Made by a program: the position numbers and the translations under genes
Part shown: one piece after another, positions 1-39,147 of the stretch
Position numbering within the stretch: the first letter of the stretch is position 1
Layout of the letters: every line of letters starts with the position of its first letter
Virus record (IMG/VR): IMGVR_UViG_3300046665_000459
Span: 1-39,147 of that record
Direction: 5' to 3' (one strand)
DNA from: a virus
DNA length: 39,147 bases
Notes under the pieces: generated by a model
The model's database searches: none
Told to the model about the DNA's origin: nothing
What the model saw: the letters and a program-made list of their open reading frames with translations, nothing else

Positions 1-12
1 GGGATGAGCTAC

Positions 13-18
13 TATAAT
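13..18 (+). promoter_or_regulatory. -10 box of the tRNA-Ser promoter
   Basis: A perfect TATAAT lies 15 bases before the mature tRNA start, the right distance for transcription to begin just upstream of it. The -35 box would lie at or beyond the left window edge. Confidence 0.6.
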
Positions 19-32
19 CCTGTGATGCATAA

Positions 33-123
33 GGGAAATTGGCAGAGTGGTTGAATGCACCGGTCTTGAAAACCGGCGGACGTTAATAGCGTCTCCAGGG
101 TTCGAATCCCTGGTTTCCCGCCA
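33..123 (+). tRNA. tRNA-Ser(UGA)
   Basis: A 91-nt class II tRNA. The acceptor stem GGGAAAT pairs with GTTTCCC, followed by discriminator G and an encoded CCA. The anticodon loop CTTGAAA carries UGA between stems CCGGT and ACCGG. The long variable arm (GGACGTTAATAGCGTCT region) and the T-loop GGTTCGAATCC are typical of tRNA-Ser. The tRNA is intact and its 3' end faces a phage integrase gene, the usual layout of a tRNA used as an attachment site. Confidence 0.96.
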
Positions 124-134
124 AGATTCAAACG

Positions 135-159
135 AAAGCCCCGCGATTGCGGGGCTTTT
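135..159 (+). terminator. Rho-independent terminator after tRNA-Ser
   Basis: The stem AAAGCCCCGC / GCGGGGCTTTT has a 4-nt loop and ends in four T, 11 bases after the tRNA. It may be part of the left junction sequence. Confidence 0.8.
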
Positions 160-202
160 GTGTTTCTGGGGTTTGGGTAGATAACGCCGGTTTTTGATAG
201 GC

Positions 203-237
203 GTTCCGAAACTTTCGGGTAGGGGTTCCGAAACTTT
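203..237. repeat. Two 13-bp direct repeats, candidate integrase arm sites
   Basis: GTTCCGAAACTTT occurs at 203-215 and again at 225-237, spaced 22 bp (about two helical turns). The pair lies between the tRNA end and the integrase stop codon, where tyrosine integrases usually have arm-type binding sites. The repeats are seen directly; the binding role is inferred. Confidence 0.5.
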
Positions 238-239
238 GC

Positions 240-1289
240 CTATTTTGATGGTTTAGCAGTGGCGCCAATCCTCCTGTAGACCCTTTTGGTGATCTCCTGT
301 TTGCTATGTCCCAGCAGTAGGCTTGCGTCGCCAATGTCGATGATTTCCGATGCCGCCTTGGGTCGGATGTCACGAAACTGAAACCCTCCAATCTTTGCTG
401 CGAGCATAGGGTCGCCTTGATCCAGCGCTTTCTGCTGCGCCTTCTCTCTTGCCTTGTCCCAGCGCAGGCGCAACATGCCTTTCGTCATCCTTTTTCCGTA
501 CTGGTTGATTAGTAGGTACTTGGAGGGGTGGTGCGCATTTCTTTCGATTATCTCTCTAACCAATTTCCCGAGACTGTTTTCTCCGAATTCTGTCCGCATG
601 AGAATTCTGAGTTTCTGCCCAGTTTTACCCTGGGTGACCAGGAAATAATCGCCCTCGGTATCGTCGCTACGCATGATGATCACATCGGCAGGTCGCTGGC
701 CGGTCAGGTAGGCCAGGTCCATGGCTTCCTTGAGTTCTGGGCCGGCCATACCGTAGACGGCGTCCCAAACGACCGCGTTGGCATAGTAGTCGCGTGGCAC
801 CTCCTTGTTCTTCCTGACGCCTTGGCAAGGATTCTCCCGCTCAGTGAGGCCCCACTCACGTGCCATATTGAACACGTGAGACAGGAGGGCAATTTCCCGA
901 TTGGCCCTAACCTTGGCCGTGCGTGCATCGCGATACCCGGCGATATTTGCCGGCGTGATTGAATCGATGGGAGCCGCATCGAATGTGGGGCGTAGCTGTT
1001 TTAGCTCGGCCAGATTGTCTTTTTGGGTACGCTCTCCTTTTTTCGGAATGACGTCGCGGGCGTACCGATCAAAGATCCCCTTCATCATCGTCAGGTCTGC
1101 GGGTTTTTCCTTAGCCTCAAGCTCTGCCCACTTCAATCTCGCTTTACTCAGATCTCCACCTAGCGGGATCTCCTTTCCTGTTGAATCTTTGTAGTAGTAG
1201 CCGACCCACACTTTGCCATTCTTGCGAGGACGTTTGCGCCGCACCATTCCAGGCGGTAAGTCCCTGTTTTCTGTGTTTCTAGGTCGCAT
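240..1289 (-). CDS. int: Phage integrase, tyrosine recombinase
   Basis: A 349-residue site-specific recombinase that would join phage and host DNA at tRNA-Ser. The N-terminal part (about 15-65) resembles an arm-binding domain and 65-160 a core-binding SAM-like domain. The catalytic domain shows Arg199 in TGQRPAD, an R-x-x-R box at 306-309 (QFRDIRP) in place of the more common H-x-x-R, His328 in LGHSK and the nucleophile Tyr338 in KRVYRR. It is the last gene of the leftward operon. Its ATG lies one base past the stop of the DUF4224 gene, as is common when an excisionase-like gene precedes int. Length and motifs look intact. Confidence 0.93.
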   Translation of the reverse strand: MRPRNTENRDLPPGMVRRKRPRKNGKVWVGYYYKDSTGKEIPLGGDLSKARLKWAELEAKEKPADLTMMKGIFDRYARDVIPKKGERTQKDNLAELKQLRPTFDAAPIDSITPANIAGYRDARTAKVRANREIALLSHVFNMAREWGLTERENPCQGVRKNKEVPRDYYANAVVWDAVYGMAGPELKEAMDLAYLTGQRPADVIIMRSDDTEGDYFLVTQGKTGQKLRILMRTEFGENSLGKLVREIIERNAHHPSKYLLINQYGKRMTKGMLRLRWDKAREKAQQKALDQGDPMLAAKIGGFQFRDIRPKAASEIIDIGDASLLLGHSKQEITKRVYRRIGATAKPSK

Positions 1290-1290
1290 C

Positions 1291-1788
1291 TCAGTTCACC
1301 CTGGAGAAGTCAGGCGTCCAAACTGGTCGCGCCGGCGGAGGGCTTTGTTCAATGGGTGCTGTATTGATCATGCCAAGCTTCATGCGAGCGTACATGCGCC
1401 CAACCAGCGGACGACCCCCGCGACTCTCAACGAATACCCAATTGCGGTCAGTTAGCCACTTCCGTTGATGGGCTCGCTGCTTATAGCCAGTAAGGTCGGC
1501 CAGTTCATCGTCCGAGAAGATTTCAGCCTCTATTGCTTTGGGCAGTGAACGGTGCGTATACCCCACGACAGGCTGCGCGAGCGGGCGTTCCCGAGCGTTT
1601 AGCGTCGCATCAGCGAGCGCTGCCCCGCGCAGCTTTTCGTGGGGTATAAGTGCCTCCGCGGTGGCATTAGGAGGAGCAATAATGCCTGCTGCTGCGCAGC
1701 AGAGACTGTTTGTTTCTATCGTGTCGACGCCTCTGTCAGCGCGAAGCAAAGCGGGCAGTGCGTTGGTGTTGTCCTGGTGGTTCTTCAT
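1291..1788 (-). CDS. DUF4224-domain protein, excisionase candidate
   Basis: A 165-residue protein. Residues about 90-138 (IFSDDELADLTGYKQ, then a W-L-T-D-R-N-W stretch and GRPLVGRMYARMK) match the short DUF4224 domain found in small phage proteins encoded next to integrases, some of which are thought to act as excisionases. Residues 1-88 are low in recognisable structure, and about 30 codons of them lie inside a long inverted repeat (1557-1648), so this part may come from an inserted palindromic element. The chosen ATG overlaps the stop of the HD gene as ATGA; a shorter product starting nearer the domain cannot be excluded. The excisionase role is inferred from position and domain. Confidence 0.7.
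   Translation of the reverse strand: MKNHQDNTNALPALLRADRGVDTIETNSLCCAAAGIIAPPNATAEALIPHEKLRGAALADATLNARERPLAQPVVGYTHRSLPKAIEAEIFSDDELADLTGYKQRAHQRKWLTDRNWVFVESRGGRPLVGRMYARMKLGMINTAPIEQSPPPARPVWTPDFSRVN
1557..1648. repeat. 92-bp interrupted inverted repeat inside the DUF4224 gene
   Basis: TATACCCCACGA (1557-1568) is repeated inverted as TCGTGGGGTATA (1637-1648). Just inside it, GCTGCGCG (1572-1579) pairs with CGCGCAGC (1626-1633), separated from the outer arm by a 3x3 mismatch. The result is a 20-bp stem with one internal loop. It looks like a small palindromic element carried in-frame inside a coding sequence. Confidence 0.75.
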
Positions 1789-2327
1789 GCCGCTTTCCTC
1801 CGGTGTTCGAGAGCAAGTTGGTCCATCAGCCGCTGGTGGTAGATGAGTCGGGCTTCGGCGGCTGGCCAGGGGCGGATGGTTTCAGCCATAGGTTCGATGC
1901 CGACCAAGCAATCCCAGATAGCCGGATCGGGTGGCATGAGGTCGCGGCGTTCGGTAGCAAGTGCAATCAAATCGGCCTTGTAGATGCAGGCGGGGAGTTC
2001 TGGAGCGATGTCGAACCGCTCGCATACTCGCCACCAGATACAATCCTCGAAGTGCTGGTAGGCGCTAATCCACTGCTTGAGTGGCCGCGTCATGTCGCCC
2101 AGGTACGCCTCGGCGGCGTCGTGAAGTAAGGCTGCGAGTTTGTGTTCTTCCGGCACCAGCTCGGCGACGATGCAACTGTGCTGGGCCACGCTGTATAACT
2201 CGCGGGTGTGGCCGTTGAAGCGGCAGAGGTGGGCCAGGGCGTGCGAGATGTCCCGTGGATCGATCATGTCGGCGTCGGATTCGAGCAGGTCAAAGCGTTT
2301 GCCTGTGTGGGTAAGGATCCAGCTCAT
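1785..2327 (-). CDS. HD-domain phosphohydrolase
   Basis: A 180-residue HD-superfamily protein similar in layout to YfbR-type 5'-nucleotidases. Metal-binding residues are visible: His50 in SVAQHS, the HD pair 69-70 in LLHDAAEAYLGD, and a later Asp in the helix around CIYKADLIAL. Members of this family remove phosphate from (deoxy)nucleoside monophosphates or related substrates. In phages they are thought to tune nucleotide pools, but the substrate cannot be read from the sequence. The gene overlaps both neighbours by 4 bases, so it is translated as part of the leftward operon. Confidence 0.85.
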   Translation of the reverse strand: MSWILTHTGKRFDLLESDADMIDPRDISHALAHLCRFNGHTRELYSVAQHSCIVAELVPEEHKLAALLHDAAEAYLGDMTRPLKQWISAYQHFEDCIWWRVCERFDIAPELPACIYKADLIALATERRDLMPPDPAIWDCLVGIEPMAETIRPWPAAEARLIYHQRLMDQLALEHRRKAA

Positions 2328-2545
2328 GCGGCCTCCTTCACGAGATCTTTCAGCAGCAGGGCGTTGTCGGTTTCCTTGTGTAACTGTCGTACGGCGTCGT
2401 AACCGATCCGCACTATTAACTGGCGGTCGAGTTCTTTGTAGTGGCGGGTGAGTTCGCGCAGATCCTTGGTTGTTTTATCGTACTGTTGCTGCAGCGAACC
2501 GGCGGCTTGAGGTGTCAGGCGTAGCATCGGGACAGCGCGTTTCAT
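2324..2545 (-). CDS. Small coiled-coil protein of unknown function
   Basis: A 73-residue protein starting MKRAVPMLRLTPQ. I chose the start at 2545 because it overlaps the stop of the upstream gene as ATGA; an in-frame start 20 codons earlier would lie deep inside that gene. Residues 15-45 (LQQQYDKTTKDLRELTRHYKE) are rich in charged residues and Gln with leucine spacing, suggesting a coiled coil. No known family is recognised. It sits between a membrane-anchored protein and the HD hydrolase in the leftward operon. Confidence 0.6.
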   Translation of the reverse strand: MKRAVPMLRLTPQAAGSLQQQYDKTTKDLRELTRHYKELDRQLIVRIGYDAVRQLHKETDNALLLKDLVKEAA

Positions 2546-2940
2546 GCTGCGTTCCTCTGTGCCCGCAGATCCATTGACGCAGCCATTTTCAAGGTTTTTT
2601 CGCACAGAACGAGTGTCTGAGCGGCATGGGTTTCCGACCTCACTGCTTTAAAGGTCTCGGCGGCGAGCTTGAGTTTTTCAGCGATCATTAGAAGAGTTAG
2701 CCGGTCCTGGGGCTCCCGGCTCAGCAGTAGTTCTATACGTTGACGTTCTTCGTGCGCTTGGGTGATCGAAAGGGCACATTGCCCCTTAGCCTGTTCAAAA
2801 CCTAAGCTAAACCCTTCGGCCTGACCGTTTTCGTAACCATCGACTCGGCCATCTTCCAAGCCGCCTCGATAGCCGGTCCAGTAGAGAATGGCGCAGGCAA
2901 TAATGATGCTGATCAGTGCGCAGACTTGTATGAAAGTCAT
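2542..2940 (-). CDS. Membrane-anchored phage protein of unknown function
   Basis: A 132-residue protein with one N-terminal transmembrane helix (about residues 3-22, VCALISIIIACAILYW). A short acidic, glycine-rich stretch with repeated Gly-x2-3-Gly spacing follows (GGLEDGRVDGYENGQAEGF), then a long helical tail. An AAGGAG ribosome site lies 7 bases before the ATG. The tail would probably face the cytoplasm. I do not recognise the family; similar small anchored proteins are common in early operons of Pseudomonas phages. Confidence 0.65.
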   Translation of the reverse strand: MTFIQVCALISIIIACAILYWTGYRGGLEDGRVDGYENGQAEGFSLGFEQAKGQCALSITQAHEERQRIELLLSREPQDRLTLLMIAEKLKLAAETFKAVRSETHAAQTLVLCEKTLKMAASMDLRAQRNAA

Positions 2941-3018
2941 GTGGTTTGCTCCTTGGGTTGTGTGCCGCTTGGCTGGTGGTGCAGCGGTTGCGGTGGTTCA
3001 GCTTTTACTAGGGCGATA

Positions 3019-3342
3019 TCAGTTGAGTTCCTCTGGCACGGCTTGATTGTTTGCCAGCTCCATATCTGCGGCATCCGCCTGTGCATCGATGAAGATGGCT
3101 AGGTGGCGGATGTCAATGAAGCGAGGACGCTTAGCGCTCGTGTCCAGAGTGGTGATGGGCAGCGCTACGCGGCCGCTGGCTAGTGCCCGAGTGAAGTTGT
3201 CTGGGTTAAGGTTGCGGAAATAGCGCTCGCGTACATCGTCGACGGGCACAAGCAGATCCCCGAGGGTTCGGTACAACAACTCCACGGTTCGGCCTTGAGG
3301 CGCTGGCGGTAGTCGCAGTTCGTGCTGTGCTGGGGCCGTCAT
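3019..3342 (-). CDS. PrtN-like pyocin/late gene activator
   Basis: A 107-residue protein whose residues about 30-92 match the PrtN pattern: V-P-V-D-D-V then RYF-x-NL-x-P-x-NF, A-S-G-R-V-A-L-P, and RFIDIRHLAIFIDAQ. PrtN of P. aeruginosa activates R/F-pyocin genes after DNA damage by binding P-boxes. Here the gene is in the leftward operon of a full prophage, so it may activate the phage's own late genes or cross-talk with pyocins. The start overlaps the upstream stop (ATGA). A gap of 78 bases without a gene follows it to 2941. The activator role is inferred from family. Confidence 0.72.
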   Translation of the reverse strand: MTAPAQHELRLPPAPQGRTVELLYRTLGDLLVPVDDVRERYFRNLNPDNFTRALASGRVALPITTLDTSAKRPRFIDIRHLAIFIDAQADAADMELANNQAVPEELN

Positions 3343-3806
3343 GCTATGTTGGCCTTATAAACGTGTGCCTTGAGGCTGCTGAGTTGCAGTGTTCCGGTCT
3401 TACGTGGTGCCCCAGGTTTGGCTTGGGGTTGGTTGCTCGCTCGAATGTCGCGGTTGATGCCGGCCAGCGCCGTGCGTGCGGTGGTCCCGAAGGCCACGAA
3501 CCGTGGCAAGGGGGAGTTGCTGTCAAGCGGCTCAAGCACCGCCCCCAGTTCTACTCCCTCAGTGCCGTGTCCAAGGCGCAGAGTGGCGCGGGCGCGGTAG
3601 TTCGAACCAAGGTCTATGGCGAGGCTGTCGAGAGCGGCAGCCAGTTGAAGATGCTCGATTTGCAGCGGCGCGGGGGTGGTGGTTAGGGATACGCCTGCAG
3701 CGGTTGCGGCCAGCGTCAAATTAGCCAGAATTTTCTCTGGCGAGCGGCTTTCTTCGGGCAGCTTCAGCAGTTCGATCAGTAAGGTGTCAATCAAGTTGCG
3801 ATCCAT
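3339..3806 (-). CDS. Phage protein of unknown function
   Basis: A 155-residue protein starting MDRNLIDTLL. I chose 3806 because AGAGGAAAC lies just upstream, and a longer reading would run through the neighbouring small gene in another frame. Residues 1-40 are an amphipathic helical region, the middle is Leu/Ala-rich (LQLAAALDSLAIDLGSNY), and the C-terminus is basic and proline-containing (NQPQAKPGAPRK). No domain is recognised. It overlaps the next upstream gene by about 20 bases and PrtN by 4, so it belongs to the same transcript. Confidence 0.6.
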   Translation of the reverse strand: MDRNLIDTLLIELLKLPEESRSPEKILANLTLAATAAGVSLTTTPAPLQIEHLQLAAALDSLAIDLGSNYRARATLRLGHGTEGVELGAVLEPLDSNSPLPRFVAFGTTARTALAGINRDIRASNQPQAKPGAPRKTGTLQLSSLKAHVYKANIA

Positions 3807-3969
3807 GTGTGTTTCCTCTGGGGTGGTTCCAGGCGATCTGTACGTGGGTGCGCACCAGCTCGCGTATGTGTTCCGGTACTTCATGCAGTGCGGCAATGCG
3901 TTCCTCGCGGGTTCGCATTGCCGTGATCTGCCTGGCGTACTGGCGCGGCCATACATCCGTGCGGTTCAT
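3787..3969 (-). CDS. Small phage protein (MNRTDVWPRQYAR family)
   Basis: A 60-residue basic protein, MNRTDVWPRQYAR..., with a pattern seen in small early-operon proteins of many Pseudomonas prophages: W-P-R-Q-Y-A, then R-E-E-R-I-A-A-L and VPEHIRELVRTHV. No function is known to me. The ATG at 3969 overlaps the stop of the KilAC gene as ATGA. A GTG one codon earlier is also possible. Confidence 0.65.
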   Translation of the reverse strand: MNRTDVWPRQYARQITAMRTREERIAALHEVPEHIRELVRTHVQIAWNHPRGNTHGSQLD

Positions 3970-4259
3970 CACGCGACTTCACGCGAATCGGCGACTGCGG
4001 GCGGTGCTGGGCGTTCAATACCGAGTTGCGTGGCTAGCCAGGAAATGCCGATTTTGGTCACGCGGGTTGTGCGTTTGTATTGCATGCCGTGCTTTCCGTG
4101 AAACCAGCGACTCTCGCGGGTGACCAAAAAGTCTTTGGTTACGGCGGGGTTAGTTGGCAGGTTGTGTTTATCCAGCAGTCCCTTGTCGCGCATGCGCTGC
4201 ATCAGCACGCGATGACCCAGGCCCAGGCGTTCGGCTGCTTGTTTGAGGGATAGATTCAT
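3969..4259 (-). CDS. KilAC-domain (antirepressor C-terminal-like) protein
   Basis: A 96-residue protein matching the KilAC/antirepressor C-terminal domain. An N-terminal helix-turn-helix (LSLKQAAERLGLGHRVLMQRMRDKG, residues 3-27) is followed by a basic linker and the closing element TRVTKIGISWLATQLG (66-81). In larger phage antirepressors this domain follows an effector domain; here it stands alone. It may bind DNA or the repressor and modulate early expression. It lies mid-operon, with coupling to the next gene through ATGA. Confidence 0.7.
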   Translation of the reverse strand: MNLSLKQAAERLGLGHRVLMQRMRDKGLLDKHNLPTNPAVTKDFLVTRESRWFHGKHGMQYKRTTRVTKIGISWLATQLGIERPAPPAVADSREVA

Positions 4260-4268
4260 GACCGCATC

Positions 4269-4829
4269 TCACGCTGCTGCTGCGAGGCTATTGCGGTAGC
4301 CCAGCAGGAATCGGTTGAGGTTGTCGGCCAGGATTGCATAGGCGCGCTGTTTGTCGGCGGGCAGGGTGAGCACGCACCCTGCGTTGTCGAGTTCGAGCTT
4401 GGCTGTATAGCCTCCGCGTGGGTTTTGCTGGATTAGCAGGGAGGGTTCAAGTTCGTGGGCGATCAGGTGGTACGTCCCGCGTCCATGGCGGATTGCATGG
4501 CGCAGATCGGCCTCAATATCGCTAACGACCAGGCACTCATCTACTTCGGGCATCCCTGTCGGGCAGCGACCGTTAGCAATGCCTTCAATAAAGCTGGCAA
4601 TGCGTGTGGCGTTGTTTTTGCGGTGCTTATCAAGGGTGATGGACGTATTTTGAGTGCCGCAGATACGCACCATCACGGTGATACCCGCCGTGCATTGTTC
4701 AATCTCGACTTGGGCTGCGACGGATTGACGGTAGTCCCGCGAGTACAGGGTGTGGTTGAAGGTTCCGCTGAGACCTACTTGGGCCTGTAGGCGGATGTAT
4801 GCGCCTGCATTCAGTGTTAGGCGGCTCAT
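4269..4829 (-). CDS. Phage protein of unknown function
   Basis: A 186-residue protein with alternating short strands (AYIRLQAQVGL, ITVMVRICG, TAKLELDNAGCVLTL), suggesting a beta-rich fold, and a C-terminal helix (KQRAYAILADNLNRFLLGY). Five Cys residues are scattered without a clear metal-binding pattern. No family is recognised. It is translationally coupled to the small gene upstream (ATGA at 4826-4829) and is the second gene of the leftward operon. Confidence 0.6.
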   Translation of the reverse strand: MSRLTLNAGAYIRLQAQVGLSGTFNHTLYSRDYRQSVAAQVEIEQCTAGITVMVRICGTQNTSITLDKHRKNNATRIASFIEGIANGRCPTGMPEVDECLVVSDIEADLRHAIRHGRGTYHLIAHELEPSLLIQQNPRGGYTAKLELDNAGCVLTLPADKQRAYAILADNLNRFLLGYRNSLAAAA

Positions 4830-4999
4830 GCTGCACGCCCGCCATCGTTGGGATCTATTGGTGCTGGTGTGGTGCTAGTGGTGGCTTTCGGTTTAGTGGT
4901 GGCGAAGGCGCAGCCGTGGATCATGGCTAGGCGGCGCACCTCGAAAATGCGGCTAGGTTGGCACGTTGGGAATACGTGCACGGTGGTTGCGGTTTGCAT
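4826..4999 (-). CDS. Small first protein of the leftward operon
   Basis: A 57-residue protein read directly from the minus strand: it begins MQTATTVHVFPTC, continues with QPSRIFEVRRLAMIHGCAF, and ends in a Thr/Pro-rich tail (TSTTPAPIDPNDGG). A GAGG ribosome site lies 9 bases upstream, and the stop overlaps the next ATG as ATGA. The start is about 37 bases after the predicted early promoter, making this the first gene of the operon. Short proteins of this look are common beside Pseudomonas phage repressors. Function unknown. Confidence 0.6.
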   Translation of the reverse strand: MQTATTVHVFPTCQPSRIFEVRRLAMIHGCAFATTKPKATTSTTPAPIDPNDGGRAA

Positions 5000-5035
5000 G
5001 GATATTGCCTCGCTCTGTGGTAAGGGAGTGAGGCA

Positions 5036-5064
5036 ATTAAAGTTCTCTTAACTTTTTAAGTCAA
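5036..5064 (-). promoter_or_regulatory. Leftward early promoter with overlapping operator palindromes
   Basis: On the minus strand TTGACT (5059-5064) and TTTAAT (5036-5041) are separated by exactly 17 bases, a strong sigma-70 match. Inside and across these boxes lie TTAAA-N5-CTTAA (5037-5051) and CTTAA-N4-TTAAG (5047-5060). These use the same TTAAG half-site as the palindromes on the other side of the repressor gene. I read this as a repressor-controlled early promoter for the 4999-240 operon. Confidence 0.7.
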
Positions 5065-5097
5065 GACTGCTTTTGTTTTTTGTTTAGAGTGCTGTAG

Positions 5098-5754
5098 TTA
5101 AAGGGCCCCGGCGTGCCATACCGCACGACCGATGATCAGGAGGTGCCCGATATCGGTGTCGGTAGCGTTTTCGTCGGGGTAGGCACGCTTGTCCTCATTG
5201 TCACTGCGGATGATCCAGCCGTTAGTTAGGGTGTGGACAAGGCGCTTGATACTGATGCCTCCATCCGGGCGCTGGATTGCATAGATCCTACCGTTCAGCG
5301 GCTCTCGCTGGGCTTCGTCAATAAGCAGCACGTCTTCATCAGTGATGGTTGGGAACATGCTCATTCCTGCGCAGTAAAAGACCTTGAGGCTCTTTTCCCT
5401 TAAGCCCATGCGGGTCAGCCAGTCTCGCTTAAACATAAGGCCGCCACGGATCTCGACATGGTGATTTGTATGCCCTGAGCCAGCACTTCCCTTGGCGGTA
5501 AATTGAGGGATCAGCACATGGCTTTCTGTAAGAGCGTCAGCCTCATACATGTCCCCTATTCCTTCGGCAAGCCATTGAGCAGAGAACCCAGTAGCGCGTG
5601 CGAAAAGGAATAAATTTTCAGCCTTGAGGCTTCCGTCTCCTTGGGCTAATTGGCTGATTCTGGCAGCACTAAGACCTGACTCGGCCGCCAGAACGCTTGC
5701 CTTTTTTCCGCTTTTAGAGATGGCGTATGTGATTCGTTCGGTTGGAGTCTTCAT
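5098..5754 (-). CDS. Phage repressor, LexA/CI-like S24 family
   Basis: A 218-residue repressor that should hold the prophage silent. Residues about 10-60 form a lambda-type helix-turn-helix (ASVLAAESGLSAARISQLAQG). The C-terminal S24 domain has Ser132 in AGMSMFPT and Lys170 in ISIKRL as the self-cleavage dyad. A likely Ala-Gly cleavage site is A91-G92 in KGSAGSGH. DNA damage would lead to RecA-assisted autocleavage and induction. The start codon lies inside an 18-bp palindrome, and no clear Shine-Dalgarno is seen, which suggests weak translation and self-regulation. The gene is flanked on both sides by operator-bearing promoters. Confidence 0.92.
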   Translation of the reverse strand: MKTPTERITYAISKSGKKASVLAAESGLSAARISQLAQGDGSLKAENLFLFARATGFSAQWLAEGIGDMYEADALTESHVLIPQFTAKGSAGSGHTNHHVEIRGGLMFKRDWLTRMGLREKSLKVFYCAGMSMFPTITDEDVLLIDEAQREPLNGRIYAIQRPDGGISIKRLVHTLTNGWIIRSDNEDKRAYPDENATDTDIGHLLIIGRAVWHAGAL

Positions 5755-5823
5755 TAAGCTAGCTTAATGCCTGCGTTGTTTGGAGTCCTTTATCTTCTTG
5801 CCATATTTGTTAAGTGCGCTTAT
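5752..5823. promoter_or_regulatory. Repressor operators (right side)
   Basis: Two palindromes share the form TTAAG-N4-CTTAA. A perfect 18-bp one, CATTAAGCTAGCTTAATG (5752-5769), covers the repressor start codon. A second, TTAAGTGCGCTTAT (5810-5823), lies in the spacer and -10 of the rightward promoter. Their centres are 56 bp apart. Position and symmetry make them the expected binding sites of the repressor and the Cro-like protein. Confidence 0.7.
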
Positions 5824-5826
5824 TGT
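5798..5826 (+). promoter_or_regulatory. Rightward early promoter
   Basis: TTGCCA (5798-5803), a 17-base spacer and TATTGT (5821-5826) lie 27 bases before the cro-like ATG. An operator palindrome overlaps the spacer and -10, so repressor bound there would block it. Confidence 0.55.
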
Positions 5827-5852
5827 TCGTGGCGGGAAAATAGGAGGGCACC

Positions 5853-6077
5853 ATGCTCACAACCGAAGTTATCGCCTTCTTCGGAGGGAAATCTAAAGTG
5901 GCTGCGGCTCTAAAAGTCTCGCCCGCAGCAATATCGCAATGGGGTCCTGAGCCGCCACATTCACGGCAGTATCAGATTCAAGTGCTTTCGGCGGGAAAGC
6001 TCATGGCGGCAGATGTGGCATCAATTCAGCCGGCCGTTATTTCCGCCCCGGACCTGGATCTTCTCAGAGCGGCTTAG
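5853..6077 (+). CDS. Cro-like regulator (YdaS/Cro family)
   Basis: A 74-residue DNA-binding protein transcribed away from the repressor. Residues 5-32 (IAFFGGKSKVAAALKVSPAAISQWG) form a YdaS/Cro-type helix-turn-helix, and the rest is a short dimerisation tail. A strong AGGAGG lies 4-5 bases before the ATG. By position it should bind the TTAAG palindromes and switch off repressor synthesis to allow lytic growth. The function comes from family and place. Confidence 0.82.
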   Translation: MLTTEVIAFFGGKSKVAAALKVSPAAISQWGPEPPHSRQYQIQVLSAGKLMAADVASIQPAVISAPDLDLLRAA

Positions 6078-6411
6078 AAAAAAGGCGACCAAAAGGCCGC
6101 CCGGTTCCTCCCGGCACACACCACCACAGTGCTGTCGGGTCGCGTTAAAGGCGGGCGGAGCAAACCACATGCAAAACCGCCTTTCTTTACCGCGCTGCCA
6201 AGGCACGGATGCCTTGGGTTGCCTGCTAACCCACCACGGTCTGCAGGCTTTATCGGCAAGGTGCATGCGGAGCATGTGCCTTGCCGCTGGGGTGCAGCCG
6301 GGTTTTCTACCACAGAGCAACCGGCTGCATATGACCACTTACTAGTGACCACGGCGCAACTGTATCAAACAGGCGTGCGGCGGTCACTGGCAGACTTTTG
6401 GGTGTAATGCC
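6078..6411 (+). repeat. Leader with a series of hairpins
   Basis: These 334 bases hold at least four inverted repeats: AAAGGCGG (from about 6146) with CCGCCTTT, CCAAGGC-N6-GCCTTGG (6198-6217), a 14-bp stem with two wobble pairs (6254-6286), and TGCAGCCGG (6293-6301) with CCGGCTGCA (6321-6329). None has a U-tract that would make it a clear terminator. They lie between cro and cII, where other lambdoid phages have nut sites and a terminator. One short reading frame (6129-6407) crosses the region. Confidence 0.6.
6129..6407 (+). CDS. Possible small protein over the hairpin leader (Ash-like?)
   Basis: A 92-codon frame starting with GTG and ending 4 bases before the cII start. Its middle, PANPPRSAGFIGKVHAEH followed by WGAAGFSTTEQPA, recalls the SAGFI/GAAGFSTT pattern of Ash-family proteins from P4-like elements; this is from memory and unconfirmed. 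No clear ribosome site precedes it. The hairpins of the leader are all inside it, so the frame could be a by-product of structured RNA instead of a gene. Confidence 0.35.
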   Translation: MLSGRVKGGRSKPHAKPPFFTALPRHGCLGLPANPPRSAGFIGKVHAEHVPCRWGAAGFSTTEQPAAYDHLLVTTAQLYQTGVRRSLADFWV

Positions 6412-6924
6412 ATGAACCGTAAACATTTCAGTTCTATTGAGCGCGCACAGCGTTCGCTCTTGACCCTACCGCAAGCGCTGCTCCACGCAGCTCGCGATTA
6501 CCCCGGCGGCGCCACTGCCATTGCCGCTATCGACGGCGGCAACGCCACCACCCTCAACCATAAGCTGAGTCTGACCAATAGCAGTCACACACCAAATATT
6601 GGTGACCTTGAATTGGTGCTGGATGCAACGCGTGACCCGCGCATTGTGGATGCGCTACTGCATCCCATTGGCTGGGTGGGTATCGACGTTTCCGAGTTGA
6701 GCGACACCGACACTGCTCAGTCGCTAATGGCGGGCATTGGCGGGCTGCTTTCCCGTGAAGGTGAGTTAGCCACACATTTATCGGCCACGCTGTCGGATGA
6801 CAAGGTGGACAATGTCGAGCTGGCCGAGTTTGAGTTGCTGGCCGAGCGCATGGTGCAGGCGGTGTTCAAGTTGCGAGCGGTGTTGCGCAAGAAGCATGCG
6901 GAGGACCTGACTCATGGCCGATAA
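6412..6924 (+). CDS. cII: Phage regulatory protein CII (CP76 family)
   Basis: A 170-residue protein of the phage CII/CP76 family. Residues 15-65 (SLLTLPQALLHAARDYPGG, then AIDGGNATTLNHKLSL, NIGDLELVLDAT) form the N-terminal helix-turn-helix part, and the C-terminal half is a long helical dimerisation region (GELATHLSATLSDDKV to AVFKLRAVLRKK). Proteins of this family activate lysogeny promoters or steer early replication in lambdoid and P2-like phages. The gene lies right after the Cro region in the rightward transcript. Confidence 0.8.
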   Translation: MNRKHFSSIERAQRSLLTLPQALLHAARDYPGGATAIAAIDGGNATTLNHKLSLTNSSHTPNIGDLELVLDATRDPRIVDALLHPIGWVGIDVSELSDTDTAQSLMAGIGGLLSREGELATHLSATLSDDKVDNVELAEFELLAERMVQAVFKLRAVLRKKHAEDLTHGR

Positions 6925-7135
6925 CGCAGACGTAGCTGACGATGTTATCGCTCTTAATTTCGCAATGGCTCTGGCTGCTCGACCTATTGCGAAACCAGGT
7001 CAATGCGCATTGGAGCGCGTGGACTGTGGAGATGCCATCCCTGAGGCGCGGCGGCTGGCGTTGCTTGATCGAGGCTGCACTCGCTGTACTGAGTGTGAAG
7101 AGTTGGCAGGCCGGCGGCGCGGGGTGCGGGCATGA
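6914..7135 (+). CDS. TraR/DksA-type protein with a damaged zinc finger
   Basis: A 73-residue protein of the small phage TraR/DksA type, which bind RNA polymerase through the secondary channel and change transcription like ppGpp with DksA. The family core is clear: CGDAIPEARRLALLD, then CTECEEL. The first Cys of the expected C-x2-C pair is Arg (codon CGC at 7017-7019, in E-R-V-D-C), one base from TGC. Another Cys five residues earlier and the extra Cys in CTRCTEC might compensate. GGAGG lies 10 bases upstream; the gene overlaps cII by 11 bases and the primase by 4. Confidence 0.8.
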   Translation: MADNADVADDVIALNFAMALAARPIAKPGQCALERVDCGDAIPEARRLALLDRGCTRCTECEELAGRRRGVRA

Positions 7136-9354
7136 CTAATCACGAACTGCTTGATGATGTATTGGCCCAGCTGCAGGACTATGGGCTTAAACCGGAAACC
7201 TCGCTGGTGATTGGTAAGCGGGTGCGCTGCGAGTGCGACGGTGATAAGGCCCCAGAGAAAACCGGTTGGTATGTGATTTATGAGCATCAGACCGATGATG
7301 GCAGGGTGCTGTATTTCGGTGCATTTGGGGATTGGCGCCAAGGTGAAAAGGGGAGCTGGCAGAAGATCAAGGTCAAGGGTGGCCGGCTGAGCGCGGAAGA
7401 TCGGGCAGTGATGCGGGCGCGGGCAGAGGAAGGCCAGCGCAAGGCCGCATTGGCCGAGGAGCGAAAGCACCGCACCGCTGCCAGGCGCGCTGCTGGAATG
7501 TGGAAGCACCTATCTGAGAAAGGCAGCTCGCGTTACTTGGATGCCAAGCGCGTGGTCGGTTTAGGTCTGCGTTACAAGGCAAAGAGCGCCACGGCCTTTG
7601 TGCCAATGCGCAATGTGAAAGGCGATATTGTCGGTCTACAGGTGCTGTACCCGGAAAAGCAGGCGAATACGGGCAGGAACAAAACCTATTGGCCGTATGG
7701 TTTGGCGAAGGAAGGTGCGTTCCACCTGATTGGTCCGGAGCCTGAGCCGGGCGATGTAATTTTGATCGCAGAGGGATACGCGACCGGCGCTAGCCTGCAT
7801 ATGGCGACCTCGCTGACGGTATGCATTTGTTTCGACGCCGGTAACTTGTTGCCGGTGGCGCAGGCGATGCGCACAAAATACCCTGGCCGGCAGCTGGTGT
7901 TTTGCGCTGATGACGATTGGAAGACGGTGGTGAATGAGCTGCCGTTTAACGCGGGCGTAATCAAAGCCGGCAAGGCGTCGGTGGTGGTGGGCGGTCAGGT
8001 GGTTATGCCCGTGTTCGATAACGATCGAGAGGATGGCTGGACGGACTTTAACGATTTGCATTGCGCCGAGGGCCTGGATGCAGTGCGCCGCCAGGTGTTG
8101 GCGGTGGTGCGGCCACCTACCGATGAGGGGTGGCGGGACAAGCTGCAGTATTCTGAAAGGGGCGGATTGATCGTACATCCGTTCAACGTGGCAATGATTC
8201 TGGGTAACGATAAACGCTGGACTGGGGTAATCGCCTGGGATTCGTTCAGTTCGAAGACGCGCAAATTGCGCACGCCACCGTACGGCGGTGGTGCTGGAGA
8301 CTGGAGCGACTTAGACGATATCAGGGTCGCGCTTTGGCTTGCTGATGTGTATGGGCTACGAGTGAAGACGGTCCACGTTGTTGAGGCAGTAAGTGCGGTG
8401 GCAAATGACAACTCCTACCACCCTGTTCGTCAATATCTGGAAGCGCTGGAATGGGATGGCATGCCACGTCTTGAACGCTGGCTGCAGGATCGGTTGGGTG
8501 TCGTGGAGAGTGAGTACACCCGCAAGGTCGGCAAGCGCTGGATGCTATCGGCCGTAGCTCGGGTGTTCCGGCCTGGTTGTAAGGCTGACTCGATGTTGAT
8601 TCTGGAAGGCTTGCAGGGCGAGGGTAAATCGACTGCTGCTCGGGTTTTAGGCGGCGAATGGTTTATGGACACGTCGTTTGACCTGAGCAGCAAGGACGCC
8701 TATCAGGCGATCCGGGGCAAGTGGATAGTGGAGATGGCCGAGCTGGACTCTCTGAACAAGGCAGAGTCGACCAAGGCCAAGCAGTTTGTTTCATCGGCTA
8801 TCGACACCTATCGTGAGAGCTATGGTCGCCGCATGCTTGATGTGCCGCGACAAAGCGTTTTTATTGGCACGACCAACCAAGATGAGTACCTGAAGGACGA
8901 CACAGGCAACCGCCGTTACTGGCCGGTGATGTGTACCAAGGTTGATGTTGAGGGCCTGCGGGCCGACCGTGACCAACTCTGGGCCGAAGCGGTAGCCTGT
9001 TTTCGCACAGGTGACCCATGGTGGGTTGAGCGTGAGGAGGCTGATATTTTTGCTGCCGAGCAGGATCAACGCTATCAGGCGGATATGTGGGAGGACCTGG
9101 TGGTCAGCTACCTGGCCGACAAGCATATTGGCGACACTGTGACAGGCGCTCACCTGCTTGAACATGCACTTAACATCGATCCGAGTCACTGGGGCAAGCC
9201 CGAGCAAATGCGTGTCGGTAAGATTATGCATCGTTTGAAGTGGCCCCGACGCCGCAAGGGCAGTGGCCCAGGTGGTATTCGTAGCTATGAATATGTGAAG
9301 CCTGCGGAATGGAAACGTGGATCGGCAGCACCCGGGCAGGAGAGCGCATTTTGA
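7132..9354 (+). CDS. TOPRIM primase fused to VapE-type helicase
   Basis: A 740-residue replication protein. After an N-terminal region of about 200 residues comes a TOPRIM fold: ILIAEGYATGASL near 209-221 with the catalytic Glu, and the acidic FCADDDW near 257-263. From about 385 a VapE/D5-like SF3-type ATPase follows: HPVRQYLEALEWDG, Walker A GLQGEGKS (493-500), Walker B KWIVEMAEL, then IGTTNQDEYLKDDTGNRRYWP with the sensor and arginine-finger region. It would prime and unwind at the phage origin. No separate replicative helicase is seen, so this may be the only phage replication enzyme here. The ATG overlaps the upstream stop (ATGA). Confidence 0.88.
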   Translation: MTNHELLDDVLAQLQDYGLKPETSLVIGKRVRCECDGDKAPEKTGWYVIYEHQTDDGRVLYFGAFGDWRQGEKGSWQKIKVKGGRLSAEDRAVMRARAEEGQRKAALAEERKHRTAARRAAGMWKHLSEKGSSRYLDAKRVVGLGLRYKAKSATAFVPMRNVKGDIVGLQVLYPEKQANTGRNKTYWPYGLAKEGAFHLIGPEPEPGDVILIAEGYATGASLHMATSLTVCICFDAGNLLPVAQAMRTKYPGRQLVFCADDDWKTVVNELPFNAGVIKAGKASVVVGGQVVMPVFDNDREDGWTDFNDLHCAEGLDAVRRQVLAVVRPPTDEGWRDKLQYSERGGLIVHPFNVAMILGNDKRWTGVIAWDSFSSKTRKLRTPPYGGGAGDWSDLDDIRVALWLADVYGLRVKTVHVVEAVSAVANDNSYHPVRQYLEALEWDGMPRLERWLQDRLGVVESEYTRKVGKRWMLSAVARVFRPGCKADSMLILEGLQGEGKSTAARVLGGEWFMDTSFDLSSKDAYQAIRGKWIVEMAELDSLNKAESTKAKQFVSSAIDTYRESYGRRMLDVPRQSVFIGTTNQDEYLKDDTGNRRYWPVMCTKVDVEGLRADRDQLWAEAVACFRTGDPWWVEREEADIFAAEQDQRYQADMWEDLVVSYLADKHIGDTVTGAHLLEHALNIDPSHWGKPEQMRVGKIMHRLKWPRRRKGSGPGGIRSYEYVKPAEWKRGSAAPGQESAF

Positions 9355-9710
9355 TCTCTGAAATGGATGAGATGTTGAAGTTATGGGCGTTCGATATGCA
9401 TGGCGGTGTTGGTGCTGAAGGATCTGCCAGCAGCATGTTGGGACAGTTAATAGATTGCCAGGGGGAACTGATTCGTGGATCACGCGGTGGTTCGAAGATG
9501 CTGCTGCCGTGGAGTGCTGACCTTGAGGTAATCGTAAACAAGCACCTGTCCTGGCCCTTGGCCCAGGTGGTTCGTGAGCATTACCTGAACCATGAGAGTG
9601 TGGAGCGACAGAAGTGGGCACACTGTGGGTGCGGGCGAACGCAGTTTTATGCCCGATTGCACTCGGCACATTTGGAAATTGCTGGCATGCTTTTGGATCG
9701 TGTAGCGTGA
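9351..9710 (+). CDS. Probable Q-type late antiterminator
   Basis: A 119-residue protein. I start it at TTG 9351, which overlaps the primase stop (TTGA) and has AGGAG 8 bases upstream; ATG 9363 (MDEMLKLWAFDMHGG) is the alternative. The C-terminal part, HCGCGRTQFYARLHSAHLEIAGMLLD, has the pattern of the sigma-4-like helix-turn-helix in phage Q/antiterminator proteins (Y-x-R-L-x-x-A-H). It is the last gene before a long untranslated leader that holds a promoter and a terminator, which fits the role of Q. The assignment rests on motif and place. Confidence 0.55.
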   Translation: MISEMDEMLKLWAFDMHGGVGAEGSASSMLGQLIDCQGELIRGSRGGSKMLLPWSADLEVIVNKHLSWPLAQVVREHYLNHESVERQKWAHCGCGRTQFYARLHSAHLEIAGMLLDRVA

Positions 9711-10022
9711 TTGTGCTGTCTACCCCGGCGCGGCCCTCTAGTCGTTTTGCTGGTGGAACGCCTGTACGCCGCGTGGAAGCTGGTGGCGGCCCACCGGCCC
9801 ACTTTTACCCGACCTCTCTCGCATGGCGTAGACACACACAATCACGCACGCGCATACGCGCAGCGTTTATTACTTTCTATCTCTACATGGAAAACTTAAT
9901 AAATAGTAGGACGGAAGGGCAGCTCCTTTGTTTTTCGGCGTTTCAGACGTCGCGCCTATCTTGTGATTGGTGGAGCTGGTAGAGCGCTGGCCTGCGGCGC
10001 TGGAGCCATTAATGTTATATGG

Positions 10023-10054
10023 CCGTTGATTGCCAGTGCGTTACCGTTGATTGC
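10023..10054. repeat. 11-bp direct repeat, candidate antiterminator or PrtN site
   Basis: CCGTTGATTGC occurs at 10023-10033 and 10044-10054, spaced exactly 21 bp (two helical turns), about 22 bp upstream of the late -35 box. Direct repeats near late promoters serve as Q binding sites in several lambdoid phages. The first copy with its flank (ATTG-CCA-GT-GC) also fits the P-box pattern ATTGnn(n)GTnn(n) of PrtN. Confidence 0.5.
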
Positions 10055-10075
10055 AGGGGTGGCAGTGCCGAACCC

Positions 10076-10104
10076 TTGCTGCCACCGGATTGGAGAGGTA
10101 TAAA
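10076..10104 (+). promoter_or_regulatory. Candidate late promoter
   Basis: TTGCTG (10076-10081), 17 bases, then TATAAA (10099-10104). The -35 is weak (3 of 6), as expected for an activated promoter. It would start a transcript about 35-40 bases before the terminator at 10149. Confidence 0.5.
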
Positions 10105-10148
10105 TCAGTCATGTTCAAAGAGGTACGCAACTAGCGACCTCACCACAA

Positions 10149-10172
10149 ACCCGGCCCTTGCGCCGGGTTTTT
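10149..10172 (+). terminator. Terminator in the late leader
   Basis: The stem ACCCGGC / GCCGGGT has a 6-base loop and runs straight into five T. It lies between the late promoter and the holin gene, so late transcription must read through it; this suggests a tR'-like terminator overcome by an antiterminator. Confidence 0.75.
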
Positions 10173-10191
10173 GCGTTTATGGGGTAGAGCG

Positions 10192-10536
10192 ATGACGACC
10201 GAGCAGCAAGCGTTTATTGATATGCCGATCTGGATGGTGATCGTGCTGTCCTTGGTCGGCGGCATATCTGGCGAGGCATGGCGGGCCGATAAAGCGGGGA
10301 TAAGTGGCTGGTCCTTAATTCGCCGCTTGCTCCTTCGGTCCGGGGCCTGCGTGGTCTGCGGTCTTTCCACCATGATGTTGCTGCACGCTTCGGGCATGTC
10401 GGTCCTGGCGGCGGGCAGCATCGGGTGCCTGACCGCGATGGCCGGCGCCGACGTCGCTATCGGCCTTTACGAACGCTGGGCGGCCAAACGGCTGGGCGTA
10501 TGCAATGTACCGCCCTCGGTCAATGACCAGCACTGA
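10192..10536 (+). CDS. Holin (LydA/phage_holin_3_3-like)
   Basis: A 114-residue inner-membrane protein with an N-terminal helix (MPIWMVIVLSLVGGISGEAW), a middle hydrophobic stretch (GACVVCGLSTMMLLHASGM) and a third (VLAAGSIGCLTAMAGADVAI), then a basic tail. This layout fits LydA-type phage holins, which open the membrane to let the endolysin out. I chose ATG 10192 (MTTEQQAF); an earlier TTG would lie in the terminator. As the first late gene it is far from the endolysin (32291), an arrangement also seen in other Pseudomonas prophages. Confidence 0.75.
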   Translation: MTTEQQAFIDMPIWMVIVLSLVGGISGEAWRADKAGISGWSLIRRLLLRSGACVVCGLSTMMLLHASGMSVLAAGSIGCLTAMAGADVAIGLYERWAAKRLGVCNVPPSVNDQH

Positions 10537-10561
10537 TGTATGGCCAGCTTTAGGGGATGAG

Positions 10562-11440
10562 ATGTTAAAAAAAGTATTTATCCAATCTTCCATAGGTCTT
10601 GGTTCAGCTGGAATGCGACTGCTTGGGGGGCCGACTGCAGCTGCCCTAAGCGCTCCCGAGATGTTTGAGTTTCTACTCGCTCCCCTTATTACTGTCGACC
10701 AACCGGTACTTACACCGGTTATCCGCACCACGGATCGCTATTCATCAGTACCTGCAAGTGGTGAAGTTTTCACAGGAAGCCTGGGTTGGCGTTTTACGTT
10801 GCAGCGGCAAGCGACAATTACGGGGCTTGGGTTTGCTGATATCGGTGCGAATGGCCTCGGAAACCCCCATACAGTCTCAGTCCATCGCGTCGCTGGTGAC
10901 GAATTGTTGGCTAGTGTTGTGGTGCCTACCGGGACACAAACGGAATTAATGGGCGGCTACCGATTCGCTGATCTGCCGTCCCCGGTGACGCTTGATCCTG
11001 ATGAGTACATTGTGTGGTCTAGCAATTTCACCGGCACGGACCGCTACGTTCGTCTGCAGACGGTACGGGATGCTGCCAATGGAGCGATCACGTTTGGCAG
11101 TCGCTACTGGAGTACTGGGTCGGTAATACCCACCTCGGCACCGGATTCAGCGCTCTATTTTCCGGTATCCATAAGGCTGTGGACAGGTAAGTCGCTCAGC
11201 CTGACCGGGAAAATATTCGCCGCTTTAGGTAATGCGCAGGAAATAGCGATCTACAGGAAGGTTGGGAGCAGCTTGACCAAAATGGGCGTGGCAACGGTTT
11301 CACAGTTGTCATGGCAATACAGCGAAGCTACAGAGCAACCTATTGGCCCTCAAGTTCTACGAGTGGTTATTCAAGCAGTGGGGGGGACTATGCCATCAAC
11401 GAATGATGCTTACGCCGACGTAGTTTGTACGGTGGATTAA
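10562..11440 (+). CDS. Orphan secreted/virion-like protein with DUF4082-like domain
   Basis: A 292-residue protein starting MLKKVFIQSS, with AGGGGA 6 bases before the ATG. Residues about 70-220 resemble DUF4082, a beta-sandwich domain found in bacterial surface proteins: GWRFTLQRQATITGLGF, then GLGNPHTVSVHRVAG, GYRFADLPSPVTL and DEYIVWSSNF. The C-terminal part is also beta-rich. No signal peptide is clear, though the N-terminus has a short hydrophobic stretch. The A-rich start and lower GC differ from neighbouring phage genes, hinting at separate origin. It lies between holin and terminase, away from the tail genes; function unknown, possibly a decoration or surface cargo protein. Confidence 0.6.
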   Translation: MLKKVFIQSSIGLGSAGMRLLGGPTAAALSAPEMFEFLLAPLITVDQPVLTPVIRTTDRYSSVPASGEVFTGSLGWRFTLQRQATITGLGFADIGANGLGNPHTVSVHRVAGDELLASVVVPTGTQTELMGGYRFADLPSPVTLDPDEYIVWSSNFTGTDRYVRLQTVRDAANGAITFGSRYWSTGSVIPTSAPDSALYFPVSIRLWTGKSLSLTGKIFAALGNAQEIAIYRKVGSSLTKMGVATVSQLSWQYSEATEQPIGPQVLRVVIQAVGGTMPSTNDAYADVVCTVD

Positions 11441-11451
11441 GAGAGGCGATT

Positions 11452-11682
11452 ATGAAAACGCAACGTATCGCATTAACTAATCAATGGCAGCAACTTACGG
11501 ACGGAACGCAGACTCGTATCCTTCAACTAACTGAGTGCTCCTTCGCCTTAGCTGTATCAGAGACTCAGCCAGATGCTGACGATCCTTACTATCTGCTCAC
11601 GGATTTGGTGACGGTAGGGCCACCGTTCAAATGGTGGATTAGAGTGCTGGATCGCGAGCAGTCAATAGTAGTGACTCTATAA
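11452..11682 (+). CDS. Small orphan protein after the DUF4082-like gene
   Basis: A 76-residue protein starting MKTQRIALTNQWQQL, with GAGAGG 6-7 bases upstream. Short strands (TRILQLTECSFALAVS, FKWWIRVLDREQSIVVTL) suggest a compact beta fold. It follows the orphan gene by 11 bases and shares its lower GC, so the two look like one inserted unit. No family is recognised; partner or virion roles are open. Confidence 0.5.
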   Translation: MKTQRIALTNQWQQLTDGTQTRILQLTECSFALAVSETQPDADDPYYLLTDLVTVGPPFKWWIRVLDREQSIVVTL

Positions 11683-12015
11683 GTCAGAGCTAGATGGATT
11701 GAGGCTATTCCCTGTATCGAGTTCTCACCCTTGTGGTGATTTCAACGGATCGTGTTCGAATACGGATGCGTCCAGCAGGTTGGCATGTATTGCCCCTAAG
11801 TTGAGCGGCGGTATCAGCGAAATTCCTTCAGCTTTTACGATCTCTGGGCTGCGTGGTTCACATCGCAAAAGTACGTCGAAAAGCCGCCGGGGACCCTGGT
11901 GGTATTCGAGCGGCACGGGGAATAAAACCCGCGCAACTCGGTTTCTGCGAGCACTGAAAAGTTACTGAAATTTCAATCATTGAAATCCTATTGAAAAAGG
12001 ACTGAAAAGTATCTT
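11683..12015. other. Gene-free region upstream of terminase, candidate cos/packaging site
   Basis: About 330 bases have no convincing gene; the frames present lack ribosome sites and family features. The right end carries phased YTGAAA repeats (11954-12007). In phages with Nu1/GpA-type terminase, the cos site and the small-subunit binding sites lie directly upstream of the small-subunit gene, so this is the expected place. No cohesive-end nick site could be assigned by eye. Confidence 0.5.
11954..12007. repeat. Five phased YTGAAA repeats, candidate terminase binding array
   Basis: CTGAAA or TTGAAA starts at 11954, 11965, 11980, 11991 and 12002, spacings of 11, 15, 11 and 11 bp. All copies are in the same orientation, ending 9 bases before the small terminase ATG. 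Near-helical phasing of A-runs would also bend the DNA. Small-subunit binding (cosB-like) is inferred from place. Confidence 0.55.
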
Positions 12016-12627
12016 ATGACTGAGCCTCTCTACCTCTCGAAAAGCGCCTTTGCTGCTCGAATTGGGAAGGCGCCTAGCACCATCACCTGGCTGAAAGACA
12101 ACGGGCGTTTGGTGATGGCGCCGGATGGGAAACGTGTCGATGTATATGCGACAGAATCCCTCATCAAAGAAACTGCGGACCCCAGCAAGGCCGGCGTTGT
12201 CGCCCGTCACGAACGGGAGCGGCAGACCAAAGACGGTTTCAGTACAGCGGCCCCGGAGACCTCCCGGCCGCTTTTGCACGCTACGCAGGCGCCGAGTCTT
12301 TCCGCTGCCGATGCTTTGCCCGACTTCCAAAAGGCGCGTGCTCGGAAGGAGCACTTCGCATCGCTCAGCGTCGAGGCTGATTTTTACAAGGATCAGGGGG
12401 TGCTAGTTGAGTCGGCTGTGGTCGATAGAGCTGCCTTCGATACAGGCCGGCTGCTGCGTGATTTGCTTATGACAATGCCGACCCAGATCGCCCCAGAATT
12501 GGCATCGATGACCGACCCATGGATGGTGGAAAAACACCTGTTGGCTGCGCTGCGCCGGGCATTGGATGACGCCGAACGGATGTCCACTGCCGATTTACAA
12601 CGTGCGCTTTCAAGCACGGAGGATTAA
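12016..12627 (+). CDS. Terminase small subunit (Nu1-like)
   Basis: A 203-residue DNA-packaging protein. The N-terminal 45 residues carry a winged helix-turn-helix (YLSKSAFAARIGKAPSTITWLKDNG, then a wing VMAPDGKRVDVY), as in lambda Nu1, which recognises cosB. The middle is a linker, and residues 110-200 are helical (LRDLLMTMPTQIAPELASM, HLLAALRRALDDAERM) and probably bind the large subunit. It stands 2 bases before the large-subunit ATG and just after a repeat array that could be its DNA target. Confidence 0.82.
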   Translation: MTEPLYLSKSAFAARIGKAPSTITWLKDNGRLVMAPDGKRVDVYATESLIKETADPSKAGVVARHERERQTKDGFSTAAPETSRPLLHATQAPSLSAADALPDFQKARARKEHFASLSVEADFYKDQGVLVESAVVDRAAFDTGRLLRDLLMTMPTQIAPELASMTDPWMVEKHLLAALRRALDDAERMSTADLQRALSSTED

Positions 12628-12629
12628 TC

Positions 12630-14660
12630 ATGACCACGTACGCCGACGGCACTAAGGTTTACCGCACCGGCTACTTTCGAGGATTGCGGCCGGAGCCTGA
12701 GCTTTGGGTTGACGAATGGGCCGATCGTTACATGCGTATCCCGCAAAGCCTCGGCGTCGCTGAACCAGGTCCCTATCGCACGGCACGTACGCCTTATGCC
12801 CGTGAGCCGATGCAATGTCTATCACCGGCGCATCCATGCAAGCGGGTGGTGACAATGATTGCTTCGCAGTTGATGAAGACGCAGATTGCTTTGAATTGGA
12901 TTGGCGGATGCATTCATATGGCGCCGGCGAACATTCTGTTGCTGGAACCGACGCAGAGCCTGGCACATGATATTGCCGCACGTTTTGATCAAGCCGCAGA
13001 GGTGGTTCCTGAATTACGCGAACGCATCGTTAAGCCACGATCAAGAAAAGGGACTAACACATCAAGAGTTAAACAGTTCGAGGGCGGACGGTTGTTCATC
13101 GCGACAGCCGGCTCATCTTCCAACCTCGCAGAAAAGTCTGTTCGCTACGTCTACGGGGACGAAATAGATCGTTGGGTAATGGATCTGAATAGCGAGGGTG
13201 ATCCGGTCAAGCTCGCAGAGGCACGCGCTTCCACCTTTGGGCGCAACGCCAAGTTCTATTTTTCAAGTACACCTACCCTCAAGGGCGTGTCGCGAATCGA
13301 TGATCTTTTTCGCATCAGTGATCAGCGTCATTTTTATGTGCCGTGCCCTCATTGCCAACACATGCAGGTGCTCGACTGGTCTCATCTGAAGTGGGACGAG
13401 GCGTACACCCAGGTTCACTACCTATGCAATGGACCTGATTGTGGCGCGCTGATTGATGAGCATGAAAAGGCCACGATGCTGGCGAAGGGAGAGTGGCGTG
13501 CCCACTCACATGGGGATGGCGAAACCATTGGCTTTCAGCTCAATGCCCTTTATGCACCTCTTGGATGGACCAGTTGGATCCTGTTAGCCCGCGAGTTCGA
13601 CTCAGCGATGAGCGAGCAGAAAAAGGGCAATCAGTCGCTCATGCAGGTGTTTTACAACACCAGGCTTGGTCTGCCTTGGGACAGCGCATTTGAACAGACC
13701 AAGGCTGGTGAGCTTCAAGCCAGAGCGCTGCTAGAAACTTACGTCCTCGGTACCGTGCCAATCGGCGCGCTGATGTTGACTGCCGCAGTGGACGTTCAAG
13801 GCAATCGTCTTGAGTTTATGGTTATGGGCTGGGGGGTGGGACTAGAGCGATGGGTAGTTGACCATCAGGTCATCATGGGCGACCCGTCTGACGACAGAAC
13901 ATGGGAGGCGTTGGATAACAAACTCAAGGTTCGCTACCGCCACCCCAGTGGAGTCGCACTGGGCATCCTTGCGACTGCGGTTGACTCGGGCGGCAACCAC
14001 ACCCATGAGGTTTATCAGTTTTGCCGTATTCGTCGTTGGCGAAATGTCTTTGCAGTGAAAGGCGAGAGCCGCCCGGGCAAGCCGGTCATTGCACAGCGTG
14101 CGTCCCGCGTGGATGTCAACTGGCGGGGTAACATTGAAAAGAACGGTGCTGAACTGTGGATGATCGGTACCGACACGGCAAAGGACTGGATCTACAACCG
14201 CTACGCATTGCCGTCTGGGCCGGGTGCTTTGCATTTTGCAAAGGATCTACCTGATGACTTCTTTGCTCAGTGTGTAGCGGAGCGCAAGGTGGCTCGCTTC
14301 GTTAAGGGTGAGTGGCGAGTTGTATGGACTAAGGGCAAGGCTGATCGTAACGAAGCACTCGATCTGATGGTATATGCGCTTGCAATGGCCGAATACCTTG
14401 GCTTGGGGCGTTATCACGAAAGTGACTGGGATCGGGTACGACAGTCGCTCATGCAGCATCATTTGTTTGAGGACAAATCTATTCCGGCTGATCCGGTAGT
14501 ACTTACTGCATCAACCGAAAAACTTGAGGCGTTGCCCATTGCGAAAACATCCTCAGCCACGCCTGCTACGGCTTCTGTCCTACCAGTTACTCCACGCCAC
14601 CAACCGATAGCTGCTCCTCCACGCCGCGTCAGTACAAGCGGTTACCTCAAGAGACGGTGA
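12630..14660 (+). CDS. Terminase large subunit (lambda GpA family)
   Basis: A 676-residue packaging motor and nuclease. The N-terminal ATPase has a divergent Walker A at about 79-85 (ASQLMKTQ), as usual for GpA, and Walker B VYGDEIDRW near 174-182. A zinc-like cluster CPHCQH, C-N-G-P-D-C lies at about 240-270. The nuclease domain begins near TAAVDVQGNRLEFMVMGWG (about 385) and includes ATAVDSGG; the conserved C-terminal ALDLMVYALAMAEYL follows. The last 50 residues are Pro/Ala/Ser-rich and variable. It works with the Nu1-like subunit at cos and docks on the portal encoded two genes later. Confidence 0.95.
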   Translation: MTTYADGTKVYRTGYFRGLRPEPELWVDEWADRYMRIPQSLGVAEPGPYRTARTPYAREPMQCLSPAHPCKRVVTMIASQLMKTQIALNWIGGCIHMAPANILLLEPTQSLAHDIAARFDQAAEVVPELRERIVKPRSRKGTNTSRVKQFEGGRLFIATAGSSSNLAEKSVRYVYGDEIDRWVMDLNSEGDPVKLAEARASTFGRNAKFYFSSTPTLKGVSRIDDLFRISDQRHFYVPCPHCQHMQVLDWSHLKWDEAYTQVHYLCNGPDCGALIDEHEKATMLAKGEWRAHSHGDGETIGFQLNALYAPLGWTSWILLAREFDSAMSEQKKGNQSLMQVFYNTRLGLPWDSAFEQTKAGELQARALLETYVLGTVPIGALMLTAAVDVQGNRLEFMVMGWGVGLERWVVDHQVIMGDPSDDRTWEALDNKLKVRYRHPSGVALGILATAVDSGGNHTHEVYQFCRIRRWRNVFAVKGESRPGKPVIAQRASRVDVNWRGNIEKNGAELWMIGTDTAKDWIYNRYALPSGPGALHFAKDLPDDFFAQCVAERKVARFVKGEWRVVWTKGKADRNEALDLMVYALAMAEYLGLGRYHESDWDRVRQSLMQHHLFEDKSIPADPVVLTASTEKLEALPIAKTSSATPATASVLPVTPRHQPIAAPPRRVSTSGYLKRR

Positions 14661-14661
14661 T

Positions 14662-14868
14662 ATGTCGTTTACCCCTAAGCACCTCGAAGCCATCGAGCGC
14701 GCCATCGCGCGCGGTGAAAAGACCGTGCGCTACAGCGATCGCACGGTGGAGTACCGCTCCATCGATGAACTGCTCAAGGCCCGCGATGAGATCCGCACCT
14801 CGCTAACCAACGCGGCCGGGCAACGCTCTCGCGTGATCCGGCTTACACACGGAGGCAAGGGAATCTAA
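14662..14868 (+). CDS. Head-tail joining protein gpW
   Basis: A 68-residue protein, the same length as lambda gpW, which plugs the portal after packaging and prepares it for the next connector protein. Two helices are visible: KHLEAIERAIARG and SIDELLKARDEIRTSL, with a short beta pair between (KTVRYSDRTVEYRS). It lies between terminase and portal exactly as in lambda, and its stop overlaps the portal ATG by one base. Confidence 0.85.
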   Translation: MSFTPKHLEAIERAIARGEKTVRYSDRTVEYRSIDELLKARDEIRTSLTNAAGQRSRVIRLTHGGKGI

Positions 14869-16349
14869 TGGCCCGAAAATATCCGACACTCACCCGTAAC
14901 GGATTCTTGCTGCCGTCAAACATCAAGGCCAGTTACGAAGGTGCCGGGGAGGGCCGTCGTTCGGCCAGTTGGGAAGCCACCGACAACGGCATCAACAGTA
15001 TCAACACCCCGGCGCTGCGAAATTTACGTGCCCGTTCGCGGGCGGCGGTGCGCAATGATCCCTACGCCTTTAACGTCATCGACAAACGCGTCAGCAACCT
15101 GATTGGCACTGGCATAACACCCAGGCCAATCACGGACGATGCTGAACTGCGTAAGTTGAAACAGCAGCTGTGGGATTACTGGGTGGACGAGGCCGACGCC
15201 GATGGACTTACCGACTTCTACGGTATGCAGGCCCTAGTGGCGCGCACCGTCGAAACAGCAGGCGAATGTTTTATACGGCTGCGACCTCGTAGCCCCAGCG
15301 AAGGCTTGGCAGTACCGCTGCAACTGCAGGCGCTCGCCCCTGAATTTGTCCCTCACGACAAGTTCGAGGCGGCCAAAAATGGCAACGTAATCCGCGCTGG
15401 CATTGAGTTCAGCCCGGCCGGCAAACGGGTGGCGTACTGGATGTACTTGTCTCACCCGCGCGATTCGTCGTCACTGAACGCTGGCTACAACCAGCTGGTG
15501 CGTGTGCCGGCGGCACAGGTGCTGCACATCTTCGAACCCATGGAGCCAGGACAGTTGCGCGGCGTACCGCGTTTGGCTCCGGTGCTAAAGCGGCTGCGCA
15601 GCTTGGACAATTACGACGACGCCGTGCTGTTCCGCCAGGAGGTGGCGAATCTGTTCGCCGGCTTCATCAAGCGACCTCCGCCGGATAGCGGGCAGCAACC
15701 ACGCGATCCGGTGACGGGCAAGTTGCTGACCACCGACAGTGATGGCTTCACACCGATGGTCGCCCTTGAGCCCGGCACCATTCAGGAACTGGCACCAGGA
15801 GAAGAGGTGGAGTTCTCTAAGCCACCGGACGCGGGCAACAACTACCCGGACTTCATGCGTCAGCAGCTAATGGCTGCAGCGGCGGGTTCTGGTACGCCCT
15901 ACGAGATCCTCACCGGCGACATGCGGGAGGTCAACGACCGGGCGCTGCGGGTGGTGCTCAACGAGTTCCGACGGCGCCTGGAGCAGCTGCAATTCGGCGT
16001 GTATGTCCATCAGCTGTGTCGCCCCGTGCGGGCGGCCTGGCTGGACATGGCGGTGCTGTCAGGCGCCCTGGTGCTGGAGGACTACGCGCAACGTCGGCGC
16101 GAATACCTGCGCACACGTTGGGTACCGCAAGGCTGGGCCTACATCCAGCCGGTGCAGGACGTGCAGGCGCGGCGCATGGAAGTGCAGGCGGGCTTTGCCT
16201 CGCGTAGCGAGATGGTGCTGCGTACCGGCTATGACGCGGAAACGGTCGACACGGAAAACGCAGCAGATCTCGTCAGGGCCACTGGCCTCGGCCTCAACTA
16301 CACGACTCTTGAAGCCATCGAGTTGATCGATGACAAGGAACTACCATGA
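14868..16349 (+). CDS. Portal protein (lambda family)
   Basis: A 493-residue portal of the lambda gpB family. It forms the ring at the capsid vertex through which DNA enters and to which the tail joins. Family features are a start rich in basic residues with LRARSRAAVRNDPYAFNVID, the stretch GTGITPRP, the central DGLTDFYGMQALVARTVETAGE, and LRGVPRLAPVLKRLRSLDNYDDAVL. The C-terminal part (GTPYEILTGDMREVNDRALR) is also typical. The stop overlaps the protease ATG, coupling the two. Confidence 0.94.
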   Translation: MARKYPTLTRNGFLLPSNIKASYEGAGEGRRSASWEATDNGINSINTPALRNLRARSRAAVRNDPYAFNVIDKRVSNLIGTGITPRPITDDAELRKLKQQLWDYWVDEADADGLTDFYGMQALVARTVETAGECFIRLRPRSPSEGLAVPLQLQALAPEFVPHDKFEAAKNGNVIRAGIEFSPAGKRVAYWMYLSHPRDSSSLNAGYNQLVRVPAAQVLHIFEPMEPGQLRGVPRLAPVLKRLRSLDNYDDAVLFRQEVANLFAGFIKRPPPDSGQQPRDPVTGKLLTTDSDGFTPMVALEPGTIQELAPGEEVEFSKPPDAGNNYPDFMRQQLMAAAAGSGTPYEILTGDMREVNDRALRVVLNEFRRRLEQLQFGVYVHQLCRPVRAAWLDMAVLSGALVLEDYAQRRREYLRTRWVPQGWAYIQPVQDVQARRMEVQAGFASRSEMVLRTGYDAETVDTENAADLVRATGLGLNYTTLEAIELIDDKELP

Positions 16350-17476
16350 GTAAAAAAACCAAACCCTGCGTCTATGACAAGGCCGGCAAGCAGGTAAATG
16401 TTGCCGACAAAAGCTGGTACACCTTCCAGGCAAGCGGCGAAGCCGAGCAACGCAGTATCGAGATCTTCGTATACGGCGAGATAGGCGCTTGGGGCGTTAC
16501 CGCCAATCAGTTCGTGCAGGATCTGCGCGCCATGGATGATGGTGCGTCCCCAGTGATTGTCGCGTTCAACAGCATCGGCGGTGATCTGTTCGATGGCCTG
16601 GCGATACACAACGCGTTGTCGCGATTGGGTGAACGCTGCACTGGTCGTATCGACGCTCTGGCGGCCAGCGCGGCCAGTGTCGCGGTGTGTGGCGCTCACA
16701 GGGTCGTGATCGCAGCCAACGCCATGCTGATGATCCATAACCCCTACACCTTTATCAGTGGCGATGCCAAAGACTTCCGCCGTGTCGCCGATGTGCTCGA
16801 TCAGACCCTGGAAGCAATCATTGCGGCCTACAAAGCCAAAGCACCGGACGTTGACGAAGCCGAGCTGCGGCGCATGGTCAACGCTGAAACTTGGCTCACC
16901 GCCAATGAAGCGGTGGCGCTGGGCCTAGCCGATGAAGTCGGCGATGGCATCAAGGTCAGTGCCTGTCTCGGCCAGGGGAGCGTGTTGCAGCGTTTCCAAA
17001 ATCCTCCCGCCGAGCTGCTCGCCCAGCTGGATGAAGAACCGGAAGCCGAACCACCTGAACCAGTTCCAGCCCCTGTGCTGGACGCGGCCAGGTTGGCGCT
17101 GATGGTTACACAAGGTTGTGCGGCAGCTGGCATCAGCAACCTGGTGGAACCCCTGCTGGCCGCCACCAAGCTCGAAAGCGAAGCGGTCATCCAGGCAGCA
17201 CTGATCAATGCAAAGGCGCTGCACGGCCTTTGTGTAGCCGCACGACTGCCAGAGCTAACCGGCGAGTTCATCAGCGCTGGCTTGGACGAAGCCGCCGTCA
17301 GGGCGCGTCTGTTCGACAAGCTGGTGGGTAGCGGCGGTGGCTTTGAAATCAACAACAGCCTGCCGCTGGACAGCGACCCAGTACCTACTGTGCAGGCAAA
17401 GCAAGTCGACACCCACGCAATCTGGACCAACCGACAGGCGGCTCAGAATGGATCCTCAAAAGGAGCAAGAGCATGA
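16346..17476 (+). CDS. ClpP-like capsid maturation protease with possible scaffold tail
   Basis: A 376-residue S14-family head protease. The N-terminal domain (about 35-205) shows the ClpP fold with NSIGGDLFDG, the nucleophile Ser108 in ALAASAAS and His131 in MLMIHNPYT, plus WLTANEAVALGLADEVG. The C-terminal 150 residues start with an acidic Pro/Glu stretch (EEPEAEPPEPVPAP) and continue helical; in lambda C/Nu3 this part can serve as scaffold. I did not find an obvious internal start for a separate scaffold protein. It is coupled to portal and decoration genes by ATGA overlaps. Confidence 0.93.
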   Translation: MSKKTKPCVYDKAGKQVNVADKSWYTFQASGEAEQRSIEIFVYGEIGAWGVTANQFVQDLRAMDDGASPVIVAFNSIGGDLFDGLAIHNALSRLGERCTGRIDALAASAASVAVCGAHRVVIAANAMLMIHNPYTFISGDAKDFRRVADVLDQTLEAIIAAYKAKAPDVDEAELRRMVNAETWLTANEAVALGLADEVGDGIKVSACLGQGSVLQRFQNPPAELLAQLDEEPEAEPPEPVPAPVLDAARLALMVTQGCAAAGISNLVEPLLAATKLESEAVIQAALINAKALHGLCVAARLPELTGEFISAGLDEAAVRARLFDKLVGSGGGFEINNSLPLDSDPVPTVQAKQVDTHAIWTNRQAAQNGSSKGARA

Positions 17477-17811
17477 AAACTGAATCGATGCACGCAGGCG
17501 AGTTTCTGCTATCCGAGGGTGCGGGCAACATTTCCCGCGAGGCGATCAACGTCGCCGCAGGTGTCGCCCTGGAACCAGGCCAGATCCTCGGCCTGGTCAC
17601 CCTTACCAGCGAGTTTGCCCCGTATCAGCCGACCGCCGAGGACGGCACTGAGAACGCCGTCGCGATTCTCTATGGGCCGGTGAGCGAGTCGGATGTTGTT
17701 CGACGCGGTCGTGCCATCGTGCGTCTTGCCGAGGTCAGTGAAGCGCACTTGACCGGCCTCGATCCTGCCGCCGAAAGGGCTCTGGCTACCCATTTTGTGA
17801 TCGTCCGCTAA
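17473..17811 (+). CDS. Head decoration protein (lambda gpD family)
   Basis: A 112-residue capsid-stabilising protein of the gpD type: the N-terminal GEFLLSEGAGNISREAINVAAG and PGQILGLVT match the family, with NAVAILYGPV and the closing loop toward ATHFVIVR. It would sit as trimers on the outside of the expanded capsid. It overlaps the protease stop and is followed by a terminator and the capsid gene, the lambda order. Confidence 0.9.
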   Translation: MKTESMHAGEFLLSEGAGNISREAINVAAGVALEPGQILGLVTLTSEFAPYQPTAEDGTENAVAILYGPVSESDVVRRGRAIVRLAEVSEAHLTGLDPAAERALATHFVIVR

Positions 17812-17831
17812 GACGCTCATTCTTTTTTCCC

Positions 17832-17854
17832 ATCCCGCCGAGTGCGGGATTTTT
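17832..17854 (+). terminator. Terminator or attenuator before the capsid gene
   Basis: The stem ATCCCGC / GCGGGAT has a 5-base loop and is followed by four more T, 20 bases before the capsid ATG. In a late operon it may work as an attenuator or RNA-stabilising end, since transcription must continue. Confidence 0.75.
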
Positions 17855-17873
17855 CGTTATTGGAGAGTAGCCC

Positions 17874-18869
17874 ATGGCCGATATCGGCATTTTTGAAGAC
17901 GATGCGTTCAGCGTCTCCTCGCTGACCGCTGCAATCAATGACCAGGAATACCTGCCTGGCCGCATTAGTAGCCTGGGATTGTTTCGCGAAGAGGGCATCA
18001 GCACTTTAACCGTACAAATCGAGAAAGACGGAGACACCCTGGCGCTGGTGCCGGCCGGTGAGCGCGGTACGTCGGGCCTGGTGGTCGGCGGTACCAAGCG
18101 TAAAATGATCCCGTTCAACACCGTACATCTGCCTCAACGCTTCACCATCAAAGCGGATGAAATTCAGGGTATCCGTGCTTTTGGTACACGCAGTGAGCTG
18201 CAGGCGGTTCAGGACGTGGTTAACAAGCGCCTGGCGAAGGCCCGCCGTCAGTTGGATGCCACCCACGAATTCCAACGTATGGGCGCGTTGAATGGTCAGG
18301 TACTGGATGCCGATGGCAGCACCGTACTGTTGGACATCTACAGAACCTTCGGTGTCCAGCGCAAGAAGCTACCGATGGGGTTGAACGATCCCGCGACTGA
18401 TCTGCGTGTTCGAGTCGGTGAGGCACTCGACATGCAAGAGGATGCATTGGGCAACATCACTAGCAGCGGCTCTCGGGCGCTCTGCGGGAAAAACTTCTGG
18501 AACAAATTGGTCGCTCACGATTCGGTCCAAAAAACCTACCTCAACTCCATTCAGGCTGCGGCCCTGCGCGGTGATGCGCGGGAGAGCTTCGAGTTCGGTG
18601 GGGTCGTCTGGGAGCGTTATCGTGGCAAGATCGCGGGCGTCACGTTCATCCACGATGACAAGGCACTGCTGATCCCCGAAGGCGTTCCGGACCTTTACAT
18701 CTCGTCGTTCGCACCAGCGGATTACATGGAAACGGTCAACACCCAAGGGATTCCGTACTACAGCAAGATTGAGCCGCTCCCCTTCAACAAGGGTGTCGCC
18801 GGTGAGGCCCAATCCAACCCGCTGCATATATGCACGCGGCCTCTGGCTCAGATCCTGCTGGAACTCTGA
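17874..18869 (+). CDS. Major capsid protein (lambda gpE family)
   Basis: A 331-residue capsid protein of the lambda gpE type. Visible family features are an N-terminal arm (FEDDAFSVSSLTAAINDQEYLPGRI), the strand GTKRKMIPFNTVHLPQ, the long helix around TRSELQAVQDVVNKRLAKARRQLD, and the C-terminal domain with SKIEPLPFNKGVAGEAQSNPLHICTRP. It forms the icosahedral shell with decoration protein and portal. Length agrees with lambda E (341 residues). Confidence 0.94.
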   Translation: MADIGIFEDDAFSVSSLTAAINDQEYLPGRISSLGLFREEGISTLTVQIEKDGDTLALVPAGERGTSGLVVGGTKRKMIPFNTVHLPQRFTIKADEIQGIRAFGTRSELQAVQDVVNKRLAKARRQLDATHEFQRMGALNGQVLDADGSTVLLDIYRTFGVQRKKLPMGLNDPATDLRVRVGEALDMQEDALGNITSSGSRALCGKNFWNKLVAHDSVQKTYLNSIQAAALRGDARESFEFGGVVWERYRGKIAGVTFIHDDKALLIPEGVPDLYISSFAPADYMETVNTQGIPYYSKIEPLPFNKGVAGEAQSNPLHICTRPLAQILLEL

Positions 18870-18871
18870 CC

Positions 18872-19192
18872 GTGCCTTTTCGCGATCTGATCGATGACAT
18901 CGACGATGTAGTGTTCGAAACACTGGGCGATTCCGCCCAGATCGAGGGTCGCACCGAGCCGGTCCTGGGCATGTTCATGGCGCCATGGAAGGCGCCGCAG
19001 TTCGGCAAGACCCAAACCGCCATACGCGAACCTCGCTTTGAGATACGCGTTCGCGATTCGGATGGCCTGACCAAGGGCCTTCGTGTCACGGTCGATCTGC
19101 CGACACTGGACGGCGGTGGTAATTACGATCTGTTGCAGCTTGAGCCCGGTGGCGATGGCCTGGTGGCCTTGATCTTGAGGAAGCGTCCATGA
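18872..19192 (+). CDS. Head-tail connector, FII-like
   Basis: A 106-residue protein with a GTG start 2 bases after the capsid stop; longer frames would begin inside the capsid gene. Its layout matches lambda gpFII (117 residues): an N-terminal helical part (DLIDDIDDVVFETLGDSAQIEG), a central strand pair (FEIRVRDSDGL), and VTVDLPTLDGGGNYDLLQLEPGGDG before a final strand. FII joins filled heads to tails. The identification comes from place, length and pattern, not from strong identity. Confidence 0.65.
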   Translation: MPFRDLIDDIDDVVFETLGDSAQIEGRTEPVLGMFMAPWKAPQFGKTQTAIREPRFEIRVRDSDGLTKGLRVTVDLPTLDGGGNYDLLQLEPGGDGLVALILRKRP

Positions 19193-19848
19193 GTGTCGGC
19201 AGCTATGCAAGGCAGAATCGCGGCGGTGGCTTGATCAACATTCAACCGTCACTAGCGGATTTGAAGGTCTTTCAGGACTTCGCTCGTCTTGTACCTAAAG
19301 CTGCTGCGGCTGCTCAACGGCGAGCGATCAACAAAACGTTGGGGTGGCTGCGCACCCACATTGCCAGAGCGGTGGGAAAGCAAGAGCGCATCGCTATTGG
19401 TGCTGTCCGGCAACGGTTGCGGGCTTACCCCACCAGCGGCGGGGCGATGCGCGGCAAGTTGTGGTTTGGTCTTAACGCAATCGAGGCCAGTCGCATCGGC
19501 CGGGCACGTCAGACGGGCAGGGGTGTGTCAGTAGCGGGGCGTCGTTATCAGGGGGCATTTTACAAACAGGTGTACGGCGGCAGCGCCGATATCTGGATCC
19601 GTACTGCCAGCAAGCACTTCAATAGCGATGACTACCCCGAGGCGACTCAGGGCAGGCGACGCACCGGTTTTGTTGAGGAAAATGACAACCGCTTTCCACT
19701 GGCGAAAGCCAAAGTATCGCTCGACCAGGCTCGGCCACACTTCGAGGCATGGATCAAACGTGCCGATGAGCAGCTGTTGATGGTCCTTGAGCAAGAGCTC
19801 AACTACGAACTGCAGAAGTATCTGAAGGGGAGCGCTAATGTCAGATGA
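19189..19848 (+). CDS. Minor tail protein Z family
   Basis: A 219-residue protein of the prophage minor tail protein Z family. Typical are the basic helical part (AAAAAQRRAINKTLGWLRTHIARAVGK) and the middle WFGLNAIEASRIGRARQTGRGVSV with YQGAFYKQVYGGSADIWIR. It likely helps join or complete the tail at the head end. It starts on the FII-like stop (ATGA) and overlaps the next gene by 11 bases. It is the last lambda-like gene before the P2-like tail block. Confidence 0.85.
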   Translation: MSVGSYARQNRGGGLINIQPSLADLKVFQDFARLVPKAAAAAQRRAINKTLGWLRTHIARAVGKQERIAIGAVRQRLRAYPTSGGAMRGKLWFGLNAIEASRIGRARQTGRGVSVAGRRYQGAFYKQVYGGSADIWIRTASKHFNSDDYPEATQGRRRTGFVEENDNRFPLAKAKVSLDQARPHFEAWIKRADEQLLMVLEQELNYELQKYLKGSANVR

Positions 19849-20356
19849 ACCGTTCAGCATGAGCCAACTCTACCAGGCCATCGATCAGCACCTGACGGAT
19901 TACCTGTCCGGTATTCAGGCGGTAGTTTTTTGGCCGGATATTCAGGAAAACCAAGGCATTCCACTGCCGTCCGTGTTTCTTGAAATGGCGGAGTTCGAGC
20001 CTGGTATCGATATCGGTACCGGTGAATCAAGTTTGGTTTGCAAGTTTGAGGCACGGATCATCGTTGATCCGATTCAAGCCAATCACCATGAGCAAGCTGT
20101 GCACCTGGCGTCCCAGCTCGCAGTGCTGCTCCGACAGCAAAGCTGGGGGCTTGACGTTAACGTCGCGCAATTTGAGCGAGCAACTCAGGATTGGACCAAG
20201 CCTGAGTTGGATGGTTATGTGGTGTGGGTGGTCGAGTGGACTCACCAGATTCAATTGGGGGTTGAAGTTTGGCCGTTCCCCGACGAAAAACCGAGCATGC
20301 TCAAGCTCAACCTGCAGACTTACCTGGACGCAGATAACCCTGGCGGTCCGCCATGA
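19838..20356 (+). CDS. Tail completion/terminator-like protein
   Basis: A 172-residue protein with helix SMSQLYQAIDQHLTDYLSG and strands PSVFLEMAEFEPGID, VCKFEARIIV and VVWVVEWTHQIQLG. Size, alternating helix-strand layout and location between minor tail Z and baseplate V suggest a tail-terminator or tail-completion protein. I cannot assign a precise family. It overlaps both neighbours, which supports translation. Confidence 0.6.
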   Translation: MSDEPFSMSQLYQAIDQHLTDYLSGIQAVVFWPDIQENQGIPLPSVFLEMAEFEPGIDIGTGESSLVCKFEARIIVDPIQANHHEQAVHLASQLAVLLRQQSWGLDVNVAQFERATQDWTKPELDGYVVWVVEWTHQIQLGVEVWPFPDEKPSMLKLNLQTYLDADNPGGPP

Positions 20357-20946
20357 GTTGGGCTCAGGGTGAGCATGACCGAATGATCGCAGCGATGATC
20401 ATACCGTGTGTAGTGGTTGGGGTGGATTTACTGGCCCCAGCCGTGCGAGTCAAGTCGGGTGACTGGGCCAGCGCCTGGGTGCGTTGGCACAGCCAAGCGG
20501 CAGGCAAGGCTAGACATTGGCGCGCGCCGAGCTTGGGTGAGCAGGGGATCTTGTTCAATCCCAGTGGCCAGGCTGGTATGGGCACGTTTGTGCCGGGGTT
20601 GTTTGGCGCAGCCGGTTCCCCCCCGGATAACCGTGATCATGTCGAAGTGTGGCGCTTTGATGATGGCGGCTCCCTTGTCTATGACTGGGAGGCCAAAAGC
20701 TACTCCATTACTGTGCCCACGGGCACCGTTAGCATCAAGGTAGGGGCGACCGAGGCGGTCGTCACGGATGGCGCGCTGACAGTCACGTCGACCAACATCA
20801 AGTTGGTTGCAGACGTCGAAATTGAAGGTTCGCTATTGGTAACGAAAAACGTAGCCGTCCACGGTGCTCTGCATGCGGTGAAAGACATCACCAGTGCCGG
20901 CAGGATCTTGGACGCCGGCGGAAACAGCGCGAACCACAAACACTAA
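20353..20946 (+). CDS. Baseplate spike protein gpV
   Basis: A 197-residue central spike that pierces the host outer membrane. After an OB-fold-like part (VRVKSGDWASAWVRWHSQA, LGEQGILFNPSGQAGMGTFVPG) comes a repetitive beta-helix region (SYSITVPTGTVSIKVGATEAV, DGALTVTSTNIKLVADVEIEG). The C-terminus ends in NHKH; an H-x-H motif that binds iron at the tip is known from P2 gpV. It begins the contractile-tail baseplate block. Confidence 0.9.
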   Translation: MSWAQGEHDRMIAAMIIPCVVVGVDLLAPAVRVKSGDWASAWVRWHSQAAGKARHWRAPSLGEQGILFNPSGQAGMGTFVPGLFGAAGSPPDNRDHVEVWRFDDGGSLVYDWEAKSYSITVPTGTVSIKVGATEAVVTDGALTVTSTNIKLVADVEIEGSLLVTKNVAVHGALHAVKDITSAGRILDAGGNSANHKH

Positions 20947-20962
20947 CCCTTCATTTTCATAG

Positions 20963-20983
20963 GCCCGCCGCGTGCGGGCTTTT
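20963..20983 (+). terminator. Terminator-like hairpin after gpV
   Basis: The stem GCCCGC / GCGGGC with a 5-base loop is followed by four T. It is one of several such hairpins inside the late operon. Confidence 0.7.
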
Positions 20984-21004
20984 CCGTTTACAGGGTTTTC
21001 CTTT

Positions 21005-21289
21005 ATGAAGAGTTCGAGAATGACAGAACCGCTCAATAGTACCGAAGCACTTGAGCCACCCGGATTGGTTCCTTTGACCACGGACTATCCCGGTACGACG
21101 GATGTCATGAAGTCGATGGGTCAGGTGCGTGTTTTTCGCGACAAGCTCTACACCTCACGTACTTTGATATTGCCCGACAGCGGCCGCCCTCTTGACGTTC
21201 TCAAGGCGCGCGTGTCGGTACCGGACACGGACGCTGAGGCACTGGATTACCTCAAGGCTAACGAGGAATTCGAACCGCTGCAGGAGTGA
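21005..21289 (+). CDS. Small baseplate-region protein of unknown function
   Basis: A 94-residue protein between spike V and baseplate W. ATG 21005 (MKSSRMTEPL) and ATG 21020 (MTEPLNSTE) are both possible; a GAAGAG stretch favours the second. The sequence has a Pro/Thr-rich start and a compact end (RVFRDKLYTSRTLILPDSG, DTDAEALDYLKANEEFEPL). No family is recognised, but a gene of this size in this place is frequent in Pseudomonas contractile phage tails. Confidence 0.6.
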   Translation: MKSSRMTEPLNSTEALEPPGLVPLTTDYPGTTDVMKSMGQVRVFRDKLYTSRTLILPDSGRPLDVLKARVSVPDTDAEALDYLKANEEFEPLQE

Positions 21290-21294
21290 TTTAG

Positions 21295-21621
21295 ATGATC
21301 GGAATGGACCGCCACACCGGCCAGCCCATTTCGGGCCTTGTGCATTTGCGACAGTGCATTGAAGACATTCTAAGCACCCCGCTGGGCAGCCGCCGACAGC
21401 GACCAGAATACGGCAGCAAGCTACGTCGATACGTGGATTTACCGGTCAACGAGGGCTGGAAAGGGGCTGTTCAGGCCGAGGCGAGCAGGGCGTTAGGCCG
21501 CTGGGAACCTCGCCTAAAGCTGGAGCGCTTGCAGGCCGTTTCTGTTCTGGGTGGGCTGATCAAGATCCAAGTCACCGGTCGTTTTCTGGGCGAGAGCGTA
21601 TTGCTGGAGGTAAGTGTATGA
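21295..21621 (+). CDS. Baseplate wedge protein W (gp25-like)
   Basis: A 108-residue baseplate protein of the GPW/gp25 family. The family signature is clear: HLRQCIEDILSTPLGSRRQRPEYGS, with the conserved E-Y-G-S and later LKLERLQAV and IKIQVTGRF. It links sheath and wedge in contractile machines. GGAG lies just upstream; the stop overlaps the next ATG. Confidence 0.93.
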   Translation: MIGMDRHTGQPISGLVHLRQCIEDILSTPLGSRRQRPEYGSKLRRYVDLPVNEGWKGAVQAEASRALGRWEPRLKLERLQAVSVLGGLIKIQVTGRFLGESVLLEVSV

Positions 21622-22499
21622 GTATCGTCGATCTGTCCGAGTTGCCAGCGCCGGACGTGCTTGAACCCCTGGACTTTGAAGAGGTGTACACCGAAATACT
21701 CGCTGTTTTCCGTAGCTTCATGGGCGACAACTGGAGTGCGCCGCTTGAGAGCGAGCCGGTGGTCAAACTGTTGGAGGCCGGCGCTTATGCGCGTATTGGT
21801 GATCGCGCCCGGGTAAACGATGCCGCCAAGGCACTGATGCTGGCCCATGCTATTCGTGGCGACCTCGATCATTTAGGGGCTAACGTTAATACCCCACGCC
21901 TAGTGATTCAAATGGAAGATCTTCGCGCAGTTCCTCCGCAGGAAAAGATCACTGAAAGCGATGACGCTTACCGCGAACGTATCCAGATGGCCTATGAGGG
22001 CCTGACTACAGCAGGGCCGCGTAACAGTTACAAGTTGCATGCGCGCAACGCCTCGGCCCTAGTGGCGGATGCGTCCGCCGAAAGCCCGTCTCCGGCGCGC
22101 GTTACGGTAACGGTGCTGGGGCTGGCCGGCGATGGGGCGGTAGGCCCTGAGTTGTTGGCGGTGGTAGCGAAAGCTGTCAACGACGAAAACGTTAGGCCCC
22201 TTGGTGATCGGGTGACAGTGCAAAGCGCCGAGGTGTTGCCGTACCGCGTCGACGCGGTGCTGTACATGAAAGGCCCGGGGCCTGAAAGCGCCGTAGCGAT
22301 GATAGAAGCAGAAAGGCGGCTCGCAGCCTGGATCAACCCCCGCAAACGTCTGGGCGTCGAGGTGGCGCGCTCCGCTGTCGATGCGCAGTTGCACGTCCCA
22401 GCCGTTTCACGAGTCGAACTGACCGGGTGGCAAGATCTGGCCCCTACAGAGGCGCAGGCGGCGTTCTGCACCGGGTACAGCGTAGTGCTGGGGGAGTGA
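21618..22499 (+). CDS. Baseplate protein J
   Basis: A 293-residue baseplate J protein (gp47-like), the main arm of the wedge. Typical are the N-terminal FEEVYTEILAVFRSFMGD, ARIGDRARVNDAAKALMLAHAIRGDLDHLGAN split over about 50-90, DDAYRERIQMAYEGLTTAGPRNSY, and the C-terminal GWQDLAPTEAQAA. It lies in the canonical W-J-I order. Confidence 0.94.
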   Translation: MSIVDLSELPAPDVLEPLDFEEVYTEILAVFRSFMGDNWSAPLESEPVVKLLEAGAYARIGDRARVNDAAKALMLAHAIRGDLDHLGANVNTPRLVIQMEDLRAVPPQEKITESDDAYRERIQMAYEGLTTAGPRNSYKLHARNASALVADASAESPSPARVTVTVLGLAGDGAVGPELLAVVAKAVNDENVRPLGDRVTVQSAEVLPYRVDAVLYMKGPGPESAVAMIEAERRLAAWINPRKRLGVEVARSAVDAQLHVPAVSRVELTGWQDLAPTEAQAAFCTGYSVVLGE

Positions 22500-22500
22500 C

Positions 22501-23106
22501 ATGAAAAGCCTTCTGCCGATCAATAGCACCCAGTTAGAGCGTGCGATTGAGGCTGCCAGCACGGATCAAACCGTGATTGCGCTCCGTTCGCTCTACAACC
22601 CCGTAACGTGCCCCGTTCATTTGCTGCCACATCTTGCCTGGGCCTGGTCTGTGGATCGTTGGGATGATCGCTGGACTGAAGCGACCAAGCGCCAAGCGGT
22701 AAGGGCGTCGTTCTATATCCATTCCCGCAAAGGAACTATTGGTGCATTGCGCCGTGTGGTCGAGCCGCTGGGTTACTTGATCGAGGTCATGGAGTGGTGG
22801 CAGAGCGTGCCAGAGGGGGTCCCGGGTACGTTCTCTCTGAAGGTCGGCGTGCTGGACGCCGGCATTACTGAAGAAATGTACGAAGAGTTGACCCGGCTCA
22901 TTGATGATGCCAAGCCCGTCAGTCGACACATGACCGGCTTAGCGATCAGCCTGGAAACTACCGGTTACATCGGCATGGGCGCCTGTGTAAGCGAGGGTGA
23001 GGTGATCGACGTTTACCCACCAACGCCCCGCGATATTGAGGTGACCGGTACTTATGGTCTGGTCATGTGTATTGATGAAGTTGACACCCTGGACGTGTAT
23101 CCATGA
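22501..23106 (+). CDS. Tail protein I
   Basis: A 201-residue P2 gpI-family baseplate protein that connects the wedge with the fibres. Family features: LLPINSTQLERAIEAAS, then LRSLYNPVTCPVHLLPHLAWAWSVD, WDDRWTEATKRQAVRASFYIH and KGTIGALRRVVEPLGY. The last 50 residues are a repeated-looking beta part (GMGACVSEGEVIDVYPP then GLVMCIDEVDTLDVYP). It starts one base past the J stop. Confidence 0.93.
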   Translation: MKSLLPINSTQLERAIEAASTDQTVIALRSLYNPVTCPVHLLPHLAWAWSVDRWDDRWTEATKRQAVRASFYIHSRKGTIGALRRVVEPLGYLIEVMEWWQSVPEGVPGTFSLKVGVLDAGITEEMYEELTRLIDDAKPVSRHMTGLAISLETTGYIGMGACVSEGEVIDVYPPTPRDIEVTGTYGLVMCIDEVDTLDVYP

Positions 23107-24125
23107 TTGATCAGAACAGTCAGTTTTTCGCCATTCTTACGGCAGTGGGTGAGGCTAAACAGGCAAATGCCACTGCCTTGGGCCAGCCCTGGACCTTTTC
23201 ACAGATGGGCGTGGGTGATGCCAACAACACAGATCCAATCCCCGACCACTCGCAAACGCGGCTGATCAACGAATGGCGCCGTGCAGCGGTTAATCAGGTC
23301 AGGACCGACCCGGAAAACCCGAACATCATCATCACCGAGCAGGTTATCCCGCCCGACGTGGGTGGTAAGTGGATTCGGGAAATCGGCTTGTACGATGCAG
23401 ACGGCGACCTGGTGGCGGTGGCCAATTGTGCCCCGAGCTTCAAGCCTTTGCTTGTACAGGGGACGGGAAAGACGCAAATCATTCGGATGAACTTCATCGT
23501 TGCGAATACATCGAGCGTCGTCCTGAAGATTGATCCGGCGATTGTCCTGGCGACCCGCGAATATGTGGACACGCAGATAATTGAAGCCATGGCAAAAATG
23601 GACTTCAAGCATTCGGTGTTGGTGGCCACCACGGCCAACATCGCCTTGAGCGGCGTGCAGACCATCGACGGCGTACTGTTGCCGGCGGATGCGCGCGTGC
23701 TGGTGAAAAATCAGACGGCCGCCAAGGAAAACGGCTTGTACGTGGTTTCTTCGGCCGGCGTGTGGAAACGTACCCAGGATGCAGACAGTAGCGTCGAGGT
23801 GACGTCGGGGTTATTTGTCAGTGTCGAAACCGGCACCCTCAACGGTGACAGCGTTTGGCAACTGGTCACGGATGCGCCGATTGTATTGGGTACTACAGCG
23901 CTGGTCTTTGAAATGGTCGTGGGCTGCACCGGTGTTAGCGCTGGCTCCTATGCCAATGTCACCGTCGATAGGTTCGGCCGGGTGATTGGCGGCACCAACC
24001 CGACCACGCTCGCAGGTCATGGCATTACCGATGCGTTTCCAGCTGATCGCCTCATTGTTTCGACTACTGCCCCGGCGGATACCGATGGGGTGGTCGGTAC
24101 TATCTGGCTGCAGGTGGAAACATGA
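23103..24125 (+). CDS. Tail fibre protein H
   Basis: A 340-residue fibre. Residues 1-155 match the conserved phage tail-collar/fibre N-domain (FFAILTAVGEAKQANATALG, WTFSQMGVGDAN, PDVGGKWIREIGLYDADGDLVAVAN) that docks on gpI. Residues 165-275 are a beta repeat domain (LSGVQTIDGVLLPADARVLV, KENGLYVVSSAGVWKRTQDA). The motif VTVDRFGRVIGGT is typical of fibre shafts. It is shorter than full P2 H fibres, and the receptor tip is apparently supplied by the next gene. Confidence 0.88.
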   Translation: MIDQNSQFFAILTAVGEAKQANATALGQPWTFSQMGVGDANNTDPIPDHSQTRLINEWRRAAVNQVRTDPENPNIIITEQVIPPDVGGKWIREIGLYDADGDLVAVANCAPSFKPLLVQGTGKTQIIRMNFIVANTSSVVLKIDPAIVLATREYVDTQIIEAMAKMDFKHSVLVATTANIALSGVQTIDGVLLPADARVLVKNQTAAKENGLYVVSSAGVWKRTQDADSSVEVTSGLFVSVETGTLNGDSVWQLVTDAPIVLGTTALVFEMVVGCTGVSAGSYANVTVDRFGRVIGGTNPTTLAGHGITDAFPADRLIVSTTAPADTDGVVGTIWLQVET

Positions 24126-24901
24126 ATTTTTACGCAAAGGCCGTCACAGGTTTCAAGGCCGGGATTTTGCCTCGCGCAAAGCTGGCAGATGGCTGGCGTG
24201 ATGGAGAAGTTCTATGGGTCAAGACCGCTTCGGGTTGGAAAGTGGCATGGCGACGCCGCATCGTTTACACGAATCTTGTGGACCTGGCAGATGCCAACAT
24301 CTTTGCCCTGATGGGATCGCCCGTGAAGCCTCGAGAGTACGTATTTATTAATAAAGCGGTGCTGCGTGGAGTGTCTGCTGCTGCGCTGCGAACGGGTGTT
24401 TTTCCTGCGGGGTCGAAGCTGTTGGTGATTAACGAGGGGTATATCAAGGGCGCCGGCGGCGCTGGAGGAACGGCCGCGGCGGGAATGCCAGGCAATCACG
24501 GTCTTTTGCTCGAGTTCGCAACAACCTTGGATAACTCTGCCGGATATATACACGGTGGAGGCGGTGGTGGTGGCTTGGGACAGCACCGAACTTTTAGATC
24601 GGATGGTTCCGCCAAAACCGGTTATGGCGGTGCTGGCGGCGCTGGCGAGGGCGTTGGAGCTGCAAGGCCTGGGGCAGCGGGGCAAGCAATATCGGATGAC
24701 GGATCCGGCGGCACTGGAGGTGCCGGTGCAGCCGCCGGCATTGCTGGTTCGCCAGGCAGTGTCGGGTGGTCAAACACTACTTATGCCACTTATGGGCCGT
24801 GGCCCGGTGGTGCTCCAGGTGCCGCGATTATTTCGGGGGGCCATGCCTTCACTTTCTCGGCTGGTAATTCTTCTGATCGTATTAAGGGGGCTGTGTCTTG
24901 A
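24122..24901 (+). CDS. Glycine-rich tail-tip adhesin (gp38-like)
   Basis: A 259-residue protein coupled to the fibre gene by ATGA. Residues 1-100 probably attach to the fibre (KAVTGFKAGILPRAKLADGW, VLWVKTASGWKVAWRRR). From about 112 it has several polyglycine stretches: GAGGAGGTAAAG, GGGGGGGLG, GYGGAGGAGEG, GSGGTGGAGAAAG, GPWPGGAPGAA. These alternate with short variable segments (HRTFRSDGSAKT, SNTTYATY). This recalls the T-even gp38 adhesin, where glycine-rich type II helices form a sandwich exposing variable recognition loops. It probably decides host receptor choice. The structural claim is by analogy. Confidence 0.65.
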   Translation: MNFYAKAVTGFKAGILPRAKLADGWRDGEVLWVKTASGWKVAWRRRIVYTNLVDLADANIFALMGSPVKPREYVFINKAVLRGVSAAALRTGVFPAGSKLLVINEGYIKGAGGAGGTAAAGMPGNHGLLLEFATTLDNSAGYIHGGGGGGGLGQHRTFRSDGSAKTGYGGAGGAGEGVGAARPGAAGQAISDDGSGGTGGAGAAAGIAGSPGSVGWSNTTYATYGPWPGGAPGAAIISGGHAFTFSAGNSSDRIKGAVS

Positions 24902-25356
24902 GTGACTTTGCAATTGTTTCGATCTCCCCGGAAGTTGGGACGATGGTTATTAACTGGGGGACGGTAACCCTAAACCATTTTATTCCTTCCGATTTAGCTG
25001 GAGCTGACAGCCTTTCGGCTGCGCAGATCGAGGAGCGAATCGAGGCGATGCGTCCTACGGTGCCCGAACCCGTGAGGGTTCCGGCAGCTCTGGCGGCCAT
25101 GGTTCAATCTGTAGCAATCGATCCTGATGTGCGTGAGCGTGTTTGGCGTGACCGGTGTATATCACCGCTGATCGAGTCTCGAGATCGTCACCGCGACGAG
25201 GTTGAGCTCGGCATGCTTACGACACTCACGGCCTCGCAGTTCGCCGAACTGCTGGCTCACATCCAAAAACTGCGTGAGTGGCCCCAGTCACCGGACTTTC
25301 CGGATAGCGAGCGTCGCCCCGTAGCGCCGGCCTGGATCAACAATCAAACCGAATAA
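24898..25356 (+). CDS. Tail fibre assembly/chaperone-like protein
   Basis: A 152-residue protein started at TTG 24898, which overlaps the adhesin stop (TTGA) and has AAGGGGG 6 bases upstream. The end (SQFAELLAHIQKLREWPQSPDFPDSERRPVAPAW) matches the usual C-terminus of phage tail assembly chaperones (L-x-x-Y/W-R-x-x-L/W...P). A mid segment RDRCISPLIESRDRHRDEVELG is also typical. It probably helps fold or load the adhesin. Confidence 0.75.
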   Translation: MSDFAIVSISPEVGTMVINWGTVTLNHFIPSDLAGADSLSAAQIEERIEAMRPTVPEPVRVPAALAAMVQSVAIDPDVRERVWRDRCISPLIESRDRHRDEVELGMLTTLTASQFAELLAHIQKLREWPQSPDFPDSERRPVAPAWINNQTE

Positions 25357-25384
25357 CGCCTCACTCCGATGGGGCGTTTTCTTT
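25355..25384 (+). terminator. Terminator after the fibre cassette
   Basis: AACGCC pairs with GGCGTT over a 12-base loop and is followed by a T-rich stretch; the stem begins inside the stop codon of the chaperone gene. Confidence 0.6.
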
Positions 25385-25416
25385 TCCGTAATGTGTAACA
25401 ACGAACACTCTTCACG

Positions 25417-25439
25417 GCCTCGCATATGCGGGGCTTTTT
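25417..25439 (+). terminator. Second terminator before the sheath gene
   Basis: GCCTCGCA and TGCGGGGC form an eight-pair stem with one G-T pair and almost no loop, followed by five T, 20 bases before the sheath ATG. Two terminators in tandem separate the fibre and sheath blocks. Confidence 0.7.
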
Positions 25440-25458
25440 CGTTTCTGGAGATTGCCCT

Positions 25459-26622
25459 ATGAGTTTCTTTCACGGTGTGACCGTCACCAACGTAAACACC
25501 GGTGCGCGCATCATTTCGCTGCCCTCGTCCTCAATCATCGGTCTATGTGACACCTTCACCCCAGGACCGAACGTGACGGCCAATCCGAACCAGGTGCTAC
25601 TGATCACGCGCGAAAGCGAGGCGGTGGCTGCCTGGGGTGAAGACGCAGCTATCACCAAATCCATCAAGGCGATCTACATGCGCGCCAAAGCGGTGATCGT
25701 GGCGTGCGGTGTCGAGAAGCTGGCCACGCCAGCGTTGCAAGCCTCGGCTGTCATTGGCGGCGTCCTGGCTGACGGCCAGCGTACCGGCATGCAGGCGCTG
25801 TTGGATGGTAAGAGCCGATTCAACGCCCAACCCCGGTTGCTGATCACCCCAGGTCATAGCGCGACCCAGGAGGTGGCTACGTCGCTCGATGCGCTCGCCG
25901 GCAAGTTGCGCGGTATCGCCATCGTCGACGGCCCAAACACCACCGACGAAGCCGCCATTGCCTACGTCGAGAACTTCGGCAGCAAGCGCGTGTTTATGGT
26001 CGACCCGGGCGTGCAGACCTGGGACACCGTTCTCAGCGAATCCGTTGATGCGCCGGCCTCGGCCTGGGTGGCGGGTCTGTTTGCCTGGACCGATAACGAA
26101 TATGGCTTCTGGGCCTCGCCGTCGAACAAGGAGTTTGTCGGCATCACCGGTACCACGCGTCCGATTGAGTTTTTGGACGGCGACGCAACGTGCCGAGCCA
26201 ACCTGCTCAACAACGCGAACATCACCACGATTATCCGTGACGACGGCTACCGCCTATGGGGCAACCGTACCTGTTCCAGTGATCCGAAGTGGGCCTTTGT
26301 CACACGCGTACGCACCCAAGACATCGTCATGGACGCGATCCTTTACGGGCACAAGTGGGCGGTCGACCGCTCGATCACCAAGACCTACGTCAGCGACGTG
26401 ACCGAAGGCCTGGAAAACTTCATGCGCGACCTGAAGAAGCAGGGCGCGGTGATCAACTTCGAAGTGTTCCCGGACGACGAGCTGAACACGCCAAGTCAGT
26501 TGGAACAGGGCAAGGTCTTTTGGCGCATTCGTTTCACCGACGTGCCACCGGCTGAAAACCCTACATTCCTCGTTGAAGTCACTAATCAGTGGATCACCGA
26601 AGTCATCGAAAACAAGGCTTAA
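25459..26622 (+). CDS. Tail sheath protein (P2 FI family)
   Basis: A 387-residue contractile sheath. The start MSFFHGVTVTNVNTGARII is typical. It contains the inner conserved domain with AYVENFGSKRVFMVDPGVQ, SPSNKEFVGITG and GYRLWGNRTCSSDPKWAFVTRVR, and the C-terminal FEVFPDDELNTPSQLEQGKVFW. It shortens on infection and drives the tube through the envelope. The ATG follows GGAG by 7 bases. Confidence 0.95.
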   Translation: MSFFHGVTVTNVNTGARIISLPSSSIIGLCDTFTPGPNVTANPNQVLLITRESEAVAAWGEDAAITKSIKAIYMRAKAVIVACGVEKLATPALQASAVIGGVLADGQRTGMQALLDGKSRFNAQPRLLITPGHSATQEVATSLDALAGKLRGIAIVDGPNTTDEAAIAYVENFGSKRVFMVDPGVQTWDTVLSESVDAPASAWVAGLFAWTDNEYGFWASPSNKEFVGITGTTRPIEFLDGDATCRANLLNNANITTIIRDDGYRLWGNRTCSSDPKWAFVTRVRTQDIVMDAILYGHKWAVDRSITKTYVSDVTEGLENFMRDLKKQGAVINFEVFPDDELNTPSQLEQGKVFWRIRFTDVPPAENPTFLVEVTNQWITEVIENKA

Positions 26623-26634
26623 GGAGGCTTCGCA

Positions 26635-27144
26635 ATGTCCATGATTCCCCAAACGCTGTTCATGATGAACATGTTTGTCGACGGCATGAGTTTCGCCGGC
26701 GACGTGCCCATCTTGAGTTTGCCCAAGCTGAAAATCAAAACCGGCGAGTACCAAGGCGGCGGCATGGATGCTCCCATTGATATGGACCAGGGCATGGAAA
26801 AGCTGGAGGCGTCTTTCAGCACCAAAGGTGTTCGCCGTGAGGCGATGAAGTTCTTTGGCCTGGCTGATCAGACCGCGTTCAACGCCGTGTTCCGTGGCTC
26901 GTTCAAAGGACAGAAGGGGGCAACTACTGCAGTGATCGCCACCATTCGCGGGATGGTCTCGGAGCTGGATCCAGGTGAATGGAAGCCCGGCGGTGACGCT
27001 GAATTCAAGTACGCCGTCAGCGTCAGTTACTACAAGCTGGAAGTCGCTGGCGTGCGTATGTTTGAAATCGATCCTGTTAACGCGGTTCGCGTTATCAACG
27101 GCGTTGACCAACTCGCTGGCGTACGCCGCGACCTGGGCCTGTAA
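26635..27144 (+). CDS. Major tail tube protein (P2 FII family)
   Basis: A 169-residue tube subunit beginning MSMIPQTLFMMNMFVDGMS; the family also shows LKIKTGEYQGGGMDAPIDMDQG with GMEKLEASFS, and YYKLEVAGVRMFEIDPVN near the end. It stacks in hexamers inside the sheath. AAGGAGG lies 6 bases upstream, and the sheath gene ends 12 bases before. Confidence 0.95.
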   Translation: MSMIPQTLFMMNMFVDGMSFAGDVPILSLPKLKIKTGEYQGGGMDAPIDMDQGMEKLEASFSTKGVRREAMKFFGLADQTAFNAVFRGSFKGQKGATTAVIATIRGMVSELDPGEWKPGGDAEFKYAVSVSYYKLEVAGVRMFEIDPVNAVRVINGVDQLAGVRRDLGL

Positions 27145-27154
27145 GGAGATACCC

Positions 27155-27460
27155 ATGACTAAAGAACTCGACAAGATCCCGGAGTGGCTGACGATCACCA
27201 CCGACTCGGCAACCATCAAATTGTCCAAGATCGTCAAAGTAAATCAAGTCGACACCGATCAGTTGATCATGCGCTCGCCAACTGTCCGAGAGGTCCGCCA
27301 CGCGACCAAGGCTTCGCCCGACGATGAAGAGCAAAGCGAAATGATTCTGTTCGCCAGCCTGACTGATGCAGGTGCGAGCGATCTGTCTGAGTTGAGCGTG
27401 CGTGATTACAAACGCTTGCAGGCCGCCTATTTTCGCCTGGTGCGCGAGGACCGGGTTTAA
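27155..27460 (+). CDS. Tail assembly chaperone gpE
   Basis: A 101-residue protein of the P2 gpE type with AAGGAGAT just upstream. Typical are PEWLTITTDSATIKLSKIVKVNQVDTDQLIMRSPTVREVRHA split over residues 9-50, and the helical end LSVRDYKRLQAAYFRLV. These chaperones coat the tape measure during tube assembly and are normally made with a frameshifted longer form. The reading frame for that extension overlaps here (next entry). Confidence 0.85.
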   Translation: MTKELDKIPEWLTITTDSATIKLSKIVKVNQVDTDQLIMRSPTVREVRHATKASPDDEEQSEMILFASLTDAGASDLSELSVRDYKRLQAAYFRLVREDRV

Positions 27461-27572
27461 CGAGGAAATACAGAGAAAGCTGGCTCAGCGGCTGGCCCGG
27501 GAAATGTCTTTCTCGGCCAGCGAAATCGAAGCCATGTCTTTCTCAGCGATGATCTGGTGGCTTAAGGAATGA
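27456..27572 (+). CDS. gpE' extension (GpE-like), probable programmed frameshift product
   Basis: Beginning at the gpE stop, a second frame reads FNEEIQRKLAQRLAREMSF, then SASEIEAMSFSAMIWWLKE. The spacing of aromatic, Ile and Trp residues is that of the P2 GpE' part (F-x-W-P-x-E-x-x-x-M...L..W). The frame is open from 27396 to 27572 and is offset by +1 (equal to -2) relative to gpE, not -1. An internal ATG (27504) would give only 22 residues without a clear ribosome site. The shift site is likely near CGGGTTTAAC at 27452-27461. Confidence 0.65.
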   Translation, partial: FNEEIQRKLAQRLAREMSFSASEIEAMSFSAMIWWLKE

Positions 27573-27600
27573 GCCACCCGTACCTTTTCGGAGTGACCCC

Positions 27601-30054
27601 ATGGCGAATAACCTGGCGCTTGGCGTCGTCATCGGCGGCGCTATCAGTTCGACCGTCGGCGCCGCCTTCAAGGACGTTGAAGGGCGTATAAAGAAACTCA
27701 GTGATCAGGGCGCCAAAGCCCGGGTACTGCAAAGCACCATTGGCGACACAATCCGCCTACGTAATGAGTGGAAAAAAGCCCATGACACCGGATCAGCTTC
27801 GGCCGACGGTTTACTGAAAAAATTGGAAACCAATCTCCGGACGCTCAAGAATCAGGGCGTCGAGGTCGGTAAGTTACGTAACGAGTACCAGAAACTGGGC
27901 CAAGTGGCCCGTGGGGCTGAGCTCAAGGCGCTTGGTCACACTCAAATCACGCAGGGTAAGGACGGGCTGAAAAGCTCGCTCGGTCAGGCCACGGCGCTGT
28001 CAGCGGCGGTCGCTGTTCCCACCAAGATATCCGGCGACTACCAGGCGCAGATGCGCCAAATGTCGCTGTGGGCGCACACAGCCGGCACTGGTGACGAAGG
28101 CAAGATGGCCGCGTTAGTGTCGACCATAGCGGACGACAAGGGCATGAGCCGGCAGCTGCTTGCCAAGGCGGTGGGTGGCCTGATCGAAAAGGGTGTTGAT
28201 TGGCAGGAAGCCAGTGCCTATGCCGGCCAGATTGCCGACCTGATCGACGGCCAAGGCATGGAAGCGGCGACCATAGCGACCTTGATCAACTCGTTCAAGG
28301 AGGCCGGCGTTAAGCAAAAAGACATGGGAGGGATGCTCGGCCAGGTTGCAGCAGCAGGCGATATTGGCGCGTTTGGTCCCAAGGAAATGGCCAAGTACTT
28401 GCCGGGCATGCTTGGCAACATCAAGCGCTTGGGCATGGAAGGCCCGGAGGCGGTGCGCTTCCTCGGTGCCAGCTTGCAGTCGCAGTATTCGCAAACGCAG
28501 GACTCGGCGGCGGCGGCAACCAACATGAACAACCTGCTTAACGCGGTGATCAGCAGTACCAGCCAGGAGCGTTTTGCCAAGGAAGGCTACGACCTGGCCG
28601 GCTCGATCCTGGCTGCGACGAAAAGCGGCAAGGCTGCCAACCCGGTTGACGCCTTCATCATGCTCAGTCAGGAAATGATCAAGCGTCAGGACCCGGCGAA
28701 GGCCAAGAAGATCGAGGCACTGAAAGCCAAAATCAAGGCGGCAGCAGATGGCAGCGCCGAGGAACAGCAGGCCATGGTGGCCCTGACCGAAGCGGCCGGG
28801 CTGGCCAACATCGTCAGCGATCAGAGCGCCAGTGCGGGTTTGCTCGCGCAAATCAAATACGGCGACAAGATCAAGGCCGATATGGTCACGATTGAGAAAA
28901 CCGACGGCAAGACCAAGATCGAGGCGGACGCGGCCAAGGCCCGCGAAACGTCCAACCGCAGATGGGCGGAGGCCACGGCGGGCATGGAAGCTTCCATGAT
29001 CAGCCTGGGTGATGGTTTGCGGCCTTTGACCGATAAGGTCGCGGATGGCCTGGGGAAGGTTGGCTATGCGCTGGCTGACCTGGCCAACAAATACCAGCCC
29101 GTAACGGCGGTGATTGCTGCAGTTGCTGCAGGCGCAGTCACGTTGGGCGCCGCGCTGAGTGCGCTCAAGATCGGCAAGGGCCTGCTGAACGTCGGCCGTG
29201 GTTCGCTGATGGGCAATCCGAACATCCCGCAAAAGGTGATCGTGACCAATCTACCTGCCAGCGGACTGGGCGGGCTGGATGGTGGTGTAGACGGCAGCGG
29301 CAAAGGAAGGAGGGGCGGCAAGGCGGGTGGTCGCGGTTTGGGCTTACCCAAGGGCGCCAAGCTGCCTGCGGCCCTGGCGGTCATTGAGGCTGGCTACAAG
29401 ATCAAAGATACCTACGACAACGCAACGACGCGCGATGAGAAGGCCGAAGGCTACGGCGAGGCAGCAGGTGGCTTGGCGGGCACACTGGCCGGCGCTGCGG
29501 CCGGTGCGGCGATTGGCTCGGCGGTGCCGATAATCGGCACGGTGGTCGGTGGGTTTCTGGGTGCCTACCTGGGCAGCCTGGGTGGCGACGCTCTGGGCGG
29601 ATATTTGGGTAAGTCCTTCTTCGGCGGCGACGATGGGCTGAAGAAGATGCCCGATGCTGGTCCGTTGATGATGGTCAAGGCCGGCAAAGACATTCCGCCT
29701 GTGATGGCTGATATCGCGACTTCTTTCGCGCCTAAAGGTGATGGCTCTTTGCTGATGCCTGGCGCCGTCAAGACGCCGGGACCGGTGGGTGGTGACGTCG
29801 TTCGTTCGCTGGCTTCGCCGCCGGCATCGAGCGCATCCGCTGGGGTTTCGCTGATGGCGGTACCGCCAAAACCGCCGGCGCCGAAGATCGAGCAGAAGGT
29901 TGATATCAGCGCGCCTATTCAGGTGATCGTGCAGGGGGATGTGAAGGATCCGGCGCAGCTCGCCCGTGAATTGCAACCCTATATCGCGCAGCAGCAGCGC
30001 GAAATCACTCAGCAGCTGGAAAGCCGCAAGCTTTACGACGAAGCGCATCTCTGA
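27601..30054 (+). CDS. Tail tape measure protein
   Basis: An 817-residue protein that sets tail length and runs through the tube. It begins with coiled-coil rich segments (KDVEGRIKKLSDQGAKARVL, LLKKLETNLRTLKNQGVEV). Residues about 130-330 are the TP901-type core (WAHTAGTGDEGKMAALVSTI, ADLIDGQGMEAATIATLINSF, MAKYLPGMLGNIKRLGMEGP). A hydrophobic glycine-zipper stretch lies near 615-675 (LAGTLAGAAAGAAIGSAVPI), able to enter membranes. The tail is Pro-rich. It follows gpE/E' as in P2. Confidence 0.93.
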   Translation: MANNLALGVVIGGAISSTVGAAFKDVEGRIKKLSDQGAKARVLQSTIGDTIRLRNEWKKAHDTGSASADGLLKKLETNLRTLKNQGVEVGKLRNEYQKLGQVARGAELKALGHTQITQGKDGLKSSLGQATALSAAVAVPTKISGDYQAQMRQMSLWAHTAGTGDEGKMAALVSTIADDKGMSRQLLAKAVGGLIEKGVDWQEASAYAGQIADLIDGQGMEAATIATLINSFKEAGVKQKDMGGMLGQVAAAGDIGAFGPKEMAKYLPGMLGNIKRLGMEGPEAVRFLGASLQSQYSQTQDSAAAATNMNNLLNAVISSTSQERFAKEGYDLAGSILAATKSGKAANPVDAFIMLSQEMIKRQDPAKAKKIEALKAKIKAAADGSAEEQQAMVALTEAAGLANIVSDQSASAGLLAQIKYGDKIKADMVTIEKTDGKTKIEADAAKARETSNRRWAEATAGMEASMISLGDGLRPLTDKVADGLGKVGYALADLANKYQPVTAVIAAVAAGAVTLGAALSALKIGKGLLNVGRGSLMGNPNIPQKVIVTNLPASGLGGLDGGVDGSGKGRRGGKAGGRGLGLPKGAKLPAALAVIEAGYKIKDTYDNATTRDEKAEGYGEAAGGLAGTLAGAAAGAAIGSAVPIIGTVVGGFLGAYLGSLGGDALGGYLGKSFFGGDDGLKKMPDAGPLMMVKAGKDIPPVMADIATSFAPKGDGSLLMPGAVKTPGPVGGDVVRSLASPPASSASAGVSLMAVPPKPPAPKIEQKVDISAPIQVIVQGDVKDPAQLARELQPYIAQQQREITQQLESRKLYDEAHL

Positions 30055-30066
30055 CCTGGGGGATTT

Positions 30067-30912
30067 ATGGGCTATATGGAGCAGCTGCAATCAAGCGTGA
30101 AGTCCCTGGCGGCGGCGGGTGAGACTGGTCGCCGTAGCCTGGATGGGATGATCGCGCCGGTAGACGGGGCGATCAGTGAACTCAGCGGCGCAGCCTCGGA
30201 GTTGGAAGGCATTCCGTTTGTGGGACCGGCCGTTGGCGAAAAGCTTCAGCGCGTTATGCGTGGGGTGACAGCGGCCCAGGCGAAGGTTGGCCAGGTGGTC
30301 TCGGTGTACAGCGCAGCCACCCGGGCAGTGTCTCAGATTGATGAGCGCTTGGTTTCGCTGAAGGAGCAGGCGGGGCGGGCGGCGACGGCGATCAACAACA
30401 TTGCCGGCAAGGTCAGCCTTTCGCTTTCGGGCATTGTCCCGACCGGGGCCTTTGCTGCAGATGCCACACCGGCGCCGGAGGCCGTGAAGCCTTTTCCACA
30501 CCTGATGATCATGCAGCCGCGTGATCCGAAACAGCAGCCGTACTTCTTCAACCTGGATACGGCGGCTTTTGATGAGTTGCGTCGTTCGAGTGCCTTTCGC
30601 TGGGCTTCCCAGGAGCGGCTGACGCGTCGCTCGGCGCAACAAGCCGTCGGTATCGGGGATGAGAAGCTGACCCTAAAGGGCGCTATCTTCCCAGGCTTCA
30701 GGGGTGGCATTAAGCAATTGGACACCCTGCGAAGTCTGGGCGGCAAGTTGCAGCCCCTGACGCTGACCACCGGCTACGGCGACGTGTTGGGCACCTGGTG
30801 CATGACCAGTGTCGAGGAAGAACAAAGCGCGCTGCTGGCCGGCGGCATCCCGCGTAAGCAAGGCTTTACCCTGGAGTTTGTACGCTATGGCGACGACATG
30901 CAGAACGTCTGA
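30067..30912 (+). CDS. Tail protein U with an extra N-terminal region
   Basis: A 281-residue protein. Residues about 144-281 are P2 gpU-like (LMIMQPRDPKQQPYFFNLDT, FRWASQERLTRRSAQQAVG, KLTLKGAIFPGFRGGIKQLD, YGDVLGTWCMTSVEEEQSAL). The first 140 residues are not part of P2 gpU (about 160 residues in all) and form Ala-rich heptad-like helices (TAAQAKVGQVVSVYSAATRA, SLKEQAGRAATAINNIAGKV). GpU is thought to act late in tail assembly. The extension may bind the tape measure or sheath. GGGGGA lies upstream of the ATG. Confidence 0.85.
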   Translation: MGYMEQLQSSVKSLAAAGETGRRSLDGMIAPVDGAISELSGAASELEGIPFVGPAVGEKLQRVMRGVTAAQAKVGQVVSVYSAATRAVSQIDERLVSLKEQAGRAATAINNIAGKVSLSLSGIVPTGAFAADATPAPEAVKPFPHLMIMQPRDPKQQPYFFNLDTAAFDELRRSSAFRWASQERLTRRSAQQAVGIGDEKLTLKGAIFPGFRGGIKQLDTLRSLGGKLQPLTLTTGYGDVLGTWCMTSVEEEQSALLAGGIPRKQGFTLEFVRYGDDMQNV

Positions 30913-31093
30913 CGGGGATCTGTTGGACACCATCTGTCACAACTACTACGGCCACCTGAACGGCACCGTGGAGGCTGTGCTGGATGCTAATCAGGGCCTG
31001 GCCGATGAGGCTCAGCCGTATCGGGCAGGTGTGGTGATTGTTCTGCCGGACATGCCGGCACCGACGGAAGAACTTGTGATGCTTTGGGATTAG
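30887..31093 (+). CDS. Tail protein X
   Basis: A 68-residue LysM-like protein of the P2 gpX family: MATTCRTSDGDLLDTICHNYYG, then VEAVLDANQGLADEAQPYRAG and VIVLPDMPA. Proteins of this type bind peptidoglycan or glue the baseplate hub. The start at 30887 overlaps the gpU end by 26 bases. This start, not the longer frame, gives the family length. Confidence 0.9.
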   Translation: MATTCRTSDGDLLDTICHNYYGHLNGTVEAVLDANQGLADEAQPYRAGVVIVLPDMPAPTEELVMLWD

Positions 31094-31116
31094 CCAGGCC
31101 TGGCTGTCCTTTCCAT

Positions 31117-31158
31117 CCGTTACGCGTAACGGCCGCCAACATTCCCCCGCGTTGGCGG
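31117..31158. repeat. Two adjacent palindromes between X and D
   Basis: A perfect 16-bp palindrome CCGTTACGCGTAACGG (31117-31132) is followed directly by CCGCCAAC-N10-GTTGGCGG (31133-31158). No T-run follows. They may stabilise or process late mRNA. Confidence 0.7.
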
Positions 31159-31174
31159 GGTAACTGGGTGAACC

Positions 31175-32218
31175 ATGACCCCTCGCTTTCGTGTCGTTGC
31201 AGACGGTAAAGACATTACCGCGCTGATCAATGACCGCCTGTTATTGCTGAAAACTACTGACAAGCCTGGCATGGAGTCGGACGACTTTGAGCTGCGCATC
31301 GATGACCGCGACAGCGCCGTGGCGCTGCCCAAGCGCGGCGCCGGCATTGAGATCTACCTGGGCTATGCCGAAACGTCCATGGTGCGGCTGGGCCGTTACA
31401 TGGTGGATGAGGTCGAGATATCCGGCCCGCCTAACACCATCGTCGTGCGCGGCAAGGCCGGCGACATGCGCGGTACCGGAAAGACGGTGCGCAGCGGTAG
31501 CTGGGAAGATGTGCCGCTGTCCAAGATCGTTGCCGACGTAGCAGCCCGCAACGGCTGGACGCCAGTGTGCAACGTCTTCACGAACGTGCCTCGGGCTGAC
31601 CAGCTCAGCGAGTCTGATTTCAACTTCATCACCCGCATTGCCAAGCAGCACGACTGCACGGCCAAGGTGGCGGATGGGAAGTTGATTGTCATGACCCGCG
31701 ACGGCGGCACGAGTGCGAGCGGCAAGACCTTCGGTGCCGTTACCATCACGCCCGCTGATGTCAGTCGGTGGCAGTTTCGCTTAGGCGATCGCAACACGCA
31801 CAAAGCGGTGGCCACCAAACACCAGGACAAGAAAAGCGGTGAGCTGAAGCTGATCAGCCTGGACAACACGGATGCGCCCGACGGGCTGCCGGCGGTGCAT
31901 ACAGACCGTCATATCTACCCCAACAAGACCGCTGCGGCCCAAGCCGCAAAGGCCCGTCTGACCGCCTTCAATCGATCTTCTGCAGGCGTTCGTCTTGAAA
32001 TGCCTGGGCGTACCGATCTGTTTGCCGAGCGTTCGGTAAACGCCACCGGCTTCAAGGTCGGCATCGATGGCGAGTACCTGGTCGACTCGGTTGAGCAGGT
32101 GATCACCCAAGCCGGCTGGTCGACTACCGTCGAGTGCAATGGCGGCAAAAAGGGTAAGGCCAAGGCCAAGGGTAAGAAGGCGAAAAAAACCAAGGAGTTC
32201 AAGGTACTACAGCTTTGA
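31175..32218 (+). CDS. Tail hub protein D (late control D family)
   Basis: A 347-residue baseplate hub of the P2 gpD/gp27-like family. Clear features: PRFRVVADGKDITALINDRL, LRIDDRDSAVALPKRGAGIE, YLGYAETSMVRLGRYMVDEVE, and the middle LSESDFNFITRIAKQHDC with KVADGKLIVM. The C-terminus is a Lys-rich tail (KKGKAKAKGKKAKKTKEF). It forms the ring under the spike V. The ribosome site is weak (GGGTGAACC). Confidence 0.94.
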   Translation: MTPRFRVVADGKDITALINDRLLLLKTTDKPGMESDDFELRIDDRDSAVALPKRGAGIEIYLGYAETSMVRLGRYMVDEVEISGPPNTIVVRGKAGDMRGTGKTVRSGSWEDVPLSKIVADVAARNGWTPVCNVFTNVPRADQLSESDFNFITRIAKQHDCTAKVADGKLIVMTRDGGTSASGKTFGAVTITPADVSRWQFRLGDRNTHKAVATKHQDKKSGELKLISLDNTDAPDGLPAVHTDRHIYPNKTAAAQAAKARLTAFNRSSAGVRLEMPGRTDLFAERSVNATGFKVGIDGEYLVDSVEQVITQAGWSTTVECNGGKKGKAKAKGKKAKKTKEFKVLQL

Positions 32219-32253
32219 CGTGACTCACTGAAACCCCCGTTTAACTAGAAATC

Positions 32254-32277
32254 GCCGCCGTTTGGCGGCATTTTTTT
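32254..32277 (+). terminator. Terminator after tail module
   Basis: The stem GCCGCC / GGCGGC has a 4-base loop and is followed by seven T, 14 bases before the endolysin ATG. Confidence 0.85.
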
Positions 32278-32290
32278 GCCTGGAGAAAAC

Positions 32291-32938
32291 ATGTCTATCA
32301 CCCTGCAGCAGTTGCTGTTGATCCTCCCGAACGCTGGCCGTCAAGCCGGGCTTTTTGTCGGTGTCTTGAATACTGCGATGAGTAAGTACGGCATCGTCAC
32401 GCCCAAGCGAATCGCGGCCTTCATCGCCCAAGTCGGGCATGAATCCGGCCAATTGACGCGCCTGGTCGAGAGCCTGAACTACAGAGCGGACCGAATCATA
32501 GCCTTGGGTAGTGCCGCGAGCCCGGGCTCCCGCTGGCGATCCCTGGTGCCGCGTGCCGCCGATCTGGCGGGCAGTTCGGCACGTATGGGAAATGCCGTCT
32601 ATGGCGGCCGTATGGGTAACGGCCCTGAGGCGTCGGGCGAAGGCTATATCTACCGAGGGCGCGGCCTGGTCCAGATTACTGGCAAGGACAACTACCGTGC
32701 GTGCGGTGAAGCCCTGGGCGTCGACCTGATCAATCACCCCGAGCTGCTGGAGCAGCCGCAATATGCAGCGCTGTCGGCAGCCTGGTACTGGTCCGTCAAT
32801 GGGCTGAACACCTTGGCCGACGCCGACGACATCCAGAACATCGGCAGCCTCATTAATACCGGCAGCAAGGGCAAGGTGCCGAATGGCGCAGCCGATCGCC
32901 TGGCGCTGTATCAGACGGCATTGCGGGTGCTGGCATGA
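32291..32938 (+). CDS. Endolysin, GH19 chitinase-like muramidase
   Basis: A 215-residue cell-wall hydrolase of the glycoside hydrolase 19 type. Catalytic Glu51 lies in QVGHESGQL, with Glu60 in LVESLNY; then YIYRGRGLVQITGKDNYRA, WYWSVNGLN and IGSLINTGSKG, all typical. No signal peptide is seen, so export relies on the holin at 10192. GGAG lies 7 bases upstream; the stop overlaps the Rz ATG. Confidence 0.93.
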   Translation: MSITLQQLLLILPNAGRQAGLFVGVLNTAMSKYGIVTPKRIAAFIAQVGHESGQLTRLVESLNYRADRIIALGSAASPGSRWRSLVPRAADLAGSSARMGNAVYGGRMGNGPEASGEGYIYRGRGLVQITGKDNYRACGEALGVDLINHPELLEQPQYAALSAAWYWSVNGLNTLADADDIQNIGSLINTGSKGKVPNGAADRLALYQTALRVLA

Positions 32939-33459
32939 CGCCCGTGCAGAAGCTGGCCGGCCTGGTGGTGCTGATTCTGGTGGCTATGGCCGCGAGCTTC
33001 GGCGCTGCCTGGCAGGTGCAGGACTGGCGCCTCGGGAAGATGCAGGCAGAGCAGGGCGCCCAGTTCGAGGCGGACCTGGCCGCGATCAGCAATGCCGCAA
33101 CAGCCCAGGCTCGCGCCGAGCAGACAAAGCGCCTGGCTCTGGAGCAGAACCTGGCCATCTCCGATCAACAACACATCAAGGAATTATCCGATGCCCAGCG
33201 AAACCAGGCTCTACTGCGTGACCGCCTTGCTACTGCTGATGTGCGGCTGTCAGTCCTTCTCGACGCCACGGATTCAGGCAGTGGCTGCGACGTGCCTGCC
33301 GCCGCCGGCGCCGGCGGCGTGGTTCATGCAGCTCGTCGAACCCAACTTGACCCAGCGCATGCTCAACGAATTCTCGCCATCACTGGTGAAGGCGATCAAG
33401 GATTGATCGCTCTGCGAGCCTGTCAGGCCTACGTAAAAGAAGTCTCTACACCGAATTAA
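32935..33459 (+). CDS. Inner-membrane spanin Rz
   Basis: A 174-residue i-spanin. An N-terminal membrane anchor (LAGLVVLILVAMAASFGAAW) is followed by a long coiled coil (KMQAEQGAQFEADLAAISNA, QRNQALLRDRLATADVRLSV) in the periplasm. It pairs with Rz1, encoded inside it in another frame, to fuse inner and outer membranes at lysis. It overlaps the endolysin by 4 bases. Confidence 0.87.
   Translation: MTPVQKLAGLVVLILVAMAASFGAAWQVQDWRLGKMQAEQGAQFEADLAAISNAATAQARAEQTKRLALEQNLAISDQQHIKELSDAQRNQALLRDRLATADVRLSVLLDATDSGSGCDVPAAAGAGGVVHAARRTQLDPAHAQRILAITGEGDQGLIALRACQAYVKEVSTPN
33191..33406 (+). CDS. Outer-membrane spanin Rz1, nested in Rz
   Basis: A 71-residue lipoprotein read in a different frame inside Rz. 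It has MPSETRLYCVTALLLLMCGC as signal and lipobox (likely acylated Cys20), followed by a Pro-containing segment (CLPPPAPAAW). Full nesting of Rz1 in Rz is the classical lambda layout. Confidence 0.85.
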   Translation: MPSETRLYCVTALLLLMCGCQSFSTPRIQAVAATCLPPPAPAAWFMQLVEPNLTQRMLNEFSPSLVKAIKD

Positions 33460-33608
33460 AAGGAGCGGCAGGGCAGGATGCGTCAACATCCTACCCGGCC
33501 ACCTTCCCCGCAGATCGTTCCTGCAAGTCCAGCCAAGGCTCCTGCTTCGTGCACAAAGCGGATCGAGCCTAGCACTGTTTATCCATACAGAAAAGGTCTT
33601 GCTTTTAT

Positions 33609-34403
33609 ATGTCCACACCCATCATTCCCTGGATGGGCGGCAAACGCCGCCTGGCCGACCGCCTTATCCCGCTCTTCCCACCCCACGAATGCTACGTCGA
33701 AGTCTTTGCCGGCGGCGCCGCGCTCTACTTCATGCGCCCCCAGGCCGCGCCGGTTGAAGTCCTCAACGACATCAACGGCGACCTGGTGACGCTGTACCGC
33801 GTCGTGCAGAACCACCTGGAAGAATTCGTGCGCCAGTTCAAGTGGGCGCTCAGCTCGCGCCAGGTGTTCGAGTGGCAGAAGATGACCCGCCCCGAAACCC
33901 TCACCGACATCCAGCGCGCCGCGCGATTTTTCTATCTGCAGCATCATGCCTTCGCCGGCAAGGTGACCGGGCAAACGTTCGGTACCGCCACCACCGGCCC
34001 GGCCATCAACCTGCTGCGGATTGAGGAGAACCTCTCTGCAGCATGGCAGCGTCTGTCCGGCACCTACGTTGAAAACCTGCCCTGGCTGGACTGCGCTGAG
34101 CGCTACGACCGTCCCCATACCTTCCATTACATGGATCCGCCTTACTGGCAGACGGCCGGTTATGGCGTGGATTTCCCCTTTGAAAACTACGAGCGCATGG
34201 CCGACTTCATGCGACGGTGTAAAGGCAAGGTGATGGTCAGTATCAACGATCATCCCGATATCCGGCGGGTGTTTGAAGGCTTTCACGTTGAGATGGTGGA
34301 TATCCGATACAGCACGGCTAACCAACGACAGGGAAAAGCGAAAATGAGCGGCGAGCTGGTGATTATGAACTGGGAGCCAACTGCGTTGGGAGGATTGTTC
34401 TGA
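33609..34403 (+). CDS. DNA adenine methylase (D12 class)
   Basis: A 264-residue N6-adenine methylase. Motifs visible: PWMGGKRRLADRL near 7-19, EVFAGGAALYF (31-41) for AdoMet binding, and DPPYW at 176-180 for catalysis, with MVSINDHPDI following. It lies after the lysis genes as cargo; 149 bases with a small AGGATG-N6-CATCCT hairpin (33475-33492) separate it from Rz. It may shield phage DNA from host restriction or alter gene expression. The target sequence cannot be read off. No paired nuclease is seen. Confidence 0.92.
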   Translation: MSTPIIPWMGGKRRLADRLIPLFPPHECYVEVFAGGAALYFMRPQAAPVEVLNDINGDLVTLYRVVQNHLEEFVRQFKWALSSRQVFEWQKMTRPETLTDIQRAARFFYLQHHAFAGKVTGQTFGTATTGPAINLLRIEENLSAAWQRLSGTYVENLPWLDCAERYDRPHTFHYMDPPYWQTAGYGVDFPFENYERMADFMRRCKGKVMVSINDHPDIRRVFEGFHVEMVDIRYSTANQRQGKAKMSGELVIMNWEPTALGGLF

Positions 34404-34413
34404 TGTGAGTAGC

Positions 34414-34442
34414 CCTGCGGTTATGATAGCGACGACCGCAGG
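34414..34442. repeat. Hairpin between methylase and membrane protein genes
   Basis: CCTGCGGT (34414-34421) pairs perfectly with ACCGCAGG (34435-34442) over 13 bases. No T-run follows; it may be a weak attenuator. Confidence 0.6.
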
Positions 34443-34469
34443 CGACATCTGGTGATAAGGAGATATGAG

Positions 34470-35057
34470 ATGCACATTGATTGGACTGCACTGTGGGGGG
34501 CCGTTTGGAGTTTTGTTTCGAGTGATAGCGCGCCGGCATGGGTGCAGGCGGTTGGATCCATCGTGGCGTTATTTGTCGCGATTAGATTGTCTCGGTCTTC
34601 GATTGCGCACGCTGGTTTGCAAAAACAGAAAACAATTTTCTCTGTTGCTGAGGCAGCTCATGAATATGCAAACGGGGTTCGCGCTGCTGTTGATTTGATC
34701 GGTGATGAACCCGGAAGCAACATAACGCTTTATCAGGTGTATCACAGAGATATTACCGCGGGGCTGGTTAGAGCTCTTCAGGGAGCTCCTGTGCACGAAC
34801 TCGCGTCGAGCCAGCAAGTCATGGCGATACTGGGTATTGTAAATCACCTTGTGTTTCTTGGAGATGCAGCGGACAAGCTGCTTTACGCCCCGTCCTTATT
34901 GCCCGGCATTTCCGAGGAATTAGAAAGCATGGATGATCTCGTTACGCGCCGTGACTATCTCTCTGCTATTACTTCAAGTTTGAAGATGAATGTGCTAACT
35001 CAAACTGACAAGATAGATGAGCATTACCTTTCTCTAAAAAAGTCGCTTGATGATTAG
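34470..35057 (+). CDS. Membrane-anchored cargo protein of unknown function
   Basis: A 195-residue protein starting MHIDWTALWGAV, with AGGAG 7 bases before the ATG. It has one clear transmembrane helix at about 22-42 (AWVQAVGSIVALFVAIRL). The rest is a soluble helical domain (SVAEAAHEYANGVRAAVDLI, LGIVNHLVFLGDAADKLL, TQTDKIDEHYLSLKKSLDD). Base composition is visibly more AT-rich than its neighbours. No family recognised. Placement after lysis, with foreign composition, fits a cargo gene, possibly for superinfection control, but that is a guess. Confidence 0.55.
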   Translation: MHIDWTALWGAVWSFVSSDSAPAWVQAVGSIVALFVAIRLSRSSIAHAGLQKQKTIFSVAEAAHEYANGVRAAVDLIGDEPGSNITLYQVYHRDITAGLVRALQGAPVHELASSQQVMAILGIVNHLVFLGDAADKLLYAPSLLPGISEELESMDDLVTRRDYLSAITSSLKMNVLTQTDKIDEHYLSLKKSLDD

Positions 35058-35070
35058 AGCGCCGAAAATT

Positions 35071-35763
35071 TTAGGGGCGAACCGGATCGATTAGTTCCGC
35101 TCCTTGATTTCTCACATTGCCCACTGCCTTGCCAACGGGGAACCATTCAAATTCTTCGGTGGGTTGGCACAGTTCCTTTGCAATCTCCTCCGCTCGCGAT
35201 GGAGTTATGCCGGGATCAAGCCACTCGTTGGCATGCTCTGGCGTCAGCACCAAAGGGCGCCGGTCGTGGATATCGACCATGCCCTGATCGCTTGCGGCGG
35301 TGATAATGACAAAACCATCGCCCTCATGAGGTTCCAACTCTGGATTGACCTGGGCAAGCGCCCCGAAGAACATCGGACGCAGGCTCTTCAGGCGGATGAA
35401 GTAGGGCTGCTTCTTCTTTGGGTCGTCTGGGTCTTTCACCCATTCATACCAGCCTTCACTGGGCACAATGGCCCGGCCATTCGGCCAGAGCTGTTTGAAG
35501 AACTTCCCGGTGGTGACCGTCTCGACCCTAGCGTTAATCGGATCCGGACGTTTTCCCTTTGCCCAGAACGGCGCCCATCCCCATTTCACTGCATCGATAT
35601 GCAGCCCATCCTCTAATGTGTGTAGAACCTGCACCCGCGTTGACGGTGCTACGTTGTAGCGATTAATAGGCTGAGCGTCATATCCGCTGAACAGCTCTAT
35701 CTGCGGGCTCAGCTCTTCAATGAAGATTGCCATTCCCTCGTACTGCACGAATCGCCCACACAT
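35071..35763 (-). CDS. yedK: SOS-response associated peptidase family protein (YedK/HMCES, SRAP)
   Basis: A 230-residue SRAP protein. These use Cys2 to crosslink to abasic sites in single-stranded DNA and protect forks. ATG 35763 is chosen so that Cys is residue 2 (MCGRFVQ) after an upstream GTG. Family features: RYNVAPSTRV, KWGWAPFWAKG, INARVETV, IVPSEGWYEW and VDIHDRRPLVL with the catalytic His. It is divergent from umuD and near the SOS box, so it may share SOS control. Confidence 0.92.
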   Translation of the reverse strand: MCGRFVQYEGMAIFIEELSPQIELFSGYDAQPINRYNVAPSTRVQVLHTLEDGLHIDAVKWGWAPFWAKGKRPDPINARVETVTTGKFFKQLWPNGRAIVPSEGWYEWVKDPDDPKKKQPYFIRLKSLRPMFFGALAQVNPELEPHEGDGFVIITAASDQGMVDIHDRRPLVLTPEHANEWLDPGITPSRAEEIAKELCQPTEEFEWFPVGKAVGNVRNQGAELIDPVRP

Positions 35764-35801
35764 ACGCACCTCTCCGCTTGTCGAAATCCCCTACAGAAAA
35801 A

Positions 35802-35844
35802 TTGACCGCAAGCGCCCTACAAAGTTAACTGTACATTCGTACAG
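35802..35844 (+). promoter_or_regulatory. SOS-controlled promoter of umuDC with LexA box
   Basis: The LexA box CTGTACATTCGTACAG (35829-35844) fits CTG-N10-CAG exactly and is nearly symmetrical. Upstream TTGACC (35802-35807) and TTAACT (35825-35830), 17 bases apart, give a promoter whose -10 touches the box. It lies 20 bases before the umuD ATG. Confidence 0.85.
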
Positions 35845-35864
35845 TACGTGTAAAAGGTCGCGCC

Positions 35865-36290
35865 ATGAGCTTTACCATTTTAGGTCCCATCGCTGAAGTC
35901 GGCGCGAAGCTGCCTTTGTGCTCGTTCCGGGTTCCGGCCGGCTTCCCGTCGCCGGCAGCGGATCACATCGAGCAGCACATCTCGCTGGATGAGGTTTTGA
36001 AAATCCGTGCGCCTCATGTGTACCTGGTAGCTATCACTGGTGAAAGCATGCAAGGCGTAGGAATCTTCGATGGAGACCTCGCCGTGGTGGATCGCGCCAT
36101 TGAGCCTATCCACGGGCATGTGGTGGTGGCATTGCTCAACAATGAGCCCGTTTGCAAGCGCCTATGTAAGCGCGGTCAGGAGGTGGTACTGCTTTCCGAG
36201 AACCCCAAATTTCCTGCGCGCTACGTACTCGAAGGCGACGAGCTGTCGATCTGGGGCGTGATCACTAGTACAGTGCGTAGCCATGTCTAA
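35865..36290 (+). CDS. umuD: UmuD/RulA-like error-prone repair protein
   Basis: A 141-residue S24 protein that becomes active UmuD' after RecA-driven self-cleavage. The cleavage site is probably A25-G26 in RVPAGFPSP, with Ser61 in ITGESMQG and Lys98 in PVCKRL as dyad. UmuD' joins UmuC to form polymerase V. It follows an SOS box and overlaps umuC by 8 bases. The length equals E. coli UmuD (139). Plasmid/prophage-borne rulAB in Pseudomonas has the same layout. Confidence 0.93.
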
Positions 36291-37560
36291 GCAGCAGCCC
36301 ACCTTCGCACTGATCGACTGCAACAGCTTCTATGCCAGCTGCGAGCGGGTATTCCGGCCCGACCTTGCGAAGGTGCCCATCGTCGTGCTTAGCAACAACG
36401 ATGGCTGTGTCATCGCCCGTAGCTACGACGCCAAACCTTTCATCAAGATGGGCGAACCGTATTTCCAGATCAAGCACAAGCTCAAGCAGCACGGGATTGT
36501 CCCGTTCTCCTCGAACTATGCGCTGTACGGCGACATGAGCGAGCGTGTGATGAGCCTGATCGAAGCGATGGTGCCTGCAGTTGAGGTATACAGCATTGAC
36601 GAAGCGTTTGCTGATCTGACTGGCATCGGCGGGCTGGATGCCTTAGGCCGGCAGATTCGTGCCCAGGTGCTTCGCTGCACCGGCATCCCTGTCGGTGTTG
36701 GTATAGCGCACACAAAGACTCTGGCGAAGCTGGCAAACCACACTGCGAAGCGCCTGCAGTCCCAAACCGGTGGGGTGGTCAACATCACCGACCCGGTTAA
36801 GCGTGACTGGGTGCTACGCAATACGGACGTGGCGGAGGTATGGGGTGTCGGTCGCAAGATGAAACTCTATCTTGATGCCATGGGCATTAAGTCGGCTATG
36901 GACCTGGCTAAGGCCGATCCGTGGATGCTCCGCAAGAAGTTCAGCGTTGTGATCGAGAAGACGGCCAGGGAGCTGGGCGGCACGCCTTGCCTGGAGCTGG
37001 ATGAGCCGGATCCGCCAAAGCAGGAGATCTGCTGCAGCCGCATGTTCGGCATGAGGCTGACGGAGCTGCCGCCCATCAAAGAGGCGGTGGCTACCTACAT
37101 GATGCGTGCCTCTGAGAAACTCCGTGCTCAAAACTCGCTGTGTAAGAAGGTACGCGTGTGCATCCGCACTGGCATGTTCAACCCAGAGGAGGCGAAGTAT
37201 GCCAATGGGGTGGTGGTGGATATGCCGTATCCCACTGATGACGTCCGGCTGCTAACGCAGGCAGCAGTGGGGGCGCTTGATCGGATATTTAGGCCTGGCT
37301 TCAAGTACAGCAAGGCAGAGGTGATGTTGCTCAACCTGTGTCAGCCAGGTGAGTATACCGACGACCTATTTGCAGTGTCGCAGCCGACTAAGGCAACTCG
37401 GGCAATGACGGTGCTGGACCAGATTAACCAACGATGGGGTAGGGGGACCTTACGATCAGGTAGTGTCCCATCTACTCCAGCTTGGGGGATGCGTCGCGAG
37501 CTCATGAGTCGAAGTTACACGACAAAGCTCGATCAGCTTTGGTCAGTAGCCTGCAAGTAA
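36283..37560 (+). CDS. umuC: UmuC/RulB-like Y-family DNA polymerase
   Basis: A 425-residue translesion polymerase subunit. Catalytic motifs: [19 protein letters not shown] near 9-27 and [10 protein letters not shown] with SIDE at 104-107; also [20 protein letters not shown] and [20 protein letters not shown]. The length is complete compared with E. coli UmuC (422). Many integrative elements split rulB; here it is intact. It is the last gene that can be linked to the prophage with confidence. Confidence 0.95.
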
Positions 37561-37561
37561 A

Positions 37562-37585
37562 GTCCGCTTTCGGCCAAAAGCAGAC
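37562..37585. repeat. Imperfect palindrome after umuC
   Basis: GTCCGCTTTCGG and CCAAAAGCAGAC form a 24-bp near-palindrome with two G-T-compatible mismatches and no loop. No U-tract. It may mark the border between cargo and the chromosomal ars genes. Confidence 0.5.
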
Positions 37586-37602
37586 AGTCGACATGAAGTT
37601 AC

Positions 37603-37632
37603 TTGCTAAGCATATATGGATATACGTATATT
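37603..37632 (+). promoter_or_regulatory. ars promoter and ArsR operator
   Basis: TTGCTA (37603-37608), 18 bases, TATATT (37627-37632). The perfect 12-bp palindrome ATATACGTATAT (37620-37631) overlaps the -10, the position expected for an ArsR operator. Confidence 0.6.
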
Positions 37633-37659
37633 CGATTTTTCATATGTGCAGAGCGAGCC

Positions 37660-38007
37660 ATGATTACTCCTCCAGAAGTCTTTAAGAGCCTCGCTGACGA
37701 AACCCGCGTCCGCGCCATGCTGCTCATCGCCGATCAAGGTGAACTCTGCGTCTGCGAACTGATGTGTGCGCTTGACGACAGCCAGCCGAAAATCAGCCGC
37801 CACCTCGCGCAACTGCGCAGCAATGGTTTGCTGCTCGATCGCCGTCAGGGCCAGTGGGTCTATTACCGTCTCAACCCGGATCTGCCAGCGTGGGTGCGCG
37901 AAGTCCTGCAAGTGACGTCCCTGGCCAATGCTGATTGGCTAAAGGACAACGTCGCCCGCCTGCAGAACATGGACGGACGTCCGGTGCGCGAAGCTGCCTG
38001 CTGCTGA
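37660..38007 (+). CDS. arsR: ArsR-type arsenic-responsive repressor
   Basis: A 115-residue winged-helix metalloregulator. It has [16 protein letters not shown] at the start, the metal-sensing CVCEL (about residue 30) in [22 protein letters not shown], and [13 protein letters not shown] as the wing. The C-terminus ends with two Cys, as in many Pseudomonas ArsR. It represses the ars operon until arsenite binds. I chose ATG 37660 because upstream in-frame codons run into the promoter. Confidence 0.93.
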
Positions 38008-38029
38008 ATCCGGATTAGAGAGTTTTGAA

Positions 38030-39147
38030 ATGATGCTGGCTTTCGCTGTTTTCGTCTTCACCCTCGTACTCGTCATCTGGCAGCCCAAAGGATTAGGCGT
38101 CGGTTGGAGCGCCACGTTCGGTGCCCTGATCGCCCTGGCTGTCGGTGCCGTTTCGCTGCAGGACATTCCCACAGTGTGGGCCATCGTCTGGAACGCCACC
38201 GCCACGTTTATCGCGGTGATCATCATCAGCCTGCTGCTGGATGAAGCCGGCTTCTTTGAATGGGCGGCACTCCACGTTGCACGATGGGCAAAGGGCAGTG
38301 GTTATCGATTGTTCGCGTTCTGCGTGTTGCTCGGCGCGGCGGTGTCGGCGGTGTTCGCCAACGACGGTGCGGCGCTGATCCTCACACCCATTGTCATGTC
38401 GATGTTGCTGGCGCTGCGCTTTTCACCGGCGGCGACGTTGGCATTCGTCATGGCCGCCGGGTTTATTGCCGACACGGCCAGCCTGCCGCTGGTGGTATCA
38501 AATCTGGTCAACATCGTGTCCGCCGACTACTTCGGCTTGGGCTTCGCCGAATACGCATCGGTGATGGTGCCGGTGAGTCTGGTCAGTGTCGCGGCGACGT
38601 TGCTGGTGCTGTTTGTGTACTTCCGGCGCGATGTGCCACAGCGCTACCCGGTTGAGGCGCTTCAGGAACCCAAAGCAGCGATTCGCGACCACGCCACATT
38701 TGTGGTCGGCGGCTGGACACTGCTGATATTGCTGGTCGGGCTGTTCGCTCTGGAACCGCTGGGGATTCCTGTCAGTGCCGTCGCGGCAGTATGTGCGGCG
38801 ATCCTTTTTGCGGTCGCTGCCAAAGGCCACAAGATCGCTACCCGACGGGTTTTGCGCGATGCGCCGTGGCAGATCGTGGTGTTCTCGCTGGGCATGTACC
38901 TGGTGGTGTACGGCCTGAAGAATGCCGGGTTGACTGACCTGCTGGCCGTCGTTCTCGACCGCTTGGCCGAGCAAGGTTTGTGGAGTGCCACCCTCGGCAC
39001 TGGCCTGCTGTCCGCGCTGTTGTCATCGGTGATGAACAACATGCCCAGCGTGCTGATCGGTGCGCTGTCGATCCAGGCCAGCGACGCCCAAGGGCTCGTT
39101 CGCGAAGCGATGATCTACGCCAACATCATTGGCTGCGACCTCGGCCC
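38030..39147 (+). CDS. arsB: Arsenite efflux pump ArsB (partial, cut by window end)
   Basis: At least 372 residues of an ion-transporter family membrane protein. Features: [75 protein letters not shown] and [13 protein letters not shown]. It pumps arsenite out of the cell. Two ATGs in a row (38030, 38033) may serve as start. The gene continues past 39147. Confidence 0.94.

Follow-up and report, generated by a model that had tools for sequence, protein, structure and literature searches.

A probable polyglycine adhesin of the gp38 type, with another kind of plug, in Pseudomonas phages and a putative tailocin locus

The question raised by this locus is what a glycine-rich protein encoded beside a P2-type tail fibre could do, and how it could be held on that fibre. 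The window analysed here is the complete 39,147-base virus record IMGVR_UViG_3300046665_000459. Its head genes are of the lambda type (GpA terminase, portal, ClpP-type protease, decoration protein D and capsid E), and its tail is of the contractile P2 type (J, I, H-type fibre and sheath), so that lambda-type head and packaging genes (12630-18869) and a P2-type contractile tail (21618-26622) are united in one phage. The gene order in the tail region is I, fibre, glycine-rich protein, chaperone-like gene and sheath, with an overlap of four bases at the fibre/glycine-rich and glycine-rich/chaperone-like junctions. An earlier note made from the sequence alone had read a short H fibre, a glycine-rich protein and a chaperone-like gene in this order, and its layout is confirmed (Table 1). 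It had also taken the glycine-rich protein for a gp38-type adhesin. Adhesins of this type belong to a small group of phage receptor binders in which a few loops, carried by a rigid framework, account for specificity.

Table 1. Features of the fibre, adhesin and chaperone genes in the window
Feature	Position	Strand	Basis
Short tail fibre (P2 gpH-type), 340 aa	23103..24125	+	PF12571 Phage_tail_fib 2.5e-53, residues 6-152
Fibre last 35 residues, proposed adhesin docking surface	24018..24122	+	conserved end; docking putative
gp38-like polyglycine adhesin, 259 aa	24122..24901	+	fold match 6f45_D, 9v85; hhalign 95.7%
Adhesin N-terminal docking domain, residues 1-45	24122..24256	+	period-14 self-similarity; strands in two low-confidence models
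Beta-helix scaffold, first part, residues 46-109	24257..24448	+	10-residue-block mean pLDDT 77-90; aligned to S16 gp38
Glycine-rich motifs and variable segments, residues 110-229	24449..24808	+	T-even gp38 profile match; sandwich and receptor loops putative
Closing beta-helix strands, residues 230-259	24809..24898	+	block pLDDT 78-83; aligned to last residue of 6f45_D
Chaperone-like gene, 152 aa, TTG start	24898..25356	+	phrog_188 tail fibre assembly 3.7e-17; PF16778 0.0022, below cut-off
Chaperone N-terminal domain, residues 1-65	24898..25092	+	found only beside the adhesin in genomes searched

Judged by its substitution pattern, 24122-24901 is a real gene, since its pN/pS against four relatives (L003, L004, L005 and L008) is 0.22-0.26, which corresponds to purifying selection. 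A second open frame that overlaps the glycine region (24555-24905) was discarded as a by-product of composition, because stops break up the alternative frames in each of the five sequences compared. Glycine makes up 56 of the 259 residues of the adhesin, and 44 of these are in residues 110-240. The longest glycine run has 7 residues, a length reached when the protein is shuffled in 64 cases out of 20,000, and GG pairs are no more frequent than composition predicts (7,451 of 20,000 shuffles have as many). Hence, it is the glycine composition of the adhesin that is unusual, not glycine pairing. The pattern of glycine runs separated by variable segments, noticed beforehand in the single protein, holds across 14 aligned rows, where 9 of the 25 glycines in residues 151-229 are invariant versus 0 of the 54 other residues. 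These rows, full-length sequences obtained by scanning viral contigs and genomes, form the alignment A4. Some of them depend on each other, as L018 and L026 are nearly identical and the adhesins of L020 and L027 look the same on inspection by eye; L031, which repeats L026, was left out.

A structure model of the window adhesin was built with AlphaFold2 from an alignment of 11 rows. Residues 40-150 and 230-259 were mostly well predicted, and residues 1-28 and 151-229 were below a pLDDT of 50, with 151-229 near 25. A second model, with the homologue L029 as first sequence, was worse (mean pLDDT 42). When the adhesin model was compared by Foldseek with 350,542 PDB chains, the only confident matches were 9v85_C (prob 1.00) and 6f45_D (prob 0.89), both of them gp38 adhesins, with an E-value of only 0.012 for the best match. 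VIA-align gave a Z of 13.6 for 6f45_D (rmsd 2.3 over 133 residues) and 13.1 for 9v85, and the chain ranked next after this gp38 pair was pertactin (Z 8.7). Moreover, gp38-labelled proteins were among the better matches of the model in a viral model library.

The comparison of profiles points in the same direction. The 14 family rows were matched by hhalign to 7 T-even gp38 rows over columns 104-235 (prob 95.7, score 63.1), with the glycine-rich motifs following the gp38 order at profile level, and this score was not reached by any of 100 whole-column shuffles (maximum 23.8) or 100 glycine-region shuffles (maximum 32.9). In Pfam, the cut-off of the GP38 family (PF05268, 25 bits) was exceeded by L029 (29.9) and not by L025 (24.0) or by the window protein alone (9.6), and the tailocin-type copies had no GP38 match (L026 at E 1 and L021 at 0.1). 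When 398 Pseudomonas genomes were scanned with PF05268, no match came out, even in the four adhesin carriers, and because these known carriers were missed, the scan is uninformative on absence. The search of PDB chain sequences with the window protein and a 7-row profile returned no gp38 either; the kinship emerged solely from the fold, from the comparison of one profile with another and from Pfam scans of relatives.

These results bear on a simpler explanation, namely that the protein is merely a spacer, glycine-rich, collagen-like or of low complexity and with no defined receptor fold, and its matches are artefacts of composition. Glycine-rich sequences do yield misleading matches, and the GG pairs follow composition as described above; nevertheless, the profile score is beyond all shuffles that keep the composition of the glycine region, most of the fold match comes from the beta-helix, which is the better-modelled part, and the gene is under purifying selection, which makes a spacer hardly credible. 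The predicted fold, the shuffle-controlled profile match and one homologue over the Pfam cut-off support instead a T-even gp38 fold for the receptor half. The identification as a gp38-type adhesin is therefore upheld for the receptor half (fold, profile, and Pfam for L029) and abandoned for the N-terminal docking part, which is not gp38-like. As the gp38 docking domain is absent, the protein was classed as sharing the gp38 receptor module and not as a T-even gp38.

In S16 gp38, as outlined in PMC6851490, two excursions of the beta-helix form ten polyglycine II helices, which are joined by hypervariable segments, and loops of this kind were crosslinked to OmpC in PP01 gp38 according to the outline in PMC12892980. 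A polyglycine II sandwich of residues 110-229 is likely in the window adhesin, since the sequence layout is the same as in the solved gp38 adhesins; the lattice itself is a prediction from the sequence. Divergence between lineages is greatest in the segments between the glycine motifs, previously proposed as likely host-range determinants to be compared among relatives: against 8 divergent relatives, identity is 21-30% in window residues 151-229, versus 40-63% in the other four segments. Close relatives share 77-85% full-length identity with the window adhesin and show no sign of positive selection in residues 151-229 (pN/pS 0.25-0.30). Because these residues are under purifying selection within the close group, their divergence looks like exchange or old divergence and not like ongoing diversification.

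Regarding the N-terminal part, residues 4-45 are composed of three 14-residue units, with K6/K20/K34, G10/G24/G38 and F11/W25/W39. Self-similarity, calculated with 8 of the 14 rows, is 1.25 at offset 14 and below zero at all other offsets from 7 to 21; none of 5000 column shuffles comes up to this value anywhere between offsets 8 and 20, and another test gave 0 of 2000. The period of 14 is absent in the neighbouring beta-helix. The idea that the T-even gp38 N-terminus could have this period as well was ruled out, as it is absent there, and the N-terminal parts of both proteins do not match (hhalign 0.2%). The docking domain had no match above chance among Pfam and PHROG families. In 398 genomes, its search at E 0.01 retrieved 13 genomes, corresponding to the four adhesins and nine weak matches, with no second use of the plug. 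The nine weak matches were judged from their context to be due to chance, and six of them look like one housekeeping gene, presumably recG. The models of the window protein and of L029 both put strands at the 14-residue units with low confidence, and the three repeats are probably three beta-hairpins.

The partner of this domain could be the end of the fibre. All the fibres compared (10 of 10) end in GT[I/L]WLQ[V/Y]E, and the adhesin comes directly after the fibre in every one of these 10 loci, a comparison that left out L003, L004 and L005. The N-terminus of the tailocin-type L026 fibre is only 10-16% identical to the N-termini of the phage fibres, yet it has this conserved end. The fibre of a P. 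viridiflava relative (L008 3649-5004) has 451 aa versus 340 in the window, with an extra shaft block and the tip end kept. In T-even gp38, three Trp-bearing helices fill three pockets of the gp37 trimer (outlined in PMC6851490), and by analogy we infer a comparable one-on-three fit of the hairpins onto the last 35 residues of the fibre. The adhesin might instead dock as a trimer, and the repeats might serve otherwise, for example as a beta-prism stem. Most fibre-tip parts are trimers, and the low confidence of the modelled repeat domain leaves room for such an arrangement. On the other hand, S16 gp38 is a single chain on the gp37 trimer (outlined in PMC6851490), and three internal repeats that each bring an aromatic residue suit one chain on three equal sites, so that trimeric docking seems rather unlikely.

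The gene that follows the adhesin encodes a chaperone-like protein whose C-terminal half matches tail fibre assembly proteins (phrog_188, PF16778). The N-terminal 65 residues were found in 4 of 398 Pseudomonas genomes, which are exactly the adhesin carriers, and adjoin the adhesin each time. This co-occurrence supports a dedicated chaperone role without proving it, since neighbouring genes may simply travel together; the adhesin probably has its own chaperone. In L025 the N-terminal part of the chaperone is kept and the C-terminal half is different, and in L030 there is no chaperone ORF after the adhesin.

A protein with the gp38 fold could also be a transient cap or chaperone of the fibre that leaves before the particle is completed. 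T4 gp38, which is unrelated, acts in this transient way and leaves before particle completion. The position of the adhesin gene between the fibre and an assembly-type gene would suit this role, and fibres with transient-chaperone-cap properties are known in other phages, as reported in outline in PMC10579305. However, a separate chaperone-like gene already follows the adhesin in 9 of the 10 loci compared, the solved relatives are described as fibre-tip adhesins (outlines of PMC12892980 and PMC6851490), and the divergence is concentrated in the predicted loop region. We consider a transient cap very improbable.

Concerning its distribution, the adhesin is carried by 4 of 398 genomes sampled from the genus of G001, a P. 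viridiflava genome, and G001 was the only match among 369 genomes drawn from the class. Searches by tblastn found nothing in 50,697 phage records with the window protein, the L029 homologue and the L026 docking domain, or in 72,556 plasmids with the L026 adhesin, bearing in mind that low-complexity filtering weakens the searches in the glycine part and less so in the first 110 residues. Between the window and L027/L028, the fibre N-terminus is 87% identical and adhesin residues 151-229 only 21-22%. Between L026 and L027/L028, the identities are 15-16% for the fibre N-terminus, 71-74% for the fibre end and 67-82% for the adhesin segments. This mismatch places a breakpoint inside the fibre. On this evidence, the cassette that is exchanged comprises the fibre end, the adhesin and the chaperone. 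Relatives of it are present in further Pseudomonas prophages.

A cassette of the L026 type is located in genome G308 (relative L018/L021/L032) between MutS and CinA/RecA, and the mutS-cinA/recA interval is a known hotspot of Pseudomonas R-tailocins, as outlined in PMC7815802. The genes of this locus encode MutS, an S24 repressor, holin, tail terminator, sheath, tube, baseplate, a second fibre set, spanin, CinA and RecA. No capsid or packaging gene was recognised among the 20 ORFs scanned there between MutS and CinA, which are a part of all its ORFs. The only non-fibre protein with a head-gene label is L032:16056, and this portal label (phrog_209, 16056-16640) looks wrong, given a Pfam tail terminator match of 1.9e-29. 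The fibre of the locus also matches decoration-type PHROGs, as does the window fibre. Taken on its gene content, the G308 locus would make a working tailocin. Between its sheath and tube genes, an ORF matching phrog_18458, a family of unknown function, is inserted (L032 18415-18999).

We regard it as very probable that 24122-24901 encodes a putative tip adhesin that works like T2/S16 gp38, with plug, chaperone and cassette. The computed parts of this explanation are the predicted fold of the scaffold, the profile kinship, the three-fold repeat, the glycine-segment divergence and the cassette exchange. We infer the lattice, the docking, the chaperone role, the tip location and receptor binding. 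The C-terminal part would fold as a beta-helix whose glycine-rich excursions form the polyglycine II sandwich, and the segments joining the glycine helices would be the loops that contact an outer-membrane receptor. The N-terminal 45 residues would form three beta-hairpins with one aromatic each (F11, W25 and W39), by which one adhesin chain could dock on the three-fold fibre tip with its conserved GT-I/L-WLQ end. The product of the next gene would be the dedicated folding or assembly chaperone of the adhesin, and fibre end, adhesin and chaperone may be swapped as one cassette between contractile tails.

The T-even gp38 proteins (S16 6F45, PP01 9V85, PF05268) are similar in size to the window adhesin and share with it a gene directly after the fibre, the beta-helix scaffold, the order of the glycine motifs, including a long glycine run, and divergent segments between the motifs. 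In contrast, the docking domain of the window protein consists of three 14-residue repeats unrelated in sequence to the three Trp-bearing helices, the adhesin is found beside a P2-type short fibre, and it is followed by a chaperone-like gene, whereas T-even gp38 is followed by a holin in 7 of 7 records examined. The haloarchaeal hafunaviruses also have a glycine-rich, T-even-like tail adhesin followed by a small gene, and their host range follows the adhesin, but they are archaeal myoviruses and are likened here by description, not by sequence (outline in PMC8651126). R-tailocins are found at the Pseudomonas mutS-cinA/recA site, where L018/L021/L032 is located with tail, baseplate and lysis genes; their description in PMC7815802 mentions tail fibres and chaperones and no polyglycine adhesin, and the window differs from them in being a phage with head genes. 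Glycine-rich tail proteins have been suggested in a Brevibacillus tailocin (outline in PMC9406221). In the library searched, no title or abstract opening reported an adhesin of the gp38 type on a P2-type phage or a tailocin of Pseudomonas.

The presence of the gp38 receptor module beside P2-type fibres and in a tailocin locus, with another plug and a chaperone, suggests that receptor module and plug are separable. There is about an even chance that this is a second, independent one-chain cap for a three-fold fibre, in which a triple beta-hairpin plug would replace the gp38 triple helix, keep the same polyglycine receptor module and move with a dedicated chaperone as a cassette between Pseudomonas temperate phages and R-tailocins. 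Some Pseudomonas tailocins could owe a share of their specificity to the adhesin, and the system offers a small case for the structural study of symmetry matching between fibre and adhesin.

Klebsiella phage Metamorpho has a gp38 of 177 aa (L049 1501-2034) whose similarity to S16 gp38 is confined to residues 1-45, which suggests a T-even docking domain with another receptor part. In the rest of the window, a D12-class adenine methyltransferase (33609-34403) and, near the end of the record, a UmuC-like Y-family polymerase with DUF4113 (36283-37560) were also found.
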